Part shown: positions 1 to 64,000 of the stretch, one piece after another
How the letters are laid out: the number at the start of each line of letters is the position of its first letter
Numbering within the stretch: the stretch's first letter is position 1
Assembly: GCF_000236585.1 (NCBI RefSeq)
Contig: NC_017278.1
Coordinates: 682,001 to 746,000, forward strand
Source: Thermus sp. CCB_US3_UF1
GTDB taxonomy: Bacteria; Deinococcota; Deinococci; Deinococcales; Thermaceae
Reading direction: 5' to 3'
Length of the DNA stretch: 64,000 bases
The notes under the pieces: model-generated
Told to the model about the DNA's origin: nothing
Seen by the model: only the letters and a program-made list of their open reading frames with translations
The model's database searches: none
Position numbers and translations under genes: made by a program

Positions 1-79
1 GGAGGAAGGCGAAGGCCACGGTGACCCACCCCGTGCCCGTGGGCTCGGCGACGCCGATGCGCTTGAGGAGCTCGCTCAT
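1..79 (-). CDS. Start of an unidentified protein, cut by the window edge
   Basis: Only the first 26 residues are visible, beginning [15 protein letters not shown] and becoming hydrophobic at VTVAFAFL, as if a first membrane segment follows. Its ATG overlaps the TGA of upp as ATGA, so it is translationally coupled to upp and probably belongs to the same transcript. In related bacteria a membrane glycosyl-phosphate transferase or a permease sometimes lies next to upp, but the visible part is too short to decide. Confidence 0.55.
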
Positions 80-702
80 TTGGTGCCGTAGATCCGGTCC
101 CCGGCATCCCCTAGGCCGGGGACGATGTAGCCGTGCTCGTTGAGGCGCTCGTCAATGGCGGCCACCACCACCTCGGTGTCGGGGTGGTCCTGCCGGATGC
201 GCTCCAGGCCCTCAGGGGCGGCGATGAGGCACATGAGCTTGACGCCCTTGGCTCCCCGCGCCTTGAGAAGGCCTAGGGCGTGGCTGGCGCTTCCCCCCGT
301 GGCCAGCATGGGGTCCAGGAGGAAGACCCGGCGCTCGGCGATGTCCGGGGGGAGCTTGGCGTAGTACTGCACCGGCTTCAAGGACTCGGGGTCCCGGTAG
401 AGGCCGATGTGCCCCACCCGGGCGTGGGGCACCAGCTTCAAGATGCCCTCCACCATGACCAGGCCCGCCCGGAGGATGGCCACCAGGGCCAGCTTCTTCC
501 CCGAGAGCACCTTGACCCGGGCTGGGGCCACGGGGGTTTCCACCAGGGTTTCCCTGAGCTCCAGGTCCCGCATGGCCTCGTAGGCCATGAGGAGGGAGAG
601 CTCCTCGGCCAACTCCCGGAAGTCCTTGGCGCCCGTGCGTTTGTCCCGCAGGTGGGCCAGCTTGTGCTGGACCAGGGGGTGGTCCACCAGGGTGATCCTC
701 AT
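76..702 (-). CDS. upp: Uracil phosphoribosyltransferase
   Basis: It converts uracil and PRPP to UMP in the cytoplasmic pyrimidine salvage pathway. The 208-residue protein starts MRITLVDHP, the normal length and N-terminus of bacterial Upp. It carries the PRPP-binding segment [10 protein letters not shown] and the C-terminal uracil-binding region [14 protein letters not shown] prefer the ATG at 702 over an upstream TTG at 708. A TAGGCT hexamer (710-715) lies seven bases before the ATG and there is no ribosome binding site, which suggests a leaderless message. The hexamer includes the TAG stop of the preceding gene. Confidence 0.96.
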
Positions 703-709
703 CCCCAAG

Positions 710-715
710 AGCCTA
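710..715 (-). promoter_or_regulatory. Leaderless -10 element of upp, overlapping the upstream stop codon
   Basis: TAGGCT on the minus strand ends seven bases before the upp ATG. Its first three bases are the TAG stop of the kinase-like gene at 713-1555. Confidence 0.55.
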
Positions 716-1555
716 ACACGCCCCGCCCCTGCGGGGAAGGCAGTCCCGGAGGAAGCTTGCCGCCCGGGGAAGCTTCTCCTTTAGGGCCTCGGCGAACCCC
801 TCAGGGTGCTTGGTGCGGAACCAGTGCAGGTCGTGGAGGTAGGTGAGGGGCACGTAGAAGGCCAGGCGCTCCCGCACCTCCTTAGGGTACAGGCGGGCCA
901 GGCGGAAAAGGGCCTCCCGGGCGGCCCCTTCCCCCAAGAGGTCCAGGCTTCCCGTCTTGAGGAGGGCCAGGTCCCGCGCCGGATCGTCCCCCCCCGCGCG
1001 CACCCAGTCCACCAGCATCACCTCGGGGCCTTCCTGGCCAGCTTCCTTCAACAGGAGGTTGCCGGCCCAGGCGTCCCGGTGGCAGAAGCGGTGCTCGGCT
1101 CCCGCGGCCAGGTCCACCTCCCGCTCCAGGGCCTCGAGGAGGGCCAGGGCCTCGGGGAAGGGGTGGAGGCTTTCCCGGAAGCGTTCTAGGCGTTCCAAAA
1201 GGGCCTCCCGCCTTACCCCCCCGGGCTCGGGGAGGCGGTGCAGGGAGAGGAAAAGGTGGGAGAGGGCGGCCAGGGTCTTCTGGGTGAAGGCTTCGGGGGA
1301 GAAGGGTTTTCCGGGGAAGCGGCGGGTGATGAGCACCCCCTGGCCCTCCACCACCTCCACCCCCAGGACAAAGCTCCCCAGGCCGGCCCGGGCCATCCTC
1401 CGGGCCTCGAGGGCCGCCAGGTGGGCCTCCTCGGGCCTGTACACCTTGTACACCCTTTCCCCGTCGGTGTAGACCCGGGCCTCAAACCCCCCCAAGGGGG
1501 TGAGGTGGGCCAGGACCTGGGGGGAGAGGAGGCCTTGCAGGGCCGAAAGCGCCAC
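713..1555 (-). CDS. Aminoglycoside phosphotransferase-like (APH/choline kinase fold) protein
   Basis: This 280-residue protein has the APH-type kinase core. The catalytic loop [12 protein letters not shown] corresponds to HxDxxxxN, and the metal-binding [16 protein letters not shown] segment matches the DxE/D-WE region of phosphotransferases. An N-terminal lobe around [20 protein letters not shown] resembles the ATP-binding lysine region. The substrate cannot be told from sequence; family members phosphorylate choline, sugars, homoserine or antibiotics. The start chosen is GTG at 1555, with TAGAAT seven bases upstream and no ribosome binding site. It diverges from the radical SAM gene with only 18 bases between start codons. 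Confidence 0.75.
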
Positions 1556-1560
1556 GGGCC

Positions 1561-1570
1561 TTATTCTAAG
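1561..1570. promoter_or_regulatory. Overlapping divergent leaderless promoter
   Basis: TTATTCTAAG reads as TAGAAT on the minus strand (1568-1563), seven bases before the GTG at 1555. On the plus strand it reads TATTCT (1562-1567), six bases before the GTG at 1574. Two opposite -10 hexamers therefore share the same bases. Confidence 0.55.
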
Positions 1571-1573
1571 GCC

Positions 1574-2647
1574 GTGGAGCTCCTGCGGCCCGAGGCCACC
1601 CTCCTCTCCCTGGGGGAGAGGGTCCTTTCCTTTGACCGGGAGGGAAGGCCCTACCACTACTTCCGCCAGGGGCGCACCTACAAGCGGTCCCTGGACGGGA
1701 GCCTCCACCTCCGCCACCGGGAAGGGGAGAGGCGGAGGCGGCGCCTGGGGGAGGAGGAGGCCCTCCAGGTCTACCAGGAGATCCTGGCCCTGGCCGAGGC
1801 CCACCTGCAAGACCCCACCCGGCGGGCCGAGGTCCTCCGCTGGACCCCGGAGGCCCTCCTGGACCCCACCCCTTACCGCCGGGCCTACCCCTGGCCCGTG
1901 AGCATCCTCCCCCCTGAGGCCTACCTTTCCGTGGTCCTCCAGGCCACCACGGGCTGCACCTGGAACCGCTGCGCCTTCTGCGCCTTCTACCAGGACCGCC
2001 CCTTTCAGAAGCGCACCCCAGAGGTCTTCGCGGAGCACCTGGAGCGGGTTCTGGCCCTGCTGGGCCGGGGGCGGCTTTTGCGGCGGGGGGTGTTTCTGGC
2101 AGACGGGAACGCCCTCAGCCTGGGCGAGCCCCTCCTGCCCCTCCTGGAGGCGGTGGGCCGGGCCTTTCCCGGGGAGGCGGTGCAGGGCTTTTTGGACCTC
2201 TTCACCGGGCTTAGGAAGGAGGCCTCCTGGTGGGAGCGGCTTCGGGCCCTGGGCCTGAGGCGGGTCCACCTGGGCCTGGAGACGGGGCATGCCCCCCTTC
2301 TCCGGCTCCTGAACAAGCCTGGCCACCCCCAAGAGGCCATCCCCCTGGTGCGGGCCCTCAAAGGGGCGGGCCTTTCCCTGGGGGTCATCTTCCTGGTGGG
2401 GGCAGGAGGGAAGGCCTTCGCCGAGGCCCACCGCCGGGAAAGCCTGGCCCTTTTGGCCCAGCTATCCCTGGACCGGGGGGATGTGGTCTACCTTTCGCCC
2501 TTTCAAGAAGCCCCTGGTACCCCCTACGCCCTCTGGGGCTTGGAACCCCTGGAGGACCTGGAGGGGGAGGTCCGGGCCTGGGCCCAGGGGGTGCGCCGGC
2601 TGGGCCTGCGGGCGGCCCGGTACGACGTCCGGGAGTTCCTCTACTGA
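1574..2647 (+). CDS. Radical SAM enzyme of unknown substrate
   Basis: The 357-residue protein has the cluster-binding motif GCTWNRCAFC, with cysteines 128, 133 and 136. The C-x4-C-x2-C spacing is seen in a subgroup of COG1032-like radical SAM proteins. The following YQDRPF, LADGN and LGLETG segments fit the rest of the TIM-barrel core. The N-terminal 120 residues are charged and not recognised. No B12-binding or TRAM domain is visible. The reaction cannot be named. The start at GTG 1574 is supported by TATTCT six bases upstream. Its 3' end overlaps the convergent EamA-like gene by seven bases. Confidence 0.8.
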   Translation: MELLRPEATLLSLGERVLSFDREGRPYHYFRQGRTYKRSLDGSLHLRHREGERRRRRLGEEEALQVYQEILALAEAHLQDPTRRAEVLRWTPEALLDPTPYRRAYPWPVSILPPEAYLSVVLQATTGCTWNRCAFCAFYQDRPFQKRTPEVFAEHLERVLALLGRGRLLRRGVFLADGNALSLGEPLLPLLEAVGRAFPGEAVQGFLDLFTGLRKEASWWERLRALGLRRVHLGLETGHAPLLRLLNKPGHPQEAIPLVRALKGAGLSLGVIFLVGAGGKAFAEAHRRESLALLAQLSLDRGDVVYLSPFQEAPGTPYALWGLEPLEDLEGEVRAWAQGVRRLGLRAARYDVREFLY

Positions 2648-3069
2648 GAGCGCAGGAGGATGAAGCCCAGAAGGGCCAGGAGGAGGCCAAGGAGCTGGCC
2701 TGGGGATAGGCTTTCCCGGAAGAAAAGGAAGCCCAGGGGCACCAGGAGGAGCAGGGTGCCCACGTTGGCCACCACGGGGGCTAGGGCCAAGGGCCAGCCC
2801 GTGCGGTAGACCAGAAGGTAGCCCAGCTCTATCCCCACCACGGCCAGCCCCAGGGCCCAGGGGGCCCAGGAGGGCTCGCGGAGGAGGTCCGCAAGCCCCC
2901 CCTTCGCCGGGTAGAGGAGGAGGCCCAGGGCGCTCAGGGCCAGGGCCACCCCGTAGACCAGGACCAGGAGGGCAAAGGGGTTGGCCGTGGGGGGCATGGC
3001 GCGCTGGGCCACCTGGTACAGGGTGAGGCTGGCCACCACCAAGGCCATGGAGAGAAGGTAAGGGCTCAT
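2641..3069 (-). CDS. Small EamA/DMT-type membrane protein
   Basis: The 142-residue protein has four or five hydrophobic helices, for example SPYLLSMALVVASLTLY, LLVLVYGVALALSALGLLL, LGLAVVGIELGYLLVY and QLLGLLLALLGFILL. This is the size of a single EamA half rather than the usual duplicated ten-helix transporter. Members move small metabolites or drugs across the inner membrane, often as dimers when single. The ATG at 3069 overlaps the TGA of the CDGSH gene as ATGA, so the two are co-translated. The substrate is unknown. The stop codon interlocks with that of the convergent radical SAM gene. Confidence 0.75.
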   Translation of the reverse strand: MSPYLLSMALVVASLTLYQVAQRAMPPTANPFALLVLVYGVALALSALGLLLYPAKGGLADLLREPSWAPWALGLAVVGIELGYLLVYRTGWPLALAPVVANVGTLLLLVPLGFLFFRESLSPGQLLGLLLALLGFILLRSQ

Positions 3070-3275
3070 CCTTCCCCTGGCACCTCGCCGCCTTCCCCCT
3101 GGAACCCCGCCTCCTTGTGGCTTCCGTCGCAGAAGGGCTTTTCCCGGGAGTAGCCTAAAGCGGCAAAGGGCCAGCTTGGTCCCTCCCGTTTCCTCTCCTC
3201 TCCCTGCCAGCGGAAGGGGGTTCCCTGGGGTAGGTCCAGGACATAGGGGCCATTTTCCCGGAAGCGGAGGCGCAT
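3066..3275 (-). CDS. CDGSH iron-sulfur domain protein with missing ligand cysteines
   Basis: The 69-residue protein ends with a clear KPFCDGSHKEAGF motif, and its N-terminus MRLRFRENGPYVLDL is typical of small bacterial CDGSH proteins. That family binds a 2Fe-2S cluster through three cysteines and one histidine, C-x-C-x2-S-x3-P-x-C-D-G-S-H. Here the first two cysteines are absent: the stretch reads FAALGYS. In the neighbouring reading frame the same bases encode LALCRF, so one expected cysteine is present but out of frame. This suggests two compensating single-base changes, or sequencing errors. A GAGGGA ribosome binding site precedes the ATG at 3275. It is coupled by ATGA to the membrane protein downstream. 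Confidence 0.75.
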   Translation of the reverse strand: MRLRFRENGPYVLDLPQGTPFRWQGEERKREGPSWPFAALGYSREKPFCDGSHKEAGFQGEGGEVPGEG

Positions 3276-3292
3276 GTCCCTCAGGGTAGCGG

Positions 3293-3300
3293 GCTATAGT
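3293..3300. promoter_or_regulatory. Shared symmetric -10 of the CDGSH gene and tilS
   Basis: The palindromic core CTATAG (3294-3299) gives TATAGT on the plus strand, six bases before the tilS GTG at 3307. On the minus strand it gives TATAGC, about 17 bases before the CDGSH ATG, leaving room for a short leader with GAGGGA. Confidence 0.5.
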
Positions 3301-3306
3301 GGGGGC

Positions 3307-4836
3307 GTGCAAGGGCTGGAGGCGGCCTTCGCCGAGCGCTTAGCCCGCCTGGCCCCTCAGGACCCCTTGGTCTTGGCGGTGTCCGGGGGCGGGGATTCCG
3401 TGGCCCTGGCCCACCTGGTGCGCCGGGCCGGGCGGCAGGGGGTGGTGGCCCACTTGGACCACGCCCTCCGCCCGGAAAGCGGGGAGGACCTGGCCTTCGT
3501 CCGCGCCCTGGCCCAGCGTCTGGGCTTTGCCTTCCGCGCCGAGCGGGTGGAGGTGGGGAGGATCGCCCGGGAGCGGGGGGAGAACCTCGAGGCCCTGGCC
3601 CGGCAGATCCGCTACGCCTTCCTCCACCGGGTGGCCCGGGAGGTGGGGGCCAAGGCCATCCTCACCGCCCATACCCTGGACGACCAGGCGGAAACCGTCC
3701 TGCTCAAGCTCCTCCAGGGCACCGCCCGGGCCCTGGGGATCCGGGAGAAGGAGGGCCTCTTGGTCCGGCCCCTCCTCCCTTTTGCCCGGGAGGAGCTCCG
3801 GGCCTACCTGGAGGGTTTGGGGGAGGCTTGGCGGGAGGACCCCTCCAACCAGGACCCCACTTGGGACCGCAACTACCTGCGCCTCATGGTCTTTCCCTCT
3901 CTCCTTGCCCGCTTCCCCCGGGCCCGGGAGGCCCTTGCCCGCTTCGCCGAGGTCCGGGAGGGGGAGGAGGCCTACCTGGAGGGGATGGCCCGGGCCCGCC
4001 TCCTCCCCGACCCCCGCTTCTTTGTCCCCGCCTACCGGGCAATCCCCCTCCTCCAGGCCCCGGAGGCCCTGCGGCGGCGGGCCCTTAGGCAGGTGCTGGA
4101 GGCCTTGGGCCTGCGGCCTGAGGCCCGCCTGGTGGAGCTACTGGAAGGGGCCTTGCGGGGGAGGGCAGCCACCCTGCCCGGGGGGTACCTGGCCCGGCGG
4201 AAGGGGGGTACCCTTTTCCTCCTCCCTCCAGAGCCCAGGCTGCCCTTGCCCCCTGGCTTCCGCCGCCCGGAGCCGGGGGATTATTTGGAAAGGCCCTTTG
4301 GCCGCAAGCGGATTTGGGACTTCTTGGCGGAAAAGGGAGTACCCAGGGAGCTCAAGGGGCTGTGGCCGGTGCGGGCCGAGGGGAAGCGGGTGGAGGCGGT
4401 GCTGGGCCTCTATCCCCCCGGGGAGGAGGAGCGCGGCATGGCCCTGGCCCTGGAGGAGGCCAAGGCTGCCCTAGGGGAGGGGGAGGTGCCGGTGGGGGCG
4501 GTTTTGGTGGTGGGGGGAAGGGTCTTCCGGGCCCACAACCGGGTGGAGGCCCTCAAGGACCCCACGGCCCATGCGGAACTCCTTCTCCTGCGCCAAGCGG
4601 GCAAGGAGGCCCGGGGGGGGAGGCTTTACGTGACCCTCGAGCCCTGCCGCATGTGCCACCACGCCCTGAAGGAGGCCGGGGTGGAGGTGGTCTACGGGGC
4701 GGAAAACCTCAAGGAAGGGGCCCTCACCCGCTTCGGCCAGGGGGGTGGGATGCGGGGTGGCGTCTTGGAGGGCGCCTGTGCTAAGCTTTTGAGGGATTTC
4801 TTCTCCCGGCTCAGGGAGGGGTGCCGGAGCGGTTGA
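3307..4836 (+). CDS. tilS: tRNA(Ile)-lysidine synthetase fused to a TadA-like tRNA adenosine deaminase
   Basis: The 509-residue protein joins two tRNA wobble-position enzymes. Residues 1-370 are TilS, with the PP-loop motif SGGGDS at 26-31, which converts C34 of tRNA-Ile(CAU) to lysidine using ATP. Residues 378-505 are a complete cytidine-deaminase-fold domain of TadA type, with HAE at 422-424 and PCRMC with cysteines 447 and 450. TadA makes inosine 34 in tRNA-Arg. The GTG start at 3307 is favoured because TATAGT stands six bases upstream; an ATG at 3274 lacks a binding site. The last 22 bases lie inside the tRNA-Ser gene, so the C-terminal tail REGCRSG is encoded by the tRNA 5' arm. Confidence 0.9.
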   Translation: MQGLEAAFAERLARLAPQDPLVLAVSGGGDSVALAHLVRRAGRQGVVAHLDHALRPESGEDLAFVRALAQRLGFAFRAERVEVGRIARERGENLEALARQIRYAFLHRVAREVGAKAILTAHTLDDQAETVLLKLLQGTARALGIREKEGLLVRPLLPFAREELRAYLEGLGEAWREDPSNQDPTWDRNYLRLMVFPSLLARFPRAREALARFAEVREGEEAYLEGMARARLLPDPRFFVPAYRAIPLLQAPEALRRRALRQVLEALGLRPEARLVELLEGALRGRAATLPGGYLARRKGGTLFLLPPEPRLPLPPGFRRPEPGDYLERPFGRKRIWDFLAEKGVPRELKGLWPVRAEGKRVEAVLGLYPPGEEERGMALALEEAKAALGEGEVPVGAVLVVGGRVFRAHNRVEALKDPTAHAELLLLRQAGKEARGGRLYVTLEPCRMCHHALKEAGVEVVYGAENLKEGALTRFGQGGGMRGGVLEGACAKLLRDFFSRLREGCRSG

Positions 4837-4906
4837 ACGGGCCGGTCTCGAAAACCGGTAGGCCCCGCAAGGGGCCTCGCGGGTTCGAATCCCGCCCCCT
4901 CCGCCA
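4815..4906 (+). tRNA. tRNA-Ser(CGA)
   Basis: The acceptor arms GGAGGGG and CCCCTCC pair, followed by discriminator G and an encoded CCA. The anticodon stem CCGGT/ACCGG encloses the loop CTCGAAA, giving anticodon CGA. A long variable arm and the T-loop GGTTCGAATCC are present, as expected for serine tRNA. Its first 22 bases are also the end of the tilS-tadA coding region. Confidence 0.95.
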
Positions 4907-4933
4907 AAGGGGCGGCCCCAGGGCCGCCCCTTT
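4906..4933. terminator. Bidirectional intrinsic terminator
   Basis: AAAGGGGCGGCCCC and GGGCCGCCCCTTT form a near-perfect hairpin directly after the tRNA CCA end. It has T residues on the plus side and A residues on the other, so it can stop both the tRNA and the convergent ykgJ-like gene, whose TAA stop lies in its T tract. Confidence 0.85.
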
Positions 4934-5537
4934 AGACCACCTGGAACCCCCAGGACCCGCCCAGAACCCCCAGGGTTTGCAAAAGGGCCTCCACCCCTTC
5001 CCTCTCTGGGGGAAGCCCCCTTAGGAGGAGGTACAGGAGGCTTCCCAGCTCCCCAATGACGGCAAAACCATAGCGCCTTTGCTCTTCTTCCCAAAGCCTT
5101 TCCATGCGCAGGTGGGCCATCCGCCAGGGTACCTTTAGGAAGTGGTCGGGCGGGGTTTGGGCCTCGGGGTGGCAGAGGCTGGGGTCGTGGGCGGTGAGGA
5201 GGCCCCGGCAGGCCAGGGGCCTATGGGGGTAGACGCCGCAAAGCCCCCCCTCCAGGAAGGGGCAGGGGGTGCGGCTTCGGAAGAAGCGGCTGGGGAAGTC
5301 CGCCTGGTCCTTCCCCTCCGCTAAGAGGGCGAGGCGCCTTGGGCCTTCCTCCAGGAGGCGGGCCCTCTGGCCCTCCGTGAGCTGGGGGAGGAGGGCCTCT
5401 CCCTCCAGGCGGGAAAGGGTCACGAGGCCAAAACAACAGGCAAAGCACCCCGCCTGGCAGGAGGGCTTGACCCCCTTGTGGGCCAAGTAGTCGGCGAGGT
5501 CCAACTCCAGGGCGCGCCAGGCTTCCTGAGGGCTCAT
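4932..5537 (-). CDS. YkgJ-family cysteine-cluster (metal-chelating) protein
   Basis: The 201-residue protein has the signature of the zinc- or iron-chelating YkgJ family: CQAGCFACC near residue 27 and CPFLEGGLCGVYPHRPLACR near residue 90, together about eight cysteines. The exact role of the family is not settled. It is coupled by an ATGA overlap to the small zinc-ribbon membrane protein upstream, and the two share one promoter. The C-terminal third is hydrophobic and rich in leucine (ELGSLLYLLLRGL) but not clearly a membrane segment. Confidence 0.8.
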   Translation of the reverse strand: MSPQEAWRALELDLADYLAHKGVKPSCQAGCFACCFGLVTLSRLEGEALLPQLTEGQRARLLEEGPRRLALLAEGKDQADFPSRFFRSRTPCPFLEGGLCGVYPHRPLACRGLLTAHDPSLCHPEAQTPPDHFLKVPWRMAHLRMERLWEEEQRRYGFAVIGELGSLLYLLLRGLPPEREGVEALLQTLGVLGGSWGFQVV

Positions 5538-5740
5538 CGCCGTAAGCGGTAAACCCCTTTCCGGGGGTCAAAGGGGCAGGCCCGGAAGGCCAGGTGGGGG
5601 CAGAAGCGCCTGTGGCGGCGCACTTCCTCCGCCAGGGCCCTGGGGAGGCCACAACGGGGGCAGCGGGCAGGCGGCTTGGGCCGTAGGAGGTAAAGGAGGT
5701 AGAGGAGGAGGGCAAGCCCGAAGAGGGCGAGAGGCTCCAC
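5534..5740 (-). CDS. Membrane-anchored zinc-ribbon-like small protein
   Basis: The 68-residue protein begins with a hydrophobic helix (LFGLALLLYLLYLL) followed by RCPRCGLPRAL and, further on, RRFCPHLAFRACPF. A CxxC and two or three more cysteine or histidine residues could hold one zinc. I do not recognise a family. It starts at GTG 5740, six bases after a TAGACT hexamer on the minus strand, and overlaps the YkgJ-like gene by ATGA. The pair may form a membrane-associated metal-binding unit, but that is inference. Confidence 0.65.
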   Translation of the reverse strand: MEPLALFGLALLLYLLYLLRPKPPARCPRCGLPRALAEEVRRHRRFCPHLAFRACPFDPRKGVYRLRR

Positions 5741-5746
5741 GCCCCC

Positions 5747-5764
5747 AGTCTAGCGGCGTAGACT
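5747..5764. promoter_or_regulatory. Mirror-image divergent leaderless promoters
   Basis: AGTCTA (5747-5752) and TAGACT (5759-5764) form a perfect inverted repeat with a six-base spacer. Each hexamer stands exactly six bases before a start codon: GTG 5740 on the minus strand and ATG 5771 on the plus strand. Confidence 0.6.
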
Positions 5765-5770
5765 AAGGCC

Positions 5771-6259
5771 ATGCCCGCGCCCTTTTTGGAGCCCTTGGTG
5801 CCGGGGGTGCCCCCGGCGGTTTCCGCCTGGATCCGGGGCCTGGAGGAGGTGGCCCTCCACCTGGAAGGCTGGGCCTTTGACCTTCCCGAGGAGGCCTTCT
5901 GGTGGCGGCCCAAGGAGGAGGCGAACCCCATCGGCGGCCTGGTGCGCCACATTGCCGGAAGCTCCTTGCGCCTTGGGGCCTATGCCTTGGGCCTGGGGCT
6001 TCCCGGGTGGGCCACGCGGGGCAGGGAGTGGGAGCTAAGGGGGGAGGCCGAGCCCAAGGCCGTGGTGGTGGCCCGCTTCCGCGAGGCCTGGGATGGGCTC
6101 CTTGCCGCCTTCCGGGAGGTGAGGGAAGAGGCCCTTTCGGAGGAGGTGGCCGTGGGCCACCTGGGGGTGAGGGCCCCCAGGGCCCATGTCCTCCACCACC
6201 TGGTGGAGCACGCCCAGCACCATGCGGGCCAGGTGATCTACGCCCGCAAGCTCCTCTAG
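5771..6259 (+). CDS. DinB-like four-helix-bundle protein
   Basis: The 162-residue protein matches the DinB/DUF664 superfamily of metal-binding four-helix bundles. It has a first histidine in GGLVRHIAGS and a cluster HHLVEHAQHHAGQ near the C-terminus, which together would form the usual three-histidine metal site. Family members include mycothiol- and bacillithiol-dependent transferases and many uncharacterised stress proteins, so the reaction is open. It is a single gene with a leaderless promoter (TAGACT, six bases upstream of the ATG). Confidence 0.75.
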   Translation: MPAPFLEPLVPGVPPAVSAWIRGLEEVALHLEGWAFDLPEEAFWWRPKEEANPIGGLVRHIAGSSLRLGAYALGLGLPGWATRGREWELRGEAEPKAVVVARFREAWDGLLAAFREVREEALSEEVAVGHLGVRAPRAHVLHHLVEHAQHHAGQVIYARKLL

Positions 6260-6285
6260 GGGACCTTTGCCCCCGGGGAAGGGGG

Positions 6286-6291
6286 TAAGAT
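6286..6291 (+). promoter_or_regulatory. Leaderless -10 of the gene at 6298
   Basis: TAAGAT is six bases upstream of the ATG, with no ribosome binding site. Confidence 0.5.
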
Positions 6292-6297
6292 GGGGCC

Positions 6298-6708
6298 ATG
6301 GAACGCATCGGCCTGCGCGCTGCGCCCAGGCTTACCCTCGAGGCCCTAAAGGAAGCCCTCAAGGGCTTCCGCCTGCCCGAGGCCAAGGTCTACCTCGTCA
6401 CCGACTGGCAGGACCGCCGCGAGAAGGCCCGCTACGCCCTTCTCCTCCACGGGGGCAAAAAGGACCTCCTTACCCCGGATGCCTTCGGCCCCGCCTTCCC
6501 CGGGGGGGAGGAGGCCCTGGCCGAGCTGGTGGCCTACCTCCTCCAGGGAGGGGCGCGGCGGTTTTATGAAGCCGTGGTCTCCCCCGGGGAGATGACGGCC
6601 CTCCTGGACCTGCCCCCGGAGGTCCTCCTCAAGCGGGTGGGCGCCATCGCCAACCCCACCGACCCCGGCATCTACCTCCGGGGCGGCCTACCCGTAAAGG
6701 GCCCGTAG
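6298..6708 (+). CDS. Unrecognised soluble protein
   Basis: This 136-residue protein is not recognised. It has no signal peptide or membrane segment and contains no cysteine clusters. It shows the alternating charged and hydrophobic pattern of a globular alpha/beta protein, with VYLVTDWQDRREKARYALLLHGG in the middle and a C-terminal GAIANPTDPGIYLRGGLPVKGP. The start is fixed by TAAGAT six bases before the ATG. Its last 21 bases overlap the convergent HMG-CoA lyase gene, so the two 3' ends are read on both strands. Confidence 0.65.
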   Translation: MERIGLRAAPRLTLEALKEALKGFRLPEAKVYLVTDWQDRREKARYALLLHGGKKDLLTPDAFGPAFPGGEEALAELVAYLLQGGARRFYEAVVSPGEMTALLDLPPEVLLKRVGAIANPTDPGIYLRGGLPVKGP

Positions 6709-7545
6709 CCGGGCGGCCTCCCCCGCAAGCCCCGGCAGGGTCTCGAGGTCCACCCCGGTGCGGAGGCCCCTGGCCTCCAGGAAGGGGAGGACCCTTTCCG
6801 TGGGCAGGTTGCCCACCAGCTCGTCCCCGGCGAAGGGGCACCCCCCCACCCCGGCCAGGGCCCCTTCCAGCCACAAGACCCCGGCCTCCAGCACGGCCTC
6901 CACCTTGGCCAAGACCCCCTCGGGCCGGGCGTGCAGGTGGGCCCCAAGCCCTTCGGGGCCAAACCGCTCCACGGCCTTTTGCAGCACGGCGAAAATCCTT
7001 TCCGGCTCCGCCAGGCCGTAGGTGTCCGCCAGGGCGATCTCCCCCACCCCCACTTCCCTTAGGCGGGCGATGGCCTCCAAGACTCTTTCCGCGTCCCACG
7101 GGTCCCCGTAGGGGTTGCCGAAGGCCATGGAGAGGTAGACCACGAGGCCAAGCCGCCCTCGGGTGGCCCGGACCATCTCCGCCACCAGGGGCCAGGACTC
7201 CTCCAGGGAGCGGTTGGTGTTTCTGCGCTGGAAGGTTTCCGAAAGGGAGAAGGGATAGCCCACGTGGGTGAGGTTTTGGGTAGCTAGGGCCCGCTCCAGC
7301 CCCTTCTCGTTGGCCACGATGGCCAGATAGGTGCGGCCTTGGGGTGGGGGCAGGGCGGCGAGGACCTCTTCCGCGTCGGCCATCTGGGGCACCCACCTGG
7401 GGGAGACGAAGCTGGTCAGGTCCAGGTGGCGGAAGCCAGCCGCAAGGAGCTTCTCCAGGAAGGCCACCTTCTCCTCGGTGGGAATGAAGCGGCTAAACCC
7501 CTGCCAGGCGTCCCGGGGGCATTCCACCCACTTCACGGCGCCCAT
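6688..7545 (-). CDS. mvaB: Hydroxymethylglutaryl-CoA lyase
   Basis: The enzyme cleaves HMG-CoA to acetoacetate and acetyl-CoA, the last step of leucine breakdown. The 285-residue protein has the DRE-TIM barrel layout, with VECPRDAWQ at the N-terminus corresponding to the catalytic R-D pair, metal-binding HLHARP, and the signature GVGGCPFAGDELVGN containing the catalytic cysteine. It lies four bases after the acyl-CoA carboxylase beta gene and is probably co-transcribed with it, which supports the lyase over a related isopropylmalate-type enzyme. The 3' end overlaps the convergent gene at 6298. Confidence 0.88.
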   Translation of the reverse strand: MGAVKWVECPRDAWQGFSRFIPTEEKVAFLEKLLAAGFRHLDLTSFVSPRWVPQMADAEEVLAALPPPQGRTYLAIVANEKGLERALATQNLTHVGYPFSLSETFQRRNTNRSLEESWPLVAEMVRATRGRLGLVVYLSMAFGNPYGDPWDAERVLEAIARLREVGVGEIALADTYGLAEPERIFAVLQKAVERFGPEGLGAHLHARPEGVLAKVEAVLEAGVLWLEGALAGVGGCPFAGDELVGNLPTERVLPFLEARGLRTGVDLETLPGLAGEAARLRALYG

Positions 7546-7549
7546 GGCC

Positions 7550-9211
7550 TCACACCTGGAAGACCCCTACCCGGAAAGGCTCCATTTCCGGGTTCAGGGC
7601 GCAGGCCTCGAGGGCCTTGATAAGCCACTTCCGGGTTTCGTGGGGGAAGATCACCCCGTCCACCCAGAGCCTGGCCGCGGCGTACCGGGGGTCCAGGGTT
7701 TCCTCGTAGCGGCCCTTGATGCGCTCGTAAAGCTCCTTTAGGTCCTCGTCCGAGGGCTCCTTGCCCTCCCGCTTGAGCTTCTCCACCTCCAGTTCCAAAA
7801 GGGTTTTGGCCGCCTGGGCCCCGCCCATGACCGCGTACTTGGCGCTGGGCCAGGCGAAAAGGAAGCGGGGGCCATAGGCCTTGCCCGCCAGGGCGTAGTT
7901 GCCCGCGCCGAAGGAGCCCCCCAGGATCAGGGTGATCTTGGGCACCCGGGAGTTGGACACCGCGTTCACCAGCTTGGCTCCCCGCCGGATGATCCCCGCC
8001 TGTTCCGCCTCCTTGCCCACCATGAAGCCGGAAACGTCCTGGAGGAAGAGGAGGGGGATGCCCACCTGGTTCACCTCCAGGATGAAGCGGGCGGCCTTGT
8101 CCGCCGCCTCGGGGTAGATGACCCCGCCCACCTCAATCCGCCCCTTCTTCTTCAGGACCAGGCGCTGGTTGCCCACGATGCCCACCGGGAAGCCGCCAAT
8201 CCGGGCGAAGCCCGTGACCAGGGTCTCCCCGTACCCCCCCTTGTACTCCAAGAACTCCGAGCCGTCCACCAGGCGGGCGATCACCTCCCGTAGATCGTAG
8301 GGCCGGGAGCCATCGGGGGCCACCAGGCCGTAGAGGTCCTCGGGCGGATACCGGGGTTCTTGGGGCTCCTTCCGCCCCTCGGCCCAAGGGGCCAGGCGGG
8401 GGGGCGGGTAGAGGGCGGCGAGCTTCCGGATGCGCTCCAGGGCGGCCTCGTCCGTGGGCTCGTAGAAGTCCACGGTGCCAGAGACCTCCGCGTGCATCCG
8501 GGCCCCCCCCAGCTCCTCCGAGGAGACCTCCTGCCCGATGGCCGCCTTCACCAGGGCGGGCCCGGCCAGGTAGAGGCCGCTCCCCTCGGTCATGAGGAGG
8601 ATATCGGTCATCACCGGCAGGTAGGCCCCCCCGGCCACGCAGTTGCCCATGATGGCCGAGATCTGGGGGATGCCCAGGGCGGACATGCGGGCGTTGAGGT
8701 AGAAGATGCGGCCAAAGTCGTCCTGGTCGGGGAAGACCTCGTCCTGAAGGGGCAGGAAGACCCCGGCGGAGTCCACCAGGTAAACGGTGGGGATGCGGTT
8801 TTCCAGGGCGATGGTCTGGGCCCGGATGACCTTTTTGGCGGTGATGGGGAAGAAGGCCCCGGCCTTCACCGTGGCGTCGTTGGCGATGATCATCCAGTCC
8901 CGGCCCGCGATCCGTCCCAGGCCCGTCACCACCCCGCCCGCGGGGGCCCCGCCCCACTCCCCGTACATCCCGTACCCGGCAAAGGCCATGAGCTCGTAGA
9001 ACTCCGTTCCCGGGTCAATGAGGCGGGCGATGCGTTCCCGGGCCGTGAGGCGTCCCTTTTGGTGTTGCCGCTCCACCGCCTTAGGGCCCCCGCCTTGGCG
9101 CACCCTTTCCAGGCTTTCCTTGAAATCCCGTACCAGGGCCACCCAGGCATCCTTGTTGGCCTTCTGCCCCGGGTCCTCGAGGGGGAGCTTGTGGGCGCGT
9201 TCGCCTGGCAT
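7550..9211 (-). CDS. Acyl-CoA carboxylase carboxyltransferase (beta) subunit, probably methylcrotonyl-CoA carboxylase
   Basis: The 553-residue protein is a biotin-dependent carboxyltransferase with two crotonase-like halves (for example GGVVTGLGRIAGRDWMIIANDATVKAG, and VSGFMVGKEAEQAGIIRRGAKLV with GGSFGAGNYALAGKAYGPRF). Length and motifs fit methylcrotonyl-CoA or geranyl-CoA carboxylase beta better than AccD or propionyl-CoA carboxylase. The HMG-CoA lyase gene next to it points to leucine catabolism. The biotin-carrying alpha subunit is not in this window. The ATG at 9211 follows TATACT by six bases with no ribosome binding site. Confidence 0.85.
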   Translation of the reverse strand: MPGERAHKLPLEDPGQKANKDAWVALVRDFKESLERVRQGGGPKAVERQHQKGRLTARERIARLIDPGTEFYELMAFAGYGMYGEWGGAPAGGVVTGLGRIAGRDWMIIANDATVKAGAFFPITAKKVIRAQTIALENRIPTVYLVDSAGVFLPLQDEVFPDQDDFGRIFYLNARMSALGIPQISAIMGNCVAGGAYLPVMTDILLMTEGSGLYLAGPALVKAAIGQEVSSEELGGARMHAEVSGTVDFYEPTDEAALERIRKLAALYPPPRLAPWAEGRKEPQEPRYPPEDLYGLVAPDGSRPYDLREVIARLVDGSEFLEYKGGYGETLVTGFARIGGFPVGIVGNQRLVLKKKGRIEVGGVIYPEAADKAARFILEVNQVGIPLLFLQDVSGFMVGKEAEQAGIIRRGAKLVNAVSNSRVPKITLILGGSFGAGNYALAGKAYGPRFLFAWPSAKYAVMGGAQAAKTLLELEVEKLKREGKEPSDEDLKELYERIKGRYEETLDPRYAAARLWVDGVIFPHETRKWLIKALEACALNPEMEPFRVGVFQV

Positions 9212-9217
9212 GCCCCA

Positions 9218-9223
9218 AGTATA
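9218..9223 (-). promoter_or_regulatory. Leaderless -10 of the carboxylase gene
   Basis: TATACT on the minus strand stands six bases before the ATG at 9211. Confidence 0.6.
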
Positions 9224-9265
9224 ACGCTTTTATGCTCCATCGGAGAAAAGCGTGGGAGGAGGGGC

Positions 9266-9730
9266 CTAGGGCGGGCAGGGGGCCTGGACCTTGGCCTTTT
9301 GCTCCTGGGCCTGGCGCCGGGCCTCCCGGTCCACCCGCCCGTTCTCCGGGTGGCCGGCATGCCCCCGCACCCAGTGGAAGCGTACCCGGTGGCCCGCCAT
9401 GGCCTGCAGGAGGGCCTGCCACAGGTCCTGGTTCTTGACCGGCTTCCCCTCCCGGGTGCGCCAGCCGTTCTTTGCCCAGCGCTCCAGCCAGCCCTCGTCC
9501 AGGGCCTTCTGCAGGTACTGGCTGTCCGTGTAGAGGTCCACCTCGCAGGGCTCCTTGAGGGCCCTGAGCCCCTCCAGGGCCGCGGTGAGCTCCATGCGGT
9601 TGTTGGTGGTGCAGGCCTCCCCCCCAAAGAGGAGTTTCTCCCGCCCGGCGTAGCGCAAAAGGGCCGCCCACCCTCCGGGCCCGGGGTTGCCCAGGGAGGC
9701 CCCGTCGGTGAAAAGCTCCACCCGCTTCAC
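9266..9730 (-). CDS. rnhA: Ribonuclease HI
   Basis: It cleaves RNA in RNA-DNA hybrids, removing Okazaki primers and R-loops. The 154-residue protein closely matches Thermus RNase HI: Asp9 (LFTDGAS), Glu47 (NNRMEL), Asp69 (YTDSQY) and the Asp of GRVDREAR form the metal-binding site, and GHAGHPEN is the handle-side histidine loop. The start is GTG 9730. A TAGAAT hexamer lies nine bases upstream and overlaps the stop of the VOC gene, so it may have its own promoter besides read-through from the genes before it. Confidence 0.95.
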   Translation of the reverse strand: MKRVELFTDGASLGNPGPGGWAALLRYAGREKLLFGGEACTTNNRMELTAALEGLRALKEPCEVDLYTDSQYLQKALDEGWLERWAKNGWRTREGKPVKNQDLWQALLQAMAGHRVRFHWVRGHAGHPENGRVDREARRQAQEQKAKVQAPCPP

Positions 9731-9737
9731 CGCCCGG

Positions 9738-10118
9738 CTATTCTAAGCCCCAGATGCTGGCCGGGGCCAGCTCCACCAGGTTCCCCTCGGGGTCGCGGGT
9801 GTAGAGGCTTTTCCCTTTGGGCCACTGGGCCCACCACACGGGGAAGCCCGCCGCCAGGAGGCGCCTTTCCCAAAGGGGAAGCTCCTCTTCCGCCACGCGG
9901 AAGGCCACGTGAACGCTGCCCCGGGCCCCGTGGGGCGGGAGGGTTTCGTCCCCTTCCGTGAGCTCGGGGTTGAAGACCAGGAACACCCCCCGCCCGGCGC
10001 GGAAGAAGGCGTGCCGGGGAGGCTTGAACTGGAAGCAGGGGAGACCCAGAACCCCCTCGTAAAAGGCCCGCGCCCCCTCCAGGTCCCGGGCGTAGACCGA
10101 GGTTTCCAGGACCTCCAC
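9738..10118 (-). CDS. VOC/glyoxalase-fold protein
   Basis: The 126-residue protein has two beta-alpha-beta-beta-beta modules of the vicinal-oxygen-chelate fold. VYARDLEGARAFYEGVLGL is the first, GSVHVAFRV carries a metal-ligand histidine, and LYTRDPEGNLVELA carries the C-terminal glutamate. Family members include glyoxalase I, fosfomycin-resistance proteins and extradiol dioxygenases, so the reaction is not fixed. Its GTG start follows the stop of the GYD-domain gene by one base, so they share a transcript. Confidence 0.8.
   Translation of the reverse strand: MEVLETSVYARDLEGARAFYEGVLGLPCFQFKPPRHAFFRAGRGVFLVFNPELTEGDETLPPHGARGSVHVAFRVAEEELPLWERRLLAAGFPVWWAQWPKGKSLYTRDPEGNLVELAPASIWGLE
9740..9745 (-). 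promoter_or_regulatory. Possible -10 of rnhA inside the end of the VOC gene
   Basis: TAGAAT on the minus strand overlaps the last codons of the VOC gene and ends nine bases before the rnhA GTG. Confidence 0.35.
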
Positions 10119-10119
10119 C

Positions 10120-10407
10120 TTACTTGAGCTTGGCGATGAGGTCGGCCACGGGGATGGCCTCCAGGGTGGTGGTCTTGACGCTGCCCCTGGAGGCCAGGTG
10201 GAGCATGGCCCGGGCCACGCTGGTGGCGTCCGCCGCCTCCACGATGTTCACGAAGTCGTAAGGGCCCAAGACGGCGTACTGGGCCACCACCTTGACCCCA
10301 AAGTCCCTTTCCAGCTCCTGGTTGACCTCCTTGATCCGCTCGGGGTTCTTCACCAGGGTCTCGGCGCCGTCGTCCGTCAGGGTGCTGAGGACGATGAAGG
10401 TGGGCAT
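10120..10407 (-). CDS. GYD-domain protein
   Basis: The 95-residue protein matches the GYD family (YAVLGPYDFVNIVEAAD is its signature region), a ferredoxin-like small fold related to the dimeric alpha/beta barrel and AsnC effector domains. Its biochemical role is unknown. It has a true leader: TAGACT at 10429-10434 and then an AAAGGAGG ribosome binding site before the ATG. A 14-base perfect palindrome lies just upstream, over the place of a -35 box, so repression or activation there is likely. The VOC gene follows with a one-base gap. Confidence 0.82.
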   Translation of the reverse strand: MPTFIVLSTLTDDGAETLVKNPERIKEVNQELERDFGVKVVAQYAVLGPYDFVNIVEAADATSVARAMLHLASRGSVKTTTLEAIPVADLIAKLK

Positions 10408-10428
10408 CCTTGGCCTCCTTTCCCTTCC

Positions 10429-10457
10429 AGTCTACCCCTGGGGGGACCTCGAGGTCC
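10429..10457 (-). promoter_or_regulatory. Promoter of the GYD gene with an operator-like palindrome
   Basis: The -10 hexamer TAGACT is at 10434-10429 on the minus strand. The 14-base palindrome GGACCTCGAGGTCC at 10444-10457 covers the -35 position. It contains the only intergenic copy I found of the octamer CCTCGAGG. Confidence 0.45.
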
Positions 10458-10497
10458 ACCCTGGCCCTGAGCCCCCTGGGGCTTGGCCCTTTTCCCC

Positions 10498-12009
10498 TCA
10501 CTCCCACTCTATGGTGGCCGGGGGCTTGGAGGTGATGTCGTAGACCACCCGGCCTATCTCGGGCACCCTGCGGGTGATGCGCCGGGCCACCTCGTCCAGG
10601 AACTCCAGGGGCAGCCTGGCCCAGTCGGCGGTCATGAAGTCCTCGGTGGTCACCGCCCGCAGGGCCAGGACATAGCCGTACTTGCGCTCATCCCCCGCCA
10701 CCCCCACGCTGCGCAAGGGGGTGAGGACGGCCAGGGCCTGGGCCACCTGGCCGTAAAGGCCCCACTCCCGGAGAAGGCTCGTGAAGAGGTCGTCCGCCTG
10801 GCGCAGGATGGAGAGGCGCTCCTCCGTCACCTCCCCCAGGATGCGCACCGCCAGCCCCGGCCCGGGGAAGGGGTGGCGGAGGCGGATGGGGTCGGGAAGG
10901 CCCAGGAGGAGGGCCAGTTCCCGCACCTCGTCCTTGAAGAGAAGGCGGAAGGGTTCTAGGAGCTCAAACCCCAGGTCCTCGGGCAGGCCCCCCACGTTGT
11001 GGTGGCTTTTGATCTTGGCCGCCCCGTGTCCGCCCGCGGACTCAATCACGTCGGGGTAAAGGGTGCCCTGGGCCAGGAAGCGGAAGGGGCCTTCCTCCCG
11101 GGCCACCCCGGAGAAGACCTCCACGAAGGCCCGCCCGATGATCTTGCGCTTCTCCTCGGGGTCTTCCACCCCCTTGAGGGCCTTTAGGAAGCGCCCCTTG
11201 GCCTCCACCACCCGGAGGTTTACCCCCAAGGCCCTTAGGGCCCCTTCCACCTCCTCCCGCTCCCCCAGGCGCAGGAGGCCGTGGTCCACGAAGACGGCCA
11301 GGTGGTCCACCCCGGCCTTGGCCAGGAGGAGGGCCAGGGTGCTGGAGTCCACCCCCCCGGAAAGGGCCAGGAGCACCCGCTCCCCTCCCACCCGTTCCCG
11401 CACCTCCCGCACCCTTTCCTCCAGGATGTGCTCCGGGGTCCAGTCCCGCCGGACCCCGGCCAACTCCAGGAAGTTTTCCAGCATCTGCATCCCCTTGGGG
11501 GTGTGGGCCACCTCGGGGTGGAACTGCACGGCGAAGGTTTTGCCGTCTGGGGCCTCCATGGCCGCCACGGGGTTCTCCTCGGTTTCCCCGGAAACGCGCC
11601 AGCCCGGGGGGAGCTCGGTGACGGCGTCCTGGTGGCTCATCCAGACCTGCACCTCCCCCTCCAGGCCGCGGAAGAGGGGGCCGGTGTGGCGGGTCAGGAG
11701 GGCCTTGCCGTACTCGGCCCGGCCCGCCCGCTCCACCTTTCCCCCGAGCTCCTGGGCCAGGAGCTGCATCCCGTAGCAGATGCCCAGGGTGGGCAGGCCC
11801 AGGCGGAGCACCCGGGGGTCGGGCCTGGGGGCGTGGGGGTCAAAGACGCTGTTGGGTCCCCCGGACAGGATGAGGGCCTGGGGGTTATGCCTCAGGACCT
11901 CCTCCAGGGGGGCCGTGCCCGGGAGAATGAGGGAGAAGGCCCGGAGTTCCCGGAGCCTGCGGGCGATGAGCCGGGTGTACTGGGAGCCGAAGTCCAGCAC
12001 CAGGACCAT
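10498..12009 (-). CDS. guaA: GMP synthase (glutamine-hydrolysing)
   Basis: It aminates XMP to GMP using glutamine and ATP, the last step of guanine nucleotide synthesis. The 503-residue protein starts [18 protein letters not shown]. The class I amidotransferase domain has [10 protein letters not shown] with its cysteine and [12 protein letters not shown] with its histidine. The ATP-pyrophosphatase domain carries [11 protein letters not shown], and the dimerisation domain ends KPPATIEWE. The ATG at 12009 is seven bases after TAGACT and has no ribosome binding site. It diverges from luxS. Confidence 0.97.
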
Positions 12010-12016
12010 GGAGGCC

Positions 12017-12034
12017 AGTCTACCAGGGTAGGAT
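12017..12034. promoter_or_regulatory. Back-to-back leaderless promoters of guaA and luxS
   Basis: AGTCTA (12017-12022) gives TAGACT on the minus strand, seven bases before the guaA ATG. TAGGAT (12029-12034) is six bases before the luxS ATG. The spacing between hexamers is six bases, the same as in the pair at 5747-5764. Confidence 0.55.
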
Positions 12035-12040
12035 GGGGCC

Positions 12041-12508
12041 ATGGCCGAGGTGGAAAGCTTTGCCCTGGACCACACCAAGGTGCGGGCCCCCTATGTGCGC
12101 CTGGCGGGCCGGAAGCCCCTCGGGGGAGGGGTGGTGGAGAAGTACGATCTGAGGCTGGCCCAACCCAACCGGGAGGCCATCCCCACCGCCAGCCTCCACA
12201 CCCTGGAGCACCTCCTGGCGGGGTACCTGAGGGACCACCTGGAAGGGGTCATAGACCTTTCCCCCATGGGGTGCCGCACCGGCTTCTACCTGGTGGCGGA
12301 AGGCCCCCTGGGGGAGGAGGCGGTTCTGGTGGCCCTGGAGCGGGCCCTGCGCGACGTTTTGGTCCACCAGGGGCCCATCCCCGGGGCGGGCTTCCGGGCG
12401 TGCGGCAACTACCGGGACCACGACCTCCAAGGGGCCAAGGCCTGGGCGGAAAAGGTCCTCCGGGAGGGCCTAAAGGTCCAGCCCACGGTTCCCCTGGAGG
12501 GGGCATGA
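12041..12508 (+). CDS. luxS: S-ribosylhomocysteine lyase
   Basis: It splits S-ribosylhomocysteine to homocysteine and DPD, the AI-2 precursor, as part of the activated methyl cycle. The 155-residue protein has the metal motif HTLEH at 53-57, the catalytic cysteine 78 in GCRTGFY, and cysteine 121 in ACGNYRDHD as third metal ligand. The ATG at 12041 has TAGGAT six bases before it. Its stop overlaps the start of mtnN as ATGA, so the two consecutive enzymes of SAH recycling are co-translated. Confidence 0.95.
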
Positions 12509-13167
12509 CCGCCTTCTTCGCCGCCGAGCCCGAGGAGGCCCGGGCCCTGCGCCAGGCCCTGGGGGCGGAGGAAACCCTGGAAGCCCCCTTTCCCCTCCAC
12601 CTGGGACCAGGGGTTCTGGTGGCGGAAACGGGGGTGGGGAAGGTGGCGGCGGCCATGGCCGTGGCCCACGTCCTCACCCGTTTTGCCCCAGAGGCAGGCT
12701 TTTTCCTGGGGGTGGCGGGGGCCCTGGACCCCGGGCTTAGGGCCTTGGACCTCCTCCTGGCCGAGCGGGCGGTGCAGTGGGATGTGGACCTCACCCCCTT
12801 TGGCCGGGCGCCGGGGGAGACCGCTTTGGGCCTGCGGTTTTTCCCCTCGGACCCCCTCCTCCTGGGGCGGGCTGAGGCCGCGGCCCGGGCCCTGGGCTTT
12901 TCCGCCCGCCGGGGGGTGGTGGCCACGGGGGACCGGTTTCTGGCCTCCCGGGAAGAGGCGGAAAGGCTGAGAGCGCTCCACGGGGCCAGCGCCGTGGAGA
13001 TGGAGGGGGCGGCGGCCCTCATGGTGGCCTGGCGCTTCCGCCGCCCCATGGCCCTGGTGCGGGCCGTGACCGACGGGGCAGGGGAGGGGGCAGCGGCAGA
13101 CTTCCAGGCCTTTTTGGAGGAGGCCTCGAGGCGCCTCGGCCTCCTGGCCCGGGCCCTCGTATACTGA
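12505..13167 (+). CDS. mtnN: 5'-methylthioadenosine/S-adenosylhomocysteine nucleosidase
   Basis: It removes adenine from SAH and methylthioadenosine, producing the substrate of LuxS. The 220-residue protein has the nucleosidase features FAAEPEE with an early catalytic glutamate, the purine-site motif SAVEMEGAA and the active aspartate in RAVTDGAGE. It is somewhat diverged from enterobacterial Pfs, with a shortened N-terminal part. It overlaps luxS by ATGA. The end of the gene, GTATACTGA, contains the TATACT hexamer that may drive prs. Confidence 0.9.
   Translation: MTAFFAAEPEEARALRQALGAEETLEAPFPLHLGPGVLVAETGVGKVAAAMAVAHVLTRFAPEAGFFLGVAGALDPGLRALDLLLAERAVQWDVDLTPFGRAPGETALGLRFFPSDPLLLGRAEAAARALGFSARRGVVATGDRFLASREEAERLRALHGASAVEMEGAAALMVAWRFRRPMALVRAVTDGAGEGAAADFQAFLEEASRRLGLLARALVY
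13160..13165 (+). promoter_or_regulatory. Possible -10 of prs inside the end of mtnN
   Basis: TATACT spans the last codons of mtnN and the first base of its stop. Transcription would start near 13172, giving a leader of about 11 bases before the prs ATG. Confidence 0.4.
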
Positions 13168-13182
13168 GTGGGGGACCCCGCC

Positions 13183-14106
13183 ATGGGAATCCGGCTCTTC
13201 ACCGGGAGCGCCCACCCGGACCTGGCCCGGCGGGTGGCCGAGGCCCTGGGGGTGCCTTTGGGACAGGCCCTGGTGGACCGCTTCCCCGACGGGGAGGTGC
13301 GGGTAAGGCTCTTGGAGAGCGTACGGGGGGATGATGTCTACCTCATCCAGCCCACCTCGCCCCCGGTGAACGACCACCTCATGGAGCTCCTCCTCCTGGC
13401 CGATGCCGCCCGCAGGAGCTCGGCGGGGCGCATCAACGCCGTCATCCCCTACTTCGGCTACGCCCGCCAGGACAAGCAGACCGAGGGGCGGGAGCCGGTG
13501 AGCGCCAAGCTGGTGGCCAACCTCCTGGAGGCCGTGGGGATCCACCGGGTGGTTGCCATTGACCTCCACGCCCCCCAGATCCAGGGCTTCTTTGACATCC
13601 CCGTGGACCACCTTTCCGCCGTGCGCCTCTTCGCCCGCTACCTGCGGGAGCGGGGGTATGGGGAAAACGCCGTGGTGGTCTCCCCGGACGCGGGCCGGGC
13701 CGAGGAGGCCCGCAGGCTTTCCGAGCGCCTGGGCCTCCCCTTCGCCATGCTGGCCAAGCGCCGCCACGGGCCGCGGGAGACCGAGGTCACCTACGTGATC
13801 GGGGACGTGGCGGGCAAGCGGCCCTTGGTGGTGGACGATATCGTCTCCACCGGGGGGACGATACGCCGGGGGGTGGAGGCCCTCCTCCAGGCGGGGGCCT
13901 TGCCCGAGGTGGTGGTCCTGGCCACCCACCCCGTCCTAGTGGGGGGGGCCAAGGAGAACCTGGCCCACCCCGCCATCCGCGAGGTGGTCTTCACCGATAC
14001 CATCCCCTTGAGGGATGGCGGGTACACCGTCCTTTCCACCGCCGAGCTTCTGGCCCAGGCCATCCGCCACGTGCATACCAACCAGTCGGTAAGCGCCCTC
14101 ATCTGA
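13183..14106 (+). CDS. prs: Ribose-phosphate pyrophosphokinase (PRPP synthase)
   Basis: It makes PRPP from ribose 5-phosphate and ATP, feeding purine, pyrimidine, NAD and histidine synthesis. The 307-residue protein has FPDGEVRVRLLESVRGDDVYLIQPTSPPVND, the flexible-loop region YARQDKQ, DLHAPQIQGFFDIPVDHL, and the PRPP-binding loop VVDDIVSTGGTI. I chose the ATG at 13183 (MGIRLFTGS) because the family begins there. A GTG at 13168 would add five residues. Confidence 0.96.
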   Translation: MGIRLFTGSAHPDLARRVAEALGVPLGQALVDRFPDGEVRVRLLESVRGDDVYLIQPTSPPVNDHLMELLLLADAARRSSAGRINAVIPYFGYARQDKQTEGREPVSAKLVANLLEAVGIHRVVAIDLHAPQIQGFFDIPVDHLSAVRLFARYLRERGYGENAVVVSPDAGRAEEARRLSERLGLPFAMLAKRRHGPRETEVTYVIGDVAGKRPLVVDDIVSTGGTIRRGVEALLQAGALPEVVVLATHPVLVGGAKENLAHPAIREVVFTDTIPLRDGGYTVLSTAELLAQAIRHVHTNQSVSALI

Positions 14107-14180
14107 CCTAAGGTCTGGGGTTGTGGTAAGCTTTTTTTTGTGCGCCCCTTGGGGGGGCTTGGTTCATTTTGGGAGGAGCC
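14107..14180 (+). other. prs-rplY spacer with a T8 tract and a hairpin
   Basis: After the prs stop there is a small repeat GACCTAAGGTC, eight T residues (14132-14139) and a hairpin GCCCCTTGGGGGGC (about 14144-14157). A GGAGG ribosome binding site precedes rplY. A clear -10 could not be fixed. Confidence 0.4.
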
Positions 14181-14801
14181 ATGGAGTATCGCCTGAAGGC
14201 TTACTACCGGGAAGGGGAGCGGCCTAGCGCCTTGCGCCGGGCGGGCAAGCTCCCTGGGGTCATGTACAACAAGAGCCTGAACCGCAAGGTCTACGTGGAG
14301 CTGGGGGAGTTTGACAAGGTCTTCCGCCAGGCGGCCATCCACCACGTGATCGTGCTGGAGCTTCCCGACGGCCAGGAGCTCCCCACCCTGGTGCGCCAGG
14401 TGAACCTGGACAAGCGGAAGCGCCGCCCCGAGCACGTGGACTTCTACGTCCTCTCCGACGAGCCGGTGGAGATGTACATCCCCTTGCGCTTCGTGGGCAC
14501 GCCCCAGGGGGTGCGGGAGGGGGGTGTGTTGCAGGAGGTCCACCGGGACATCCTGGTGCGGGTCTCCCCCCGGAACATCCCCGAGTTCATTGAGGTGGAC
14601 GTTTCCGGCCTGGGCATTGGGGATAGCCTGCACGCCGCCGACCTGAAGCTCCCCGAGGGGGTGCGGCTTGCGGTTTCCCCGGAGGAGACCATCGCCGCGG
14701 TGGTGCCCCCTGAGGACGTGGAGAAGCTGGCCGCCGAGGCCCTCGAGGCCCCCGCCGAGCCCGAGGTCATCAAGAAGGGCAAGAAGGAGGAGGAGGCCTA
14801 G
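14181..14801 (+). CDS. rplY: 50S ribosomal protein bL25, TL5/CTC type
   Basis: It binds 5S rRNA in the large subunit. The 206-residue protein starts MEYRLKAYYREGERPSALRRAGKLPGVMYN and is nearly identical in layout to the Thermus TL5 protein: an N-terminal 5S-binding domain of about 90 residues, a C-terminal CTC domain, and a charged tail KKGKKEEEA. The ATG at 14181 has a GGAGG site six bases upstream; an in-frame ATG 12 bases earlier is less likely. A strong terminator-like hairpin follows before pth. Confidence 0.97.
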   Translation: MEYRLKAYYREGERPSALRRAGKLPGVMYNKSLNRKVYVELGEFDKVFRQAAIHHVIVLELPDGQELPTLVRQVNLDKRKRRPEHVDFYVLSDEPVEMYIPLRFVGTPQGVREGGVLQEVHRDILVRVSPRNIPEFIEVDVSGLGIGDSLHAADLKLPEGVRLAVSPEETIAAVVPPEDVEKLAAEALEAPAEPEVIKKGKKEEEA

Positions 14802-14812
14802 CCTCCCCCCTT

Positions 14813-14846
14813 GGGGGCGGGGGGCCAGGGCTCCCCGCCCCCTTTT
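14813..14846 (+). terminator. Strong terminator-like hairpin just before pth
   Basis: GGGGGCGGGG and CCCCGCCCCC form a ten-base-pair stem followed by TTTT, and the pth ATG comes only six bases after the T run. It may end rplY mRNA or act as an attenuator of pth. Confidence 0.75.
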
Positions 14847-14852
14847 GCGGCC

Positions 14853-16396
<1,544 letters not shown>

Positions 16397-16416
16397 AGCC
16401 CTGCCCCCTTTTCCTG

Positions 16417-16422
16417 TAGAAT
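16417..16422 (+). promoter_or_regulatory. Promoter of the sugar cluster
   Basis: TAGAAT at 16417-16422 is followed by a leader containing AAAGGAAAGGGGGG, a strong ribosome binding site, before the ATG at 16447. Confidence 0.5.
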
Positions 16423-16446
16423 GGACAGCAAAGGAAAGGGGGGCGT

Positions 16447-17238
16447 ATGGAAGTTTTGGCGCGGCTAGGCCTCGAGGGCAGGCGGGTTCTCATCCTGCAC
16501 CACGACGACCTGGGCCTGACCCATGCCCAAAACGCCGCTTACCAGGCCCTGGGCTTCCCCACGGGGAGCGTCATGGTGCCGGGGGCCTGGGCGGGTGGGG
16601 TGCGGGGGCGGGATCTGGGGGTGCACCTCACCCTCACCAGCGAGTGGTCTGCCCCCCGGATGCGCCCCCTGACCCAGGGGGAGAGCCTGAGGGACGGGGC
16701 GGGGTTTTTCCCGGGCAGCCTCGAGGCCCTCTGGACCCAGGCCTGCCCGGAGGAGGTGGAGAGGGAGCTAAGGGCGCAGATCGAGGCGGCCTTTAGGCTT
16801 TTTGCCCCCACCCACCTGGACGTCCATCAGGGGGCGGCCCTGCGGCCGGACCTGGCGGAGATTTACTTACGCCTGGCCATCGCCTACCGCCTCCCCCCCT
16901 TGCTGCCGGAGAGCCTGGAGGGCCTGGGGGTACCCCCGGCCTTCCTGCCCCATCTGGAAAGGCTTTTGGCCCAGGCCCCCTTCCCCAAGGTGCGCTTTCT
17001 GGACCCCTACGGCCTCCCCCCGGAGGAGCGCCTGGGGTTCTACCTGGGCTTGGCGGGGCTTCCCCCGGGGCTTTACCAGCTGGTTCACCACAGCGCCCTC
17101 CCCACCCCCGAGGGCCGGGCCCTACCCGACTGGCCCACCCGGGAGGCGGACTACTTCGCCCTGGCCCACCCCGAGGTGCGGCGGGTCCTGGCCGAGTTCC
17201 ACCCCCTCACCTGGGCGGAGATCCGGGAGGCGCTATGA
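16447..17238 (+). CDS. YdjC/ChbG-family carbohydrate deacetylase
   Basis: The 263-residue protein matches the YdjC family of metal-dependent deacetylases that act on acetylated amino sugars such as chitobiose. HHDDLGLTHAQN carries the catalytic aspartates, GVHLTLTSEW a metal histidine, THLDVHQG a second one, and QLVHHSALP the C-terminal histidine pair. It is the first gene of a unit with a GPH transporter (ATGA overlap) and a GH2 glycosidase, which supports a sugar role. The exact substrate is not known. Confidence 0.85.
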   Translation: MEVLARLGLEGRRVLILHHDDLGLTHAQNAAYQALGFPTGSVMVPGAWAGGVRGRDLGVHLTLTSEWSAPRMRPLTQGESLRDGAGFFPGSLEALWTQACPEEVERELRAQIEAAFRLFAPTHLDVHQGAALRPDLAEIYLRLAIAYRLPPLLPESLEGLGVPPAFLPHLERLLAQAPFPKVRFLDPYGLPPEERLGFYLGLAGLPPGLYQLVHHSALPTPEGRALPDWPTREADYFALAHPEVRRVLAEFHPLTWAEIREAL

Positions 17239-18488
17239 AACCCTGGCGCTACGCCTCGGGCCAGCTGGGCCTTACCCTGGTTTCGGAAAGCTTTGGCACC
17301 TACCTGGCCTTCTTCTACCTGGAGCGCCTAGGGCTTTCCGCGGCCTTCTACGCCCTGGCCCGCACCGCCTATGCCTTTTGGGATGCGGTCAATGACCCCC
17401 TTCTGGGCCACCTCTCCGACCGCACCAAGACCCCTTGGGGCCGGAGGCGGCCCTGGCTTCTCCTCGGCATCCCTCTTTTCCTCCTCTTCTACCTCTTGGT
17501 CTTCTGGGTGCCCGACTGGGCGCGAAACCCCGGGGTCCTGCCCTATTATTTCGCCCTGGCCATCGTCCTTTACGAGACGGCGGCCACCGTGGTCTGGACC
17601 AACCATGGGGCCCTTTTCCCGGAGATGTTCCGGAACCTGCCGGAACGGGCCCGGGCCGCTGCCCTGAAGCGGGGTACCGAGCTTTTCGGCCTCATCCTGG
17701 GGATTGCCCTGGCCCCGGTGGTCTACGCCCAGGTGGGGTTTTTCGGCATGGCCCTCCTCTTCGCTGGCCTTTCCCTCTTCGCCTTCCTCTTCTTCCTGGG
17801 GGGCGTGGCGGAGGACCCCAGGGCGGGGAGCGGGCTCGGCCTTCTCCCCTCCTTCCGGCTTGTCCTGGGCAACCGAGCCTTCTGGGTGGCGGCCCTGGTG
17901 GGGCTTCTCTTTGAGTTCGGGCGCACGGTGATCCAGACGGGCATGGCCTTTTACGCCAAGTACAGCCTGGGCCTGCCCGAGGCCGCCACCACCTTCCTCT
18001 TCGCCGCCGTCTTCCTGGTGGCCTTGCCCTCGGTCTTCCTCTGGGGGCGCTTGGCCCAGGCCCTGGGGGGGAAGCGGGCCTGGCGGCTGGCCCATCTCCT
18101 CATGGGCCTGGCCGCCCTCCTCCTTTTCCTGCCGCAAAGCCTTCCCGCGGCTCTCCTGGTGGGGGCTTTGGTGGGGGCAGGCTTCGCCGGGGTCCGGGTC
18201 ACGGGGGAGGTGGTCATGGCCAAGGTGATCGACCTGGATGCGGAGCGGACGGGAACCCGGCGGGAAGGGGCCTATTACAGCCTGGTGGGCCTCCTGGGCC
18301 GGGCCTCCGGGGCCTTGGTGGGGCTTTCCTTCGCCCTTCTGGGCCCCCTTTTCGGTTACGTGAGCGGGGAGAACCCGGGGCCGAACCCAGGGCTGGCCTT
18401 CCGTTTCCTCCTCTCCGTGGTCCCCGGGGCGGCCATCCTCCTGGCCTACGGGCTTACCGCCCTCTTCCCCCACGAGGTGCGGGAGTAG
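17235..18488 (+). CDS. GPH-family sugar:cation symporter
   Basis: The 417-residue membrane protein has about twelve helices. The hallmark of glycoside-pentoside-hexuronide symporters is near the N-terminus: YAFWDAVNDPLLGHLSDRTKTPWGRRRPWLLLGIPLF. It also has the central KRGTELFGLILGIALAPVVY segment and a second-half GYVSGENPG loop. It imports a glycoside with sodium or protons. The start overlaps the upstream deacetylase gene by ATGA. With the GH2 hydrolase after it, it probably brings in a small oligosaccharide or glycoside that is then split inside the cell. Confidence 0.9.
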   Translation: MKPWRYASGQLGLTLVSESFGTYLAFFYLERLGLSAAFYALARTAYAFWDAVNDPLLGHLSDRTKTPWGRRRPWLLLGIPLFLLFYLLVFWVPDWARNPGVLPYYFALAIVLYETAATVVWTNHGALFPEMFRNLPERARAAALKRGTELFGLILGIALAPVVYAQVGFFGMALLFAGLSLFAFLFFLGGVAEDPRAGSGLGLLPSFRLVLGNRAFWVAALVGLLFEFGRTVIQTGMAFYAKYSLGLPEAATTFLFAAVFLVALPSVFLWGRLAQALGGKRAWRLAHLLMGLAALLLFLPQSLPAALLVGALVGAGFAGVRVTGEVVMAKVIDLDAERTGTRREGAYYSLVGLLGRASGALVGLSFALLGPLFGYVSGENPGPNPGLAFRFLLSVVPGAAILLAYGLTALFPHEVRE

Positions 18489-18501
18489 CGGAGGTGGTGG
18501 G

Positions 18502-20550
18502 ATGCGGCTAGAGCGGGCGTTGTTCCTGGCGCATGGGGCCTTGGACCCCGGGGGGCTTCCCCCGGAGGGCTGGCGGGAGGTGGCCCTGCCCCACCAGTGG
18601 GCCCTCGAGGGCCTGGAGGCCGAGGTGGGCTGGTACCGCCTCTCCCTGCCCCCAGGGGGGCCGAGGCGTTTCCTCCGCGCCTGGGGGGATTACTTTCAGG
18701 AGGCCTGGCTGGAGGGGCGGTACCTGGGGCGGCATGAGGGGTACTTCCTCCCCTGGACCCTGGAGCTTCCCCCGGGGGAGGTGCTTTACCTGAGGGTTTC
18801 CGCTCCCAAGGAGCCCCCGGGCCAGTGGCCCCGCTTCAAGCGGCAGATCAAGGGGGTCTTGGGCCAGCACGACTGCCGCCCCGGGGGCAGCGGCCCCCGG
18901 GGCCAGGAGCGGGGGACAGGGGGGCTTTGGGGCGGGGTGGAGGTCCTCTTCCGGGAGGGGGTGGCCCTCCTGGGCCTCACCCACCGCCTCCACCCCCGGC
19001 CCGGGGGGTGGCGCCTCCTCCTGCGGTTCCTGGTGGATGCGCCCGGCCCCTTCCGCGAGGCGGTCCGCCTCCGCCTGCGCCCGGAGAACTTCCCTGGGGA
19101 GGCCCTGGAGAAGACCCTGACCCTGGAGGGGGAGGGGGGGCGGGCCTGGCGGGAGGGGGTCTGGGACCTGCCGGAGATGCCCCTCTGGGAGGTCTGGGAG
19201 CGGGGCTTCCCCCACCTCTTCCGCCTCGAGGCCGAGCTCCTGGGGGCTAACGCCACCGCCCCCTTGGGCTTCCGCACCGTGGCCCTGGACGGGGAGGGCT
19301 GGCTCCTTCTCAACGGTCGGCGGCTTTTCCTTAGGGGGACGAACCACATCCCCACCCAGTGGCTGGCCGGCTACACCGAGGCCCAGGCGCAAAGGGACGT
19401 GGCCCTCCTCAAGGAGGCCCATCTGAACGCCGTCCGGATCCACGCCCACGTCACCCACCCCGCCTTCTACCAGGCCTGCGACCGGGAAGGGGTGCTCATT
19501 TGGCAGGACTTCCCCCTGCAGTGGGGCTACGCCCCCGACGAGGCCTTCGCCCAGGAGGCCCTGCGCCAGGCCCGGGGCATGGTGGACCTCCTGGGGGCCC
19601 ACCCTTCCCTCTACCTCTGGTGCGCCCAGAACGAGCCCACCCACAACCGCCACGCCCTGGGTCCCCTCCTTGGGGCCGCCCTCCGCGCCCAGGACCCCAC
19701 CCGGCCAGTCAAGGAGGCCTCGGACTTCCGCGAGCACCCCTACCCGGGCTGGTACTGGGGGCATTACCGGGACTTCCTGGCCCTCCCCGGGAGCCCCCTC
19801 CCCTCGGAGTTCGGGGCCCAGGCCCTGCCCCGGGCCGAGCTCCTCCGGCGGGTCCTGGGGGAGGCGGCCTGGCCGCCCCAGTGGGAAGTCTGGGCCTACC
19901 ACAACTTCCAGCCCCACGAAACCTTCCGGGTGGCGGGGGTGCGGATGGGGGAGTCCCTGGAAGCCTTTGTGGAAAACTCCCAGGCCTACCAGGCCCGGCT
20001 TCTGGAGTTCGCCATCCACGCCTACCGCCGGGCCAAGGGGCGGGTGGTGGGCTACTTCCAGTTCCTCTTCGCCGAGCCCTGGGAGGGGATCACCTGGGCG
20101 GTGCTGGACGTGGAACGGGTGCCCAAGAAGGGCTTTTTCGCCCTCAAGGAGGCCAGCAGCCCCGTCCTCCTCTCCCTGATCCCCTACCGGGAGGCGGTGG
20201 AGGTAGGGAGCGCGCCCCTTCAGGAAGCCTGGCTGGTGAGCGACCTGGAGAGGCCCCTCACCCTCTGGGTGTACCTCCGCCTCGAGGGGCCGGAAAACTT
20301 AGATTTGTTCCATGATGAAGTGGGCCTGGCCCCGGGGGAGGTCCGGCGCTTCTTCAGCCTGGGCGAGCTTTGGGAAAGCCCTCTGGAGGTCCAGGCCCGC
20401 TGGCAACCCTTGCAGGAGGCCCTGCGCCGCCTGCCCCCCGGGGCCTACCGCCTGGTGGGGGAGGCCTGGGAGGAGGAGCGGCTTTGGTCGCGGCATGTCC
20501 TGGAGCTTACCTACCTGGAGCCCCTTCTCCCCTTGGAGGCCGCCTGGTGA
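18502..20550 (+). CDS. Glycoside hydrolase family 2 enzyme
   Basis: The 682-residue protein has the GH2 order: sugar-binding jelly-roll (about 1-170, with GLWGGVE), immunoglobulin-like domain (about 170-265) and TIM barrel. The barrel shows LRGTNHIPTQW, VRIHAHVTHPAFYQACDREGVLIWQDFPLQWG, the acid/base Glu378 in CAQNEPTHN and the nucleophile Glu436 in PSEFGAQ. The DREGVLIWQDFPLQWG segment resembles beta-mannosidase and exo-glucosaminidase-like subgroups more than LacZ. No signal peptide is seen, so it works in the cytoplasm on imported glycosides. GGAGGTGG precedes the ATG. Confidence 0.88.
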   Translation: MRLERALFLAHGALDPGGLPPEGWREVALPHQWALEGLEAEVGWYRLSLPPGGPRRFLRAWGDYFQEAWLEGRYLGRHEGYFLPWTLELPPGEVLYLRVSAPKEPPGQWPRFKRQIKGVLGQHDCRPGGSGPRGQERGTGGLWGGVEVLFREGVALLGLTHRLHPRPGGWRLLLRFLVDAPGPFREAVRLRLRPENFPGEALEKTLTLEGEGGRAWREGVWDLPEMPLWEVWERGFPHLFRLEAELLGANATAPLGFRTVALDGEGWLLLNGRRLFLRGTNHIPTQWLAGYTEAQAQRDVALLKEAHLNAVRIHAHVTHPAFYQACDREGVLIWQDFPLQWGYAPDEAFAQEALRQARGMVDLLGAHPSLYLWCAQNEPTHNRHALGPLLGAALRAQDPTRPVKEASDFREHPYPGWYWGHYRDFLALPGSPLPSEFGAQALPRAELLRRVLGEAAWPPQWEVWAYHNFQPHETFRVAGVRMGESLEAFVENSQAYQARLLEFAIHAYRRAKGRVVGYFQFLFAEPWEGITWAVLDVERVPKKGFFALKEASSPVLLSLIPYREAVEVGSAPLQEAWLVSDLERPLTLWVYLRLEGPENLDLFHDEVGLAPGEVRRFFSLGELWESPLEVQARWQPLQEALRRLPPGAYRLVGEAWEEERLWSRHVLELTYLEPLLPLEAAW

Positions 20551-20577
20551 CCCTGGCCTGGGGCAAGATAAGGGAGG

Positions 20578-20594
20578 CTGACCCCTGGGGTCAG
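20578..20594 (+). repeat. 17-base perfect inverted repeat before galT
   Basis: CTGACCCCTGGGGTCAG is symmetric around one T and lies 16 bases before the galT ATG, between the GH2 stop and the GAGG ribosome binding site. It could be an operator or a short mRNA hairpin. Confidence 0.6.
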
Positions 20595-20610
20595 GGAAGC
20601 GAGGAGGCCT

Positions 20611-21657
20611 ATGCGCGAGGTGTACCGGCTTCACCACCGCAAGCGGGATGGGCGGGAGCTCATCCTCTATGGCTTTTCCCCTGTGGCGGAGGCGCCCCTT
20701 CCCGAGCTGGAGGAGGCCTTCCACCCTACCCCTCACCTCCGCTACCATCCCCTGCGTGGGGAGTGGGTGGTCTACGCCGCCCACCGCCAGGAGCGCACCT
20801 TCCTTCCCCCCAAGGAACACTGTCCCCTCTGCCCCAGCCGTCCTGGAGGCTTCCCCACCGAGATCCCCTTCCCCCGCTTCCAGGTGGCGGTCTTTGAAAA
20901 CCGCTTCCCCGCCCTGGTCCAGAACCCGCCCCCGGCCCCCGAGGGGCTTCCCATCCCCACGGGGCAGGCCGGGGGCCGCTCTGAGGTGGTGGTCTACACC
21001 CCGGGCCACGAGGGGAGCCTGGCCACCCTCTCCGAGGAGGAGCGCCTCCTCCTGGCCTGGGTGTGGCGGGAACGGTACCAGGCCCTTTACGCCCAGGAGG
21101 GCGTCCGTTTCGTCATGCCCTTTGAGAACCGGGGGGAGGCCGTGGGGGTGACCCTGCACCACCCCCACGGCCAGATCTACGCCTACCCCTTCGTCCCCCC
21201 CGTGGTGCAGCGGGAGGCCCAGGCTTTCCGCGAGGGCCCGGTGCTCTTGGAGCTCCTTCCCGCCCTCGAGGCCTACGCGGTGGACCAGGAGGAAGGCTTC
21301 TTGGCCTTCGTCCCCCCCTTCGCCCGCTACCCCTACGAGGTGTGGGTGGTCCCCCGGGCGCGCCACCCCGGGCCCTGGACCTTTTCCGAGGCCGAGATGG
21401 CTGCCTTCGCCCGGCTCCTGGGCCGGGTGGTGGCCCGCTACGATGCCCTTTTCGCCGAACCCTTTCCCTACGTGATGGTCTTCCACGCCGCCCCCCTGGG
21501 GGAGGAGCGCACCTTCCACTTCCACGTGGAGTTCTACCCCCCCAGGCGCACCCGGGACAGGCTCAAGTTCCTGGCGGGGACGGAGCTGGGGGCGGGGACC
21601 TTCGTGGTGGACGCCCTGCCCGAGGATACCGCCAGGAAGCTCAAGGAGGCCCTATGA
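20611..21657 (+). CDS. galT: Galactose-1-phosphate uridylyltransferase
   Basis: It exchanges UMP between UDP-glucose and galactose 1-phosphate in the Leloir pathway. The 348-residue protein has the zinc pair CPLC, the FENRFPAL segment, the active-site HHPHGQIYAYPFVPP with its histidine nucleophile, and a second histidine region FHFHVEFYPP. No galK or galE is in the window. It is coupled by ATGA to glpK, and a 17-base palindrome precedes it. It may form a separate transcript from the upstream glycosidase unit. Confidence 0.94.
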   Translation: MREVYRLHHRKRDGRELILYGFSPVAEAPLPELEEAFHPTPHLRYHPLRGEWVVYAAHRQERTFLPPKEHCPLCPSRPGGFPTEIPFPRFQVAVFENRFPALVQNPPPAPEGLPIPTGQAGGRSEVVVYTPGHEGSLATLSEEERLLLAWVWRERYQALYAQEGVRFVMPFENRGEAVGVTLHHPHGQIYAYPFVPPVVQREAQAFREGPVLLELLPALEAYAVDQEEGFLAFVPPFARYPYEVWVVPRARHPGPWTFSEAEMAAFARLLGRVVARYDALFAEPFPYVMVFHAAPLGEERTFHFHVEFYPPRRTRDRLKFLAGTELGAGTFVVDALPEDTARKLKEAL

Positions 21658-23138
21658 CCTACCTGTTGGCCCTGGACCAAGGCACCACTTCCAGCCGGGC
21701 CATCCTCTTTACCCCGGAGGGGCGGCCCGTGGCCCTGGCCCAGCGGGGCTTCACCCAGCACTACCCCAGGCCGGGCTGGGTGGAGCACGACCCCTTGGAG
21801 CTCTGGGAGAGCCAGCTTTGGGCGGCCCAGGAGGCCCTGCGGCGGGCGGGGGTGGGGGCGGGGGAGGTGGCGGCCCTGGGGATTGCCAACCAGCGGGAGA
21901 CCACCCTGGTCTGGGAGCGGGGGACGGGAAGGCCCCTCCACCCGGCCATCGTCTGGCAGGACCGCCGCACCGCCCCCCTGTGCCAGGCTCTGAGGGAGCG
22001 GGGCCTGGAGGGGGTTTTCCGGGAGCGCACGGGCCTTCTCCTGGACCCCTACTTCTCCGCCACCAAGCTCCTTTGGCTTCTGGAAAACGTGCCGGGCCTC
22101 AAGGAGAAGGGGGAGAGGGGGGAGGCCCTTTTCGGCACCGTGGACACCTGGCTCCTCTATCGCCTCACCGGGGGCCAGGTCCACGCCACCGACCCCACCA
22201 ACGCCAGCCGCACCCTGCTTTTCAACCTCCATACCGGGTCCTGGGACGAGGAGCTTTTGGGGCTCCTGGGCATCCCCCGGGCCATGCTCCCCGAGGTCCG
22301 CCCCTCGGATGGGGCCTTTGGGGAGACCCTGCCCGAACTCCTGGGGGCCCCCATCCCCATCCGGGGGGTGTTGGGGGACCAGCAGGCGGCCCTCCTGGGC
22401 CAGGGGGGCCTGGAGGCGGGGGCGGCCAAGTGCACCTACGGCACGGGGGCCTTCCTCCTCCTGCACACGGGGGAGCGGCCCGTGCTTCCCCCCCAGGGCC
22501 TCCTGGCCACCCCCGCCTACGCCCCCCGGGGCGGACGGGCCTACGCCCTGGAGGGGAGCGTCTTCGTGGCCGGGGCGGCGGTGGGCTGGCTGGAGGAGGT
22601 GGGCCTCCTGGGGAAAGGGGAGGCGGAGGCCCTGGCGGGGCAGGTGGAGGATGCGGGCGGGGTGTACTTCGTCCCCGCCTTTACCGGGCTTGGGGCCCCC
22701 TACTGGGACCCCTACGCCCGGGGGGGCATCCTGGGCCTTACCCGGGGGACCACCAGGGCCCACCTGGTGCGGGCGGCCCTGGAGGGGGTGGCCTTTTCCG
22801 TGGGGGAGGTGGTGCGGGCCATGGCGGAGGCGGCGGGCCTGGCCCTTGGGGCCCTGAAGGCGGATGGGGGGATGGCGGGGAACGACCTTTTCCTGCAGAT
22901 CCAGGCCGACCTCCTGGGGGTGCCGGTCCTGAGGCCGGGGGTGACGGAGACCACCGCCTTGGGGGCGGCCTGGGCCGCGGGGGTGGGGGTGGGCCTCCTG
23001 GCCCCGGAGGACCTGAAGGGACTGTGGCGGGAGGCGGCCCGCTTCTCCCCCCGGATGCCCGAGGCCAAGCGGGAGGCCCGCTACCGGGGCTGGCGGCGGG
23101 CCGTGGACCGGGTGCGGGGCTGGGCCGAGGAGGGGTAG
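21654..23138 (+). CDS. glpK: Glycerol kinase
   Basis: It phosphorylates glycerol with ATP to glycerol 3-phosphate. The 494-residue FGGY-family protein starts MTYLLALDQGTTSSRAILF. It has NQRETTLVWERGTGRP, WQDRRT, GDQQAALLGQ, and the C-terminal signature GAWAAGVGVG. The start overlaps the galT stop by ATGA, and glpD follows after one base, so galT-glpK-glpD form one unit. There is no aquaporin or glpF nearby. Confidence 0.96.
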   Translation: MTYLLALDQGTTSSRAILFTPEGRPVALAQRGFTQHYPRPGWVEHDPLELWESQLWAAQEALRRAGVGAGEVAALGIANQRETTLVWERGTGRPLHPAIVWQDRRTAPLCQALRERGLEGVFRERTGLLLDPYFSATKLLWLLENVPGLKEKGERGEALFGTVDTWLLYRLTGGQVHATDPTNASRTLLFNLHTGSWDEELLGLLGIPRAMLPEVRPSDGAFGETLPELLGAPIPIRGVLGDQQAALLGQGGLEAGAAKCTYGTGAFLLLHTGERPVLPPQGLLATPAYAPRGGRAYALEGSVFVAGAAVGWLEEVGLLGKGEAEALAGQVEDAGGVYFVPAFTGLGAPYWDPYARGGILGLTRGTTRAHLVRAALEGVAFSVGEVVRAMAEAAGLALGALKADGGMAGNDLFLQIQADLLGVPVLRPGVTETTALGAAWAAGVGVGLLAPEDLKGLWREAARFSPRMPEAKREARYRGWRRAVDRVRGWAEEG

Positions 23139-23139
23139 G

Positions 23140-24678
23140 GTGGAGGTTTCCCGGGAGGCCTTCTGGCAGCGCCTCGAGGGGCCCTTAGACCTCCTGGTCA
23201 TCGGGGGCGGGGCCACGGGGGCGGGGGTGCTGTGGGAGGCGACCCTAAGGGGGCTGAGGGCCGCCTTGGTGGAGGCCAGGGACTTCGCCTCGGGCACCAG
23301 CTCCCGCTCCACCAAGCTCCTCCACGGCGGGGTGCGCTACCTGGAGCTGGCCCTAAGGCGCCTGGACCGCCGCCAGCTCCGCCTGGTGGTGGAGGCCCTG
23401 CGGGAGCGCCGGGTGGTGATGGATCTGGCCCCCCACCTGGCCCGGCCCCTTCCCCTCCTTACCCCCCTCTTCCGTCCCCTGGACCTGCCCTACTACGGGG
23501 CGGGGCTGGCCCTTTACGACCTCCTGGCGGGGCGGAGGCGGCTCGGGCCAAGCCGCTACCTCCCCCCCCGGGCGGTGGCCCGCCTCTTCCCCCACCTGCC
23601 CCCCACCCTCGGGGGGGTCCTCTACCTGGACGGCCAGTTCCTGGACCACCGCCTAAACCTCCTCTTGATCCTCTCGGCCCTGGCGCGGGGGGGCATGGCC
23701 CTGAACTACGCCGAGGTCCGGGGTTTCCTCCTCAAAGGGGGGAGGGTGGCGGGGGCGGTGGTGCGGGATGGGCTCACGGGGAAGGAGGTGGAGGTCCGGG
23801 CCAAGGCGGTGGTGAACGCCGCCGGGCCCCAGGCCGACGGGGTGCGCCGCCTCCTGGACCCGGGGCTTCCCCCCCTGCTTTCCCCCTCCAGCGGGGCCCA
23901 CCTGGTCCTGGACTACCCCCTCGAGGTGGGCCTCCTCCTCCCCCGGACCCGGGATGGCCGGGTCCTCTTCCTCCTGCCCTACCGGGGGAAGGCCCTCCTG
24001 GGCACCACCGACCTCCCCGCCCCGCCCACGGCCTGCCCCCGGCCCCAGGAGGCGGAGGTGGCCTACCTCCTGGAGGAGGTGCGGCCTTACCTGGGGGACC
24101 TCTCGGGGCGGGTGCGGGCGGCCTGGGCTGGGCTTAGGCCCCTGGTGGGCCAGGGGGAGACCCGGCTTCTGGTGCGGGACCACCTGATCCGGGAGGAACG
24201 GGGGCTTTACACCCTCACCGGGGGGAAGTGGACCACCTTCCGCCTCATGGCCCAGGACCTCCTGGACCGCCTGGACCAGGACCTCGCCTGGGGGCTTCCC
24301 CCTTCCCCCTCCCACGCCACCCCCCTCCTGGGGACGGGGCCCAGGCCTTCCCTGGGCCTTCCGCAAGGGGTCCAGGAGCACCTCTACGCCGCCTATGGCG
24401 CCCTGGCGGGGGAGGTGGCGGCCTTGGGGGATAGGCCCCTCCTGCCCGGCCTGCCCTACCTGGAAGGGGAGGTGGTCTGGGCGGTGCGGCGGGAGATGGC
24501 GCAAAAGCCCCTGGACGTCCTGGCCCGCCGGCTCGGCCTGGCCCTCTTGGACCAGGGGCTGGCGGAACGGGCCCTGCCCCGGGTGGTGGCCCTCATGGCC
24601 CCCCTTTTGGGCTGGGGACAAGGGCAAAGGGAAGCCCTCCTGGAGGAGGCCAGGAGGGCCTTGCCCGGGCTCTGCTAG
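23140..24678 (+). CDS. glpD: Aerobic glycerol-3-phosphate dehydrogenase
   Basis: This FAD enzyme oxidises glycerol 3-phosphate to dihydroxyacetone phosphate and passes electrons to the menaquinone pool at the membrane. The 512-residue protein has the Rossmann motif VIGGGATGAG, the family signature SSRSTKLLHGGVRYLE, a second FAD contact VVNAAGPQADGVR and TLTGGKWTTFRLMAQD. Length equals the family norm. The GTG start at 23140 lies one base after the glpK stop. Its stop is separated by one base from that of convergent ftsH, with no terminator between. Confidence 0.95.
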   Translation: MEVSREAFWQRLEGPLDLLVIGGGATGAGVLWEATLRGLRAALVEARDFASGTSSRSTKLLHGGVRYLELALRRLDRRQLRLVVEALRERRVVMDLAPHLARPLPLLTPLFRPLDLPYYGAGLALYDLLAGRRRLGPSRYLPPRAVARLFPHLPPTLGGVLYLDGQFLDHRLNLLLILSALARGGMALNYAEVRGFLLKGGRVAGAVVRDGLTGKEVEVRAKAVVNAAGPQADGVRRLLDPGLPPLLSPSSGAHLVLDYPLEVGLLLPRTRDGRVLFLLPYRGKALLGTTDLPAPPTACPRPQEAEVAYLLEEVRPYLGDLSGRVRAAWAGLRPLVGQGETRLLVRDHLIREERGLYTLTGGKWTTFRLMAQDLLDRLDQDLAWGLPPSPSHATPLLGTGPRPSLGLPQGVQEHLYAAYGALAGEVAALGDRPLLPGLPYLEGEVVWAVRREMAQKPLDVLARRLGLALLDQGLAERALPRVVALMAPLLGWGQGQREALLEEARRALPGLC

Positions 24679-24679
24679 G

Positions 24680-26530
24680 CTAGTCCTCGCCCGCCCGCTG
24701 CACCGGCTGGACCTCCCGCAGGATGGCCCGCACCCTTTCCCCAGGGATGGTTTCCTCCCGCAAAAGCTCCTCGGCGATGCGGTGCATGGCCTCGGCGTGC
24801 TCCAGGAGCACCTGGCGCGCCTTGGCGTAGGCCTCGTCCAGGATTTTGCGGATGTCCTCGTCGATGAGGCGGGCGGTCTCCTCGGAGTGGTCCTTCTTCT
24901 TGGCGATCTCCTCCCCCAGGAAGATGGGCCCCGAGTCCGAGCCCCAGGCGATGTTCTTGAAATGCTCCCCCATGCCCCAGTCCAGGACCATGCGCTTGGC
25001 CAGCTGGGTGGCCCGCTTGAAGTCGTCCTGGGCCCCGGTGGTCACGGTGCCGGTGAAGAGCTCCTCCGCCACCCGGCCCGCCATGAGGACGGAGAGCTCG
25101 TCCATGAGGTGTTCCCGGGATACCAAGACCCGTTCCTCCGGCTTGCTCCACCTGGCCCCCAGGGCCATCCCCCGGGGGACGATGGAGACCTTTTCCGTTT
25201 TGTCGGCGTGGGGCAGGACCTCCCCCACCACCGCGTGTCCGGCCTCGTGGTAGGCCACGGCCCGCCGCTCCTCCTCGGAAAGCTTTAGGGCGGGCCGCTC
25301 CAGGCCCAAGACGATCTTGTCCAGGGCCTTGAGGAAGTGGTCCTTGCGGATGGCCTTCACCCCTTCCCGGGCGGCTAGGAGGGCGGCCTCGTTCACCAAG
25401 TTTTTGAGGTCTGCCCCGGAAAACCCGGGGGTGAGGTGGGCGAGTTCCAGGGCGTCCACGTCCTCGGCCACGGGCTTGCCCCGCATGTGGACCAGGAGGA
25501 TGTCCTTGCGTTCCTCCAGGGCGGGGAGGCCCACCACCACCTGGCGGTCAAAGCGCCCGGGGCGCAACAGGGCCGGGTCCAGGATGTCGGGGCGGTTGGT
25601 GGCGGCCAGGACGATCACCGAGGTGTCCTTCTCAAACCCGTCCATCTCCGAGAGGATCTGGTTCAGGGTCTGCTCCCGCTCGTCGTGCCCCCCGCCGATG
25701 CCCGCCCCCCGCTTGCGCCCGATGGAGTCCAGCTCATCGATGAAGATGATGCTGGGGGCGTTGCGGCGGGCGTCCTCAAAAAGGCTCCGTACCCGGCTGG
25801 CCCCCACCCCCACGAACATCTCCATGAACTCGCTGGCGGAAACGGAGAAGAAGGGAACCCCGGCCTCCCCCGCTACGGCCCGGGCCAAAAGGGTCTTCCC
25901 CGTGCCTGGAGGGCCCACCAGGAGGACGCCTTTGGGGATCTCCGCCCCCAGCTCCAGGTACTTCTTGGGGTTTTTGAGGAAATCCACCACCTCCATCAGC
26001 TCCCGCTTGGCCTCCTCGTGTCCGGCCACGTCCTTGAAGGTGGTGGAGACCTGCTTCTCCTTGCCGTAGAGCTTGGCCCGGCTCTGGCCGAACTGCATCA
26101 CCTGGCCCGCGCCCCCCTGGGCCCGCAGGAAGAAGAACCAGAAGAAGACGATGAGGAGCAGGGTAGGGCCCACGTAGAGGAGGAGCTGGGGCCAGAGGGA
26201 AGGGGCTTTGGTGACGATCTTGACCCCGCTTGCCTCCAGGAAGCGCAGGAGCTCGGGGTCGGCCACCTGGGCCGGGGGCAGGGGCACGGCGAAGCGCCGG
26301 GCCACCTGGCTGCCCCCTTGCGGGGTAGGGAAGCGCTGGGGCTCCTTCAGGAGGCCCAGGATGCGGGTTTCCTCCAGCGTGACCTCCGCCACCTTCCCCT
26401 CGCGCACCAGGGTGCGGAACTCGGTGTAGGAAAGGGTGGGGGCCGGGGGCCCGGTGAAGGCGGTGTAGGCCAGGTAGCCCAAAAGGAGCAGGAAGACCAG
26501 GGTGAAGGGGTTGATCCGCTGCGGCAACAT
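24680..26530 (-). CDS. ftsH: ATP-dependent zinc metalloprotease FtsH
   Basis: A membrane-bound hexameric AAA+ protease that degrades misassembled membrane and short-lived regulatory proteins. The 616-residue protein has a first membrane helix (residues about 9-25), a periplasmic part of about 90 residues, a second helix ([18 protein letters not shown]), the AAA domain with GPPGTGKT, the pore region [13 protein letters not shown] and the SRH RPGRFDR. The zinc site is HEAGH (His428, Glu429, His432). A TACCAT hexamer and a GGGAGG site lie upstream of the ATG, which diverges from the TPR gene. Confidence 0.97.
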
Positions 26531-26585
26531 CTACCTCCCTTGCCCTATGGTAGCGCCTTCTCGGTGAGAGGACTGAAGGGTGTGG

Positions 26586-26591
26586 TATCCT
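26586..26591 (+). promoter_or_regulatory. Possible -10 of the TPR gene
   Basis: TATCCT ends nine bases before the ATG at 26601 and no ribosome binding site is seen. The spacing is slightly longer than usual for leaderless starts. Confidence 0.35.
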
Positions 26592-26600
26592 CTAGCGGCG

Positions 26601-27953
26601 ATGAGGGGGGTCCTCGAGGCCCTGCACCAAGGGGATTACGACACCGCCATAGAGCGCCTCACCCGCACGGCCCTCTTTGGCCGCCCGGAGGAGGCCCGGG
26701 AGGCCCTGCTCCTCCTGGCCGAGGTGCATAGCCTGTACGGGGAGGAAGGCCTGGACAAGGCCCACCGGGCCCTGGAGGAGGCCTATGAGCTCGGGGAACT
26801 GGAGTATAGCCCCCTCTACCGGGCCCTCTTGGGGGAGCTTCTGGCCCTGGAGGGGCGTCCGGAGCGGGAGGTCCTTCCCCTTTTCCTGCCCACGGAAGAA
26901 CCCCGGGCCCGCTACCACCAGGCCCAGGCCCTCTTCTACCTGGGCCGCTTTGAGGAAGCCCTGGCCACCCTCAAGGAGGGGCTTCCCGCCTTCCTGGCCT
27001 GGCGGGCGGAGGGGCTAAGGGGGCGGGCCCTGGAGCGCTTAGGCCGCCACGCGGAGGCCGCCCAGGCCTACGAGCGGGGGGCGGAGCTGGCCTTGGGCCT
27101 GGAGCGGTACTGGCTCCTTCTGGACGCCGCCGCCATGTGGATTGAGGCCGGGGAGGGGGAGCGGGCCTTGAGGTCCTTGGAAGGGGCGGCCATGGCCGTG
27201 GGGGAGGAGGGCGCCGAGGACGCCGCCACCCGCCACTACCTCCTGGCCCGGGCCCACCTTCTTCTGGACAACCCCAACCAGGCCCTGGAAGAGGTGCGGA
27301 AGGCCCTGGGGTGGGAGGAGGAGAGCGGGCACAAGGCCTACGGGACCCCCCTCCTGGAAGGCCAGATCCTCCTGCGCCTGGGGCGTTATGCCGAGGCCAT
27401 GGAGCGTTTCCAGGAGGCCTTGCGGCGGGCGGAAGCCGGGGAGAGGGCCTATGTCCTCCACGAGATGGGGGTGGCGGCCCTGGACCAGGGGGCCTACCTG
27501 GAGGCGGAGGAGCACCTGCGGGCCCTGTTGCGGGAGGAGGGGTACCCCTACCGGGCCCAGGCCCTGGCCGACCTGGCGGAGGCCCTGTACCGCCAGGGGC
27601 GGTACGCCGAGGCCGAGGAGGCGGCCCGGGAGGCCATGGCCGAGGGGGCCTTGGCTGCGGGGGAGCTGATCCTGGGGCACGTGGCCTACGACCTCATGCA
27701 CCTGGAGGAGGCCTTGCAGCATTACCGCAAGGCGGCGGAGGCCGCGGAGGAGGGGAGCCGGGAGTGGGTGGGGGCCCAGGAGATGGTGGTGGATACCCTG
27801 GCCCAGCTGGGCTACCGCTCCCCGGAGGAGATGCTGGCCCGGGCCGAGGCGGTTTTGCCCCACGTCCACCCCGCGGACGAGTGGCACGAGGCCCTCCTGG
27901 CTTACCGGGAGCGGGCGGAGGCCATCCTGCGCCAGGGGCGGCGGCCCAACTAA
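26601..27953 (+). CDS. Cytoplasmic tetratricopeptide-repeat protein
   Basis: The 450-residue protein is almost entirely helical repeats of about 34 residues. Typical pairs such as ALFYLGRFEEALATL, LRLGRYAEAMERFQEAL, ALDQGAYLEAEEHL and LYRQGRYAEAEEAAREA mark about eight to ten TPR units. No signal peptide or catalytic domain is visible, so it is a likely scaffold for protein contacts. Partner proteins are unknown. Its stop codon interlocks with that of the convergent DUF4388 gene in the four bases CTAA. Confidence 0.85.
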   Translation: MRGVLEALHQGDYDTAIERLTRTALFGRPEEAREALLLLAEVHSLYGEEGLDKAHRALEEAYELGELEYSPLYRALLGELLALEGRPEREVLPLFLPTEEPRARYHQAQALFYLGRFEEALATLKEGLPAFLAWRAEGLRGRALERLGRHAEAAQAYERGAELALGLERYWLLLDAAAMWIEAGEGERALRSLEGAAMAVGEEGAEDAATRHYLLARAHLLLDNPNQALEEVRKALGWEEESGHKAYGTPLLEGQILLRLGRYAEAMERFQEALRRAEAGERAYVLHEMGVAALDQGAYLEAEEHLRALLREEGYPYRAQALADLAEALYRQGRYAEAEEAAREAMAEGALAAGELILGHVAYDLMHLEEALQHYRKAAEAAEEGSREWVGAQEMVVDTLAQLGYRSPEEMLARAEAVLPHVHPADEWHEALLAYRERAEAILRQGRRPN

Positions 27954-28984
27954 CCCCCCCGGCGCAGAGGGGAGAGGGCTCGGAGCACCTCCTGGGCCCG
28001 CAGGGGCTTGGGCAGGTGCAGGACCCTCAAGGGGCGGAAGAGGAGGCCTGGGGGGGTGTCGCTCACCAGGTACAAGGAGGCCAGCTTCCCCTCCGGATGG
28101 GCGCGGATGCGGCGGGCGGCCTCCAGGGCCTTTTCCCCTTGGAGGATGACGGCCTTGGGCCGCTCCTGGAGGAGGCGGAGGGCCATCTCCAGGTCCCGGG
28201 GGAGTTGGACGCGGAAGCGGTGGGCCTCGAGGAGGTAAAGGAGAAGCCGCCGCACCACCCCGCTTTCCGCCAGGACCATGACCAAGGGGTCTTCCAGGAG
28301 GAGGGTGGAAGGGCGGACCAGGCCCCGGCTTTTCAGCTCGTGGAGGAGGTGGTAGACCTCCTCCTCGGGCAGGCCCGAGAGGAGGGCCACGCTCCGGGCC
28401 CGGCGCACCCCGTCCAGGAGTTCCAGTACCGTCCAGGCCTCCGGGGTCAGGGGGTGGCGGGTGGGGTCTTCCACCAGGTGGAGGACCTCGTCCGGCCCCA
28501 CCTGGCCCCGGCGCCACTCGTCCAGGCGGCGGGCGGCCTCCATGAGGGCCGCCCCGGTGTCCAGGGTGTGGGGAAGGGCCACCTGGCTTCCCTCCCCCAG
28601 GGGCTCGGCCAGGATCTCCCCCTCCTTCTCCCCCAAAAGGGTGGCCAGGGCCTCCAGCACCTGGGCCTCGAGGGCCTCCTTGAGCTCCTCTTCCGCGATG
28701 AGCCCAAGCTCCAAGGCCAGGGCCCCCAAGGGGGTGCCGGGGTTCTCCCGGCCCTGGCGCTCCACCAGCTCCTGTACCTCTTCCAGGGTCAGGTGCCCGA
28801 GGCGCACCAGGTACTCCCCCAGGTGGGGACCCGGTTCGGTGCGGGCGTAGACGATGCGCCCGCTGAGGAGGTGCACCCGGCCGTAGATGCGGCCCTGGAA
28901 GCTCACCACCGCGCTCCGGCGGTTGGCCTCCAGGGCCTTGAGGAGTTCGCCTAGGTCCAGCTCCTCCAGGGTGGCCCGGATCAC
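27950..28984 (-). CDS. DUF4388-containing protein with a receiver-like C-terminus
   Basis: The 344-residue protein begins with a DUF4388 domain (about 1-100: LGELLKALEANRRSAVVSFQGRIYGRVHLLSGRIVYART), which occurs in gliding, type IV pilus and regulatory proteins. A winged-helix-like middle (about 190-240: LLDGVRRARSVALLSGLPEEEVYHLLHELKSRGLV) follows. The C-terminal part resembles a response-regulator fold but shows no clear phospho-acceptor aspartate. The GTG start at 28984 follows TAAAAT by six bases, and that hexamer contains the ruvB stop codon, so the gene can be transcribed separately from ruvB. Confidence 0.7.
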   Translation of the reverse strand: MIRATLEELDLGELLKALEANRRSAVVSFQGRIYGRVHLLSGRIVYARTEPGPHLGEYLVRLGHLTLEEVQELVERQGRENPGTPLGALALELGLIAEEELKEALEAQVLEALATLLGEKEGEILAEPLGEGSQVALPHTLDTGAALMEAARRLDEWRRGQVGPDEVLHLVEDPTRHPLTPEAWTVLELLDGVRRARSVALLSGLPEEEVYHLLHELKSRGLVRPSTLLLEDPLVMVLAESGVVRRLLLYLLEAHRFRVQLPRDLEMALRLLQERPKAVILQGEKALEAARRIRAHPEGKLASLYLVSDTPPGLLFRPLRVLHLPKPLRAQEVLRALSPLRRGG

Positions 28985-28990
28985 GGGTCC

Positions 28991-28996
28991 ATTTTA
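28991..28996 (-). promoter_or_regulatory. Leaderless -10 built on the ruvB stop codon
   Basis: TAAAAT on the minus strand starts with the TAA stop of ruvB and ends six bases before the GTG at 28984. Confidence 0.55.
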
Positions 28997-29971
28997 GAGG
29001 AGGGGCTCCAGGGGCAGGGGCAGGCCCAGGTGGCGGTAGGCCCGTTCCGTGGCCACCCGGCCCCGGGGGGTGCGCTTGAGAAGGCCCTGCTGGATGAGGT
29101 AGGGCTCGTGCACCTCCTCCAGGGTGCCGGGGTCCTCGGAAAGGGCCGTGGCCAGGGTCTGCAGGCCCACGGGGCCGCCGCCAAAGCGCAGGATGAGGAC
29201 CTCCAGGATCTCCCGGTCCCGGCGCTCCAGCCCCAGCTCGTCCAGGCCCAAGGCGGCCAGGGCTTCCTTGGCCCTTTCCCCCGAGATGGCCTCTTCTCCC
29301 GCCACCTGGGCGAAGTCCCGCACCCTTCGGAAAAGCCGCTTGGCGATGCGCATGGTGCCGCGGCTGCGCCGGGCGATCTCCAGGGCGGCCTCCTCGCTGA
29401 TCCCCACCCCCAAAAGCCGGGCATCCCGCCGTACCCCCTCGGCCAGCTCCTCCAGGGTGTAGTACTCCAGGTGCTCCACGATGCCGAAGCGGCTGCGCAA
29501 GGGGGCGGTGATGAGGCCAGGCCGGGTGGTGGCCCCCACCAGGGTAAACCGGGGGAGTTCCAGGCGGATGGTCCTGGCCGCCGGCCCCTGGCCGATAACG
29601 ATGTCCATCTTGAAGTCCTCCATGGCCGGGTAGAGGTGTTCCTCCGCCTGGCGGCTTAGGCGGTGGATCTCGTCAATGAAAAGCACGTCTCCCTCCTCCA
29701 GGGAGTTGGCCAGGATGGCGGCCAGGTCCCCCGGCTTCTCAATGGCCGGCCCGGAGGTGACCCGCAGGTTCACCCCCAGCTCGTGGGCGATCACGTGGGC
29801 CAGGGTGGTCTTGCCCAGGCCCGGCGGCCCGAAGAGGAGGAGGTGCTCCAAGGGCTCCCCCCGGGCCTTGGCGGCCTCGAGGTAGACCTTTAGCTTCCGC
29901 TTGAGCTTCTCCTGGCCGATGTACTCGTCCAGGGTTTTGGGCCTTAGGGCAAGGTCGGGGAGGGCCTCCAC
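28994..29971 (-). CDS. ruvB: Holliday junction branch-migration helicase RuvB
   Basis: A hexameric AAA+ motor that, with RuvA, drives branch migration of recombination intermediates. The 325-residue protein closely matches Thermus RuvB: Walker [12 protein letters not shown], Walker [13 protein letters not shown], sensor [20 protein letters not shown], the arginine-finger region, and the C-terminal winged helix [20 protein letters not shown]. ruvA is not adjacent. The start is GTG 29971, with TATCAT eight bases before it and an AAAGGG stretch that could serve as a weak ribosome binding site. Confidence 0.97.
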
Positions 29972-29979
29972 GCCCTTTC

Positions 29980-29985
29980 ATGATA
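29980..29985 (-). promoter_or_regulatory. -10 of ruvB in the ruvB-panB spacer
   Basis: TATCAT on the minus strand ends eight bases before the ruvB GTG. The 24-base spacer must also hold the panB promoter, for which only a weak GATAGC (29982-29987) is seen. Confidence 0.45.
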
Positions 29986-29995
29986 GCCTTTTCCC

Positions 29996-30781
29996 GTGCG
30001 ACGCACGGTGAAGGAGTTTCGCGAGGCCAAGGGCAAGCGGCTGGTCTACCTCACCGCCTACGACTACCCCACGGCCCGCCTGGCGGAGGCGGCGGGGGTG
30101 GATGCCCTCTTGGTGGGGGACTCCTTGGGCATGGTGGTTCTGGGGTACCCTTCCACTGTTCCCGTCACCCTGGAGGAGATCCTCCACCACACCAAGGCGG
30201 TCCGGCGCGGGGCCCCGGACACCTTTGTGGTGGCGGATCTGCCCTACCTCTCCTACGCCACCTTGGACCGGGCCCTGCGGGCGGCGGAACGGCTCCTAAA
30301 AGAAGGGGGAGCGGATGCGGTGAAGCTGGAGGGGGGGGAGGAGGTGGCCGAGGTGGTGGCGGGCCTCACCCGGGCTGGGGTCCCGGTCCTGGGGCACGTG
30401 GGCCTCACCCCCCAGACGGCGAGCCAGCTGGGGGGGTATAGGCTCCAGGGCAGGCGCCCCGAGGAGGCGGAGCGCATCCTCCGCGGGGCCCTGGCCTTGG
30501 AGGCGGCGGGGGCCTACGGGGTGGTGCTGGAGATGGTGCCGGCCCTTTTGGCCAAGGAGATCACCGAGCGGCTTTCCGTCCCCACCATCGGCATCGGCGC
30601 CGGGCCCCATACGGATGCCCAGATCCTGGTCTTCCACGACGTGGTGGGCCTCTATGAGGCCTTCAAGCCCCGCTTCGCCAAGCGTTACCTGGAGGGGGGG
30701 AGGCTCATCCAGGAAGCCTTGGCCCGGTACGCCCAGGAGGTGCGGGAGGGCCTTTTCCCCGGCGAGGAGCATAGCTTCTAG
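29996..30781 (+). CDS. panB: 3-methyl-2-oxobutanoate hydroxymethyltransferase
   Basis: It makes ketopantoate from alpha-ketoisovalerate and methylene-tetrahydrofolate in pantothenate and CoA synthesis. The 261-residue protein has LTAYDYPTARLAEAAGVDALLVGDSLGMVVLGY with the metal aspartate, AVKLEGG, GHVGLTPQTASQLGGYRLQGR and GIGAGPHTDAQILVFHDVVGL. The start is GTG 29996. A strong bidirectional terminator follows. The other pantothenate genes are elsewhere. Confidence 0.96.
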   Translation: MRRTVKEFREAKGKRLVYLTAYDYPTARLAEAAGVDALLVGDSLGMVVLGYPSTVPVTLEEILHHTKAVRRGAPDTFVVADLPYLSYATLDRALRAAERLLKEGGADAVKLEGGEEVAEVVAGLTRAGVPVLGHVGLTPQTASQLGGYRLQGRRPEEAERILRGALALEAAGAYGVVLEMVPALLAKEITERLSVPTIGIGAGPHTDAQILVFHDVVGLYEAFKPRFAKRYLEGGRLIQEALARYAQEVREGLFPGEEHSF

Positions 30782-30788
30782 CCCCGAT

Positions 30789-30827
30789 AACCCAAGGGGG
30801 GCCGGTACCCCGGCCCCCCTTGGGTTT
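30789..30827. terminator. Bidirectional terminator between panB and the exported-protein gene
   Basis: A perfect 17-base-pair stem (30789-30805 with 30810-30826), loop TACC, and a short T run on each strand. It separates panB from the convergent exported protein. Confidence 0.88.
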
Positions 30828-30833
30828 AGGTAT

Positions 30834-31343
30834 TCAGTACCCCATGAGGGTGTAGGTGATGGAGACCTGATAGGTGCCGGCGAGGATGGGGGCATCGGGG
30901 ATGGAGACGCGGACTTTGAAGGAGGCTTCTTTGCTGGCCACGTTTTTGATGCCGGTGATGAGGTCTACGGGGTTTTGGCCGAGAGTGACGTCTTGGGAGA
31001 TGGGGTTGCCGGCCTGGGTGGAGAAGCCGTTGGCGAGGATTTTTGCCAGGAGGGTAGCGCCGGAGGGGGCGGAGAAGGAGGCCTGGGCGGTGATTTTGCG
31101 GAGGGCGTTGGCGTTGGTGGAGAAGCGGAGGGTGGTGTCGAAATCTTTGTTGTAGTTGCCGGCGCGGATGGTGTTGGGGTCGGTGAGGGAGTCGGTGAGG
31201 TTTTGACCGGAGACGACGGTAATTTCTTCGAGGTTGGAGACCTGGATGGAGATGGACTGGGTGTCGGTGGTTTGGGCGAGGGCGAGGGTACCGAGGGCCA
31301 GGAAGCCGAGGAGGGCCAGGTTCTTGAGGGCGTGCTTCATCAT
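30834..31343 (-). CDS. Exported Asn/Thr-rich beta-strand protein, probably abundant
   Basis: The 169-residue protein begins with a signal peptide (KHALKNLALLGFLALGTLALAQ, cleavage after ALAQ likely). The mature part is rich in Thr, Ser, Asn and Ile in alternating strands (SISIQVSNLEEITVVSG, TYQVSITYTLMGY), like a single beta-sandwich domain. There are no cysteines. I do not recognise the family with certainty; WxL/DUF4402-like surface domains have a similar look. Codons end mostly in C (AAC, ACC, CTC), unlike the CTG/GAG-heavy neighbours, which often marks strong expression. A GAGGTG ribosome binding site and an mRNA hairpin precede the ATG. Confidence 0.7.
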   Translation of the reverse strand: MMKHALKNLALLGFLALGTLALAQTTDTQSISIQVSNLEEITVVSGQNLTDSLTDPNTIRAGNYNKDFDTTLRFSTNANALRKITAQASFSAPSGATLLAKILANGFSTQAGNPISQDVTLGQNPVDLITGIKNVASKEASFKVRVSIPDAPILAGTYQVSITYTLMGY

Positions 31344-31366
31344 GTGCATCACCTCTTTCTGCTGAG

Positions 31367-31384
31367 GGGTCGTTGTTCCGACCC
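31367..31384 (-). promoter_or_regulatory. Hairpin in the leader of the exported-protein gene
   Basis: GGGTCG and CGACCC form a six-base-pair stem around a six-base loop, about 24 bases before the ATG and just upstream of AGAAAGAGGTG. It may stabilise the mRNA. Confidence 0.5.
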
Positions 31385-31447
31385 TTCGCCTTTCAAGGTA
31401 GGGGGAAGTTGTGTCAGAGTTGTGGCGCCTGCGCAAGGGGGGTAGAG

Positions 31448-31453
31448 TATCCT
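31448..31453 (+). promoter_or_regulatory. -10 of the sensor kinase gene
   Basis: TATCCT ends five bases before the ATG at 31459. AAGG lies directly before the ATG, so a leaderless or nearly leaderless start is likely. Confidence 0.4.
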
Positions 31454-31458
31454 CAAGG

Positions 31459-33933
31459 ATGTTCTTCCGCCTGCCCCGATCCATCTTTTCGGCCCTCGAG
31501 CGCGTGCACGCGGCCCTTTTGGAGGAGCCCCGCGTGGCCACGGCTACCCGCCGTCTCCTGGAGGTCTTGGTGGAGGAGCTTGGGGTGGAGCGGGCTGCCC
31601 TGTTTCTCTACAATCCTGAGGAGCGGGAACTCCAAGGGGAGGTGGCCTTTGGCAGGGGGCCGCACTACACGGTGAGCACCCTGAGTTTTCCCCTCGAGGG
31701 GGACGGGCAGGTGCCCCAAGCCTTCTTCGCCCCGCCGGAAGGCATCCGCCAAGGAGGGGATTGGTTCTTGCCGGTGGTGGCCTCTCCAGAAGCCCCCTGC
31801 TGGGTGGAACCTGAGCGCCTCTGCCGCCTTGCTCCCCGCACCTCCCTCCAGGAGAGGAGCCGCGTCTGCCCTTTCTGTGCCCACTTCAAGGCCTTGGGGG
31901 TCCTGCTTTTGGAGAAGGTCCCCAAGGAGATGGAGGCCCTGGCCCCCTTGTTGGCCCGGCTCACCGCCTTGGCCGTGCGCAGCGCCCACCTGTACGAGGA
32001 GGTCTTCCGGAGTAGGGAGCGGCTTTCCCAGGAGGTACGGGTTCTGGACCAGGTAGCCCAGTTTAGCCGGGAAATTATCCGTCACAAGAGCCCGGAACCC
32101 CTGGTCCTAGCCTTGGCCCAGACCTTGAAGGCTATCTTCGGTTTTTACCGGATCACCGTGGCCCTGGTGCGAGGAAAGGAACTCCGGGGAGTGCTGACCC
32201 TGAAGGAAGAAGAGGTCTTCTGGACCGAAGACCGCACCCGTATCCGTTTTCCCCTGGAGGCCCCTGACCCCCTGGCGCAGGCCGCCAGGCTGATGAAGCC
32301 CCTTTTGATACCCCGGGAAGAGCTGCCCTCCTTTTTGCGCGGTAAGCACCAAAGCCTGGGGGTGGTACCCCTGGTGGGGTATGTGCCCATCGCCGACCGG
32401 GAGCAGGTGCTGGGGGTGGTGGCGGTCGACCACGGCCCGAAGGGGCCCTCTGTAACCTGGCACGAGCTGCGCTACGTGGACGCCTTAGCCCGGGTGGCAG
32501 GGGTGGCCTTGAAAAACGCCTATGCCCACCAGGAGCTCTTTGAGCTCTCGGAGGCCTTAGCCCGAGAGCGAGAGCGGTTGGCGAGGGCCCTTGAGGACCT
32601 TCCGGTAGCGGTGGTGGTGCTGGAGGAAGAGAGGTACACGGGGTTTGCCAACCGCCTGGCCCGGGAGGCCTTGGGGTTGGGGCGGGAGGTGCTCCTGGAC
32701 CGCTTGCCCCCCGAGGTCTACCCGGCCTTGGAGGGCAAGCGCTTTCACGTGGAGCTGGGCGGGCGCACCTACCTGGCTAGCGCCCAGCGGGATTCGGGCC
32801 TTTGGATTCTTTCCCTCACCGACATCAGCGAAACCCAGCTGCTGCTCAAGGAGCTCGAGACCCGGGAAACCCGATTTCGCACCCTTTTGGAGCATAACCA
32901 AGATGTGGTCTACCTCTTGGATGAGCAGGGCACCATCCGGTACGTCACCCCCAACGTCCGTCCGGTTTTAGGCTACGATCCCCTAGGGTACCAGCGGGAA
33001 CCGGTGAGCGGGCTTGAGTTCGTCTTTCCCGAGGATCGCTCTTTGGCTGCAAACCTTTTCCGCCAGGTTCTCGCCGCTCCTGGCCAGGAGGTGGTGGGAG
33101 AGGTGCGGGTGGTAAACGCCCAAGGGGAGCCCCGCTGGTTTGAGGTCTGGGCTCGCAACCTGCTTCACGAACCCGGGGTGGGAGGCATTGTGGTGACCCT
33201 GCACGACCTTTCTGCCCGCAAGGAGGCGGAGCGGGTGAAGGAGGAATTCATCGCCGCTGTGAGCCATGAGCTCCGTACGCCTTTGGGGGTGATCATCGGG
33301 CTGGCCGAGGTGCTTCAGCTTTCCCCCCTTCCTGAGCGGGAACGGAGCCATGTGGACCTCATCCTGGACAGCGCCCTGCGCCTAAAGACTATGGTGGATA
33401 ACCTTTTGGATGCTAGCCGCCTCGAGGCCGGGCGCTTTGAGGTCTACCGCCGCCCCACCAACCTGGCCTCGGTTCTGGAGGAGATGGCGCGAAGCTTCCA
33501 GGCAGTGGCCCAGATGGCCCGGGTACGCTTCACGGTGGAGATTTCCCCGAGCCTCCCAGCCGAAGCCGACCCTGATCGCGTGGCCCAGGTCTTGGGGAAC
33601 CTCCTTTCCAACGCCTTCAAGTTCACCCCTCGGGGGGGAGAGGTGCGGCTTTGGGCCAAAGCCGAGGCGGGCTGGGTGGAGTTCGCCGTTTCCGATACAG
33701 GGCCTGGTATCCCGGAGGAGGAGGTACCCAACCTCTTTCAGCGCTACTACCGTGCCCGTTCCCAGGCCTCGAGGGGAGCCCCGGGCTCGGGACTAGGGCT
33801 TTATATCTCCAAGGCCATTGTGGAGGCCCATGGGGGTGAGATCCGGGTGGACTCCCGGCCAGGCCAGGGAGCCACCTTTACCGTGCGGATTCCCCAAGGA
33901 GGAGAGGGTGGCGCGCATTTTGGTGGTGGATGA
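31459..33933 (+). CDS. Soluble multi-sensor histidine kinase (GAF-GAF-PAS-PAS-HisKA-HATPase)
   Basis: The 824-residue protein has no membrane segment. Domains in order: a GAF-like domain (about 15-180), a second GAF (about 200-370), a short PAS-like part (about 375-465), a PAS domain (about 470-590), HisKA with His603 in SHELRTP, and HATPase with NLLSNAFKFTP, DTGPGIP and GSGLGLYISKAIVEAHGG. The first GAF contains four cysteines (114, 122, 137, 140; the last two as CPFC), a possible metal or redox site. Its 3' end overlaps the first response regulator by 26 bases, so kinase and regulators are co-expressed. The signal is unknown. Confidence 0.88.
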   Translation: MFFRLPRSIFSALERVHAALLEEPRVATATRRLLEVLVEELGVERAALFLYNPEERELQGEVAFGRGPHYTVSTLSFPLEGDGQVPQAFFAPPEGIRQGGDWFLPVVASPEAPCWVEPERLCRLAPRTSLQERSRVCPFCAHFKALGVLLLEKVPKEMEALAPLLARLTALAVRSAHLYEEVFRSRERLSQEVRVLDQVAQFSREIIRHKSPEPLVLALAQTLKAIFGFYRITVALVRGKELRGVLTLKEEEVFWTEDRTRIRFPLEAPDPLAQAARLMKPLLIPREELPSFLRGKHQSLGVVPLVGYVPIADREQVLGVVAVDHGPKGPSVTWHELRYVDALARVAGVALKNAYAHQELFELSEALARERERLARALEDLPVAVVVLEEERYTGFANRLAREALGLGREVLLDRLPPEVYPALEGKRFHVELGGRTYLASAQRDSGLWILSLTDISETQLLLKELETRETRFRTLLEHNQDVVYLLDEQGTIRYVTPNVRPVLGYDPLGYQREPVSGLEFVFPEDRSLAANLFRQVLAAPGQEVVGEVRVVNAQGEPRWFEVWARNLLHEPGVGGIVVTLHDLSARKEAERVKEEFIAAVSHELRTPLGVIIGLAEVLQLSPLPERERSHVDLILDSALRLKTMVDNLLDASRLEAGRFEVYRRPTNLASVLEEMARSFQAVAQMARVRFTVEISPSLPAEADPDRVAQVLGNLLSNAFKFTPRGGEVRLWAKAEAGWVEFAVSDTGPGIPEEEVPNLFQRYYRARSQASRGAPGSGLGLYISKAIVEAHGGEIRVDSRPGQGATFTVRIPQGGEGGAHFGGG

Positions 33934-34294
33934 CGAACCCTTTATGCAACACCTAGTGGCCCTTCTCCTTGAGCCTTTGGGCCACCAGGTGGAAGTAGCT
34001 TCCAGCGGAGAAGAGGCCCTTGGGCTTCTTGACCAGAACTCCTACGACCTGGCGGTATGCGACCTGGTGATGCCGGGCATGGGAGGGCTTGCCCTCCTGC
34101 GGGAGCTCCATCGCCGAGGAGGCCCCCCGGCCATTGCCCTTTCTGCCAGCGTCTCCCCCTCGATGGAGGCGGAGGCCAGGCAGGCGGGGGCGGTGGCCTT
34201 CTTGGGCAAGCCCTTTCCCCGCCAAGAACTCATCCGCACCGTGGAAGCCGTTTTGGGAGGAGACCATGCCCACGATCCTGGTGGTGGACGATGA
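33908..34294 (+). CDS. Stand-alone receiver-domain response regulator
   Basis: The 128-residue protein is a single CheY-like receiver: acidic pair DDE at 8-10, phospho-acceptor Asp52 in VCDLVMPG, LSAS in the threonine position and the lysine of LGKPFP. There is no output domain, so it may relay phosphate or act by protein contact. The GTG start at 33908 lies inside the 3' end of the kinase gene, and the C-terminal tail DHAHDPGGGR overlaps the next regulator by 29 bases. Confidence 0.85.
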   Translation: MARILVVDDEPFMQHLVALLLEPLGHQVEVASSGEEALGLLDQNSYDLAVCDLVMPGMGGLALLRELHRRGGPPAIALSASVSPSMEAEARQAGAVAFLGKPFPRQELIRTVEAVLGGDHAHDPGGGR

Positions 34295-34946
34295 GCCGGC
34301 TTTCCGCGAGATGGTGAGCCGCCTCCTGGAACAGGAAGGGTACAGGATCCTCCAGGCGGAAAACGGGGAGGAGGCTTTGGGGCTTTTGGGCCGGGCAGAC
34401 CTGGTGGTCTTGGACATCAACATGCCCAAGCTGAACGGTTTGGAGCTTCTGGAGATCATCCGCGAGTACGATCGGGAACTGCCCGTGCTCATGCTCACCG
34501 CTTACGACAAGGAAGAGGACCGGGTGACGGGCCTCACCCTGGGTGCCGACGATTACATGGGCAAGCCTCTGCGGGCCCGGGAGTTCTTGGCCCGGGTGAA
34601 GGCCCTTTTGCGGCGCTCGAAGCGCTTTGAGGTCCTGCGGGTAGGATCGTTGGAGCTAGATCCCTTCACGGAGGAAGCCCGCCTGGAAGGCAGGCTTTTG
34701 GACCTTTCCTCCACCGAGTTCCGCCTTCTTTTGGCTTTGGCCCGTCACCCTGGGGCTACCCTTCCCCGCGCCCACCTCTTCGCCCAGGTCTGGGGTTTGG
34801 AGGAGGAAGTAGACGAGAGGGTAGTAGACACCACCGTGGCGCGCCTGCGGAAAAAACTTGGAGATAACCCTAAAAATCCCCGTTACATCGCCACGGTCTT
34901 TGGCCGGGGTTACCGCCTTCTGGTGGACCAGGGGGCATCGCCTTGA
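34266..34946 (+). CDS. OmpR/PhoB-family response regulator
   Basis: The 226-residue protein has a receiver (Asp50 in LVVLDINMPKLNG, LTAYDKEEDRVTGLTLGADDYMGKP) and a winged-helix DNA-binding domain (LDLSSTEFRLLLALARHPGATLPRAHLFAQVWG, ending RKKLGDNPKNPRYIATVFGRGYRL). GGGAGGAG precedes the ATG inside the end of the stand-alone receiver gene. With the kinase and that receiver it forms a three-component set, whose target genes are unknown. The divergent exported-protein gene next to the operon is one candidate target. Confidence 0.92.
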   Translation: MPTILVVDDEPAFREMVSRLLEQEGYRILQAENGEEALGLLGRADLVVLDINMPKLNGLELLEIIREYDRELPVLMLTAYDKEEDRVTGLTLGADDYMGKPLRAREFLARVKALLRRSKRFEVLRVGSLELDPFTEEARLEGRLLDLSSTEFRLLLALARHPGATLPRAHLFAQVWGLEEEVDERVVDTTVARLRKKLGDNPKNPRYIATVFGRGYRLLVDQGASP

Positions 34947-34948
34947 CC

Positions 34949-34954
34949 TATCAT
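34949..34954 (+). promoter_or_regulatory. Leaderless -10 of the pseudouridine synthase gene
   Basis: TATCAT ends seven bases before the GTG at 34962. This points to that codon rather than the ATG at 34953, which lies within the hexamer. Confidence 0.5.
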
Positions 34955-34961
34955 GGGGAGC

Positions 34962-35894
34962 GTGGTGCGCTTCCGTGCCGAGGGCGTCCGGCTGGACCAG
35001 GCGGTGGCCGAGGCCTGCGGCGTGAGCCGGGCCCGGGCCCAGGACTGGATCCAGGGGGGCCGGGTGCGGGTGGGGGAGAAGGTGGTGGCCAAGCCCGCGT
35101 ACCGCCTCAAAGGGGAGGAGGTCCTGGTGGACCCCCCGGAGGAGGCGGCCCTGGTGGTGCCCGAAGACCTTCCCCTTCCCGTCCTGTACGAGGACGAAGA
35201 CCTCCTGGTCCTGAACAAGCCCCCGGGCCTCCTCACCCACCCGGCCCCCGGCGTCTACACGGGCACGGTGGTGAACGCCCTCCTGGGCCGTTACTTTCCC
35301 CCCGTGGAGGCGGAGCGCCCCGAGCTGGTCCGCCCGGGGATCGTCCACCGCCTGGACAAGGACACCAGCGGCGTCCTGGTGGTGGCCAAGCACCCGGGGG
35401 CCCTCGAGGCCCTGGCCCGTGCCTTCCGCGACCGCCTGGTGATGAAGCGCTACCTGGCCCTCACCGAGGGGTACCCCAAGGAAGGCACCCTGGTGGCCCC
35501 CATCGGGCGGCATCCCGTGGAACGGCACAAGATGCACGTGGGCGGGGTGGCCCCCCGGTACGCGGAAACCCATTTCCAGGTCCTGGCCACCGCGGGCCCC
35601 TACGCCCTGGTGGAGGCCAGGCCCCATACGGGCCGCACCCACCAGATCCGCGTCCACCTCAAGCACCTGAAGGCCCCCATCCTGGGGGACGAGGTCTATG
35701 GCCGCAAGAGCCCCCATATCGGGCGGCAGGCCCTGCACGCTTACGAGCTGCGCATCCCCCACCCCCGCACGGGCCGCCTCCTGGAGTTTCTGGCCCCGGT
35801 GCCCGCCGACATGGTGCGGGCTTGGGAGGCCTTGGGGGGAAGCTGGCCGGAGGGGATTGGGCGGGAGGCAACAGAGCCCCAAGGGGTTCCCTAG
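34962..35894 (+). CDS. rluD: RluA/RluD-family 23S rRNA pseudouridine synthase
   Basis: It isomerises uridines to pseudouridine in rRNA. The 310-residue protein has an N-terminal S4 RNA-binding domain (about 1-60, RLDQAVAEACGVSRARAQDWIQGGRVRVGE) and the catalytic domain with HRLDKDTSGVLVVAK (catalytic aspartate), ARPHTGRTHQIRVHL and LHAYEL. Size and the S4 domain favour RluD over RluA, but target sites cannot be read off. I chose GTG 34962 from the promoter position; ATG 34953 would add three residues. The stop codon shares the four bases CTAG with that of convergent lysN. Confidence 0.88.
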   Translation: MVRFRAEGVRLDQAVAEACGVSRARAQDWIQGGRVRVGEKVVAKPAYRLKGEEVLVDPPEEAALVVPEDLPLPVLYEDEDLLVLNKPPGLLTHPAPGVYTGTVVNALLGRYFPPVEAERPELVRPGIVHRLDKDTSGVLVVAKHPGALEALARAFRDRLVMKRYLALTEGYPKEGTLVAPIGRHPVERHKMHVGGVAPRYAETHFQVLATAGPYALVEARPHTGRTHQIRVHLKHLKAPILGDEVYGRKSPHIGRQALHAYELRIPHPRTGRLLEFLAPVPADMVRAWEALGGSWPEGIGREATEPQGVP

Positions 35895-37084
35895 ACCATC
35901 GCCAAAAGCCCTTTGAGGGCCTTCCCCAGCCGGCGCACCCCCTCTTCCATGCGCGCCCGGTCCATGGTGGCGTAGGAAAGCCGCAAGGTGTTCTCCCCGC
36001 CCCCGGCGGCGAAGAAGGGCCCCCCGGGCACGAAGGCCACGTTCTCCTCTATGGCCTTTTGGAAAAGCCTCTCGGCGGAGAGGCCTTTAGGAAGCTCCAT
36101 CCAGACGAACATCCCTCCCTTGGGCCGGGTGTAACGCACCTCCTCGGGCATCTCCCGCCCTAGGGCCTCCAGCATGGCCTCGGCCTTGGCCCGGTAGACG
36201 GCGCGGATCCTTTCCAGGCGCTCTGGGAAGCCCTCCCTCACCAGCTCGTGCACCAGGATCTGGTTGAGGACCGGGGTGTGCAGGTCCACCCCCTGCTTGG
36301 CCTGGGTGAGCTTGAGGATGACCTCCGGGTGGGCGACCACGAAGGCCACCCGGAGCCCGGGGGCCAGGACCTTGGAGAAGCTGCTGAGGTAGACCACCCC
36401 CGGGTAGCCTGCTTCCCGCGAGAGCTCAAAGAGGCTGGGCAGGCGGGCCTGGCCGAAGTAGAGCTCGCGGTAGGCGTCGTCCTCCACCACCACCAGGCCC
36501 TGGGCCATGGCCAGCTCCAGAAGCCTTTGCCGAGCGGCCAAGGGCATGAGCCCCCCCGAAGGGTTCTGGAAGGAGGGGATGAGGTAGAGGAAGCGGGGCC
36601 TTTCCCCCTTGAGGACGGCCTCCAGCAGGGTGAGGTCCGGCCCCTCCTCCCCCGCGGGCACGGTGAGGAAGCGGGGGCCATAGGCCCGGAAGGCCTGGAT
36701 GGCCCCCATGTAGCTGGGCGCCTCGAGGAGCACCGGGCTACCCTCGTCCAGGAAGACCTTGCCCAACAGGTCCAGGGCCTGCTGGCTTCCCGTGGTGATG
36801 AGGACCTCCTCCGGGCTCACCCCAAGCCACTCCGCCACCCAGGCCCGCAAGGGGAGGTAGCCCTCCGTGGGCCCGTACTGCAGGGCTACCTCCCCCTTTT
36901 CCCGCAGGATGGCCGCCGCCTTCTCCGCGGCCTCCTCCTTGGGGAAGAGCTCGGGGGCGGGAAGCCCCCCGGCGAAGCTGATGACCCCGGGGCGGGCGGT
37001 GAGCTTGAGGAGTTCCCGGATGGTGGAGGCTTGGATCCGGCCCGCCCGCTGGCCAAAAAGGGTACTCCAGTCCAGGGTTTTCAC
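35891..37084 (-). CDS. lysN: 2-aminoadipate transaminase LysN
   Basis: A PLP enzyme of lysine biosynthesis through alpha-aminoadipate, the pathway used by Thermus, which also acts on related amino acids. The 397-residue protein aligns along its length with my memory of the Thermus enzyme: GRIQASTIRELLKLTARPGVISFAGGLPAPELFP at the N-terminus, ITTGSQQALDLLGKVF, PSFQNPSGG, the PLP lysine in SSFSKVLAPGLRVAF and RPKGGMFVWMELP. GTG 37084 follows TAGAAT by six bases, so it is leaderless. The other lysine genes are elsewhere. Confidence 0.92.
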   Translation of the reverse strand: MKTLDWSTLFGQRAGRIQASTIRELLKLTARPGVISFAGGLPAPELFPKEEAAEKAAAILREKGEVALQYGPTEGYLPLRAWVAEWLGVSPEEVLITTGSQQALDLLGKVFLDEGSPVLLEAPSYMGAIQAFRAYGPRFLTVPAGEEGPDLTLLEAVLKGERPRFLYLIPSFQNPSGGLMPLAARQRLLELAMAQGLVVVEDDAYRELYFGQARLPSLFELSREAGYPGVVYLSSFSKVLAPGLRVAFVVAHPEVILKLTQAKQGVDLHTPVLNQILVHELVREGFPERLERIRAVYRAKAEAMLEALGREMPEEVRYTRPKGGMFVWMELPKGLSAERLFQKAIEENVAFVPGGPFFAAGGGENTLRLSYATMDRARMEEGVRRLGKALKGLLAMV

Positions 37085-37090
37085 CCACCC

Positions 37091-37096
37091 ATTCTA
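37091..37096 (-). promoter_or_regulatory. Leaderless -10 of lysN
   Basis: TAGAAT on the minus strand stands six bases before the GTG at 37084, 18 bases after the dgt stop codon. Confidence 0.6.
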
Positions 37097-37114
37097 CTCC
37101 TCGCCCGGGGAGCC

Positions 37115-38245
37115 TTAGGGAAAAAGCTTGCGGTAGGCCTCCAGGGCGAAGCGGTCCGTCATGCCCGCCAGGTAGTCGCAGACCGCCCGCTCCAAGCCCT
37201 CCTCGGGGATCCGGGCCTGGACCTCCTTGGGCAGGGTTTCCGGGTAGCGGGTGTAGGCCTGGAAAAGCCCTTCCAGCACGGCTTCGGCCTTGCGGCGCTC
37301 CCGCAGGACCTCCGGGTGGCGGTAAAGCCTCTCCCTCAAGAAGGCCTTGAGCTCCCCGTGGGCCCTCTCCGCCTCGGGGGTGAGGGCGGCCAGGCGCTCG
37401 GGGTGCTCTCGCACCCCATCGGCGCTCTTCACCCCGGCCCGTTCCACCCGCTCGTGGGTGGCCAGGATGGCGTGGGTGATGAGGTAGCCCAGAACCTCCC
37501 GCACCAGGATCCGGCGGGCGAGCTCGGAAAGCCGGGCCAGGTCCAGGCCCTCCTCCTGGGCCAGGGCCTGCAGGAGGGGGACCTCCAGAAGCTCTTCTGG
37601 CCGCAGGAGGCCGCTGCGCAGGCCGTCGTCCAGGTCGTGGGCGGCGTAGGCGATGGCGTCGGAGAGGTCCACCACCTGGGCCTCGAGGGTGCCCTGCCCG
37701 GGGTAGTCCCCCTTGGAGCCCAGGGCGTAAGCGGCCTCATGGGTGGCCACCCCTTCCCGCACCTCGTAGGTGAGGTTCAGGCCGGGGAAGCCGGGGTAGC
37801 GCACCTCGAGACGGGTGAGGAGGCGCAGGGCCTGGGCGTTGTGCTCAAACCCCCCATGCTCCCGCATGAGCTCGTGCAGGACCCGCTCCCCGGCGTGGCC
37901 GAAGGGGGGGTGGCCCAGGTCGTGGGAGAGGGCGATGGCCTCGGTGAGGTCCTCGTTGAGGCCCAGGGCCCGGGCGATGGACCGGGAAACCTGGGCCACC
38001 TCCAGGGTGTGGGTGAGGCGGGTGCGGTAGTAGTCCCCCGCCCAGTTGGGGAAGACCTGGGTCTTGTACTCCAGGCGCCGGAAGGCGGTGGTGTGCAGGA
38101 TCCGGTCCCGGTCCTTCTGGTAGGGGGTGCGGTAGGGGGACTCGGGCTCGGGGTATTCCCGCCCCCGGGTGTGGGCGGAGCGCTGCGCGTAGGGGGCAAG
38201 CCTTTCCGCCTCCCACTCCAAAAGCCTTTCCCGGGGGAAGAGCAT
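37115..38245 (-). CDS. dgt: dNTP triphosphohydrolase (dGTPase family)
   Basis: It hydrolyses dNTPs to nucleosides and triphosphate and so controls dNTP pools. The 376-residue HD-domain protein has TAFRRLEYKTQVF, RLTHTLEVAQVSRSIA, the metal site SHDLGHPPFGHAGE and ICDYLAGMTDRFAL-type C-terminal residues (VCDYLAGMTDRFALEAYRKLF). The Thermus family member is activated by mixed dNTPs. The ATG follows the TAG of fabF directly (TAGATG), so dgt is the last gene of the fatty-acid block. Confidence 0.93.
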   Translation of the reverse strand: MLFPRERLLEWEAERLAPYAQRSAHTRGREYPEPESPYRTPYQKDRDRILHTTAFRRLEYKTQVFPNWAGDYYRTRLTHTLEVAQVSRSIARALGLNEDLTEAIALSHDLGHPPFGHAGERVLHELMREHGGFEHNAQALRLLTRLEVRYPGFPGLNLTYEVREGVATHEAAYALGSKGDYPGQGTLEAQVVDLSDAIAYAAHDLDDGLRSGLLRPEELLEVPLLQALAQEEGLDLARLSELARRILVREVLGYLITHAILATHERVERAGVKSADGVREHPERLAALTPEAERAHGELKAFLRERLYRHPEVLRERRKAEAVLEGLFQAYTRYPETLPKEVQARIPEEGLERAVCDYLAGMTDRFALEAYRKLFP

Positions 38246-39472
38246 CTAGACCCTGCGGAAAAGCAGCACGGCGTTCTGCCCGCCAAAGGCGAAGGAGTTG
38301 GAAAGGGCGTAGTCCACCCGGGCCTCCCGGGGCTCGGGCACGAAGTCCAGGTCCAGCTCGGGGTCGGGGTCCTCCATGTTGATGGTGGGGGGGATGACCC
38401 CGTGGAAGAGGGCCTGGACCGTGGCGATGGCCTCAATCCCCCCCGCTGCCCCCAGGAGGTGGCCGGTCATGCTCTTGGTGCTGGAAACCATAAGCTTTTT
38501 GGCGTGCTCCCCGAAAACCGCCTTGATGGCCAGGACCTCCGCCCGGTCCCCCACGGGGGTGGAGGTGCCGTGGGCGTTGATGTAGCCCACCTGCTCCGGG
38601 CTCACCCCGGCGTCCTCGAGGGCGCGCCGCATGGCCAAGGCGGCCCCTTGGCCCTCGGGGTGGGGCTCGGTGATGTGGTGGGCGTCGGCGCTACGGCCAA
38701 AGCCGATGACCTCGGCGTAGATCCGGGCCCCCCGGCGCCTGGCGTGCTCGTACTCCTCCAGGACCAAGACCCCGGCCCCTTCCCCCATCACGAACCCATC
38801 CCGGGAGCGGGTGAAGGGGCGGCTGGCCTTCTCCGGCTCCTCGTTGCGGGTGGAAAGGGCCCGCATCACGGCGAAGGCCCCTATGGCCATGGGGGTGATG
38901 GCCGCTTCCGCCCCCCCGGCCAGGACGATGTCCGCCTCCCCCAGTTGGATCATGCGTAGGGCGCTGCCGATGGCGTCCGAGCCCGTGGCGCAGGCGGTGA
39001 CCACGGTGGAGGAAGGCCCCCTGAAGCCGTAGCGCATGGCGATGTGGGCCGAGGCCATGTTGGCGATCATCATGGGGATGAAGAAGGGGCTGATGCGGTT
39101 GGGACCCCGTTCCAGGAAGACCTTGCTCTGGGCCTCCCAGGTCTCCATCCCCCCGATCCCGGTGCCCACCAGGGTACCCACCCGCTCGGGGGGGAGTTTC
39201 TCCGGTTCCAGCCCCGCGTCTTGGAGGGCCAGCTCCGCGGCGATGAGGGCGTACTGGACAAAGCGGTCCAGGCGCCTTAGCTCCTTCTTGTCCAGGTAGT
39301 CCTCAGGGTTCACCCGCACCTCGGCGGCGATGCGCACCGGGAGGACCGAGGCGTCAAAGCGGGTGATGGGGCCCACCCCGCTCCTGCCTTCCAGCTGGGC
39401 CTTGTGGTAGGCCTCGGCCCCCACGCCGATGGGGGTTAGGGGGCCTAGGCCGGTGACCACCACGCGTCGCAT
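38246..39472 (-). CDS. fabF: 3-oxoacyl-ACP synthase II
   Basis: The elongating condensing enzyme of fatty acid synthesis. The 408-residue protein starts [18 protein letters not shown], with the catalytic cysteine in [17 protein letters not shown], the histidines in [15 protein letters not shown] and [17 protein letters not shown], and the C-terminal [15 protein letters not shown]. The ATG at 39472 is six bases after TATACT and lacks a ribosome binding site, so it has its own leaderless promoter. A very G+C-rich hairpin separates it from acpP. Confidence 0.97.
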
Positions 39473-39478
39473 GGGGGT

Positions 39479-39484
39479 AGTATA
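39479..39484 (-). promoter_or_regulatory. Leaderless -10 of fabF
   Basis: TATACT on the minus strand stands six bases before the fabF ATG. Confidence 0.6.
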
Positions 39485-39507
39485 CCCTGGAGGCCTCCCC
39501 TAGACCC

Positions 39508-39533
39508 GGGGGGCGGGGAAGCCCCCGCCCCCC
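39508..39533 (-). terminator. G+C-rich hairpin between acpP and fabF
   Basis: GGGGGGCGGGG and CCCCGCCCCCC form an eleven-base-pair stem with a four-base loop after the acpP stop. There is no T run, so it is either a weak terminator or an mRNA end-stabiliser for the abundant acpP message. Confidence 0.5.
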
Positions 39534-39548
39534 CAGCCCAGGCAGGTT

Positions 39549-39791
39549 CTAGCCCAGCTTGGCCTGGATGTAGGCCACCGCGTCCTTGACGGTGCGGATC
39601 TTCTCCGCTTCCTCGTCGGAGATCTCCAGCCCGAACTCGTCCTCGAGGCCCATGATGAGCTCCACCGTGTCCAGGGAGTCCGCCCCCAGGTCCTCCACGA
39701 AGCGGGCCTCAAGGGTGATCTTCTCCGGCTCCACGGAGAGCTTGTCTGCGATAACGGCCTTGACCTTTTCAAAGATCTCCTGCTCCGTCAT
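39549..39791 (-). CDS. acpP: Acyl carrier protein
   Basis: It carries growing acyl chains on a 4'-phosphopantetheine arm attached to the serine of [12 protein letters not shown]. The 80-residue acidic protein has the usual three-helix pattern and normal length. A GGGAGG ribosome binding site lies upstream of the ATG. An extended -10 (TGGTAAAAT) just before it may give extra transcription beyond that of the fabH operon, as expected for a very abundant protein. Confidence 0.97.
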
Positions 39792-39809
39792 GGAAAACCT
39801 CCCGCCGGG

Positions 39810-39815
39810 ATTTTA
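39810..39815 (-). promoter_or_regulatory. Extended -10 promoter of acpP
   Basis: TAAAAT on the minus strand is preceded by TGG, fitting a TGN extended -10. It lies after the fabG stop and is followed by a leader with GGGAGG. Confidence 0.5.
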
Positions 39816-39821
39816 CCAGAC

Positions 39822-40559
39822 CTAGTGGGGCGTAAGCCCCCCGTCCACGCACAGGGTCTGCCCGGTGATATACCCCGCGGCCTCGGAAACCAGGAAGGCC
39901 ACGGCCTCCGCCACCTCCTCCGGCCTGCCGAAGCGCCCCGCGGGGATCCCCTTGAGGTAGGCCTCCTGCACCTCCTTAGGGAGCTTGGCCGTCATCTCCG
40001 TCTGGATGAAGCCTGGGGCCACGGCGTTCACCGTGATGCCCCGGGCGGCGTACTCCTTGGCCACGGCCCGGGTGAAGCCGATGAGCCCGGCCTTGGCGGC
40101 CACGTAGTTGGCCTGCCCCGGGTTGCCCAGGATCCCCACCACGCTGGTGATGTGGACGATGCGGCCAAAGCGGGCCTTCATCATGAGCTTGACCGCCTCC
40201 CGGGTGGTGCGGAAGGCCGCGGAAAGGTTGGCCTCGAGGACCGCTTCCCAGTCCTCGTCCTTCATGCGCACCAGGAGGGTGTCCCGGGTGATGCCGGCGT
40301 TGTTCACCAGGGTGTCCAGCCCCCCCAGGATCTCCGCCGCCCCGTGCACCAGGGCCATCGCGGCCTCGGCCTCCAGGAGGTTGGCCCCCAGAACCCCCAC
40401 CAGGGGGCTCCCCAGGCGCCGGGCTTCCTCCGCCACCTCCTCGGCCTTTTCCCGGTTCTGTCCGTAGTGGATCACCAGGGCGTAGCCCTCCCGGGCAAGC
40501 CTCAGGGCGATGGCCCGCCCGATGCCCCGGCTGGCTCCGGTGATGAGCGCCTTACGCAT
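39822..40559 (-). CDS. fabG: 3-oxoacyl-ACP reductase
   Basis: An NADPH-dependent short-chain dehydrogenase that reduces 3-oxoacyl-ACP. The 245-residue protein has [24 protein letters not shown], the catalytic serine in [22 protein letters not shown] with YxxxK, and the C-terminal [17 protein letters not shown]. Its ATG overlaps the end of fabD by eight bases. Confidence 0.96.
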
Positions 40560-41469
40560 CCGCCACCTCCAAGGCCCTGTTTAGGCTTTCCCGATCCGTT
40601 ACGCTGTGGGCCTCGGCCCCGGGAAGGGTGCGGGCCAAGAGGCCTTTAAGCACCTCCCCGCTGCCAAACTCCAGGAAGCGCCTGAGGCCCCGCCTTTCCA
40701 TGTCCTTCAGGATCTCCACCCAGCGCACGGGGGCGGTGATCTGCTCCAAAAGGAGGGCCCGGATCCGCTCGGGGTCCTCCTGGGGCTCGGCGGTGGCGTT
40801 GGCGTAGACGGGGAAGCGGGGGCGCCTCAGGGGGACCCGGGCCAACTCCGCCGCCAGCCGTTCCCGCGCTGGGGCCATGAGGGAGGAGTGGAAGGGGGCG
40901 GAGACGGGCAGGAAGACCACCCGGGCTCTAAGCCCCCTTAGCTTTTCCGCCGCCTTTTCCACCGCCTCCTTCCGCCCGGAGATCACCGTCTGCTCGGGGG
41001 CGTTGAGGTTGGCGATCTCCACCCCCTCGAGGTCCGAAAGGGCCTCCCGTATGGCCTCCAGGGGGAGTTTCAGGATGGCGGCCATGGCCCCTTGCCCGGG
41101 GGGAACCGCCTCCTGCATGTACCGCCCCCTAAGGCGCACCAGGCGGAGGGCGTCCTCTAGCTCCAGGGTGCCCGCGGCCACGTGGGCCGTCCACTCCCCC
41201 AGGGAGTGGCCGGCGGCCAGGAGGGGTTCCTTACCCCCCTGTTCCAGGAAGGCCCGGTAGGCGGCGTACCCCACCGCCAGGAGGGCGGGCTGCTGGTTTT
41301 CCGTGAGGGTGAGGGCCTCCTCAGGGCCCTCCCAAAGGAGCTTCAGAAGGCCGGGAAGGGCGGCTTCGGCCCGGTCCAGGACCTCCCGGGCCGCGGGGAA
41401 GGCCCGGTAGAGGTCCTGGCCCATCCCTACCCGCTGGGAGCCCTGGCCGGGGAAAAGGGCGGCGTACAT
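40552..41469 (-). CDS. fabD: Malonyl-CoA:ACP transacylase
   Basis: It loads malonate onto acyl carrier protein. The 305-residue protein starts [17 protein letters not shown], with the active-site serine in [16 protein letters not shown] and the histidine in [14 protein letters not shown]. Length is normal. The start overlaps the fabH stop by one base (TGATG), and the end overlaps fabG, so fabH-fabD-fabG are translationally coupled. Confidence 0.96.
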
Positions 41470-42437
41470 CAGGCCCCTCCCCAGGTGAGGACCGCCGCGG
41501 CCCAGGTGAGGCCGGCCCCGAAGGAGACCAGGAGGACGTGGTCCCCCTCCCGGATGCGCCCCCCGTCCACCGCCTCCTTGAGGGCCAGGGGGATGGAGGC
41601 GGTGGAGGTGTTGCCGTAGCGGTCCACGTTCACCACCACCCGTTCCCAGGGTAGGCCCAGCCGCTCCCGGGCGGCGTCAATGATGCGCAGGTTGGCCTGG
41701 TGGGGGATGAAGGCCTTGATGGCCTCGGGGGTGAGGCCGGCCTTCTCTATGGCCTCGAGGGTGGCGGTGTTCATCACCCGCACGGCAAACTTGAAGACCT
41801 CCCGTCCGTTCATGTAGAGGCGGTTGCGCATGGAGGTGCCGTCGGGAAGGCGGGGGGCCACGCAGGCGTGGTAGAGCTCCTTGCCCCCGGTGCCGTCCGC
41901 CCCCAGGACGAAGGAGCGGAAGCCGAAGCCCTCCCGCACCTTCCCCACCACCGCTGCCCCCCCGCCGTCCCCAAAGAGGACGGCCGTGGCCCGGTCATTC
42001 CAGTCCAGGATCTTGGAAAGGGCCTCGGCCCCCACCACCAGGACCTTCCGGGCCAGGCCCGCCTCCACCAGGGCGTGGGCCTGGGCCAGGCCGTAGAGCC
42101 AGCCAGGGCAGCCCGCCAGGAGGTCGTAGGCAAAGGCGGAAAGGCCGAAGCGGGCCTGGACCAAGGCGGCGGTGTCGGGGAAGAGGGCGTCCGGGGTGTT
42201 GGTGGCCACGATCACCCCGTCCACCCCCTCCAAAGCCCCCGGGTGGCGGGCGAGGAGGTCTTCCACGGCCCTAAAGGCCAGGTCCGAGGTGTACTCGTCC
42301 TCCGCGGCGATGCGTCTTTCCCGGATCCCGGTGCGGGTCACGATCCATTCGTCCGAGGTGTCCAGGTAGGCCTCGAACTCCTCGTTTTTCATGACCCTCG
42401 AGGGTGCGTAAGCCCCCAGGGCCAGGATGCCGCTCAT
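41469..42437 (-). CDS. fabH: 3-oxoacyl-ACP synthase III
   Basis: It starts fatty acid synthesis by condensing an acyl-CoA with malonyl-ACP. The 322-residue protein has EWIVTRTGIRERRIA, the catalytic cysteine in AYDLLAGCPGWLYGLA, the histidine in AFIPHQANLRIIDA and the asparagine in YGNTSTASIPLAL. Preference for branched starters, typical of Thermus lipids, cannot be read directly. The start overlaps a six-codon leaderless minicistron by ATGA, and a GGGAGG site lies inside that minicistron. Confidence 0.96.
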   Translation of the reverse strand: MSGILALGAYAPSRVMKNEEFEAYLDTSDEWIVTRTGIRERRIAAEDEYTSDLAFRAVEDLLARHPGALEGVDGVIVATNTPDALFPDTAALVQARFGLSAFAYDLLAGCPGWLYGLAQAHALVEAGLARKVLVVGAEALSKILDWNDRATAVLFGDGGGAAVVGKVREGFGFRSFVLGADGTGGKELYHACVAPRLPDGTSMRNRLYMNGREVFKFAVRVMNTATLEAIEKAGLTPEAIKAFIPHQANLRIIDAARERLGLPWERVVVNVDRYGNTSTASIPLALKEAVDGGRIREGDHVLLVSFGAGLTWAAAVLTWGGA

Positions 42438-42454
42438 GCCTGACCTCCCGTCAT
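42434..42454 (-). CDS. Six-codon leaderless minicistron coupled to fabH
   Basis: ATG at 42454 opens a frame encoding MTGGQA and ends in a TGA that overlaps the fabH ATG (ATGA). TATAGT stands seven bases before this ATG, the normal distance for a leaderless start. The Gly-Gly codons form the GGGAGG ribosome binding site of fabH. It may serve as a translational landing pad. There is no direct evidence that the peptide matters. Confidence 0.45.
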   Translation of the reverse strand: MTGGQA

Positions 42455-42461
42455 GGGCCTC

Positions 42462-42467
42462 ACTATA
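42462..42467 (-). promoter_or_regulatory. -10 of the fabH operon
   Basis: TATAGT on the minus strand, just after the rpmF terminator and seven bases before the minicistron ATG. Confidence 0.6.
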
Positions 42468-42479
42468 CCCGCCTGGAGG

Positions 42480-42507
42480 GAAAAAGATGAGGCCCCCTCA
42501 AGGGGCC
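42480..42507 (-). terminator. Terminator of rpmF
   Basis: On the minus strand GGCCCC and GGGGCC pair around a five-base loop (42491-42507), followed by TCATCTTTTT. Confidence 0.75.
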
Positions 42508-42527
42508 CCCGGGTGTCTTGACCGGGT

Positions 42528-42710
42528 CTAGACTTCCAGGACCTTGCGCCCGTCGTAGTAGCCGCACTCGGGGCAGACGGTGTGGGGAGGGCGCATCGCC
42601 TTGCACTCGGGGCAGGGGACCAGGGTCGGGGGGGTTAGGGCGTGGTGGCTCCTGCGGGCGTCGCGCCGCGCCTTAGAGGTCTTCTTCTTGGGTACCGGGT
42701 GCTTGGCCAT
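42528..42710 (-). CDS. rpmF: 50S ribosomal protein bL32
   Basis: A small protein of the large ribosomal subunit. The 60-residue product, starting [25 protein letters not shown], has the Thermus zinc-finger type CPECKAM...CPECGYY. I chose the ATG at 42710 because the family begins [10 protein letters not shown] and GGGAGG lies upstream. A leader of about 45 bases with a stable hairpin precedes it, and a terminator separates it from the fabH operon. Confidence 0.97.
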
Positions 42711-42725
42711 TTCCAATCCTCCCTG

Positions 42726-42763
42726 GGGGGGCCCTTGCCCCCCGCTAAACCCCTGGTAGTATA
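42726..42763 (-). promoter_or_regulatory. rpmF promoter and leader hairpin
   Basis: TATACT (42763-42758 on the minus strand) is the -10. In the leader GGGGGGC and GCCCCCC pair around a four-base loop (42726-42743), directly before GGGAGG. The hairpin could limit ribosome access. Confidence 0.5.
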
Positions 42764-42772
42764 GCAGACCCG

Positions 42773-43309
42773 CTAAAGTTCGGAAAGGAGGTCCTTAAGG
42801 CCCAGCAAGGGATGGTGGACCTCCACCTGGTGGCCGCAGTCCTCCAGGTTGCGGTCCGCCCCGCACACCGGGCAAAGCCCCTGGCACCCTTCCTGGCACA
42901 AGACGGTGTAGGGCATCTCGGAAACGAAGGCCTCGGTGAGGAAAGGGAGGAGGTCCAGATCCGGCTCCCCGAAGGCGTAGTACTCCTCTTCCGCCTCCTC
43001 GTGGAAGACCACCTCCCCTAGGCCCTGCTGGTAGCGGAGCAGGTGCTGGAAGTGGGCGTGCACGTGGGTGGGGGTGGGTTTCAGGCAGCGGCGGCACTCC
43101 ATGAGGGCCCACCCCTCCACCTCCCCGGAGAGCCAGTACTCCTCCCCCCCCACCGAGGACACGGCCACCTGCCACCTGGCCTCCCCCTCCAGGGGGAAGC
43201 GTTCCTCCCCTACCTGGAAGGCCTCCCGCACCACCCCCGTGGCCCGGGCCGTTCCCCCTTCCTTCAAGAGGCGGGCTAGATTGATGCTGGCCACCTCGTG
43301 GTGTTCCAT
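42773..43309 (-). CDS. yceD: YceD/DUF177 protein
   Basis: The family is nearly always found before rpmF and has been linked to 23S rRNA or ribosome maturation, although its exact role is unsettled. The 178-residue protein has [14 protein letters not shown] and, near the C-terminus, [23 protein letters not shown], the conserved cysteine pairs of the family. TATACT lies seven bases before the ATG at 43309, with no ribosome binding site. rpmF follows with its own additional promoter. Confidence 0.9.
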
Positions 43310-43316
43310 CCTTACA

Positions 43317-43322
43317 AGTATA
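43317..43322 (-). promoter_or_regulatory. Leaderless -10 of yceD
   Basis: TATACT on the minus strand, seven bases before the ATG at 43309. Confidence 0.6.
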
Positions 43323-43389
43323 GCCCGCAAAGGGCCTTTTTCCTAGGGGTAAGGCATAAACTTCCCGGGCGGTGCATGGGCCTTTCTGC

Positions 43390-43395
43390 TACCAT
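43390..43395 (+). promoter_or_regulatory. Leaderless -10 of the arginase gene
   Basis: TACCAT ends seven bases before the ATG at 43403. It favours that start over the ATG at 43394, which lies inside the hexamer. Confidence 0.5.
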
Positions 43396-43402
43396 GCCCC
43401 CC

Positions 43403-44269
43403 ATGGACCGGGTAGCGGTGATCGGCGTGCCCATGGACCTGGGGTCTGGGCGGCGCGGGGTGGACATGGGGCCCTCGGCCTTGCGCTACGCCCGGCTTCT
43501 GGAGGAGCTGGAGGCCCTGGGGTATGGGGTGGAGGACCTGGGGGATGTGCGCGTCCCCCTGGCGGAAACCCTAAGGGCCCGCAAGGGGCCCTACCTGGAG
43601 GAGATCCGCCAGGCGGCCTTAGAGCTCCAGGAGCGGCTTAGGGCCCTTCCCCGAGGGGTCTTCCCCATCGTCTTAGGGGGAGACCATTCCCTCAGCATGG
43701 GCTCGGTCTCCGGGGTGGCCCGGGGGCGGCTGGGGGTGGTCTGGGTGGATGCCCACGCCGACTTCAACACCCCGGAAACCAGCCCCTCCGGCAACATCCA
43801 CGGCATGCCCCTGGCGGTGCTTTCCGGCCTGGGCCACCCGAGGCTGGTGGAGGCCTTCCGGTCGGTGGACCCCAAGGACGTGGCCCTCATCGGGGTGCGG
43901 AGCATAGATCCCGGGGAAAGGCGGCTTCTAGGGGAGGCCGGGGTTTTGGTCTACACCATGCACGAGGTGGACCGCCTGGGGATAGCCCGGATCGCCGAGG
44001 AGGTGCTGGAAAGGCTTTCTGGCCTGCCCCTGCACGTTTCCCTGGATGCCGATGTCCTGGACCCCACCCTGGCCCCGGGGGTGGGGACCCCGGTGCCGGG
44101 GGGGCTTACCTACCGGGAGGCCCATCTCCTCATGGAGATCCTGGCCCAGTCGGGACGGGTGCAAAGCCTGGACCTGGTGGAGGTGAACCCCATCCTGGAC
44201 GAGAGGAACCGCACGGCGGAGATGATGGTGGGCCTGGCCTTAAGCCTCCTGGGGAAGCGGATCCTGTAG
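43403..44269 (+). CDS. rocF: Arginase (ureohydrolase family)
   Basis: It hydrolyses arginine to ornithine and urea with two manganese ions. The 288-residue protein starts MDRVAVIGVPMDLGSGRRGVDMGP and has GGDHSLSMGS, WVDAHADFNTPETSPSGNIHGMP and SLDADVLDPTLAPGVGTPVPGG, which fit arginase better than agmatinase or formiminoglutamase. The SGNIHG loop is typical of arginase. It is a single gene: its stop codon directly abuts that of the convergent gene. Confidence 0.92.
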   Translation: MDRVAVIGVPMDLGSGRRGVDMGPSALRYARLLEELEALGYGVEDLGDVRVPLAETLRARKGPYLEEIRQAALELQERLRALPRGVFPIVLGGDHSLSMGSVSGVARGRLGVVWVDAHADFNTPETSPSGNIHGMPLAVLSGLGHPRLVEAFRSVDPKDVALIGVRSIDPGERRLLGEAGVLVYTMHEVDRLGIARIAEEVLERLSGLPLHVSLDADVLDPTLAPGVGTPVPGGLTYREAHLLMEILAQSGRVQSLDLVEVNPILDERNRTAEMMVGLALSLLGKRIL

Positions 44270-44638
44270 CTAGGGCTGCCGTTCCCGCAGGGCCTGGCCC
44301 AAGGCCCTTCCCAGGAGGAAGGCCTGGCGCAAGCGAGGGTAGCCCGGGCGCCTTTTGCGGTGGAGGAGGGGTTCTAGGGCCTTCCTGGCCCACTCGCTGA
44401 CCAGGACGGGGAAGTCCAGGCCCGTTTCCAAAAAGAAGGCCTCGGCTTCCCGCCAGGCCCCCTCGAGGCGCCGGAAGAAGGCGGGGAGGTCCTTGGGGGG
44501 CGGGGCCTCGGGCCAGAGGAAGCCGCTGGTTACCCCTAGGAGCCACGCCCCGCGCAGTTCCTTGGGCAAGGCCTCCGCCCCCCGGGCCACGTAGGCCAAG
44601 GGGTCCTTGCGCAAGAGCTCAGGGGACAGGCGGTCCAC
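44270..44638 (-). CDS. Unrecognised small soluble protein
   Basis: The 122-residue protein is not recognised. It is mainly helical and charged (LPAFFRRLEGAWREAEAFFLETGLDFPVLVSEWARKAL) and has no cysteine, signal or membrane segment. The start is GTG 44638, preceded by TAGAGT (44655-44650) at 11 bases, with AGGGG in between that could act as a ribosome binding site. It lies between the complex I operon and arginase and abuts the arginase stop without a gap. Confidence 0.6.
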   Translation of the reverse strand: MDRLSPELLRKDPLAYVARGAEALPKELRGAWLLGVTSGFLWPEAPPPKDLPAFFRRLEGAWREAEAFFLETGLDFPVLVSEWARKALEPLLHRKRRPGYPRLRQAFLLGRALGQALRERQP

Positions 44639-44675
44639 GGTTTGCCCCTACTCTAGCCCGGTGCCCGGGCAAAGG

Positions 44676-44700
44676 CAAGGGGGCCTCTTGGGCCCCCTTG
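44676..44700 (-). terminator. Terminator of the nuo operon
   Basis: CAAGGGGGCC and GGCCCCCTTG form a ten-base-pair stem with a five-base loop after nuoN. The T run is weak (CCTTTG). Confidence 0.7.
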
Positions 44701-44717
44701 ACCAGTGGATGCCGAGC

Positions 44718-46001
44718 CTAGCCTCCCAGGGCGAAGGCGGGGAGGAGGGCCCCCGGGAAAAGGCCCAGGAGGAGGAGGAAGAGGGCTACCAGGAAGGCCA
44801 CGCCCCGGGCCAGGGGCCGAGGTGCGGTGGCCGCCTCCCCCTTTTGGAAGACGGCCAGGCCCAGGCCCAGGTAGTAGTAAGCGCTCACCGCGCTGGTGAG
44901 GAGGGCCAGGACCAGAAGCCCCCACTGCCCGGCCTTGGCCGCCTCGGTGAAGACCAGATACTTCCCCCAGAAGCCGGCCAAAGGCGGCAGGCCCAGGAGG
45001 GAGAGGGCGGCCACCAGGAGGGCCAGGCCCAGGAGGGGGTCGCGGTGGAAGAGGCCTCGGAGGCCCTCCAGGGGTATCCGGTCGGGGGAGAGCTCGGAGA
45101 GGACGGCGAAGGCGAGCCCGGTGGCCAGGACATAGGTGAGGAGGTAGAAGCCCAAGGCCTGGGCGTTCCCCGTGTAGAGGGCCAGGGCCATGTACCCTGC
45201 ATGGGCGATGGAGGAGTAGGCCAGAAGCCGCTTGGCCTCCTTCTGGGCCAAAGCCGCCAGGTTGCCCACCAAGACCGAGAGGGCGATGAGAAGGCCCAAG
45301 GCCTCAGGGGCCCCTGGGGCGGCCACCCTTAGGAGGGCGGCGAAGGCCGCGGCCTTCACCCCCGTGGCCATGAAGAGGACCACCGGGGTGGGGCTACCCT
45401 GGTAGACGTCGGGGGTCCAGAAGTGGAAGGGGGCCAGGGCCACCTTGAAGCCCAGGCCCACCAGGAGGAGGCCTAAGGCCAGGGCGTAGAGGGGGCCCTC
45501 CCCAGGGGTGCCGGCCAGGAGGCTGCCCGTGGCCCCGTAGTGGAGGGCGGTGCCATAGAGGAAGAAGGCCGCGGCCAACGCCCCTAGGAGGAAGTACTTG
45601 AGGGCGGCCTCCAAGCCTTCCCCCCGCCGCCAGGTGGCTAGGGCATAAAGGGGTAGGGAGAGGGCCTCGAGGGCCACCAGCATCAGGATCAGGTTCTTGG
45701 TGGAGGCCAAAAGGTGCATCCCGGTGACGGCGTAGAGCACCAGGAGGTAGAACTCAAACCGCCGGGTGCGCACCAAGCCCACCGTCCAGAGCCCCCCCAG
45801 GAGGGCCAGCAGGGTAAAGGCCCGGCTCACCCCGTCCACCTGGTAGGGCCCGAAGGCCTCGGCCCGTCCCCAGGTGGCGAGGAGGGCCAGGACCCCCAGG
45901 GAAAGCCCCAGGAGGGTGAGCCGTTTGAAAATCCCAACGGATACAAAGAAACCCAGAAGGGTCAGGACCACGGAAAAGAGGGCCAGGACCAGGAGGGTCA
46001 T
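44718..46001 (-). CDS. nuoN: NADH-quinone oxidoreductase subunit N (Nqo14)
   Basis: An antiporter-like proton-pumping subunit in the membrane arm of complex I. The 427-residue protein has about fourteen helices and the conserved transport segment LGLGFKVALAPFHFWTPDVYQGSPTPVVLFMATGVKAAAF, with key lysines, and YSSIAHAGYMALAL. It is the last gene of the operon and starts by ATGA overlap with nuoM, within a 19-base sequence repeated at the nuoH-nuoI junction. Confidence 0.97.
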   Translation of the reverse strand: MTLLVLALFSVVLTLLGFFVSVGIFKRLTLLGLSLGVLALLATWGRAEAFGPYQVDGVSRAFTLLALLGGLWTVGLVRTRRFEFYLLVLYAVTGMHLLASTKNLILMLVALEALSLPLYALATWRRGEGLEAALKYFLLGALAAAFFLYGTALHYGATGSLLAGTPGEGPLYALALGLLLVGLGFKVALAPFHFWTPDVYQGSPTPVVLFMATGVKAAAFAALLRVAAPGAPEALGLLIALSVLVGNLAALAQKEAKRLLAYSSIAHAGYMALALYTGNAQALGFYLLTYVLATGLAFAVLSELSPDRIPLEGLRGLFHRDPLLGLALLVAALSLLGLPPLAGFWGKYLVFTEAAKAGQWGLLVLALLTSAVSAYYYLGLGLAVFQKGEAATAPRPLARGVAFLVALFLLLLGLFPGALLPAFALGG

Positions 46002-46012
46002 GCGCCACCTCC
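45994..46012 (-). repeat. 19-base repeat at the nuoM-nuoN junction
   Basis: GGAGGTGGCGCATGACCCT holds the ribosome binding site and start of nuoN and encodes the last residues GGA of NuoM. The identical sequence occurs at 50585-50603. Confidence 0.9.
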
Positions 46013-47407
46013 AAGGAGCTGGGCGAAGGCCTCCGCCAAGGGCCTAAGGCCTTCTAAGAAGAAGCCGGGGAAGACCCCCATGAGGACCAAGGCGGCCACC
46101 GCCAGGAAGGCGAAGGGCCATTCCTCCTGGGCCAGGTCCTTTACCCCCTTGTCCCCCCTTTCCCAGAAGACCCTTTGGAAGGCGGTGAGGGCGTAGGCGG
46201 CCCCGGCGATCACCGAGAGGAAGGCCAAGGCGGTAAGCCAGGGGCTGGCCTGGTAGGCCCCAAGCAGGGTGAGGAACTCCCCAGGGAAGCCGGAAAGCCC
46301 CGGCAGGCCCACCATGGCCAGAAAGAGGAAGAGGGCCAGGGCGGCGAGGCCCGGGGCGCTTTGGGCCAGGCCCCGGTAGCGGCCTATCTCCAGGGTGTGC
46401 ACCCGCTCGTATAGCCTCCCCGCCAGGAGGAAAAGCCCCCCGGTGTAGATCCCGCTGGCGGCCAGAAGGTAAAGCCCGCCCAAGGCCCCTTCCTCGGTGC
46501 CGGAGAAGACCCCCAAGGCCGCCACCCCCATGTGGGAGATCCCCGCATAGGCCAGGAGGGTCTTGAAGTCCTGGGCAGAGAAGGCCACCCAGGCCCCATA
46601 CAAGGCGCCCAGGGCGGCCAGGAGGAGAAGAAGGCCCTGGAGCTCGGCGAACCCCTCGGGGGCCAGGGGGATGGCGAAGCGGAAGAAGGCGAAAACCCCC
46701 ACCTTGTACAGGGTGCCCAGGGCGTCCGCCAGGCCGGAGGGGTGGTTCTCCTGGTGGAAGAGGGGCAGCCAGGCGTGGAGGGGGAAGAGGGGGGTCTTGA
46801 TGGCAAAGGCCAAGGCGAAGCCCAGGAAGACCCAGAAGGCCGCACTCCCCTTCACCGGGTGGGCCAGGAGGTCGGAGAGGAGGAAGGTGGGGCTTCCCCC
46901 CAGGACCTTCACCGCCAGGATGGCGGCCAGCATGGGCAAGGAACCGGCCAGGGTGAAGAGGAGGAAGGTGTAAAGGGCCCGCACCCGTCCCGCCCCCCCG
47001 TAGAGGAGGAGCATGAGGAGGGCGGGGATCAGGGCCGCCTCAAAGAAGAGGTAGAAGACCACCAGATCCCTGGCGGCGAAAAGCCCCAGGAGGAGGCCCT
47101 CCATCAAGAGGGCCAGGCCCAGGAACCGCCCCTCCACCCGGGCCACCAGGGCCCCCAGGAAGACCGTAAGCCCGAGGGTGAGGAAGAAGAGGGCGGAAAG
47201 CCCGTCCAGGCCGAAGGCCCAGTAGACCCCTGCCCCGGGCAGAAGGGGGAGTTCCACCCCGTGGGCCACCCCTCCCGGGTGGGTCAGGAAGAGGTAGAGG
47301 TTGAGGAGGAAGCCGAGCCCCGCCCCCAGGAGGCCTAAGACCCGGGGCAGGCCCAAAAGGAGCAGGATGCCGAACAGGATGGGTAGGAGGATGGCCAAGA
47401 CTACCAC
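45998..47407 (-). CDS. nuoM: NADH-quinone oxidoreductase subunit M (Nqo13)
   Basis: The second antiporter-like pumping subunit of complex I. The 469-residue protein has about fourteen membrane helices and the conserved [45 protein letters not shown] and [13 protein letters not shown]. It starts at GTG 47407, seven bases into the end of nuoL, within a 16-base sequence repeated at nuoA-nuoB. It ends -GGGA, encoded by the nuoN ribosome binding site. Confidence 0.97.
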
Positions 47408-49221
47408 CGCATCACCCCCAAGAGGACCAGGACGCCTACCACGAAGAGGAGGGCGTAGACCCTAAGGTAGCCGGCTTGCAGCCGGGCCGCTCCTTGTCCT
47501 AAGGAGCGCACCCCACCCCCCAGGCCAAAGTAGCCGCGAAGAAGGCCGGCATCCCCATAGAAGAGGGCCTCGGCCAGGGCCTTGAGGGGGTTGACCAGGA
47601 GGGCGTTGTAGAGGCGGTCCACATAGAAGCTCTCCCGGCTCCAGGCCTCAAAGGCCTGGTACCAGGCGGGAAGGGCCTTGCGCTGGAAGAAGGTGTAGCC
47701 AAGCCAGAGGCCCAGAAGGGCCACGGCCCCCGAGAGGGCGATGAGCCCCCACTCCGCCCCCAAGGAGAGGTGGTGGTGCTCCAGCTCCGCCAGAGCCGGC
47801 TTCAGGTAGGGCATGAGGAGGTTGGGCAAGGGATGGGGCAGGGCCAGATACCCCGCCAGCACCGAGCCCAGGGCCAGAAGGTGGTTGGGCCAGAGCATGA
47901 CGGGCGGGGCCTCGTGGGGGTGGTGGTGGCCCCTTTCCTCACCCAGGAAGACCAGGACGAACCAGCGCATGGCGTACATGGCCGTAAGCACCGCCACCAG
48001 AAGGGCCCCCACGTAGAACCCTACCCCCCCAAAGGGGTAGGTGAGGGTGGCGGTGAGGATGGCGTCCTTGGACCAGAAGCCCGAGAGGAGGGGAAGCCCT
48101 CCCAGGGCCAAGGCTCCGATGAGGCCGTGCCAGCGGGTCAGGGGCAGGTGCTTCCAAAGCCCGCCCATCTTGCGCACGTCCTGTTCCCCGCCCAGGGCGT
48201 GGATCACGCTGCCCGAGGCCAGGAAAAGGAGGGCCTTAAAGAAGGCGTGGGTGAAGACGTGGAAGAGGGCCACCCAGTAGGCCCCCACCCCGGCGGCCAG
48301 GAACATGTACCCCAGCTGGCTGATGGTGGAGTAGGCGACAATCTTCTTGATATCGTTCTGCCCAAAGGCGGAAAGGGCCCCGTAAAAGGCGGTGAGGAGG
48401 CCGATGACGGCGATGGTATAGGAAACGTCGGGAAGGACGCTGTAGAGGAAGGAGCTTCGGGCCACCAGGTAGACCCCGGCGGTCACCATGGTGGCGGCAT
48501 GGATGAGGGCGGAAACCGGGGTGGGGCCGGCCATGGCGTCGGGGAGCCAGACCATGAGGGGCACCTGGGCGCTTTTCCCCACCGCCCCCAGGAAGAGGAA
48601 GAGGCCGGCCAGGGCCAGGAGGCTGGGGTTCTTCAAGGGCCCTTCCAGGGCCTCCTTGAGCTCGGAGATGGAGAGGGTGCCGTAGAGGGCCCAGAGGATG
48701 GCCATGCCCAGCATGAAGCCCAGGTCGCCGATGCGGTTCACGATGAAGGCCTTGCGGGCGCTATCGGCGTACTGGGTGTTCTGGTACCAGAAGCCGATGA
48801 GGAGGAAGCTGGCCAGGCCCACCCCTTCCCAGCCGATGAACATCACCGGGTAGCTATCGGCCAGGACCAGGGTGAGCATCATGGCGATGAAGAGGTTGAA
48901 GTAGGCGAAGAAGCGGCTGTAGCCGGGATCCCCGTGCATGTAGCCGATGGCGTAGACGTGGATGAGGAAGCCCACCCCGGCCACGATCATGAGCATGAAG
49001 CCGGAAAGGTTGTCTAGGAGGAGGCTGAAGGGGATCCCAGGAAGCCATTCCACCTGGAAGCGGGCCCCGCCCTGGAGGAGGAGGCCCACCCCCAGGAGGA
49101 AGGAGGCCAGGACCAATCCCGAGGCCAGCACCCCGGGCCAAGGCTCCCGCATCCGCTTGCCGAAAAGGCCCAAGAGGGCGAACCCCAGAAGGGGAAGGAG
49201 GATGGTGAGAAGCAAGGCCAT
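47401..49221 (-). CDS. nuoL: NADH-quinone oxidoreductase subunit L (Nqo12)
   Basis: The distal antiporter-like subunit, which also carries the long lateral helix along the membrane arm. The 606-residue protein has about sixteen helices, [44 protein letters not shown] with its conserved lysine and histidines, and [15 protein letters not shown]. Length equals the Thermus family norm. The gap to nuoK is two bases. The end LGVMRW overlaps the nuoM start. Confidence 0.97.
47404..47419 (-). repeat. 16-base repeat at the nuoL-nuoM junction
   Basis: GGGGGTGATGCGGTGG on the minus strand spans the end of nuoL and the GTG start of nuoM. The identical sequence is at 58283-58298, over the end of nuoA and the GTG start of nuoB. 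Confidence 0.9.
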
Positions 49222-49223
49222 GC

Positions 49224-49511
49224 TTACCCCCTAAGCTCGGAAAGGTCGTCCACCGCGGTGCTTTCCCGGTGGCGGAAGATGGCCACGATGAGGCCGAGCC
49301 CCACCGCCACCTCCGCGGCGGCGATGGCGATGACCATGAGGGCGGCCACCTGGCCCTCGAGGCCGTACGCCCGGGCGAAGCCCACCAAGGAGAGGTTGGC
49401 CGCGTTCAGCATCAGCTCAATGGAGAGGAAGACCAAAATGGCGGTCCTCCGGGTGAGCACCCCATACACCCCCAGGGCGAAGAGGAGGGCCGAGGCGAAG
49501 AGGTAGCTCAT
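49224..49511 (-). CDS. nuoK: NADH-quinone oxidoreductase subunit K (Nqo11)
   Basis: A three-helix membrane subunit with glutamates in the proton path. The 95-residue protein has [21 protein letters not shown] with the first conserved glutamate and [22 protein letters not shown] with the second. Length is normal. The ATG overlaps the nuoJ stop (ATGA), and GGAGGTGGTGGG at the end of nuoJ provides its ribosome binding site. Confidence 0.97.
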
Positions 49512-50047
49512 CCCACCACCTCCTTCTCCTCCTTGCGCTCCTCGGGGCGCAGGGCGTCCAGGGGCCGGCTGGGCTGGACCAGGGCCACGGCCACCACCGT
49601 GGCCGCCATGAGGAGGAAGCCCACCGCCAGGAGGACGAGGAGCCAGTCCCCGTAGAGGAGGGGCCCCAGGGCCTGGGGCAGCCCTCCTCCCAGATCCTTC
49701 TGGAAGCTAAGCCCCAGGCCCACCATCCCCGAAAGCAGGAAAAGGCCTACCCCCAGGGCCAGAAGGGCAGCCAGGGGCTTGGAGCGCACCAGGGGATCAA
49801 ACCCCACCTCCCCCTGGGCGGCGAAGAGGAGCATGATGACAAAGAGGAAGAGGACCACGATGGCCCCGGCGTACACGATGATCTGGATAAAGCCTAAGAA
49901 GCGTGCGTCCAGGGCCACGTAGGCCCCGGCCAGGACCAGAAAGTTGGCGATGAGGGCCAAGGCGGCGTGGATGGCGTTGCGCAGAGTCACCACCAGGACC
50001 CCGGTGCCGAGGAGGAGGAAGAGGGCCAAGGCTTCCCAAGGGCTCAC
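49508..50047 (-). CDS. nuoJ: NADH-quinone oxidoreductase subunit J (Nqo10)
   Basis: A five-helix membrane subunit at the junction to the hydrophilic arm. The 179-residue protein has [31 protein letters not shown], which includes the pi-bulge helix important for coupling. The start is a GTG that overlaps the nuoI stop (GTGA). The C-terminal tail is charged ([13 protein letters not shown]), and its last codons form the ribosome binding site of nuoK. Confidence 0.96.
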
Positions 50048-50592
50048 CGCTTCCCTCCTTCCGTGGGGGCTTGGAAGCCCTCCAGCTCCGGGCGAACGTA
50101 GGGCACCACGTAGCCGGGCTTGACCGGCTTTCCGGTCATCTTGGCCTCCCGCCGCTGGGGTTTGGTGCCCTGGATGTCCACCAGCATGTCCTCTTTGCCG
50201 TAGATGAGGTCGGAGTACTGGTAATCCGCCATCTCAAAGTCGTACCCCAGGACGATGGCCCCCGTGGGGCAGGCCTCCTCGCAGAGCCCGCAGAAGATGC
50301 AGCGGAGCATGTTGATCTCGTAGACCTTGGCGTACCGCTCCCCTGCGGAGACCGGGTTTTCCGGGTCGTTCTCCGCGGGCTCCACGTAGATGGCGTAGGC
50401 GGGGCAGGCGGCGGCGCACAAGGAGCAGCCGATGCACTTCTCCAGGCCGTTGGGGTGCCGGGTGAGGACGTGGCGGCCATGGAAGCGGGGCTTGAGGGCC
50501 ACGGGGGCGTCGGGGTAGGGGACGGTGACGGGCTTGGAGAAAAGGTACTTGAGGGTGATTCCCAGGCTCTGGGCCAGGGCTTTCAGGGTCAT
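50044..50592 (-). CDS. nuoI: NADH-quinone oxidoreductase subunit I (Nqo9)
   Basis: A peripheral iron-sulfur subunit that holds clusters N6a and N6b. The 182-residue protein has two complete 4Fe-4S motifs, [12 protein letters not shown] and [12 protein letters not shown], in a ferredoxin fold. An N-terminal amphipathic part anchors it to the membrane arm. Its ATG is coupled by ATGA to nuoH inside the 19-base repeat that recurs before nuoN. Confidence 0.97.
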
Positions 50593-50603
50593 GCGCCACC
50601 TCC
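50585..50603 (-). repeat. 19-base repeat at the nuoH-nuoI junction
   Basis: GGAGGTGGCGCATGACCCT is identical to 45994-46012. Here it encodes the last residues GGA of NuoH and the start of NuoI. Confidence 0.9.
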
Positions 50604-51680
50604 TTTGCGTACGGGCTTGGGGCTATACAAGAGGCCGCCCAGGAGGACCAGGAAGCTCAGGCCGGAGAGGTAGAGGAGGTAGGTCTTGGGCAGGCCCAGG
50701 GCCACCACCAAGGCGGTGACCAGGAACCACAGGAGGGCCACCGGGAAGAGGAAGCCCCAGCCAAAGCGCAGGAGCTGATCGTAGCGCAGGCGGAACCAGG
50801 TGGCCCGGATCCAGATGAAGAAGAAGAGGAAGAAGGCGATCTTGAGGAACATCCAGAGGTAAGGGACGTTGGCGAAGGGCATGGTCCAGCCGCCCAGGAA
50901 GAGGGTGGGGATGAGGGCGCTGGCGGTGATGAAGTGGATGTACTCCGTCATCTGGAAGAGGGCCCACTTGATGGAGCTGTACTCCGTGTGGTACCCCCCC
51001 ACCAGCTCCTGCTCGGCCTCGGGTAGGTCAAAGGGGGTGCGGGCGGCCTCAGCCAGGGCGGCGATGGTGTAGACCACGAAGGCGGGGAAGGCGTAGAGGA
51101 AGAGCCAGCCGTGCTCCGCCTGCCAGTTGACGATATCGTTCAGGTTCAGGCTGCCCACCAGGAGGACCGGGGCGAGGAGGGCGATGCCCAGGCCCAGCTC
51201 GTAGGAGATGAGGCTGGCCGAGGAGCGCAAGGAGCCCAGGAGGCTGTACTTGCTCCCCGAGGCCCAGCCCGCCAGGAAGATGCCGTAGATGGCCATCTCG
51301 CTCACGGCGAAGAGGTAGAGGAGGCCCAGGTCCAGGTTGACCACCCAGGGCTGGTAGCCGAAGAAGCTTCCCGGGGGGCCGAAGGGGATGGCCCCGAAGG
51401 CCAGGAGGGCGAAGACCACGCCCAGGAGGGGGGCCAGGACGAAGAGAACCTTGTCGGCCCGCTCCACCACCAGGTCTTCCTTGAAAATGCTCTTGATGGC
51501 GTCGGCGATGGGCTGGAAGAGGCCCCAGGGGCCTACCCGGTTGGGGCCCTGACGGATCTGGAAGCGGGCCAGGAGCCTGCGCTCAATCAGGGTCATGAAG
51601 GCGAAGGCGGTGAGGAGGCCCACCACCACCAAAAAGGCCTTCAAGGCCACCATCCAGTAGGGGTCCAGGGGGTAGCTCAT
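50589..51680 (-). CDS. nuoH: NADH-quinone oxidoreductase subunit H (Nqo8)
   Basis: The membrane subunit that forms much of the quinone chamber. The 363-residue protein has nine helices and the conserved loops [37 protein letters not shown] and [32 protein letters not shown]. It starts by ATGA overlap with nuoG and ends -KGGGA, encoded by the ribosome binding site of nuoI. Confidence 0.97.
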
Positions 51681-54028
51681 GCGTCACCTCCTGTGGGTAC
51701 CAAGAGGCTGGCCTCCTGGCGCCAGCCTGCCAGGGGGCCCAGGGCCGTGAGGTAGAGGAAGCCCCCAGGCAGGTCCTCCCGCAGGACGACCCGGGCCTCC
51801 ACGGGGCCCATGGGGGTTTCCACCGCCACCTTGGCCCCTTCCAGGAGGGCCTCCTTCTTGGCGGTCTCCGGATGGGCCCAAAGCTCGGGCGCCACGGCCT
51901 GGGCCACCCGGCCCTGGAGCTGCTGCCCCCTCCACATGCTGGGCCTGAGATAGAGACGGCCTTCCTGGGGCTTGGGCCTGAGGGCCTTGCTCCGGTAGGC
52001 CAAAAGGCCCATGGGCGGGGGGACCTTTCTCGCCTTCAGTTCCCGCTCCACCTCCAGGGCCAGGCGGAAGGGGGGCTTTACCCCCAAGGCCTGGGCCAGG
52101 AGGGCCAGGGCCTGGATGGCCCCTTCCGCCTCTCCGTTCTCCACGGGGGCGGGGTGGAGGGCCAGCACCCGCCCCTCCAGGTTCACCAGGTGGCCCCGGC
52201 GCTCGTAGAAGGTGGGGGCGGGAAGGACCACGTGGGCGTAGCGCTCCGCCAGGGGATGGAGGTGGCTGAGGTGCAGGACCACGAAGCGCTTTCCCCTAAG
52301 GGCCCCTTCCGGGGGTACGTAGCCGTAGTAGGCGTAGGGGGCTCCGGCCTCGTCCCAGGCGGCCCCCTTCTCCCCGGGCCAGACCCCCATGGCCTCGAGG
52401 CCCCGGGCGTTGGCCGCCGGGGTCATGGCCAGGACCTTGGCCCCCTTGCGCTCGGCGAGGAGACGGGCCCTTTCCGCGGCCACCGCGTCCTGCAACACGC
52501 CGGCCCCCAGGATGAGGACGGGCCGCTCCGCCCGCTCCCAGGCCTCCTTGGCCCGCCGGATGGCCTCGCTCCCCTCCTTCTCCCCCAAAAGGGCCAGGAG
52601 GATCTCCCGCTCCTCCCCGGGGGCGTGGACCCCGTGAAGGGCAGCCCAGCGCATCAGGGGGGCGCGGTAGGGGGCAAAGAGGGCCATCTTGTCGGTGCGC
52701 CGGGGCATCCTCTCCTTGATGGAAAGGTCGGCGAAGGGCGTGCCGTGGGCGTAGCGGTGGGGGGGCTTCAGGTCGCGCACGAACTCGGAAAGGCGCAGGT
52801 GGAGGAGGGGGGCTTCCTCCGTGGGGTCCCCCAGGACCAGGGCGAAGTCGGCCCGCAGGAGGTCCTCCAGGGTGGCGGGAGGGAAGAGGCTTGCCGGGGC
52901 GGCGGTGCGGCCCTCAAAGTCCAGGTGGGGGGTGGAGAGCGCCTTGGCCAGCTCCGCGGCCATCAGGCCCTCCTCCAGGGTGGCGTCGTGGGCCAGGTAG
53001 ATCCCCACCTCCTCCTTGCGGGCCCCCCGCAGGCCCGCCTGCAAGGCGGCGAAGGCCTCCTCCCAGGTGGCCTCCACCAGCCGCTCCCCCCGCCGCACCA
53101 GGGGGGTCTTGAGCCGCCCTTGGTCCGCCCACTCGTGGCCGAAGCGGCCCGCATCGCAAAGCCAGATCTCGTTGACCTCGGGCACCTCGCGGGCCCGGAC
53201 CCGGAGGAGCTCCCCGCTCCTGGTGTCCGCGGTGATCCCGCACCCCACGGGGCAGAGGGCGCAGTGGGTGGGGGTTTCCTCCATCTCCCAGTTGCGGGCG
53301 CGGAAGCGGGCGGTGAGGTCCAGAAGGGCCCCCACGGGGCAGATATCCGTGATGTTCCCCGAGAAGCCCGAGGGGAGGCCAAAGTCCATGGTGCCGATGA
53401 AGGTATGCACCCCCCGTTCAATGAAGTCCAGGACCTCATCCCCTGGAACTTCTTCAAAGTAGCGCACGCACCGCTTGCAGTGGATGCATCGCTCCCGGTC
53501 CAGCACCACGAAGGGGGAGAGGGGGTGGTGCTTGTCCACGTGGCGGCGGGTGAACTCAAAGCGGGTGTAGACGGGAAGCTCCAGGGGCTCCTTCTGGTAG
53601 TACTTCTCGTAAAGCCCGTACTCCACCGTACGGTCCTGGAGCTCGCAAGCCCCACCCTTATCGCAGGTGGGGCAGTCCAGGGGGTGGTTGAGGAGGGTGA
53701 ACTCCACCATCCCCGCCTGGGCCTCCCGCACCACCTCCGAAAGGGTGTCCACCACCATCCCCTCGGCCACGGCGGTGACGCAGCTCGCCGCCAGCTTGGG
53801 CTGCCAGGCGATCTCCGGCTCCCCCTCTGGGGTCAGGAGGGGTTTCCCGTCCGGCCCCCGCTTGGGGAGGCCGATGCGCACCAGGCACATGCGGCAGGCC
53901 CCGATGGGGGAGAGGTGCTTTTCCGAGCAGAAGAGGGGCACGTCGTACCCCGCGTGGAAGACGGCGTCCATCACGCTGGTCCCCGGGGGTACCTCCACGA
54001 TGCGGTCGTTGACCTTGACCCTGACCAC
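51677..54028 (-). CDS. nuoG: NADH-quinone oxidoreductase subunit G (Nqo3)
   Basis: The largest peripheral subunit, with four iron-sulfur clusters. The 783-residue protein equals the Thermus length. The N-terminus has a 2Fe-2S domain ([23 protein letters not shown]), [25 protein letters not shown] and [10 protein letters not shown], and [11 protein letters not shown] marks the extra cluster N7. The rest is a molybdopterin-oxidoreductase-like domain without cofactor. I chose GTG 54028 (MVRVKVNDR). The nuoF end CTGGAGGTGA supplies the ribosome binding site. Confidence 0.96.
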
Positions 54029-54030
54029 CT

Positions 54031-55344
54031 TCACCTCCAGAGGCTCGGCCTGGGCACGGGCCGCTTCTCCCGTGCCAGGGCCAGGTACTGGTCCTTGAAG
54101 TGCTTCAGCGAGCCCTTCACCGGCCACACCGCCGCGTCCGCCAAGGGGCAGAAACTCCGGCCCTCGATGAGGGGGAGGAGGGCTTCCAGGTTCTCCACGT
54201 CCTTTTCCTCCCCTTGGCCGGTGCCGATCTTGGCGAAGAGGTTCACCATGAACCCGGCCACCCCCTCGCGGCAGGGCGTGCACTTGCCGCAGGACTCGTG
54301 GGCGTAGAAGCGGGTTACGTTCCACATGGCGTCCACCATGCTCACCCGCTCGGGGATCAGGATTACCCCTCCCGTGCCCAGCATGGAGCCCTTGGCCTGC
54401 AGGTGCTCGTAGCTCATGGGGGTGTCCAGCACCTCGTCCGTGAAGGGCAAGGGCGGGGTGGAGGACCCCCCGGGGATGAGGGCCTGGATGGGCTCCAGGG
54501 GCCCGCCTGCCCATTCATAGATCAGCTCCCGCAGGGTGGTGCCCATGGGGAGCTCGTAGACCCCAGGGCGCCGCACCGGCCCAGAGATCTGGTAGAGCTT
54601 CATGCCCTTGGACTGCTCCGTGCCCATGCTGGCGAACCAGTCGGCCCCCCGTTCCAGGATGGGCACCACCGCGGCCAGGGTCTCCACGTTGTTGATGGTG
54701 GTGGGTTTGCCCCAGAGGCCCGACTGGGCGGGGAAGGGGGGTTTCAGGCGGGGGTTGGCCCGGAGGCCCTCCAGGGAGTTCATGAGGGCGGTTTCCTCCC
54801 CGCAGATGTAGGCCCCGGCCCCGCGGTGCACGTGGAGCTCAAAGGAGAACCCGGTGCCGAAGAGGTTCTTCCCCAGGTACCCCCTCTCCCGCGCCTCGCG
54901 GATGGCGGCCTCCAGGCGGTCCGCCGCCCTCCGGTACTCCCCGCGGATGTAGACGTAGCCCACGGTGGCCCGGATGGCGTACCCCGCCAGGATCATCCCC
55001 TCGATGAGGAGGTGGGGCACGTCCTCCAGGATGTAGCGGTCCTTGAAGCTCCCGGGCTCGGACTCGTCGGCGTTGCAGATGAGGTAGTGCTGCTGCCCAT
55101 CCTTGGGCATGAAGCCCCACTTCACCCCCGTGGGGAAGCCCGCCCCGCCCCGGCCCCGTAGCCCTGAGCGCTTCACCTCCTCAATGACCTCTTCCGGGGT
55201 CTTCTCCTTTAGGACCCGTTTGGCGGTCTCGTACCCCCCGTGCCGCAGGTAGTAGTCCAGGGTCCAGCTTCCCTCCTGGCCCACGTGGGCGTAGAGGGTT
55301 CGCGTGAAGCGAGGGTCTTTTCCGGAAACGATGGGCCCCGTCAT
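54031..55344 (-). CDS. nuoF: NADH-quinone oxidoreductase subunit F (Nqo1)
   Basis: The NADH-oxidising subunit with FMN and cluster N3. The 437-residue protein has the glycine-rich NADH/FMN region [35 protein letters not shown], the [14 protein letters not shown] segment and the cluster motif [12 protein letters not shown] with a later FCPLADAA cysteine. The ATG overlaps the nuoE stop by ATGA. Confidence 0.97.
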
Positions 55345-55886
55345 ACCTCCACCTCGTGCACGTGGTGGCCGCACCGACCCGGGAGGGGGATCTCCTCGGG
55401 CCGCTTGCCGGCCTTGAGGCCTTCCAGGAGGGCTTCCAGCCTGGCCCGGGTCACGCACTCCACGTAGGGCTCGTCGTTCACCTGGACCACGGGGGCGGTA
55501 TGGCAAGACCCCAGGCACTCCACCTTCTGCACGCTGAAAAGCCCGTCCGGGGTGACCTCCCCCGGGCCGATGCCCAGGCGTTCGGTGAGGTAGTCCCAAA
55601 GCTCGTCCGCCCCGGCCAGCTTGCAGCTCAAGGTGGCGCAGACCTGTAGGTGGTACTTGCCCGTGGGCACGAACTGGTAGTAGGAGTAGAAGCTCGCCAC
55701 CCCCATGACCTCCGTGGGGGTGGTGCCCACCAGGGCCGCAATCTCCTCTATCCGGTCGGGGCGGATCCAGCCCTCTTCCTGCTGTACCCGCCGGAGAAGG
55801 GGCATGATGGCGGCCCGCCGGCCCTCAGGCGGGTACTTGGCGAAGGTTTCCTCCAGGAAGTCCTGCTTGTCGTCAAAAAACCCCAT
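55341..55886 (-). CDS. nuoE: NADH-quinone oxidoreductase subunit E (Nqo2)
   Basis: A thioredoxin-like subunit with the off-path 2Fe-2S cluster N1a. The 181-residue protein has the ligands in [11 protein letters not shown] and [11 protein letters not shown], and a helical N-terminus [27 protein letters not shown]. Length equals the Thermus norm. The ATG is ten bases after the nuoD stop with GGAGGAG before it, and the end overlaps nuoF. Confidence 0.97.
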
Positions 55887-55896
55887 CTCTCCTCCC

Positions 55897-57120
55897 TTAG
55901 CGGTCCACGTCCCCCATGACGGGGTCCAGGCTGGCGATGATGGCCACCATGTCCGGCACCTGTTCCCCCTTGCAGGCGTAGGGCAGGCTTTGCAGGTTGA
56001 CGAAGCTGGGGGCGCGCACCTTCACCCGGTAGGGCATGCTCCCACCGTCGGAAACGATGTAGTAGCCCAGCTCTCCCCGGGCCGACTCCGTGGGCACGTA
56101 CACCTCTCCCTTGGGGGGGTGGAAGCCTTCCGTGTAGTGCTTGAAGTGGTAGATGACCGCCTCCATGGAGGTTTCCAGGAGGTGGCGGGGGGGCGGGGTG
56201 ATCTGGGGGTTGGGATCGCGGATGGGCCCGGGCTCCAAGCGCTCCAGGGCCTGCCGGATGATCTTTACCGATTCCCGCATCTCCCGGATGCGGACCATCA
56301 TCCGGTCAAACACGTCCCCGTGTTCCCCCAGGGGCACGTCAAAGGTGTAGGTCTCGTACCCCGCGTAGGGGTACGCCTTGCGCACGTCGTAGTTCACCCC
56401 GCTGGCCCGCAAGGAGCCCCCGGTGAGGCCTAGACCGATGGCCACCTCCGGGGGGATCACCCCCACGCCCCGGGCCCTTTCGTAGAAGATGGGGCTTTCG
56501 GCGAAGAGGGCCTCGTACTCGTCGATGCGGTGGGGCATGACCTCCAGGAACTTTTTCAGCTCGGGAACGAACTCCTCGGGCAGGTCCTCCTTGACCCCGC
56601 CGATGCGGATGTAGTTGTGGTGGAAGCGCTGCCCCGTCACCCACTCAAAGAGGTCCAGGATGGCCTCCCGTTCGCGGAAGGCGTAGAAGAAGGGGGTAAG
56701 GGCCCCCAGGTCCAAAAGCCCCGTCCCCAGGAAGACCAGGTGGCTGGCCAGGCGGGAGAGCTCGTTGAGGAGGATGCGGATGGTCTGGGCCCTTTCCGGC
56801 ACCACGGCCCCCACCAGCTTTTCCACCGCCAAGGCGTAGGCCAGGTCGTGGGCGAAGGAATGGAGGTAGTCCATCCGGGGCGTATACGTGATCACCTGCG
56901 TATACGTCCGGTTCTCCATGTTCTTCTCAAAGCCGGTGTGGAGGTAGCCGATGTGGGGGACCAGGTCCAGCACTTCCTCCCCCGACAGGGTTACCACCAC
57001 CCGCAAGACCCCGTGGGTGGAAGGGTGCTGGGGGCCCACGTTCAGGGTCATGACCTCGGTGCGGAGTTCTTTGGGCTCCTCCAGGGTTTCCACCGGGTCC
57101 AGGTCCAGGTAGTCCTTCAT
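55897..57120 (-). CDS. nuoD: NADH-quinone oxidoreductase subunit D (Nqo4)
   Basis: The 49-kDa-type subunit, related to the large subunit of NiFe hydrogenases, which lines the quinone site together with NuoB. The 407-residue protein has [25 protein letters not shown], the HGFEK-like [31 protein letters not shown] and [17 protein letters not shown]. The usual hydrogenase metal cysteines are absent, as in all complex I. The ATG at 57120 overlaps the nuoC stop. The N-terminus is variable within Thermus. Confidence 0.96.
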
Positions 57121-57737
57121 CTCCCCTCCTTGGCCTTGGTGAGGTCGGCCCAAAGGGCCCTATACCCTTTGCGGCTCCCGCCCCTGTACAGGGTGAGGCC
57201 GGGGCTTTTCCCGGTGATGGCGGCGCGGAACTCGCTGGGGACGATGAAGCGCCCTTCGCGGAAAAGGGTGGGGGTTTCCCCCAGGGGGAAGTCCTTGCGC
57301 AAGGGGTGGCCCTCGAGGTCCTCCGGGGTCAGGATCTTCCGCAGGTCCGGGTGTCCCTCAAAGAGGATGCCGAACATGTCGTAAACCTCCCGTTCCAGGA
57401 AGTTGGCGCTACCCCAGAGGTCCGTGACCGTGGGGAGCCTGGGATCCCCTTCGGGCACGTAGACCCGGACGAAGAAGCGGCTTCCATCCCCATCCTTCCA
57501 CCCCGGAAGGGAGACCAGCTCGTAGACCACGGCGAAACGCTCGGGGCGGGGATCGGGGTACTCCAGGTAGTCCAGGCCCACGATGTCCGCCAGATAGTTA
57601 AAGCCCGCCTCCTTGTAGCGGGCCATCTCCTCCTTGAAGCGCTCCCGGGGCAGGACCACCCAGAGGTTGCCGAGGCCGTTGTCCTCCAGGGCGTAGCCCT
57701 TGGCCCGGGCTTCCTGCAAAACGCGTTCCAGCCGCAC
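57117..57737 (-). CDS. nuoC: NADH-quinone oxidoreductase subunit C (Nqo5)
   Basis: The 30-kDa-type peripheral subunit, without cofactor, that contacts NuoD. The 206-residue protein has the signature [43 protein letters not shown]. It is separate from nuoD, as in Thermus, not fused as in enterobacteria. The start is GTG 57737, three bases after the nuoB stop, with GGGGGTGAGG as ribosome binding site. Confidence 0.96.
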
Positions 57738-57740
57738 GCC

Positions 57741-58286
57741 TCACCCCCTTGCCCGCTGCCAGGCGGCCACGGGCGGAAGCTTCCGCCCCCCTTCGTCGTA
57801 GGCCTGGCCCCGCACCTTCTTTTGCAGCTGCATCACCGCGTAGATCAGGGCCTCGGGGCGGGGCGGGCAGCCTGGGACGTAGACGTCCACCGGCACCACC
57901 GAGTCCACGTTCTGCACGATGGCGTAGTTGTTGAACATCCCCCCGGAGCTGGCGCAGGCCCCCATGGAGATCACCCACTTGGGGTCGGGCATCTGTTCCC
58001 AGACCCGGCGCATCACCGGGGCCATTTTCTTGGAAAGCCGGCCCGCCACGATCATCACGTCGGCCTGGCGCGGGCTTGCCCGGAAGACCTCCGAGCCAAA
58101 GCGGGATAGGTCGTTGCGGGCATCGGTGGAGGCCATCATCTCAATGGCGCAGCAGGCCAGGCCGAAAGTGGCGGGCCAGAGGGAGTTGGACCGCCCCCAG
58201 GCCACCAGCTTTTCCAGGGTGGTGAAGAGAATCCCCTCCCGCTCCAGCTCCTGTACGTCCCGCTCAAAGAGGTCCTTCAGTGCCAC
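57741..58286 (-). CDS. nuoB: NADH-quinone oxidoreductase subunit B (Nqo6)
   Basis: The PSST-type subunit that binds N2, the last iron-sulfur cluster before quinone. The 181-residue protein, [20 protein letters not shown] onward, has the tandem cysteines in [10 protein letters not shown], with further ligands in [10 protein letters not shown] and [14 protein letters not shown] 58286 was chosen because it gives the Thermus N-terminus. It lies inside the end of nuoA within the 16-base repeat. Confidence 0.97.
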
Positions 58287-58636
58287 CGCATCACCCCCTT
58301 CCACCACTCGTAGAGGAAGCCCACAAAGAGGAGGAGGGTGAAGGCCAAGACCCCTAGGAAGCCATAGAGCCCAAGCCCCCCGGCGCTCACTGCGTAGGGC
58401 CAGAGGAAGGCCACCTCCACGTCAAAGAGGATGAAGAGCATGGCCACCACGTAGAAGTGGACGGGAAAGCGCTTCACCTCTCCGGCGGGGTCGTTGCCCG
58501 ACTCGTAGGGCATCAGCTTGGCCTTGCCGGGCTTTTTGGGGCCCAAAAGGGCCCCCACCACCAAGGCGGCCACCCCGATGAAGAGGGCCACCCCCAGATA
58601 GATCAGGACGTTTACATACTCCGCGATCGGCGCCAA
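58277..58636 (-). CDS. nuoA: NADH-quinone oxidoreductase subunit A (Nqo7)
   Basis: A three-helix membrane subunit and first gene of the 14-gene operon. The 119-residue protein has the conserved loop [43 protein letters not shown]. The start codon is TTG at 58636, preceded by AAAGGAGGGG. A leader of about 70 bases and an extended -10 (58711-58716) lie upstream. The rare start codon may tune the level of this subunit. Confidence 0.96.
58283..58298 (-). repeat. 16-base repeat at the nuoA-nuoB junction
   Basis: GGGGGTGATGCGGTGG is identical to 47404-47419. It encodes GVMRW at the end of NuoA and holds the ribosome binding region and GTG start of nuoB. Confidence 0.9.
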
Positions 58637-58710
58637 GGTCCCCTCCTTTCGTGCATCCCTTCACGAGGTGGGGGCCCAGCACCCCTGGAACCCCACCCCA
58701 TTTCCCGCCC

Positions 58711-58776
58711 ATCTTACCACCCCCTTTCCGGGACAAATGGGTTGGGCTACACCGGGAGAGGGGCTTTTTGGTGTAG
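58711..58776 (-). promoter_or_regulatory. nuo operon promoter with an upstream inverted repeat
   Basis: TAAGAT (58716-58711 on the minus strand), preceded by TGG, forms an extended -10. Further upstream, CTACACC (58747-58753) and GGTGTAG (58770-58776) form a perfect inverted repeat with a 16-base spacer, centred about 45 bases before the -10. It is a candidate operator. Confidence 0.45.
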
Positions 58777-58802
58777 TGACCTTCCTTATCGCCCAGGAAA
58801 AG

Positions 58803-60356
<1,554 letters not shown>

Positions 60357-60360
<4 letters not shown>

Positions 60361-60998
60361 CCCTTCAGAAGGGACCGGAGCTCCCCGTAGAGGCGCTTGG
60401 TTTCCTCAGGGGTCTTGCCATACCCCCCGTACTTGGTCACGATCCTGGCGGCCTCCCGGCCCAGCCCTTTTTCCTTCAGGCGCTCTAGGAGCTGGTCAAT
60501 GAGCCGGTAGGCTTCGGGCTTTTCCTCTTCCTCCGCCTCCTCGGGGGTGGCGGCCTCGGGGAGCCTCGGGGGGGTGAAGCGGCCCTTTTCCGGATCGTAG
60601 TCCACCCACTGCTTCTCCAGGCGGTAGAGGTAGCGCCCCACCCCGAACTTGACCGCGGCCCGCTTGAGGGCGTCGGAGAAGGCGGCCTTGAGGGAGTCCC
60701 CCTCGCCCACGTCCTCCTTGGTGACCCCCAAGACGGTGAGGCGGCACTTCACCTCGCAAAGGCGCTCCCGCCTTTCCCCCCGCTCATCCCTTAGGGTGCG
60801 TTCCTCGTCGGCCAGCACCTCGTAGCTGTCCTGCCACCCTTCTGGGCCCACCGCCCGGTCCAGGCGGTCCAAAACGGTGCGGGCATCCACGTAAGGTACC
60901 ACCAGGGCCCGCTTTCTATCCTTGGAAAGGGCCTCAATGCGCCACTGCACCTCCCCGGGAGGGAAGGGCTCGGCCAGCTTCCGCCAGGCTTCGTCCAC
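60357..60998 (-). CDS. ddrA: Rad52/DdrA-like single-strand DNA-binding protein
   Basis: The 213-residue protein resembles DdrA of Deinococcus, a distant Rad52-type protein that binds and protects single-strand 3' ends. Typical parts are VQWRIEALSKDRKRALVVPYVDARTVLDRLDRAVGPEGWQDSY, the strand CEVKCRLTVLGVTKEDVGEGDSLKAAFSDALKRAAVKFGVGRYLYRL, and an acidic linker before a helical C-terminus. The GTG start at 60998 follows TACACT by six bases (leaderless). It overlaps the phosphoesterase gene by ATGA. The Rad52-family call is firm; the symbol is by similarity. Confidence 0.82.
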
Positions 60999-61004
60999 GC
61001 CCTA

Positions 61005-61010
61005 AGTGTA
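61005..61010 (-). promoter_or_regulatory. Leaderless -10 of the ddrA-like operon
   Basis: TACACT on the minus strand stands six bases before the GTG at 60998. Confidence 0.55.
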
Positions 61011-61048
61011 CTTGAGGGGACTCTCACCGCCCAGGGCTTTCCCGGCCT

Positions 61049-61054
61049 TAGGCT
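61049..61054 (+). promoter_or_regulatory. Leaderless -10 of the gene at 61061
   Basis: TAGGCT ends six bases before the ATG at 61061. Confidence 0.5.
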
Positions 61055-61060
61055 TAGGGT

Positions 61061-61399
61061 ATGCGGAGCCTCATCCTGGTTTTGCCCCTTCTGGTTTCGG
61101 CCTGGGCCCTGGAGGTACGCCTTTCCGCCACCTTGGCCTTTGACCTCTTTCCCCAGGGGGTGGTGGTGGAGCGGGTGGCGGAGCCCCGGGGGATGGTGGT
61201 GGTCTACAACTTCTCCCGGGCCGAGGCCGTCTTTCGCCACCACGACGAGGACCTGCGCCGCCGCGGTTGGGTGCGGGTGAAGTATGAGGTGAAGAAAGGG
61301 GAGTGGAAGGCGGAGTACCGCAAGGGCAAGGCCAAGGCCACCCTTTCCGTAAAGGACAAGAAGGGGCGGGTGGAGGTGCGCCTTAAGGAAGGGGACTAG
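61061..61399 (+). CDS. Small exported protein of unknown function
   Basis: The 112-residue protein starts with a signal peptide (MRSLILVLPLLVSAWA, cleavage near Ala16). The mature part is short and increasingly basic, with many lysines in YEVKKGEWKAEYRKGKAKATLSVKDKKGRVEVRLKEGD. That is a beta-rich pattern with alternating residues that could bind DNA, polyanions or the cell envelope. I do not recognise the family. It is a monocistronic leaderless gene divergent from the ddrA-like operon, followed by tRNA-Ala. Confidence 0.6.
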   Translation: MRSLILVLPLLVSAWALEVRLSATLAFDLFPQGVVVERVAEPRGMVVVYNFSRAEAVFRHHDEDLRRRGWVRVKYEVKKGEWKAEYRKGKAKATLSVKDKKGRVEVRLKEGD

Positions 61400-61424
61400 A
61401 CAAGGGCCAGCCCCCTTGCTACCC

Positions 61425-61430
61425 TATAGG
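61425..61430 (+). promoter_or_regulatory. -10 of tRNA-Ala, very close to the mature 5' end
   Basis: TATAGG ends six bases before G1 of the tRNA, so transcription may begin at or within two bases of the mature end. Confidence 0.45.
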
Positions 61431-61436
61431 GCGCAT

Positions 61437-61512
61437 GGGGCCGTGGCGCAGCTGGGAGCGCGCCTGAATCGCACTCAGGAGGTCACGGGTTCGAGTCCCG
61501 TCGGCTCCACCA
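61437..61512 (+). tRNA. tRNA-Ala(CGC)
   Basis: Acceptor arms GGGGCCG and CGGCTCC pair with one G-U, followed by discriminator A and an encoded CCA. The anticodon stem CCTGA/TCAGG encloses ATCGCAC, giving anticodon CGC (alanine). The T-loop GGTTCGAGTCC is standard. The total length is 76 bases. Confidence 0.94.
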
Positions 61513-61514
61513 AA

Positions 61515-61558
61515 AGGAGGCTGCCCCCGGAGTATGGGCTCCGGGGGCTACGCCTTTT
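61515..61558. terminator. Terminator after tRNA-Ala, probably bidirectional
   Basis: GCCCCCGGAG and CTCCGGGGGC form a perfect ten-base-pair stem (61523-61548), flanked by AAAAGG on the left and CCTTTT on the right. It also serves the convergent TPR gene. Confidence 0.8.
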
Positions 61559-61573
61559 GCCCCCGCCCAAGAC

Positions 61574-63457
61574 CTACTGGGAAAGGAGCCAGTCCACCAG
61601 GGCATTCACCACGTCGCTTTCCGCCAAGAGTTCGGGGGAGTCCAGGACCGCCCGGAAAAAGGCCCGCACCATCTCGGGGCTGGGGTTCTGGAGAAGCTCT
61701 TGCACGCTTTTGCCCGCATAAGGCCCCCGGGGTAGGGGGGTGGTGAAGCGGGTAGCGCTGGCCAAGGGGGCCGCCTCCCGCAGGGCGGCCAAGGTGCGCT
61801 CCAGAAGGATCTGGTCCCCCTCATCCCCCAGGGCCTCCTTGGGGGAGAGGAGGAGCTGGCCGGAGAGGTCGCGCACCTCGAGGCCCAAGGCATAGAGCCG
61901 GCGGGCCAGGCTTTCTGGGCCCACCTCCAGGGAAACCTGCAGGCGGGCCTTGCCGTAGTCCACCTCGAGGGTGTACCGCCCGGGCTCGGGAAGGATCACG
62001 GCGGGGGCGGTTTCCCGGAGGGCGGCGGTGAGGGGCGGAAAGCCCAGGGGCTTTTCTTCCTCCTTGAGGACCTGGCCTTCCCGGAGGAGGAGGGTCCGCA
62101 AACGGCCCCGCTCCAGGTAAGGGCTTCCCTCCAGGAACACCTCGGGGAAGACCGCCTCCCCGGCGCGGAAGGGCCGGGCTTCCAGGTCCCCGGGGATGAG
62201 GGTGAGCCTTTCCAGGCGGAGGCGCACCTCTCCCCCGAGGCGCTTCAAGGCCCTGGCGGCGGCGGGGGCGGCGGGGTGGGTGGGGTGGCTTTCTAGGAAA
62301 GCCCGGTAGAGCTCCTGGGCGGCCAGCCCAGCCCGCTCGGCCAGGTAGGCGCGGAAGAAGAGGGTGAGGGGTTCTTTCCTCTCCTCCAGGTCCTTCAGGG
62401 CCTCTGGGAAATCCTCCCCCTCGTCCAGGCGCAAGGCCCGGTCGTAGGCGGCCTTGGCCCCCAGGTAGTCCCCGTAAATGGCCCGGAAAAGCCCCAGGTT
62501 GTAGTAGGCGGTGGCGTTGGGGTTCAGGGCCACCGCCCGCTCGGAGGCCAGGAGGGCCCGCGGCAGGTCCCCGGTGAGGTAGTAGGCCCAGCCCAGGTTG
62601 GTCCAGTAGAGCCAGTAGTCCGGGCGGAGGGCCAGGGCCTTGAGGAGGGCCTCCCGGGCCTCCTGGCCCTGGCCCTCGGCAAAGGCGGCGAAGCTCACCT
62701 CCTCCCAGGCCAGGGGCAGCTCGGGGAAGGCTTGGGCCAGCTTCCGGGCCGAGGCCTTCCAGCCCTCGTCCTCTAGGGCCCGCAGCAGGAGGTGCCCGGC
62801 GGTGCGCTCCAAGACATCCCCCTGGAGGAGGGCCTTGGCCCGCCCCAGGGCCTCCTCCCGCTTCCCCTCGGAAAGGAGGCGGAAGGCCTCGTAGGCGGGG
62901 GGAAGCTGGCCCTGCCACAGGCGGAGAAGCCGCTTGGGCAAGAGGCCTTCCAGGAGCCCGGCCCCCCGCCCTTCCCGCAGGTCCAGGGCCGATCGGTGCA
63001 GGGGGTCGGGGTCTTGGCCTTCCGCCAGGGCCCTAAGCCGGGCCTCAGGCAGGGTGGGGGAGGGGAGAGGGGTAAAGCGCGGGGCCAGCCCTTGCCCTTG
63101 CAGCCAGAGCCAGCCCAGCTCCGGGGTGGGGAAAAGCCCCCCCCTTACGCCCTTCCCGTCGGCCAGGAAGAGCCTAAGCCCCCGGGGTTCCTGCTGCCCC
63201 AAAAGGACCCAGTCCGCCCCCGTGGCCGCCTGGGCCAGCCGGGCCCCCGCCGCGGTGTAGAGCCCCCCTGTGAAGTCGTAGCTGTTCCGCCAGGGCAGGT
63301 CGGGGAGGAGGAGGGAAAGCAGGGTGGGGGGAGGGGCCTTGAGCCCCTGGGCGAAGGCCTGGGCCAGGCGGAAGCCCTCGGGTCCCGCAAAGGGGAGGAC
63401 CAGGCCCTGGGCCAGGCTGGACCCCAGGAGGAGGAGAAGGGCCAGGGTGCGCCTCAT
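61574..63457 (-). CDS. Exported TPR-containing protein
   Basis: The 627-residue protein starts with a signal peptide (MRRTLALLLLLGSSLAQG). An N-terminal part (about 20-120) resembles a periplasmic alpha/beta fold with VLLGQQEPRGLRLFLAD. From about 200 to 420 there are TPR repeats (ALLKALALRPDYWLYWTNLGWAYYLTGDLPRALLASERAVALNPNATAYYNLGLFRAIYGDYLGAKAAYDRAL). The C-terminus is beta-rich (YTLEVDYGKARLQVSLEV). It probably works in periplasmic or envelope assembly. The ATG follows TAGAAT by six bases, a hexamer that begins with the stop of the glycosyltransferase gene. Confidence 0.75.
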   Translation of the reverse strand: MRRTLALLLLLGSSLAQGLVLPFAGPEGFRLAQAFAQGLKAPPPTLLSLLLPDLPWRNSYDFTGGLYTAAGARLAQAATGADWVLLGQQEPRGLRLFLADGKGVRGGLFPTPELGWLWLQGQGLAPRFTPLPSPTLPEARLRALAEGQDPDPLHRSALDLREGRGAGLLEGLLPKRLLRLWQGQLPPAYEAFRLLSEGKREEALGRAKALLQGDVLERTAGHLLLRALEDEGWKASARKLAQAFPELPLAWEEVSFAAFAEGQGQEAREALLKALALRPDYWLYWTNLGWAYYLTGDLPRALLASERAVALNPNATAYYNLGLFRAIYGDYLGAKAAYDRALRLDEGEDFPEALKDLEERKEPLTLFFRAYLAERAGLAAQELYRAFLESHPTHPAAPAAARALKRLGGEVRLRLERLTLIPGDLEARPFRAGEAVFPEVFLEGSPYLERGRLRTLLLREGQVLKEEEKPLGFPPLTAALRETAPAVILPEPGRYTLEVDYGKARLQVSLEVGPESLARRLYALGLEVRDLSGQLLLSPKEALGDEGDQILLERTLAALREAAPLASATRFTTPLPRGPYAGKSVQELLQNPSPEMVRAFFRAVLDSPELLAESDVVNALVDWLLSQ

Positions 63458-63463
63458 GGGCGC

Positions 63464-63469
63464 ATTCTA
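63464..63469 (-). promoter_or_regulatory. Leaderless -10 built on the glycosyltransferase stop codon
   Basis: TAGAAT on the minus strand begins with the TAG stop of the gene at 63467 and ends six bases before the ATG at 63457. Confidence 0.6.
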
Positions 63470-64000
63470 GCGCTTTTCCCTAAGGACCATGTAAGCGAAG
63501 CGGAAAAGCCGGGGGGCCCGCCGCCAGCGCTTGGGGTCCAGGCCCACCCGCAACAGCCATTCCACGCCCAGCCGCTGGGCCCAAAGGGGGGGGCGCTGGA
63601 CCTCCCCGGCCAGCACGTCCAGGGTACCCCCCACCCCCATGGCCACCTTGGCCCCTAGGTGGGCCTTGTGCCGGTGGATGAAGGCTTCCTGCCTTTCCCC
63701 CATGCCCACCAGGAGGAGGTCGGGAGCTAGGCGGCGTACCGCCTCCACCACCGGCTCCTCCTCGCTAAAGTAGCCGTGGTGGAAGCCTACCACCTCGGCT
63801 CCCAGGCGCCTGGCCTCCGCCGCGGCCCGTTCCGCCACCCCGGGCCTGCCCCCCAGGAGGTAGACCCTAAGGCCCGGAAAGCGGTGGAAAAGGGCCAGGG
63901 TGAGGTCCACCCCCGTGACCCGTTCCCGCAGCTCCACTCCCAGAAGCCTGCGCGCCGCCCACAGGATCCCCACCCCGTCGGGGGTGACCAGCTCGGCCTC
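63467..64000 (-). CDS. WecG/TagA/CpsF-family glycosyltransferase, N-terminus beyond the window
   Basis: The visible 177 residues match the GT26 family that adds N-acetylmannosaminyl or similar residues to lipid-linked sugars for surface polysaccharides. Seen are VTPDGVGILWAARRLLG, ERVTGVDL, VYLLGGRPGVAERAAAEA, LLVGMGERQEAFIHRHK, the family motif AMGVGGTLDVLAGEVQRPPLWAQRLGVEWLLR and a basic C-terminus. About 50-70 N-terminal residues are missing. Its TAG stop doubles as the beginning of the next promoter hexamer. Confidence 0.9.
   Translation of the reverse strand, partial: EAELVTPDGVGILWAARRLLGVELRERVTGVDLTLALFHRFPGLRVYLLGGRPGVAERAAAEARRLGAEVVGFHHGYFSEEEPVVEAVRRLAPDLLLVGMGERQEAFIHRHKAHLGAKVAMGVGGTLDVLAGEVQRPPLWAQRLGVEWLLRVGLDPKRWRRAPRLFRFAYMVLREKR

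Follow-up and report, generated by a model that had tools for sequence, protein, structure and literature searches.

A conserved, putatively leaderless six-codon minicistron overlapping the fabH start in Thermus

The fabH locus of Thermus sp. CCB_US3_UF1 raises the question of why an ATG should lie just where transcription of the operon is predicted to begin, 17 nt ahead of the ATG of a gene that has a Shine-Dalgarno (SD) sequence of its own. The window analysed is a stretch of 64,000 nucleotides (NC_017278.1, positions 682,001 to 746,000); all features are given in window coordinates and lie on its minus strand, in the order rpmF, terminator, TATAGT-GAGGCCC-ATGACGGGAGGTCAGGC-ATGAGCGGC. The -10 box TATAGT (42462..42467) is followed by the 7-nt spacer GAGGCCC (42455..42461) and an open reading frame of six codons, ATG ACG GGA GGT CAG GCA TGA (MTGGQA, 42434..42454), which would be leaderless, as the position of the -10 box would put the transcription start at 42454, the first base of its ATG (42454-42452). 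The TGA shares four bases, ATGA (42434..42437), with the fabH ATG (42437-42435). The gene that starts there (41469..42437) encodes a 3-oxoacyl-ACP synthase III of 322 aa, a full-length ortholog of T. thermophilus FabH (PDB 1UB7) whose start agrees with that protein (alignment 1-322 to 1-322). The preliminary description had these elements and their coordinates right. It had also read the two glycine codons as doubling as the fabH SD; GGGAGG (42444..42449) does lie inside the minicistron, 6 nt ahead of the fabH ATG, but begins with the final G of ACG and continues as GGA GG. The upstream gene is rpmF (42528..42710; ribosomal protein L32, from the ORF translation), and a terminator scan places an intrinsic terminator at its 3' side (42483..42509; GGGGCCCCTTGAGGGGGCCTC then a T run), with a stem of nine pairs (42509-42489) followed by ATCTTTTTCC. 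A similar hairpin and T run stands between rpmF and fabH at most Thermus loci, and a sequence scan of the locus gave no sigma-70 type -35 match at the fabH promoter.

FabH was located in 27 Thermus genomes, all of which entered the motif comparison, and every one carries TATAGT-N7-ATGAC(G/A)GGAGG upstream of the gene, the -10 box being invariant. Substitutions were counted by Fitch parsimony on a tree of 26 genomes built from the fabH region and gap. There are no changes at any of the six bases of TATAGT, none in ATGAC and none in GGAGG; the third-codon base after ATGAC changed once, and the three bases that follow GGAGG changed 2, 1 and 6 times. Within the spacer the first three bases changed 4, 3 and 9 times and the GCCC beside the ATG 1, 1, 0 and 0 times, a conservation for which the minicistron model has no need. 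On the same tree, unconstrained upstream DNA (-25 to -17) accumulated 6-9 changes per site, about 7.5, and fabH third positions a mean of 2.6. The arrangement of -10 box and ATG is thus not due to chance. Nor does the SD explain the conservation of the ATG, because the three bases of the ATG lie outside it. In the leader of gap, used as a control with a TATANT box and an SD, an ATG occupies the equivalent position in only 3 of the 22 leaders that have the box. The preliminary description had made conservation in relatives a check on its reading, and loss of the frame and ATG a reason to abandon it; the ATG is present in 27/27 genomes, the frame and ATGA overlap are kept in 23/27, and the remaining four use the same ATG as the probable start of fabH itself.

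The spacing between box and ATG is that of a leaderless gene. The use of a -10 box directly ahead of leaderless genes is documented for the Deinococcus-Thermus phylum (PMC12340547, PMC3160421), and a survey of a 464-kb sample of this genome with 442 predicted genes found TANNNT boxes before start codons to peak at 6 nt (75) and 7 nt (46), against about 8 at each other spacing. Across the genome TATANT-N6-8-ATG occurs 75 times, compared with 3 for a reversed control, and nearly all of these sites open a long ORF directly; outside gene starts the pairing of -10 box and ATG is near chance level. The 7 nt at fabH fall within the leaderless peak, and in 27/27 Thermus genomes TATAGT-N7-ATG belongs to the class with TANNNT 6-7 nt before the start codon.

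Natural variants of the locus point the same way. In four of the 27 Thermus genomes (L017, L018, L024, L026) the loss of 2 nt has fused the mini-ORF in frame to fabH, with the junction sequences MTGGQAPGILALG, MTGGQALGILALG and MTGGQASGILALG. The old fabH ATG is gone from these genomes, and no start codon is found at a usable distance after the SD, except for one CTG in L018, so that in them fabH very probably starts at the ATG of the minicistron. The annotation of these four genes should accordingly begin at the fused ATG (MTGGQA...), since a later annotated start would cut off conserved residues. The fused genomes do not group together as a single clade, and parsimony gives three changes of state on a tree in which some nodes are weak. 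In a genome of a sister genus (G049) the order is TATAGT-ggtgccc-ATGAGCGGCATC, that is, the same promoter and spacing stand directly before fabH's own ATG, and fabH itself would be leaderless there. The difference may reflect a gain of 17 nt in Thermus or their loss in the sister genus. The genome-wide spacing peak, the fused fabH genes and the promoter arrangement of the sister genus together make the ATG at 42454 very probably a genuine leaderless start codon.

What is kept beyond the ATG is the length of the ORF and the way in which it ends. In each of the 23 unfused Thermus genomes it is six codons long and closes with ATGA, and codons 5-6 vary (MTGGQA, RA, PA, QV, RG, RP, RR, QT). Because positions 5 and 6 vary while length and ATGA are fixed, the MTGGQA-type peptide probably does not matter in itself, and selection appears to retain instead a place for ribosomes to load and the junction at ATGA. 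Codon 2 of fabH is AGC or AGT in 23/23 unfused genomes, as against 10 of the 225 other serine codons in the same 23 genes, and the corresponding codon in the fused genomes is CCA, CTG, CCG or TCG. This bias agrees with selection acting on the A with which the TGA ends, with the reservations that the sister genus also has AGC at fabH codon 2, yet has no minicistron, and that the fused-genome codons sit at the deletion itself.

The reading that we favour, and regard as moderately probable, is that a leaderless minicistron loads ribosomes and that termination at ATGA favours reinitiation on fabH, with the SD allowing direct initiation as well. Transcription of the operon would start at the A of the ATG at 42454, giving an mRNA that begins with AUG. 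Ribosomes would load on this 5'-terminal AUG, a step to which the fused fabH genes lend indirect support, and translate MTGGQA, and termination at the UGA would leave the fabH SD and AUG inside the ribosome footprint, from which reinitiation could follow; the SD would also permit initiation on fabH directly. The hand-over from minicistron to fabH is plausible, but a 17-nt leader with its SD would already be enough for ribosomes to start at the fabH AUG, and coupling cannot be assumed from the anatomy, because E. coli rhaB, which has an ATGA overlap, is nearly indifferent to its upstream AUG (PMC4965119). An SD-masking hairpin was considered as a reason for coupling and rejected: the SD pairs in part with early fabH codons, folding is no better than in shuffled sequences, and nothing special was found in the RNA structure near the SD that would have to be opened by translation of the minicistron (z = -0.24 against shuffles). 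The predicted structure around the SD differs among species.

The main rival to hand-over is that transcription begins at or close to 42454 and that the 5' AUG of the mRNA serves only for docking, for competition or for protection of the mRNA, with fabH translated from its SD. It owes this place to the mixed effects of AUG loss in E. coli, where removal of 5'-terminal AUGs raised downstream expression in some cases and lowered it in others, the effect at ptrB being independent of uORF translation (PMC4965119). Start codons 17 nt apart would also make ribosomes exclude each other. Docking has no need, however, of the fixed length, frame, ATGA and AGY second codon found in 23 genomes, although the codon-2 argument carries little weight given the AGC of the sister genus; we take this explanation to be unlikely, if appreciable. 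Somewhat improbable too is the view that the ATG goes unused in the 23 unfused species, the transcript having a short leader that carries an SD and keeps its opening bases for promoter escape or start-site choice. The conserved GCCC beside the ATG and the normal SD spacing would suit it, as would the C at -1 and -2 that is common in the leaderless genes of this genome too. It is at odds with the scarcity of an ATG at that place in the gap leaders (3/22), with the near-chance frequency of the -10/ATG pair outside gene starts, and with the service of the same ATG as fabH start in the fused species and the equal spacing in the sister genus.

The conserved block GCCCATGACGGGAGG could alternatively be an operator for a lipid regulator overlapping the start, as its imperfect dyad (CCCxTxAxGGG) and the extension of conservation to the GCCC 5' of the ATG might suggest. 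Among the genome matches listed, no other copy has fewer than two mismatches, and with up to three mismatches there are 100/99 copies against 119/137 in the reversed control, so it is not commoner than expected; with no second close site and a count not above control the operator reading was rejected as very improbable. An equally slim chance attaches to fabH being expressed mostly by read-through from rpmF, which would make the ATG internal and leave only the SD in use. Here rpmF does lie directly upstream, and a tight rpmF-fabH junction is kept in Marinithermus/Oceanithermus-like genomes; against this stand the intrinsic terminator between the two genes, its counterparts at most Thermus loci and the invariance of the -10 box.

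A leaderless minicistron coupled to a downstream gene is of a kind already known from mycobacteria and E. coli, and is rare in Thermus. The architecture predicted at fabH matches both the mycobacterial RTGA-coupled small ORFs and the E. coli 5'-terminal AUGs. The former have a leaderless RTG at the 5' end, 5-50 codons and an RTGA overlap (Shell et al. 2015, PMC4633059), and the predicted fabH minicistron resembles them in its short ORF, of six codons, and in its ATGA at the downstream start in 23/27 Thermus genomes; common to both is an architecture that is kept while the peptide varies. The mycobacterial ORFs are statistically enriched (23/220) and supported by transcription start site mapping and ribosome profiling (PMC4633059). 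The putative fabH minicistron differs from them in its six-codon ORF, its internal SD, its phylum and its genus-wide occurrence with fused variants.

In E. coli the likeness lies in a 5' AUG and an SD-led gene on one mRNA, with short uORFs (Beck et al. 2016, PMC4965119). There, 5'-terminal AUGs on SD mRNAs bind 70S ribosomes, rhaB has a 5'-terminal AUG uORF with an ATGA overlap, and loss of the AUG altered downstream expression by between -93% (ptrB) and +52% (mngR), with +4% at rhaB (PMC4965119). Those cases were picked from annotation and studied with reporters and toeprints, with mixed effects, while the evidence in Thermus is that of sequence comparison. The purpose of a 5'-terminal AUG on an SD mRNA is the point at issue, for which the E. 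coli effects are mixed and conservation was not asked; the fabH example is conserved throughout a genus at the head of a central metabolic operon, and its fused, unfused and absent natural variants can be compared side by side. The -10-motif leaderless genes of Deinococcus-Thermus share the -10 box 6-7 nt before the ATG and the leaderless mRNA (Zhong et al. 2025, PMC12340547; Zheng et al. 2011, PMC3160421), but in them it is the gene proper that is leaderless, where fabH has a minicistron instead; neither coupling nor short ORFs turned up in a term search of PMC12340547. Termination-reinitiation at ATGA overlaps likewise involves a stop/start and an SD as at fabH (PMC6728339; review PMC12548453), usually however between two full-length genes and not after an ORF of six codons. 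No description of a leaderless minicistron of the fabH kind in Thermus was found in the literature searched.

Within this genome the arrangement has few parallels. The 464-kb sample holds three distinct sites with coupled leaderless mini-ORFs at spacers of 6-8, a number not significantly above the approximately 1.8 expected, and among ATG minicistrons genome-wide only fabH combined frame, ATGA, long ORF and SD. A 27-codon ORF ending in ATGA ahead of gap (GAPDH) was considered as a second minicistron and set aside, as it is present here but its ATG is not conserved. A possible second case is a 618-aa transporter-like gene (G000:C2:1321081-1321129, L305), which is preceded by TACTCT-N6-GTG (GTG at 1321126) and 10 codons ending in ATGA. 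A second Thermus genome (G006, L318) shows the same plan at this gene, with TATTCT-N6-GTG opening an ORF that again has 10 codons and runs into ATGA but differs from the first. Of nine further genomes, eight carry a frame of about 300 codons or more whose end coincides with the corresponding ATGA or lies within 21 nt of it; the ninth (L317) has a 129-codon frame that shares the C-terminus.

These comparisons bear on how the minicistron arose. In Marinithermus/Oceanithermus-like genomes (the genus names are tentative) fabH follows at 1-2 nt from the rpmF stop and has a GGAGG; Thermus has instead a terminator and a separate promoter between the two genes, and the minicistron may stand in for rpmF as the lost upstream cistron. 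A tentative and rather doubtful generalisation is that, when a gene that used to be coupled to an upstream cistron, or to abut it closely, comes to head its own transcript, Thermus puts a leaderless minicistron with the same end point in that cistron's place. This would hold for fabH throughout the genus and in two genomes for the transporter-like gene, where a GTG mini-ORF of 10 codons would stand in for a gene of roughly 300 codons. Such minicistrons would form a bridge between SD-led and leaderless genes, a suggestion that comes from the in-frame fusions. In a further Thermaceae genome (G032, L197) TACTTT-N7-ATG opens a 23-codon ORF that ends in the fabH ATGA after GGGAGG (by eye), perhaps a mini-ORF of independent origin.

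Judged by eye, the fabH leaders of Meiothermus (L039-L044, L184-L201) have a conserved TATCTT promoter and, where the transcript is predicted to begin, a conserved inverted repeat, TGCCC...GGGCA; after it come the SD and a start codon that is usually TTG. The arms of the repeat in L201 have another sequence yet still pair. A GTG 7 nt after the TATCTT was considered as a conserved minicistron start and rejected, as frames and stops differ and the element looks, by eye, like a conserved 5' hairpin. Two neighbouring genes in the window, both on the minus strand, have leaderless-type promoters of their own. Inside the fab operon, fabF is preceded by TATACT-acccccATG (39470-39484). Upstream of rpmF, a DUF177/YceD-like gene has TATACT-tgtaagg-ATG (43307-43322), and it probably starts at the ATG at 43309 (178 aa) rather than at the TTG at 43330.
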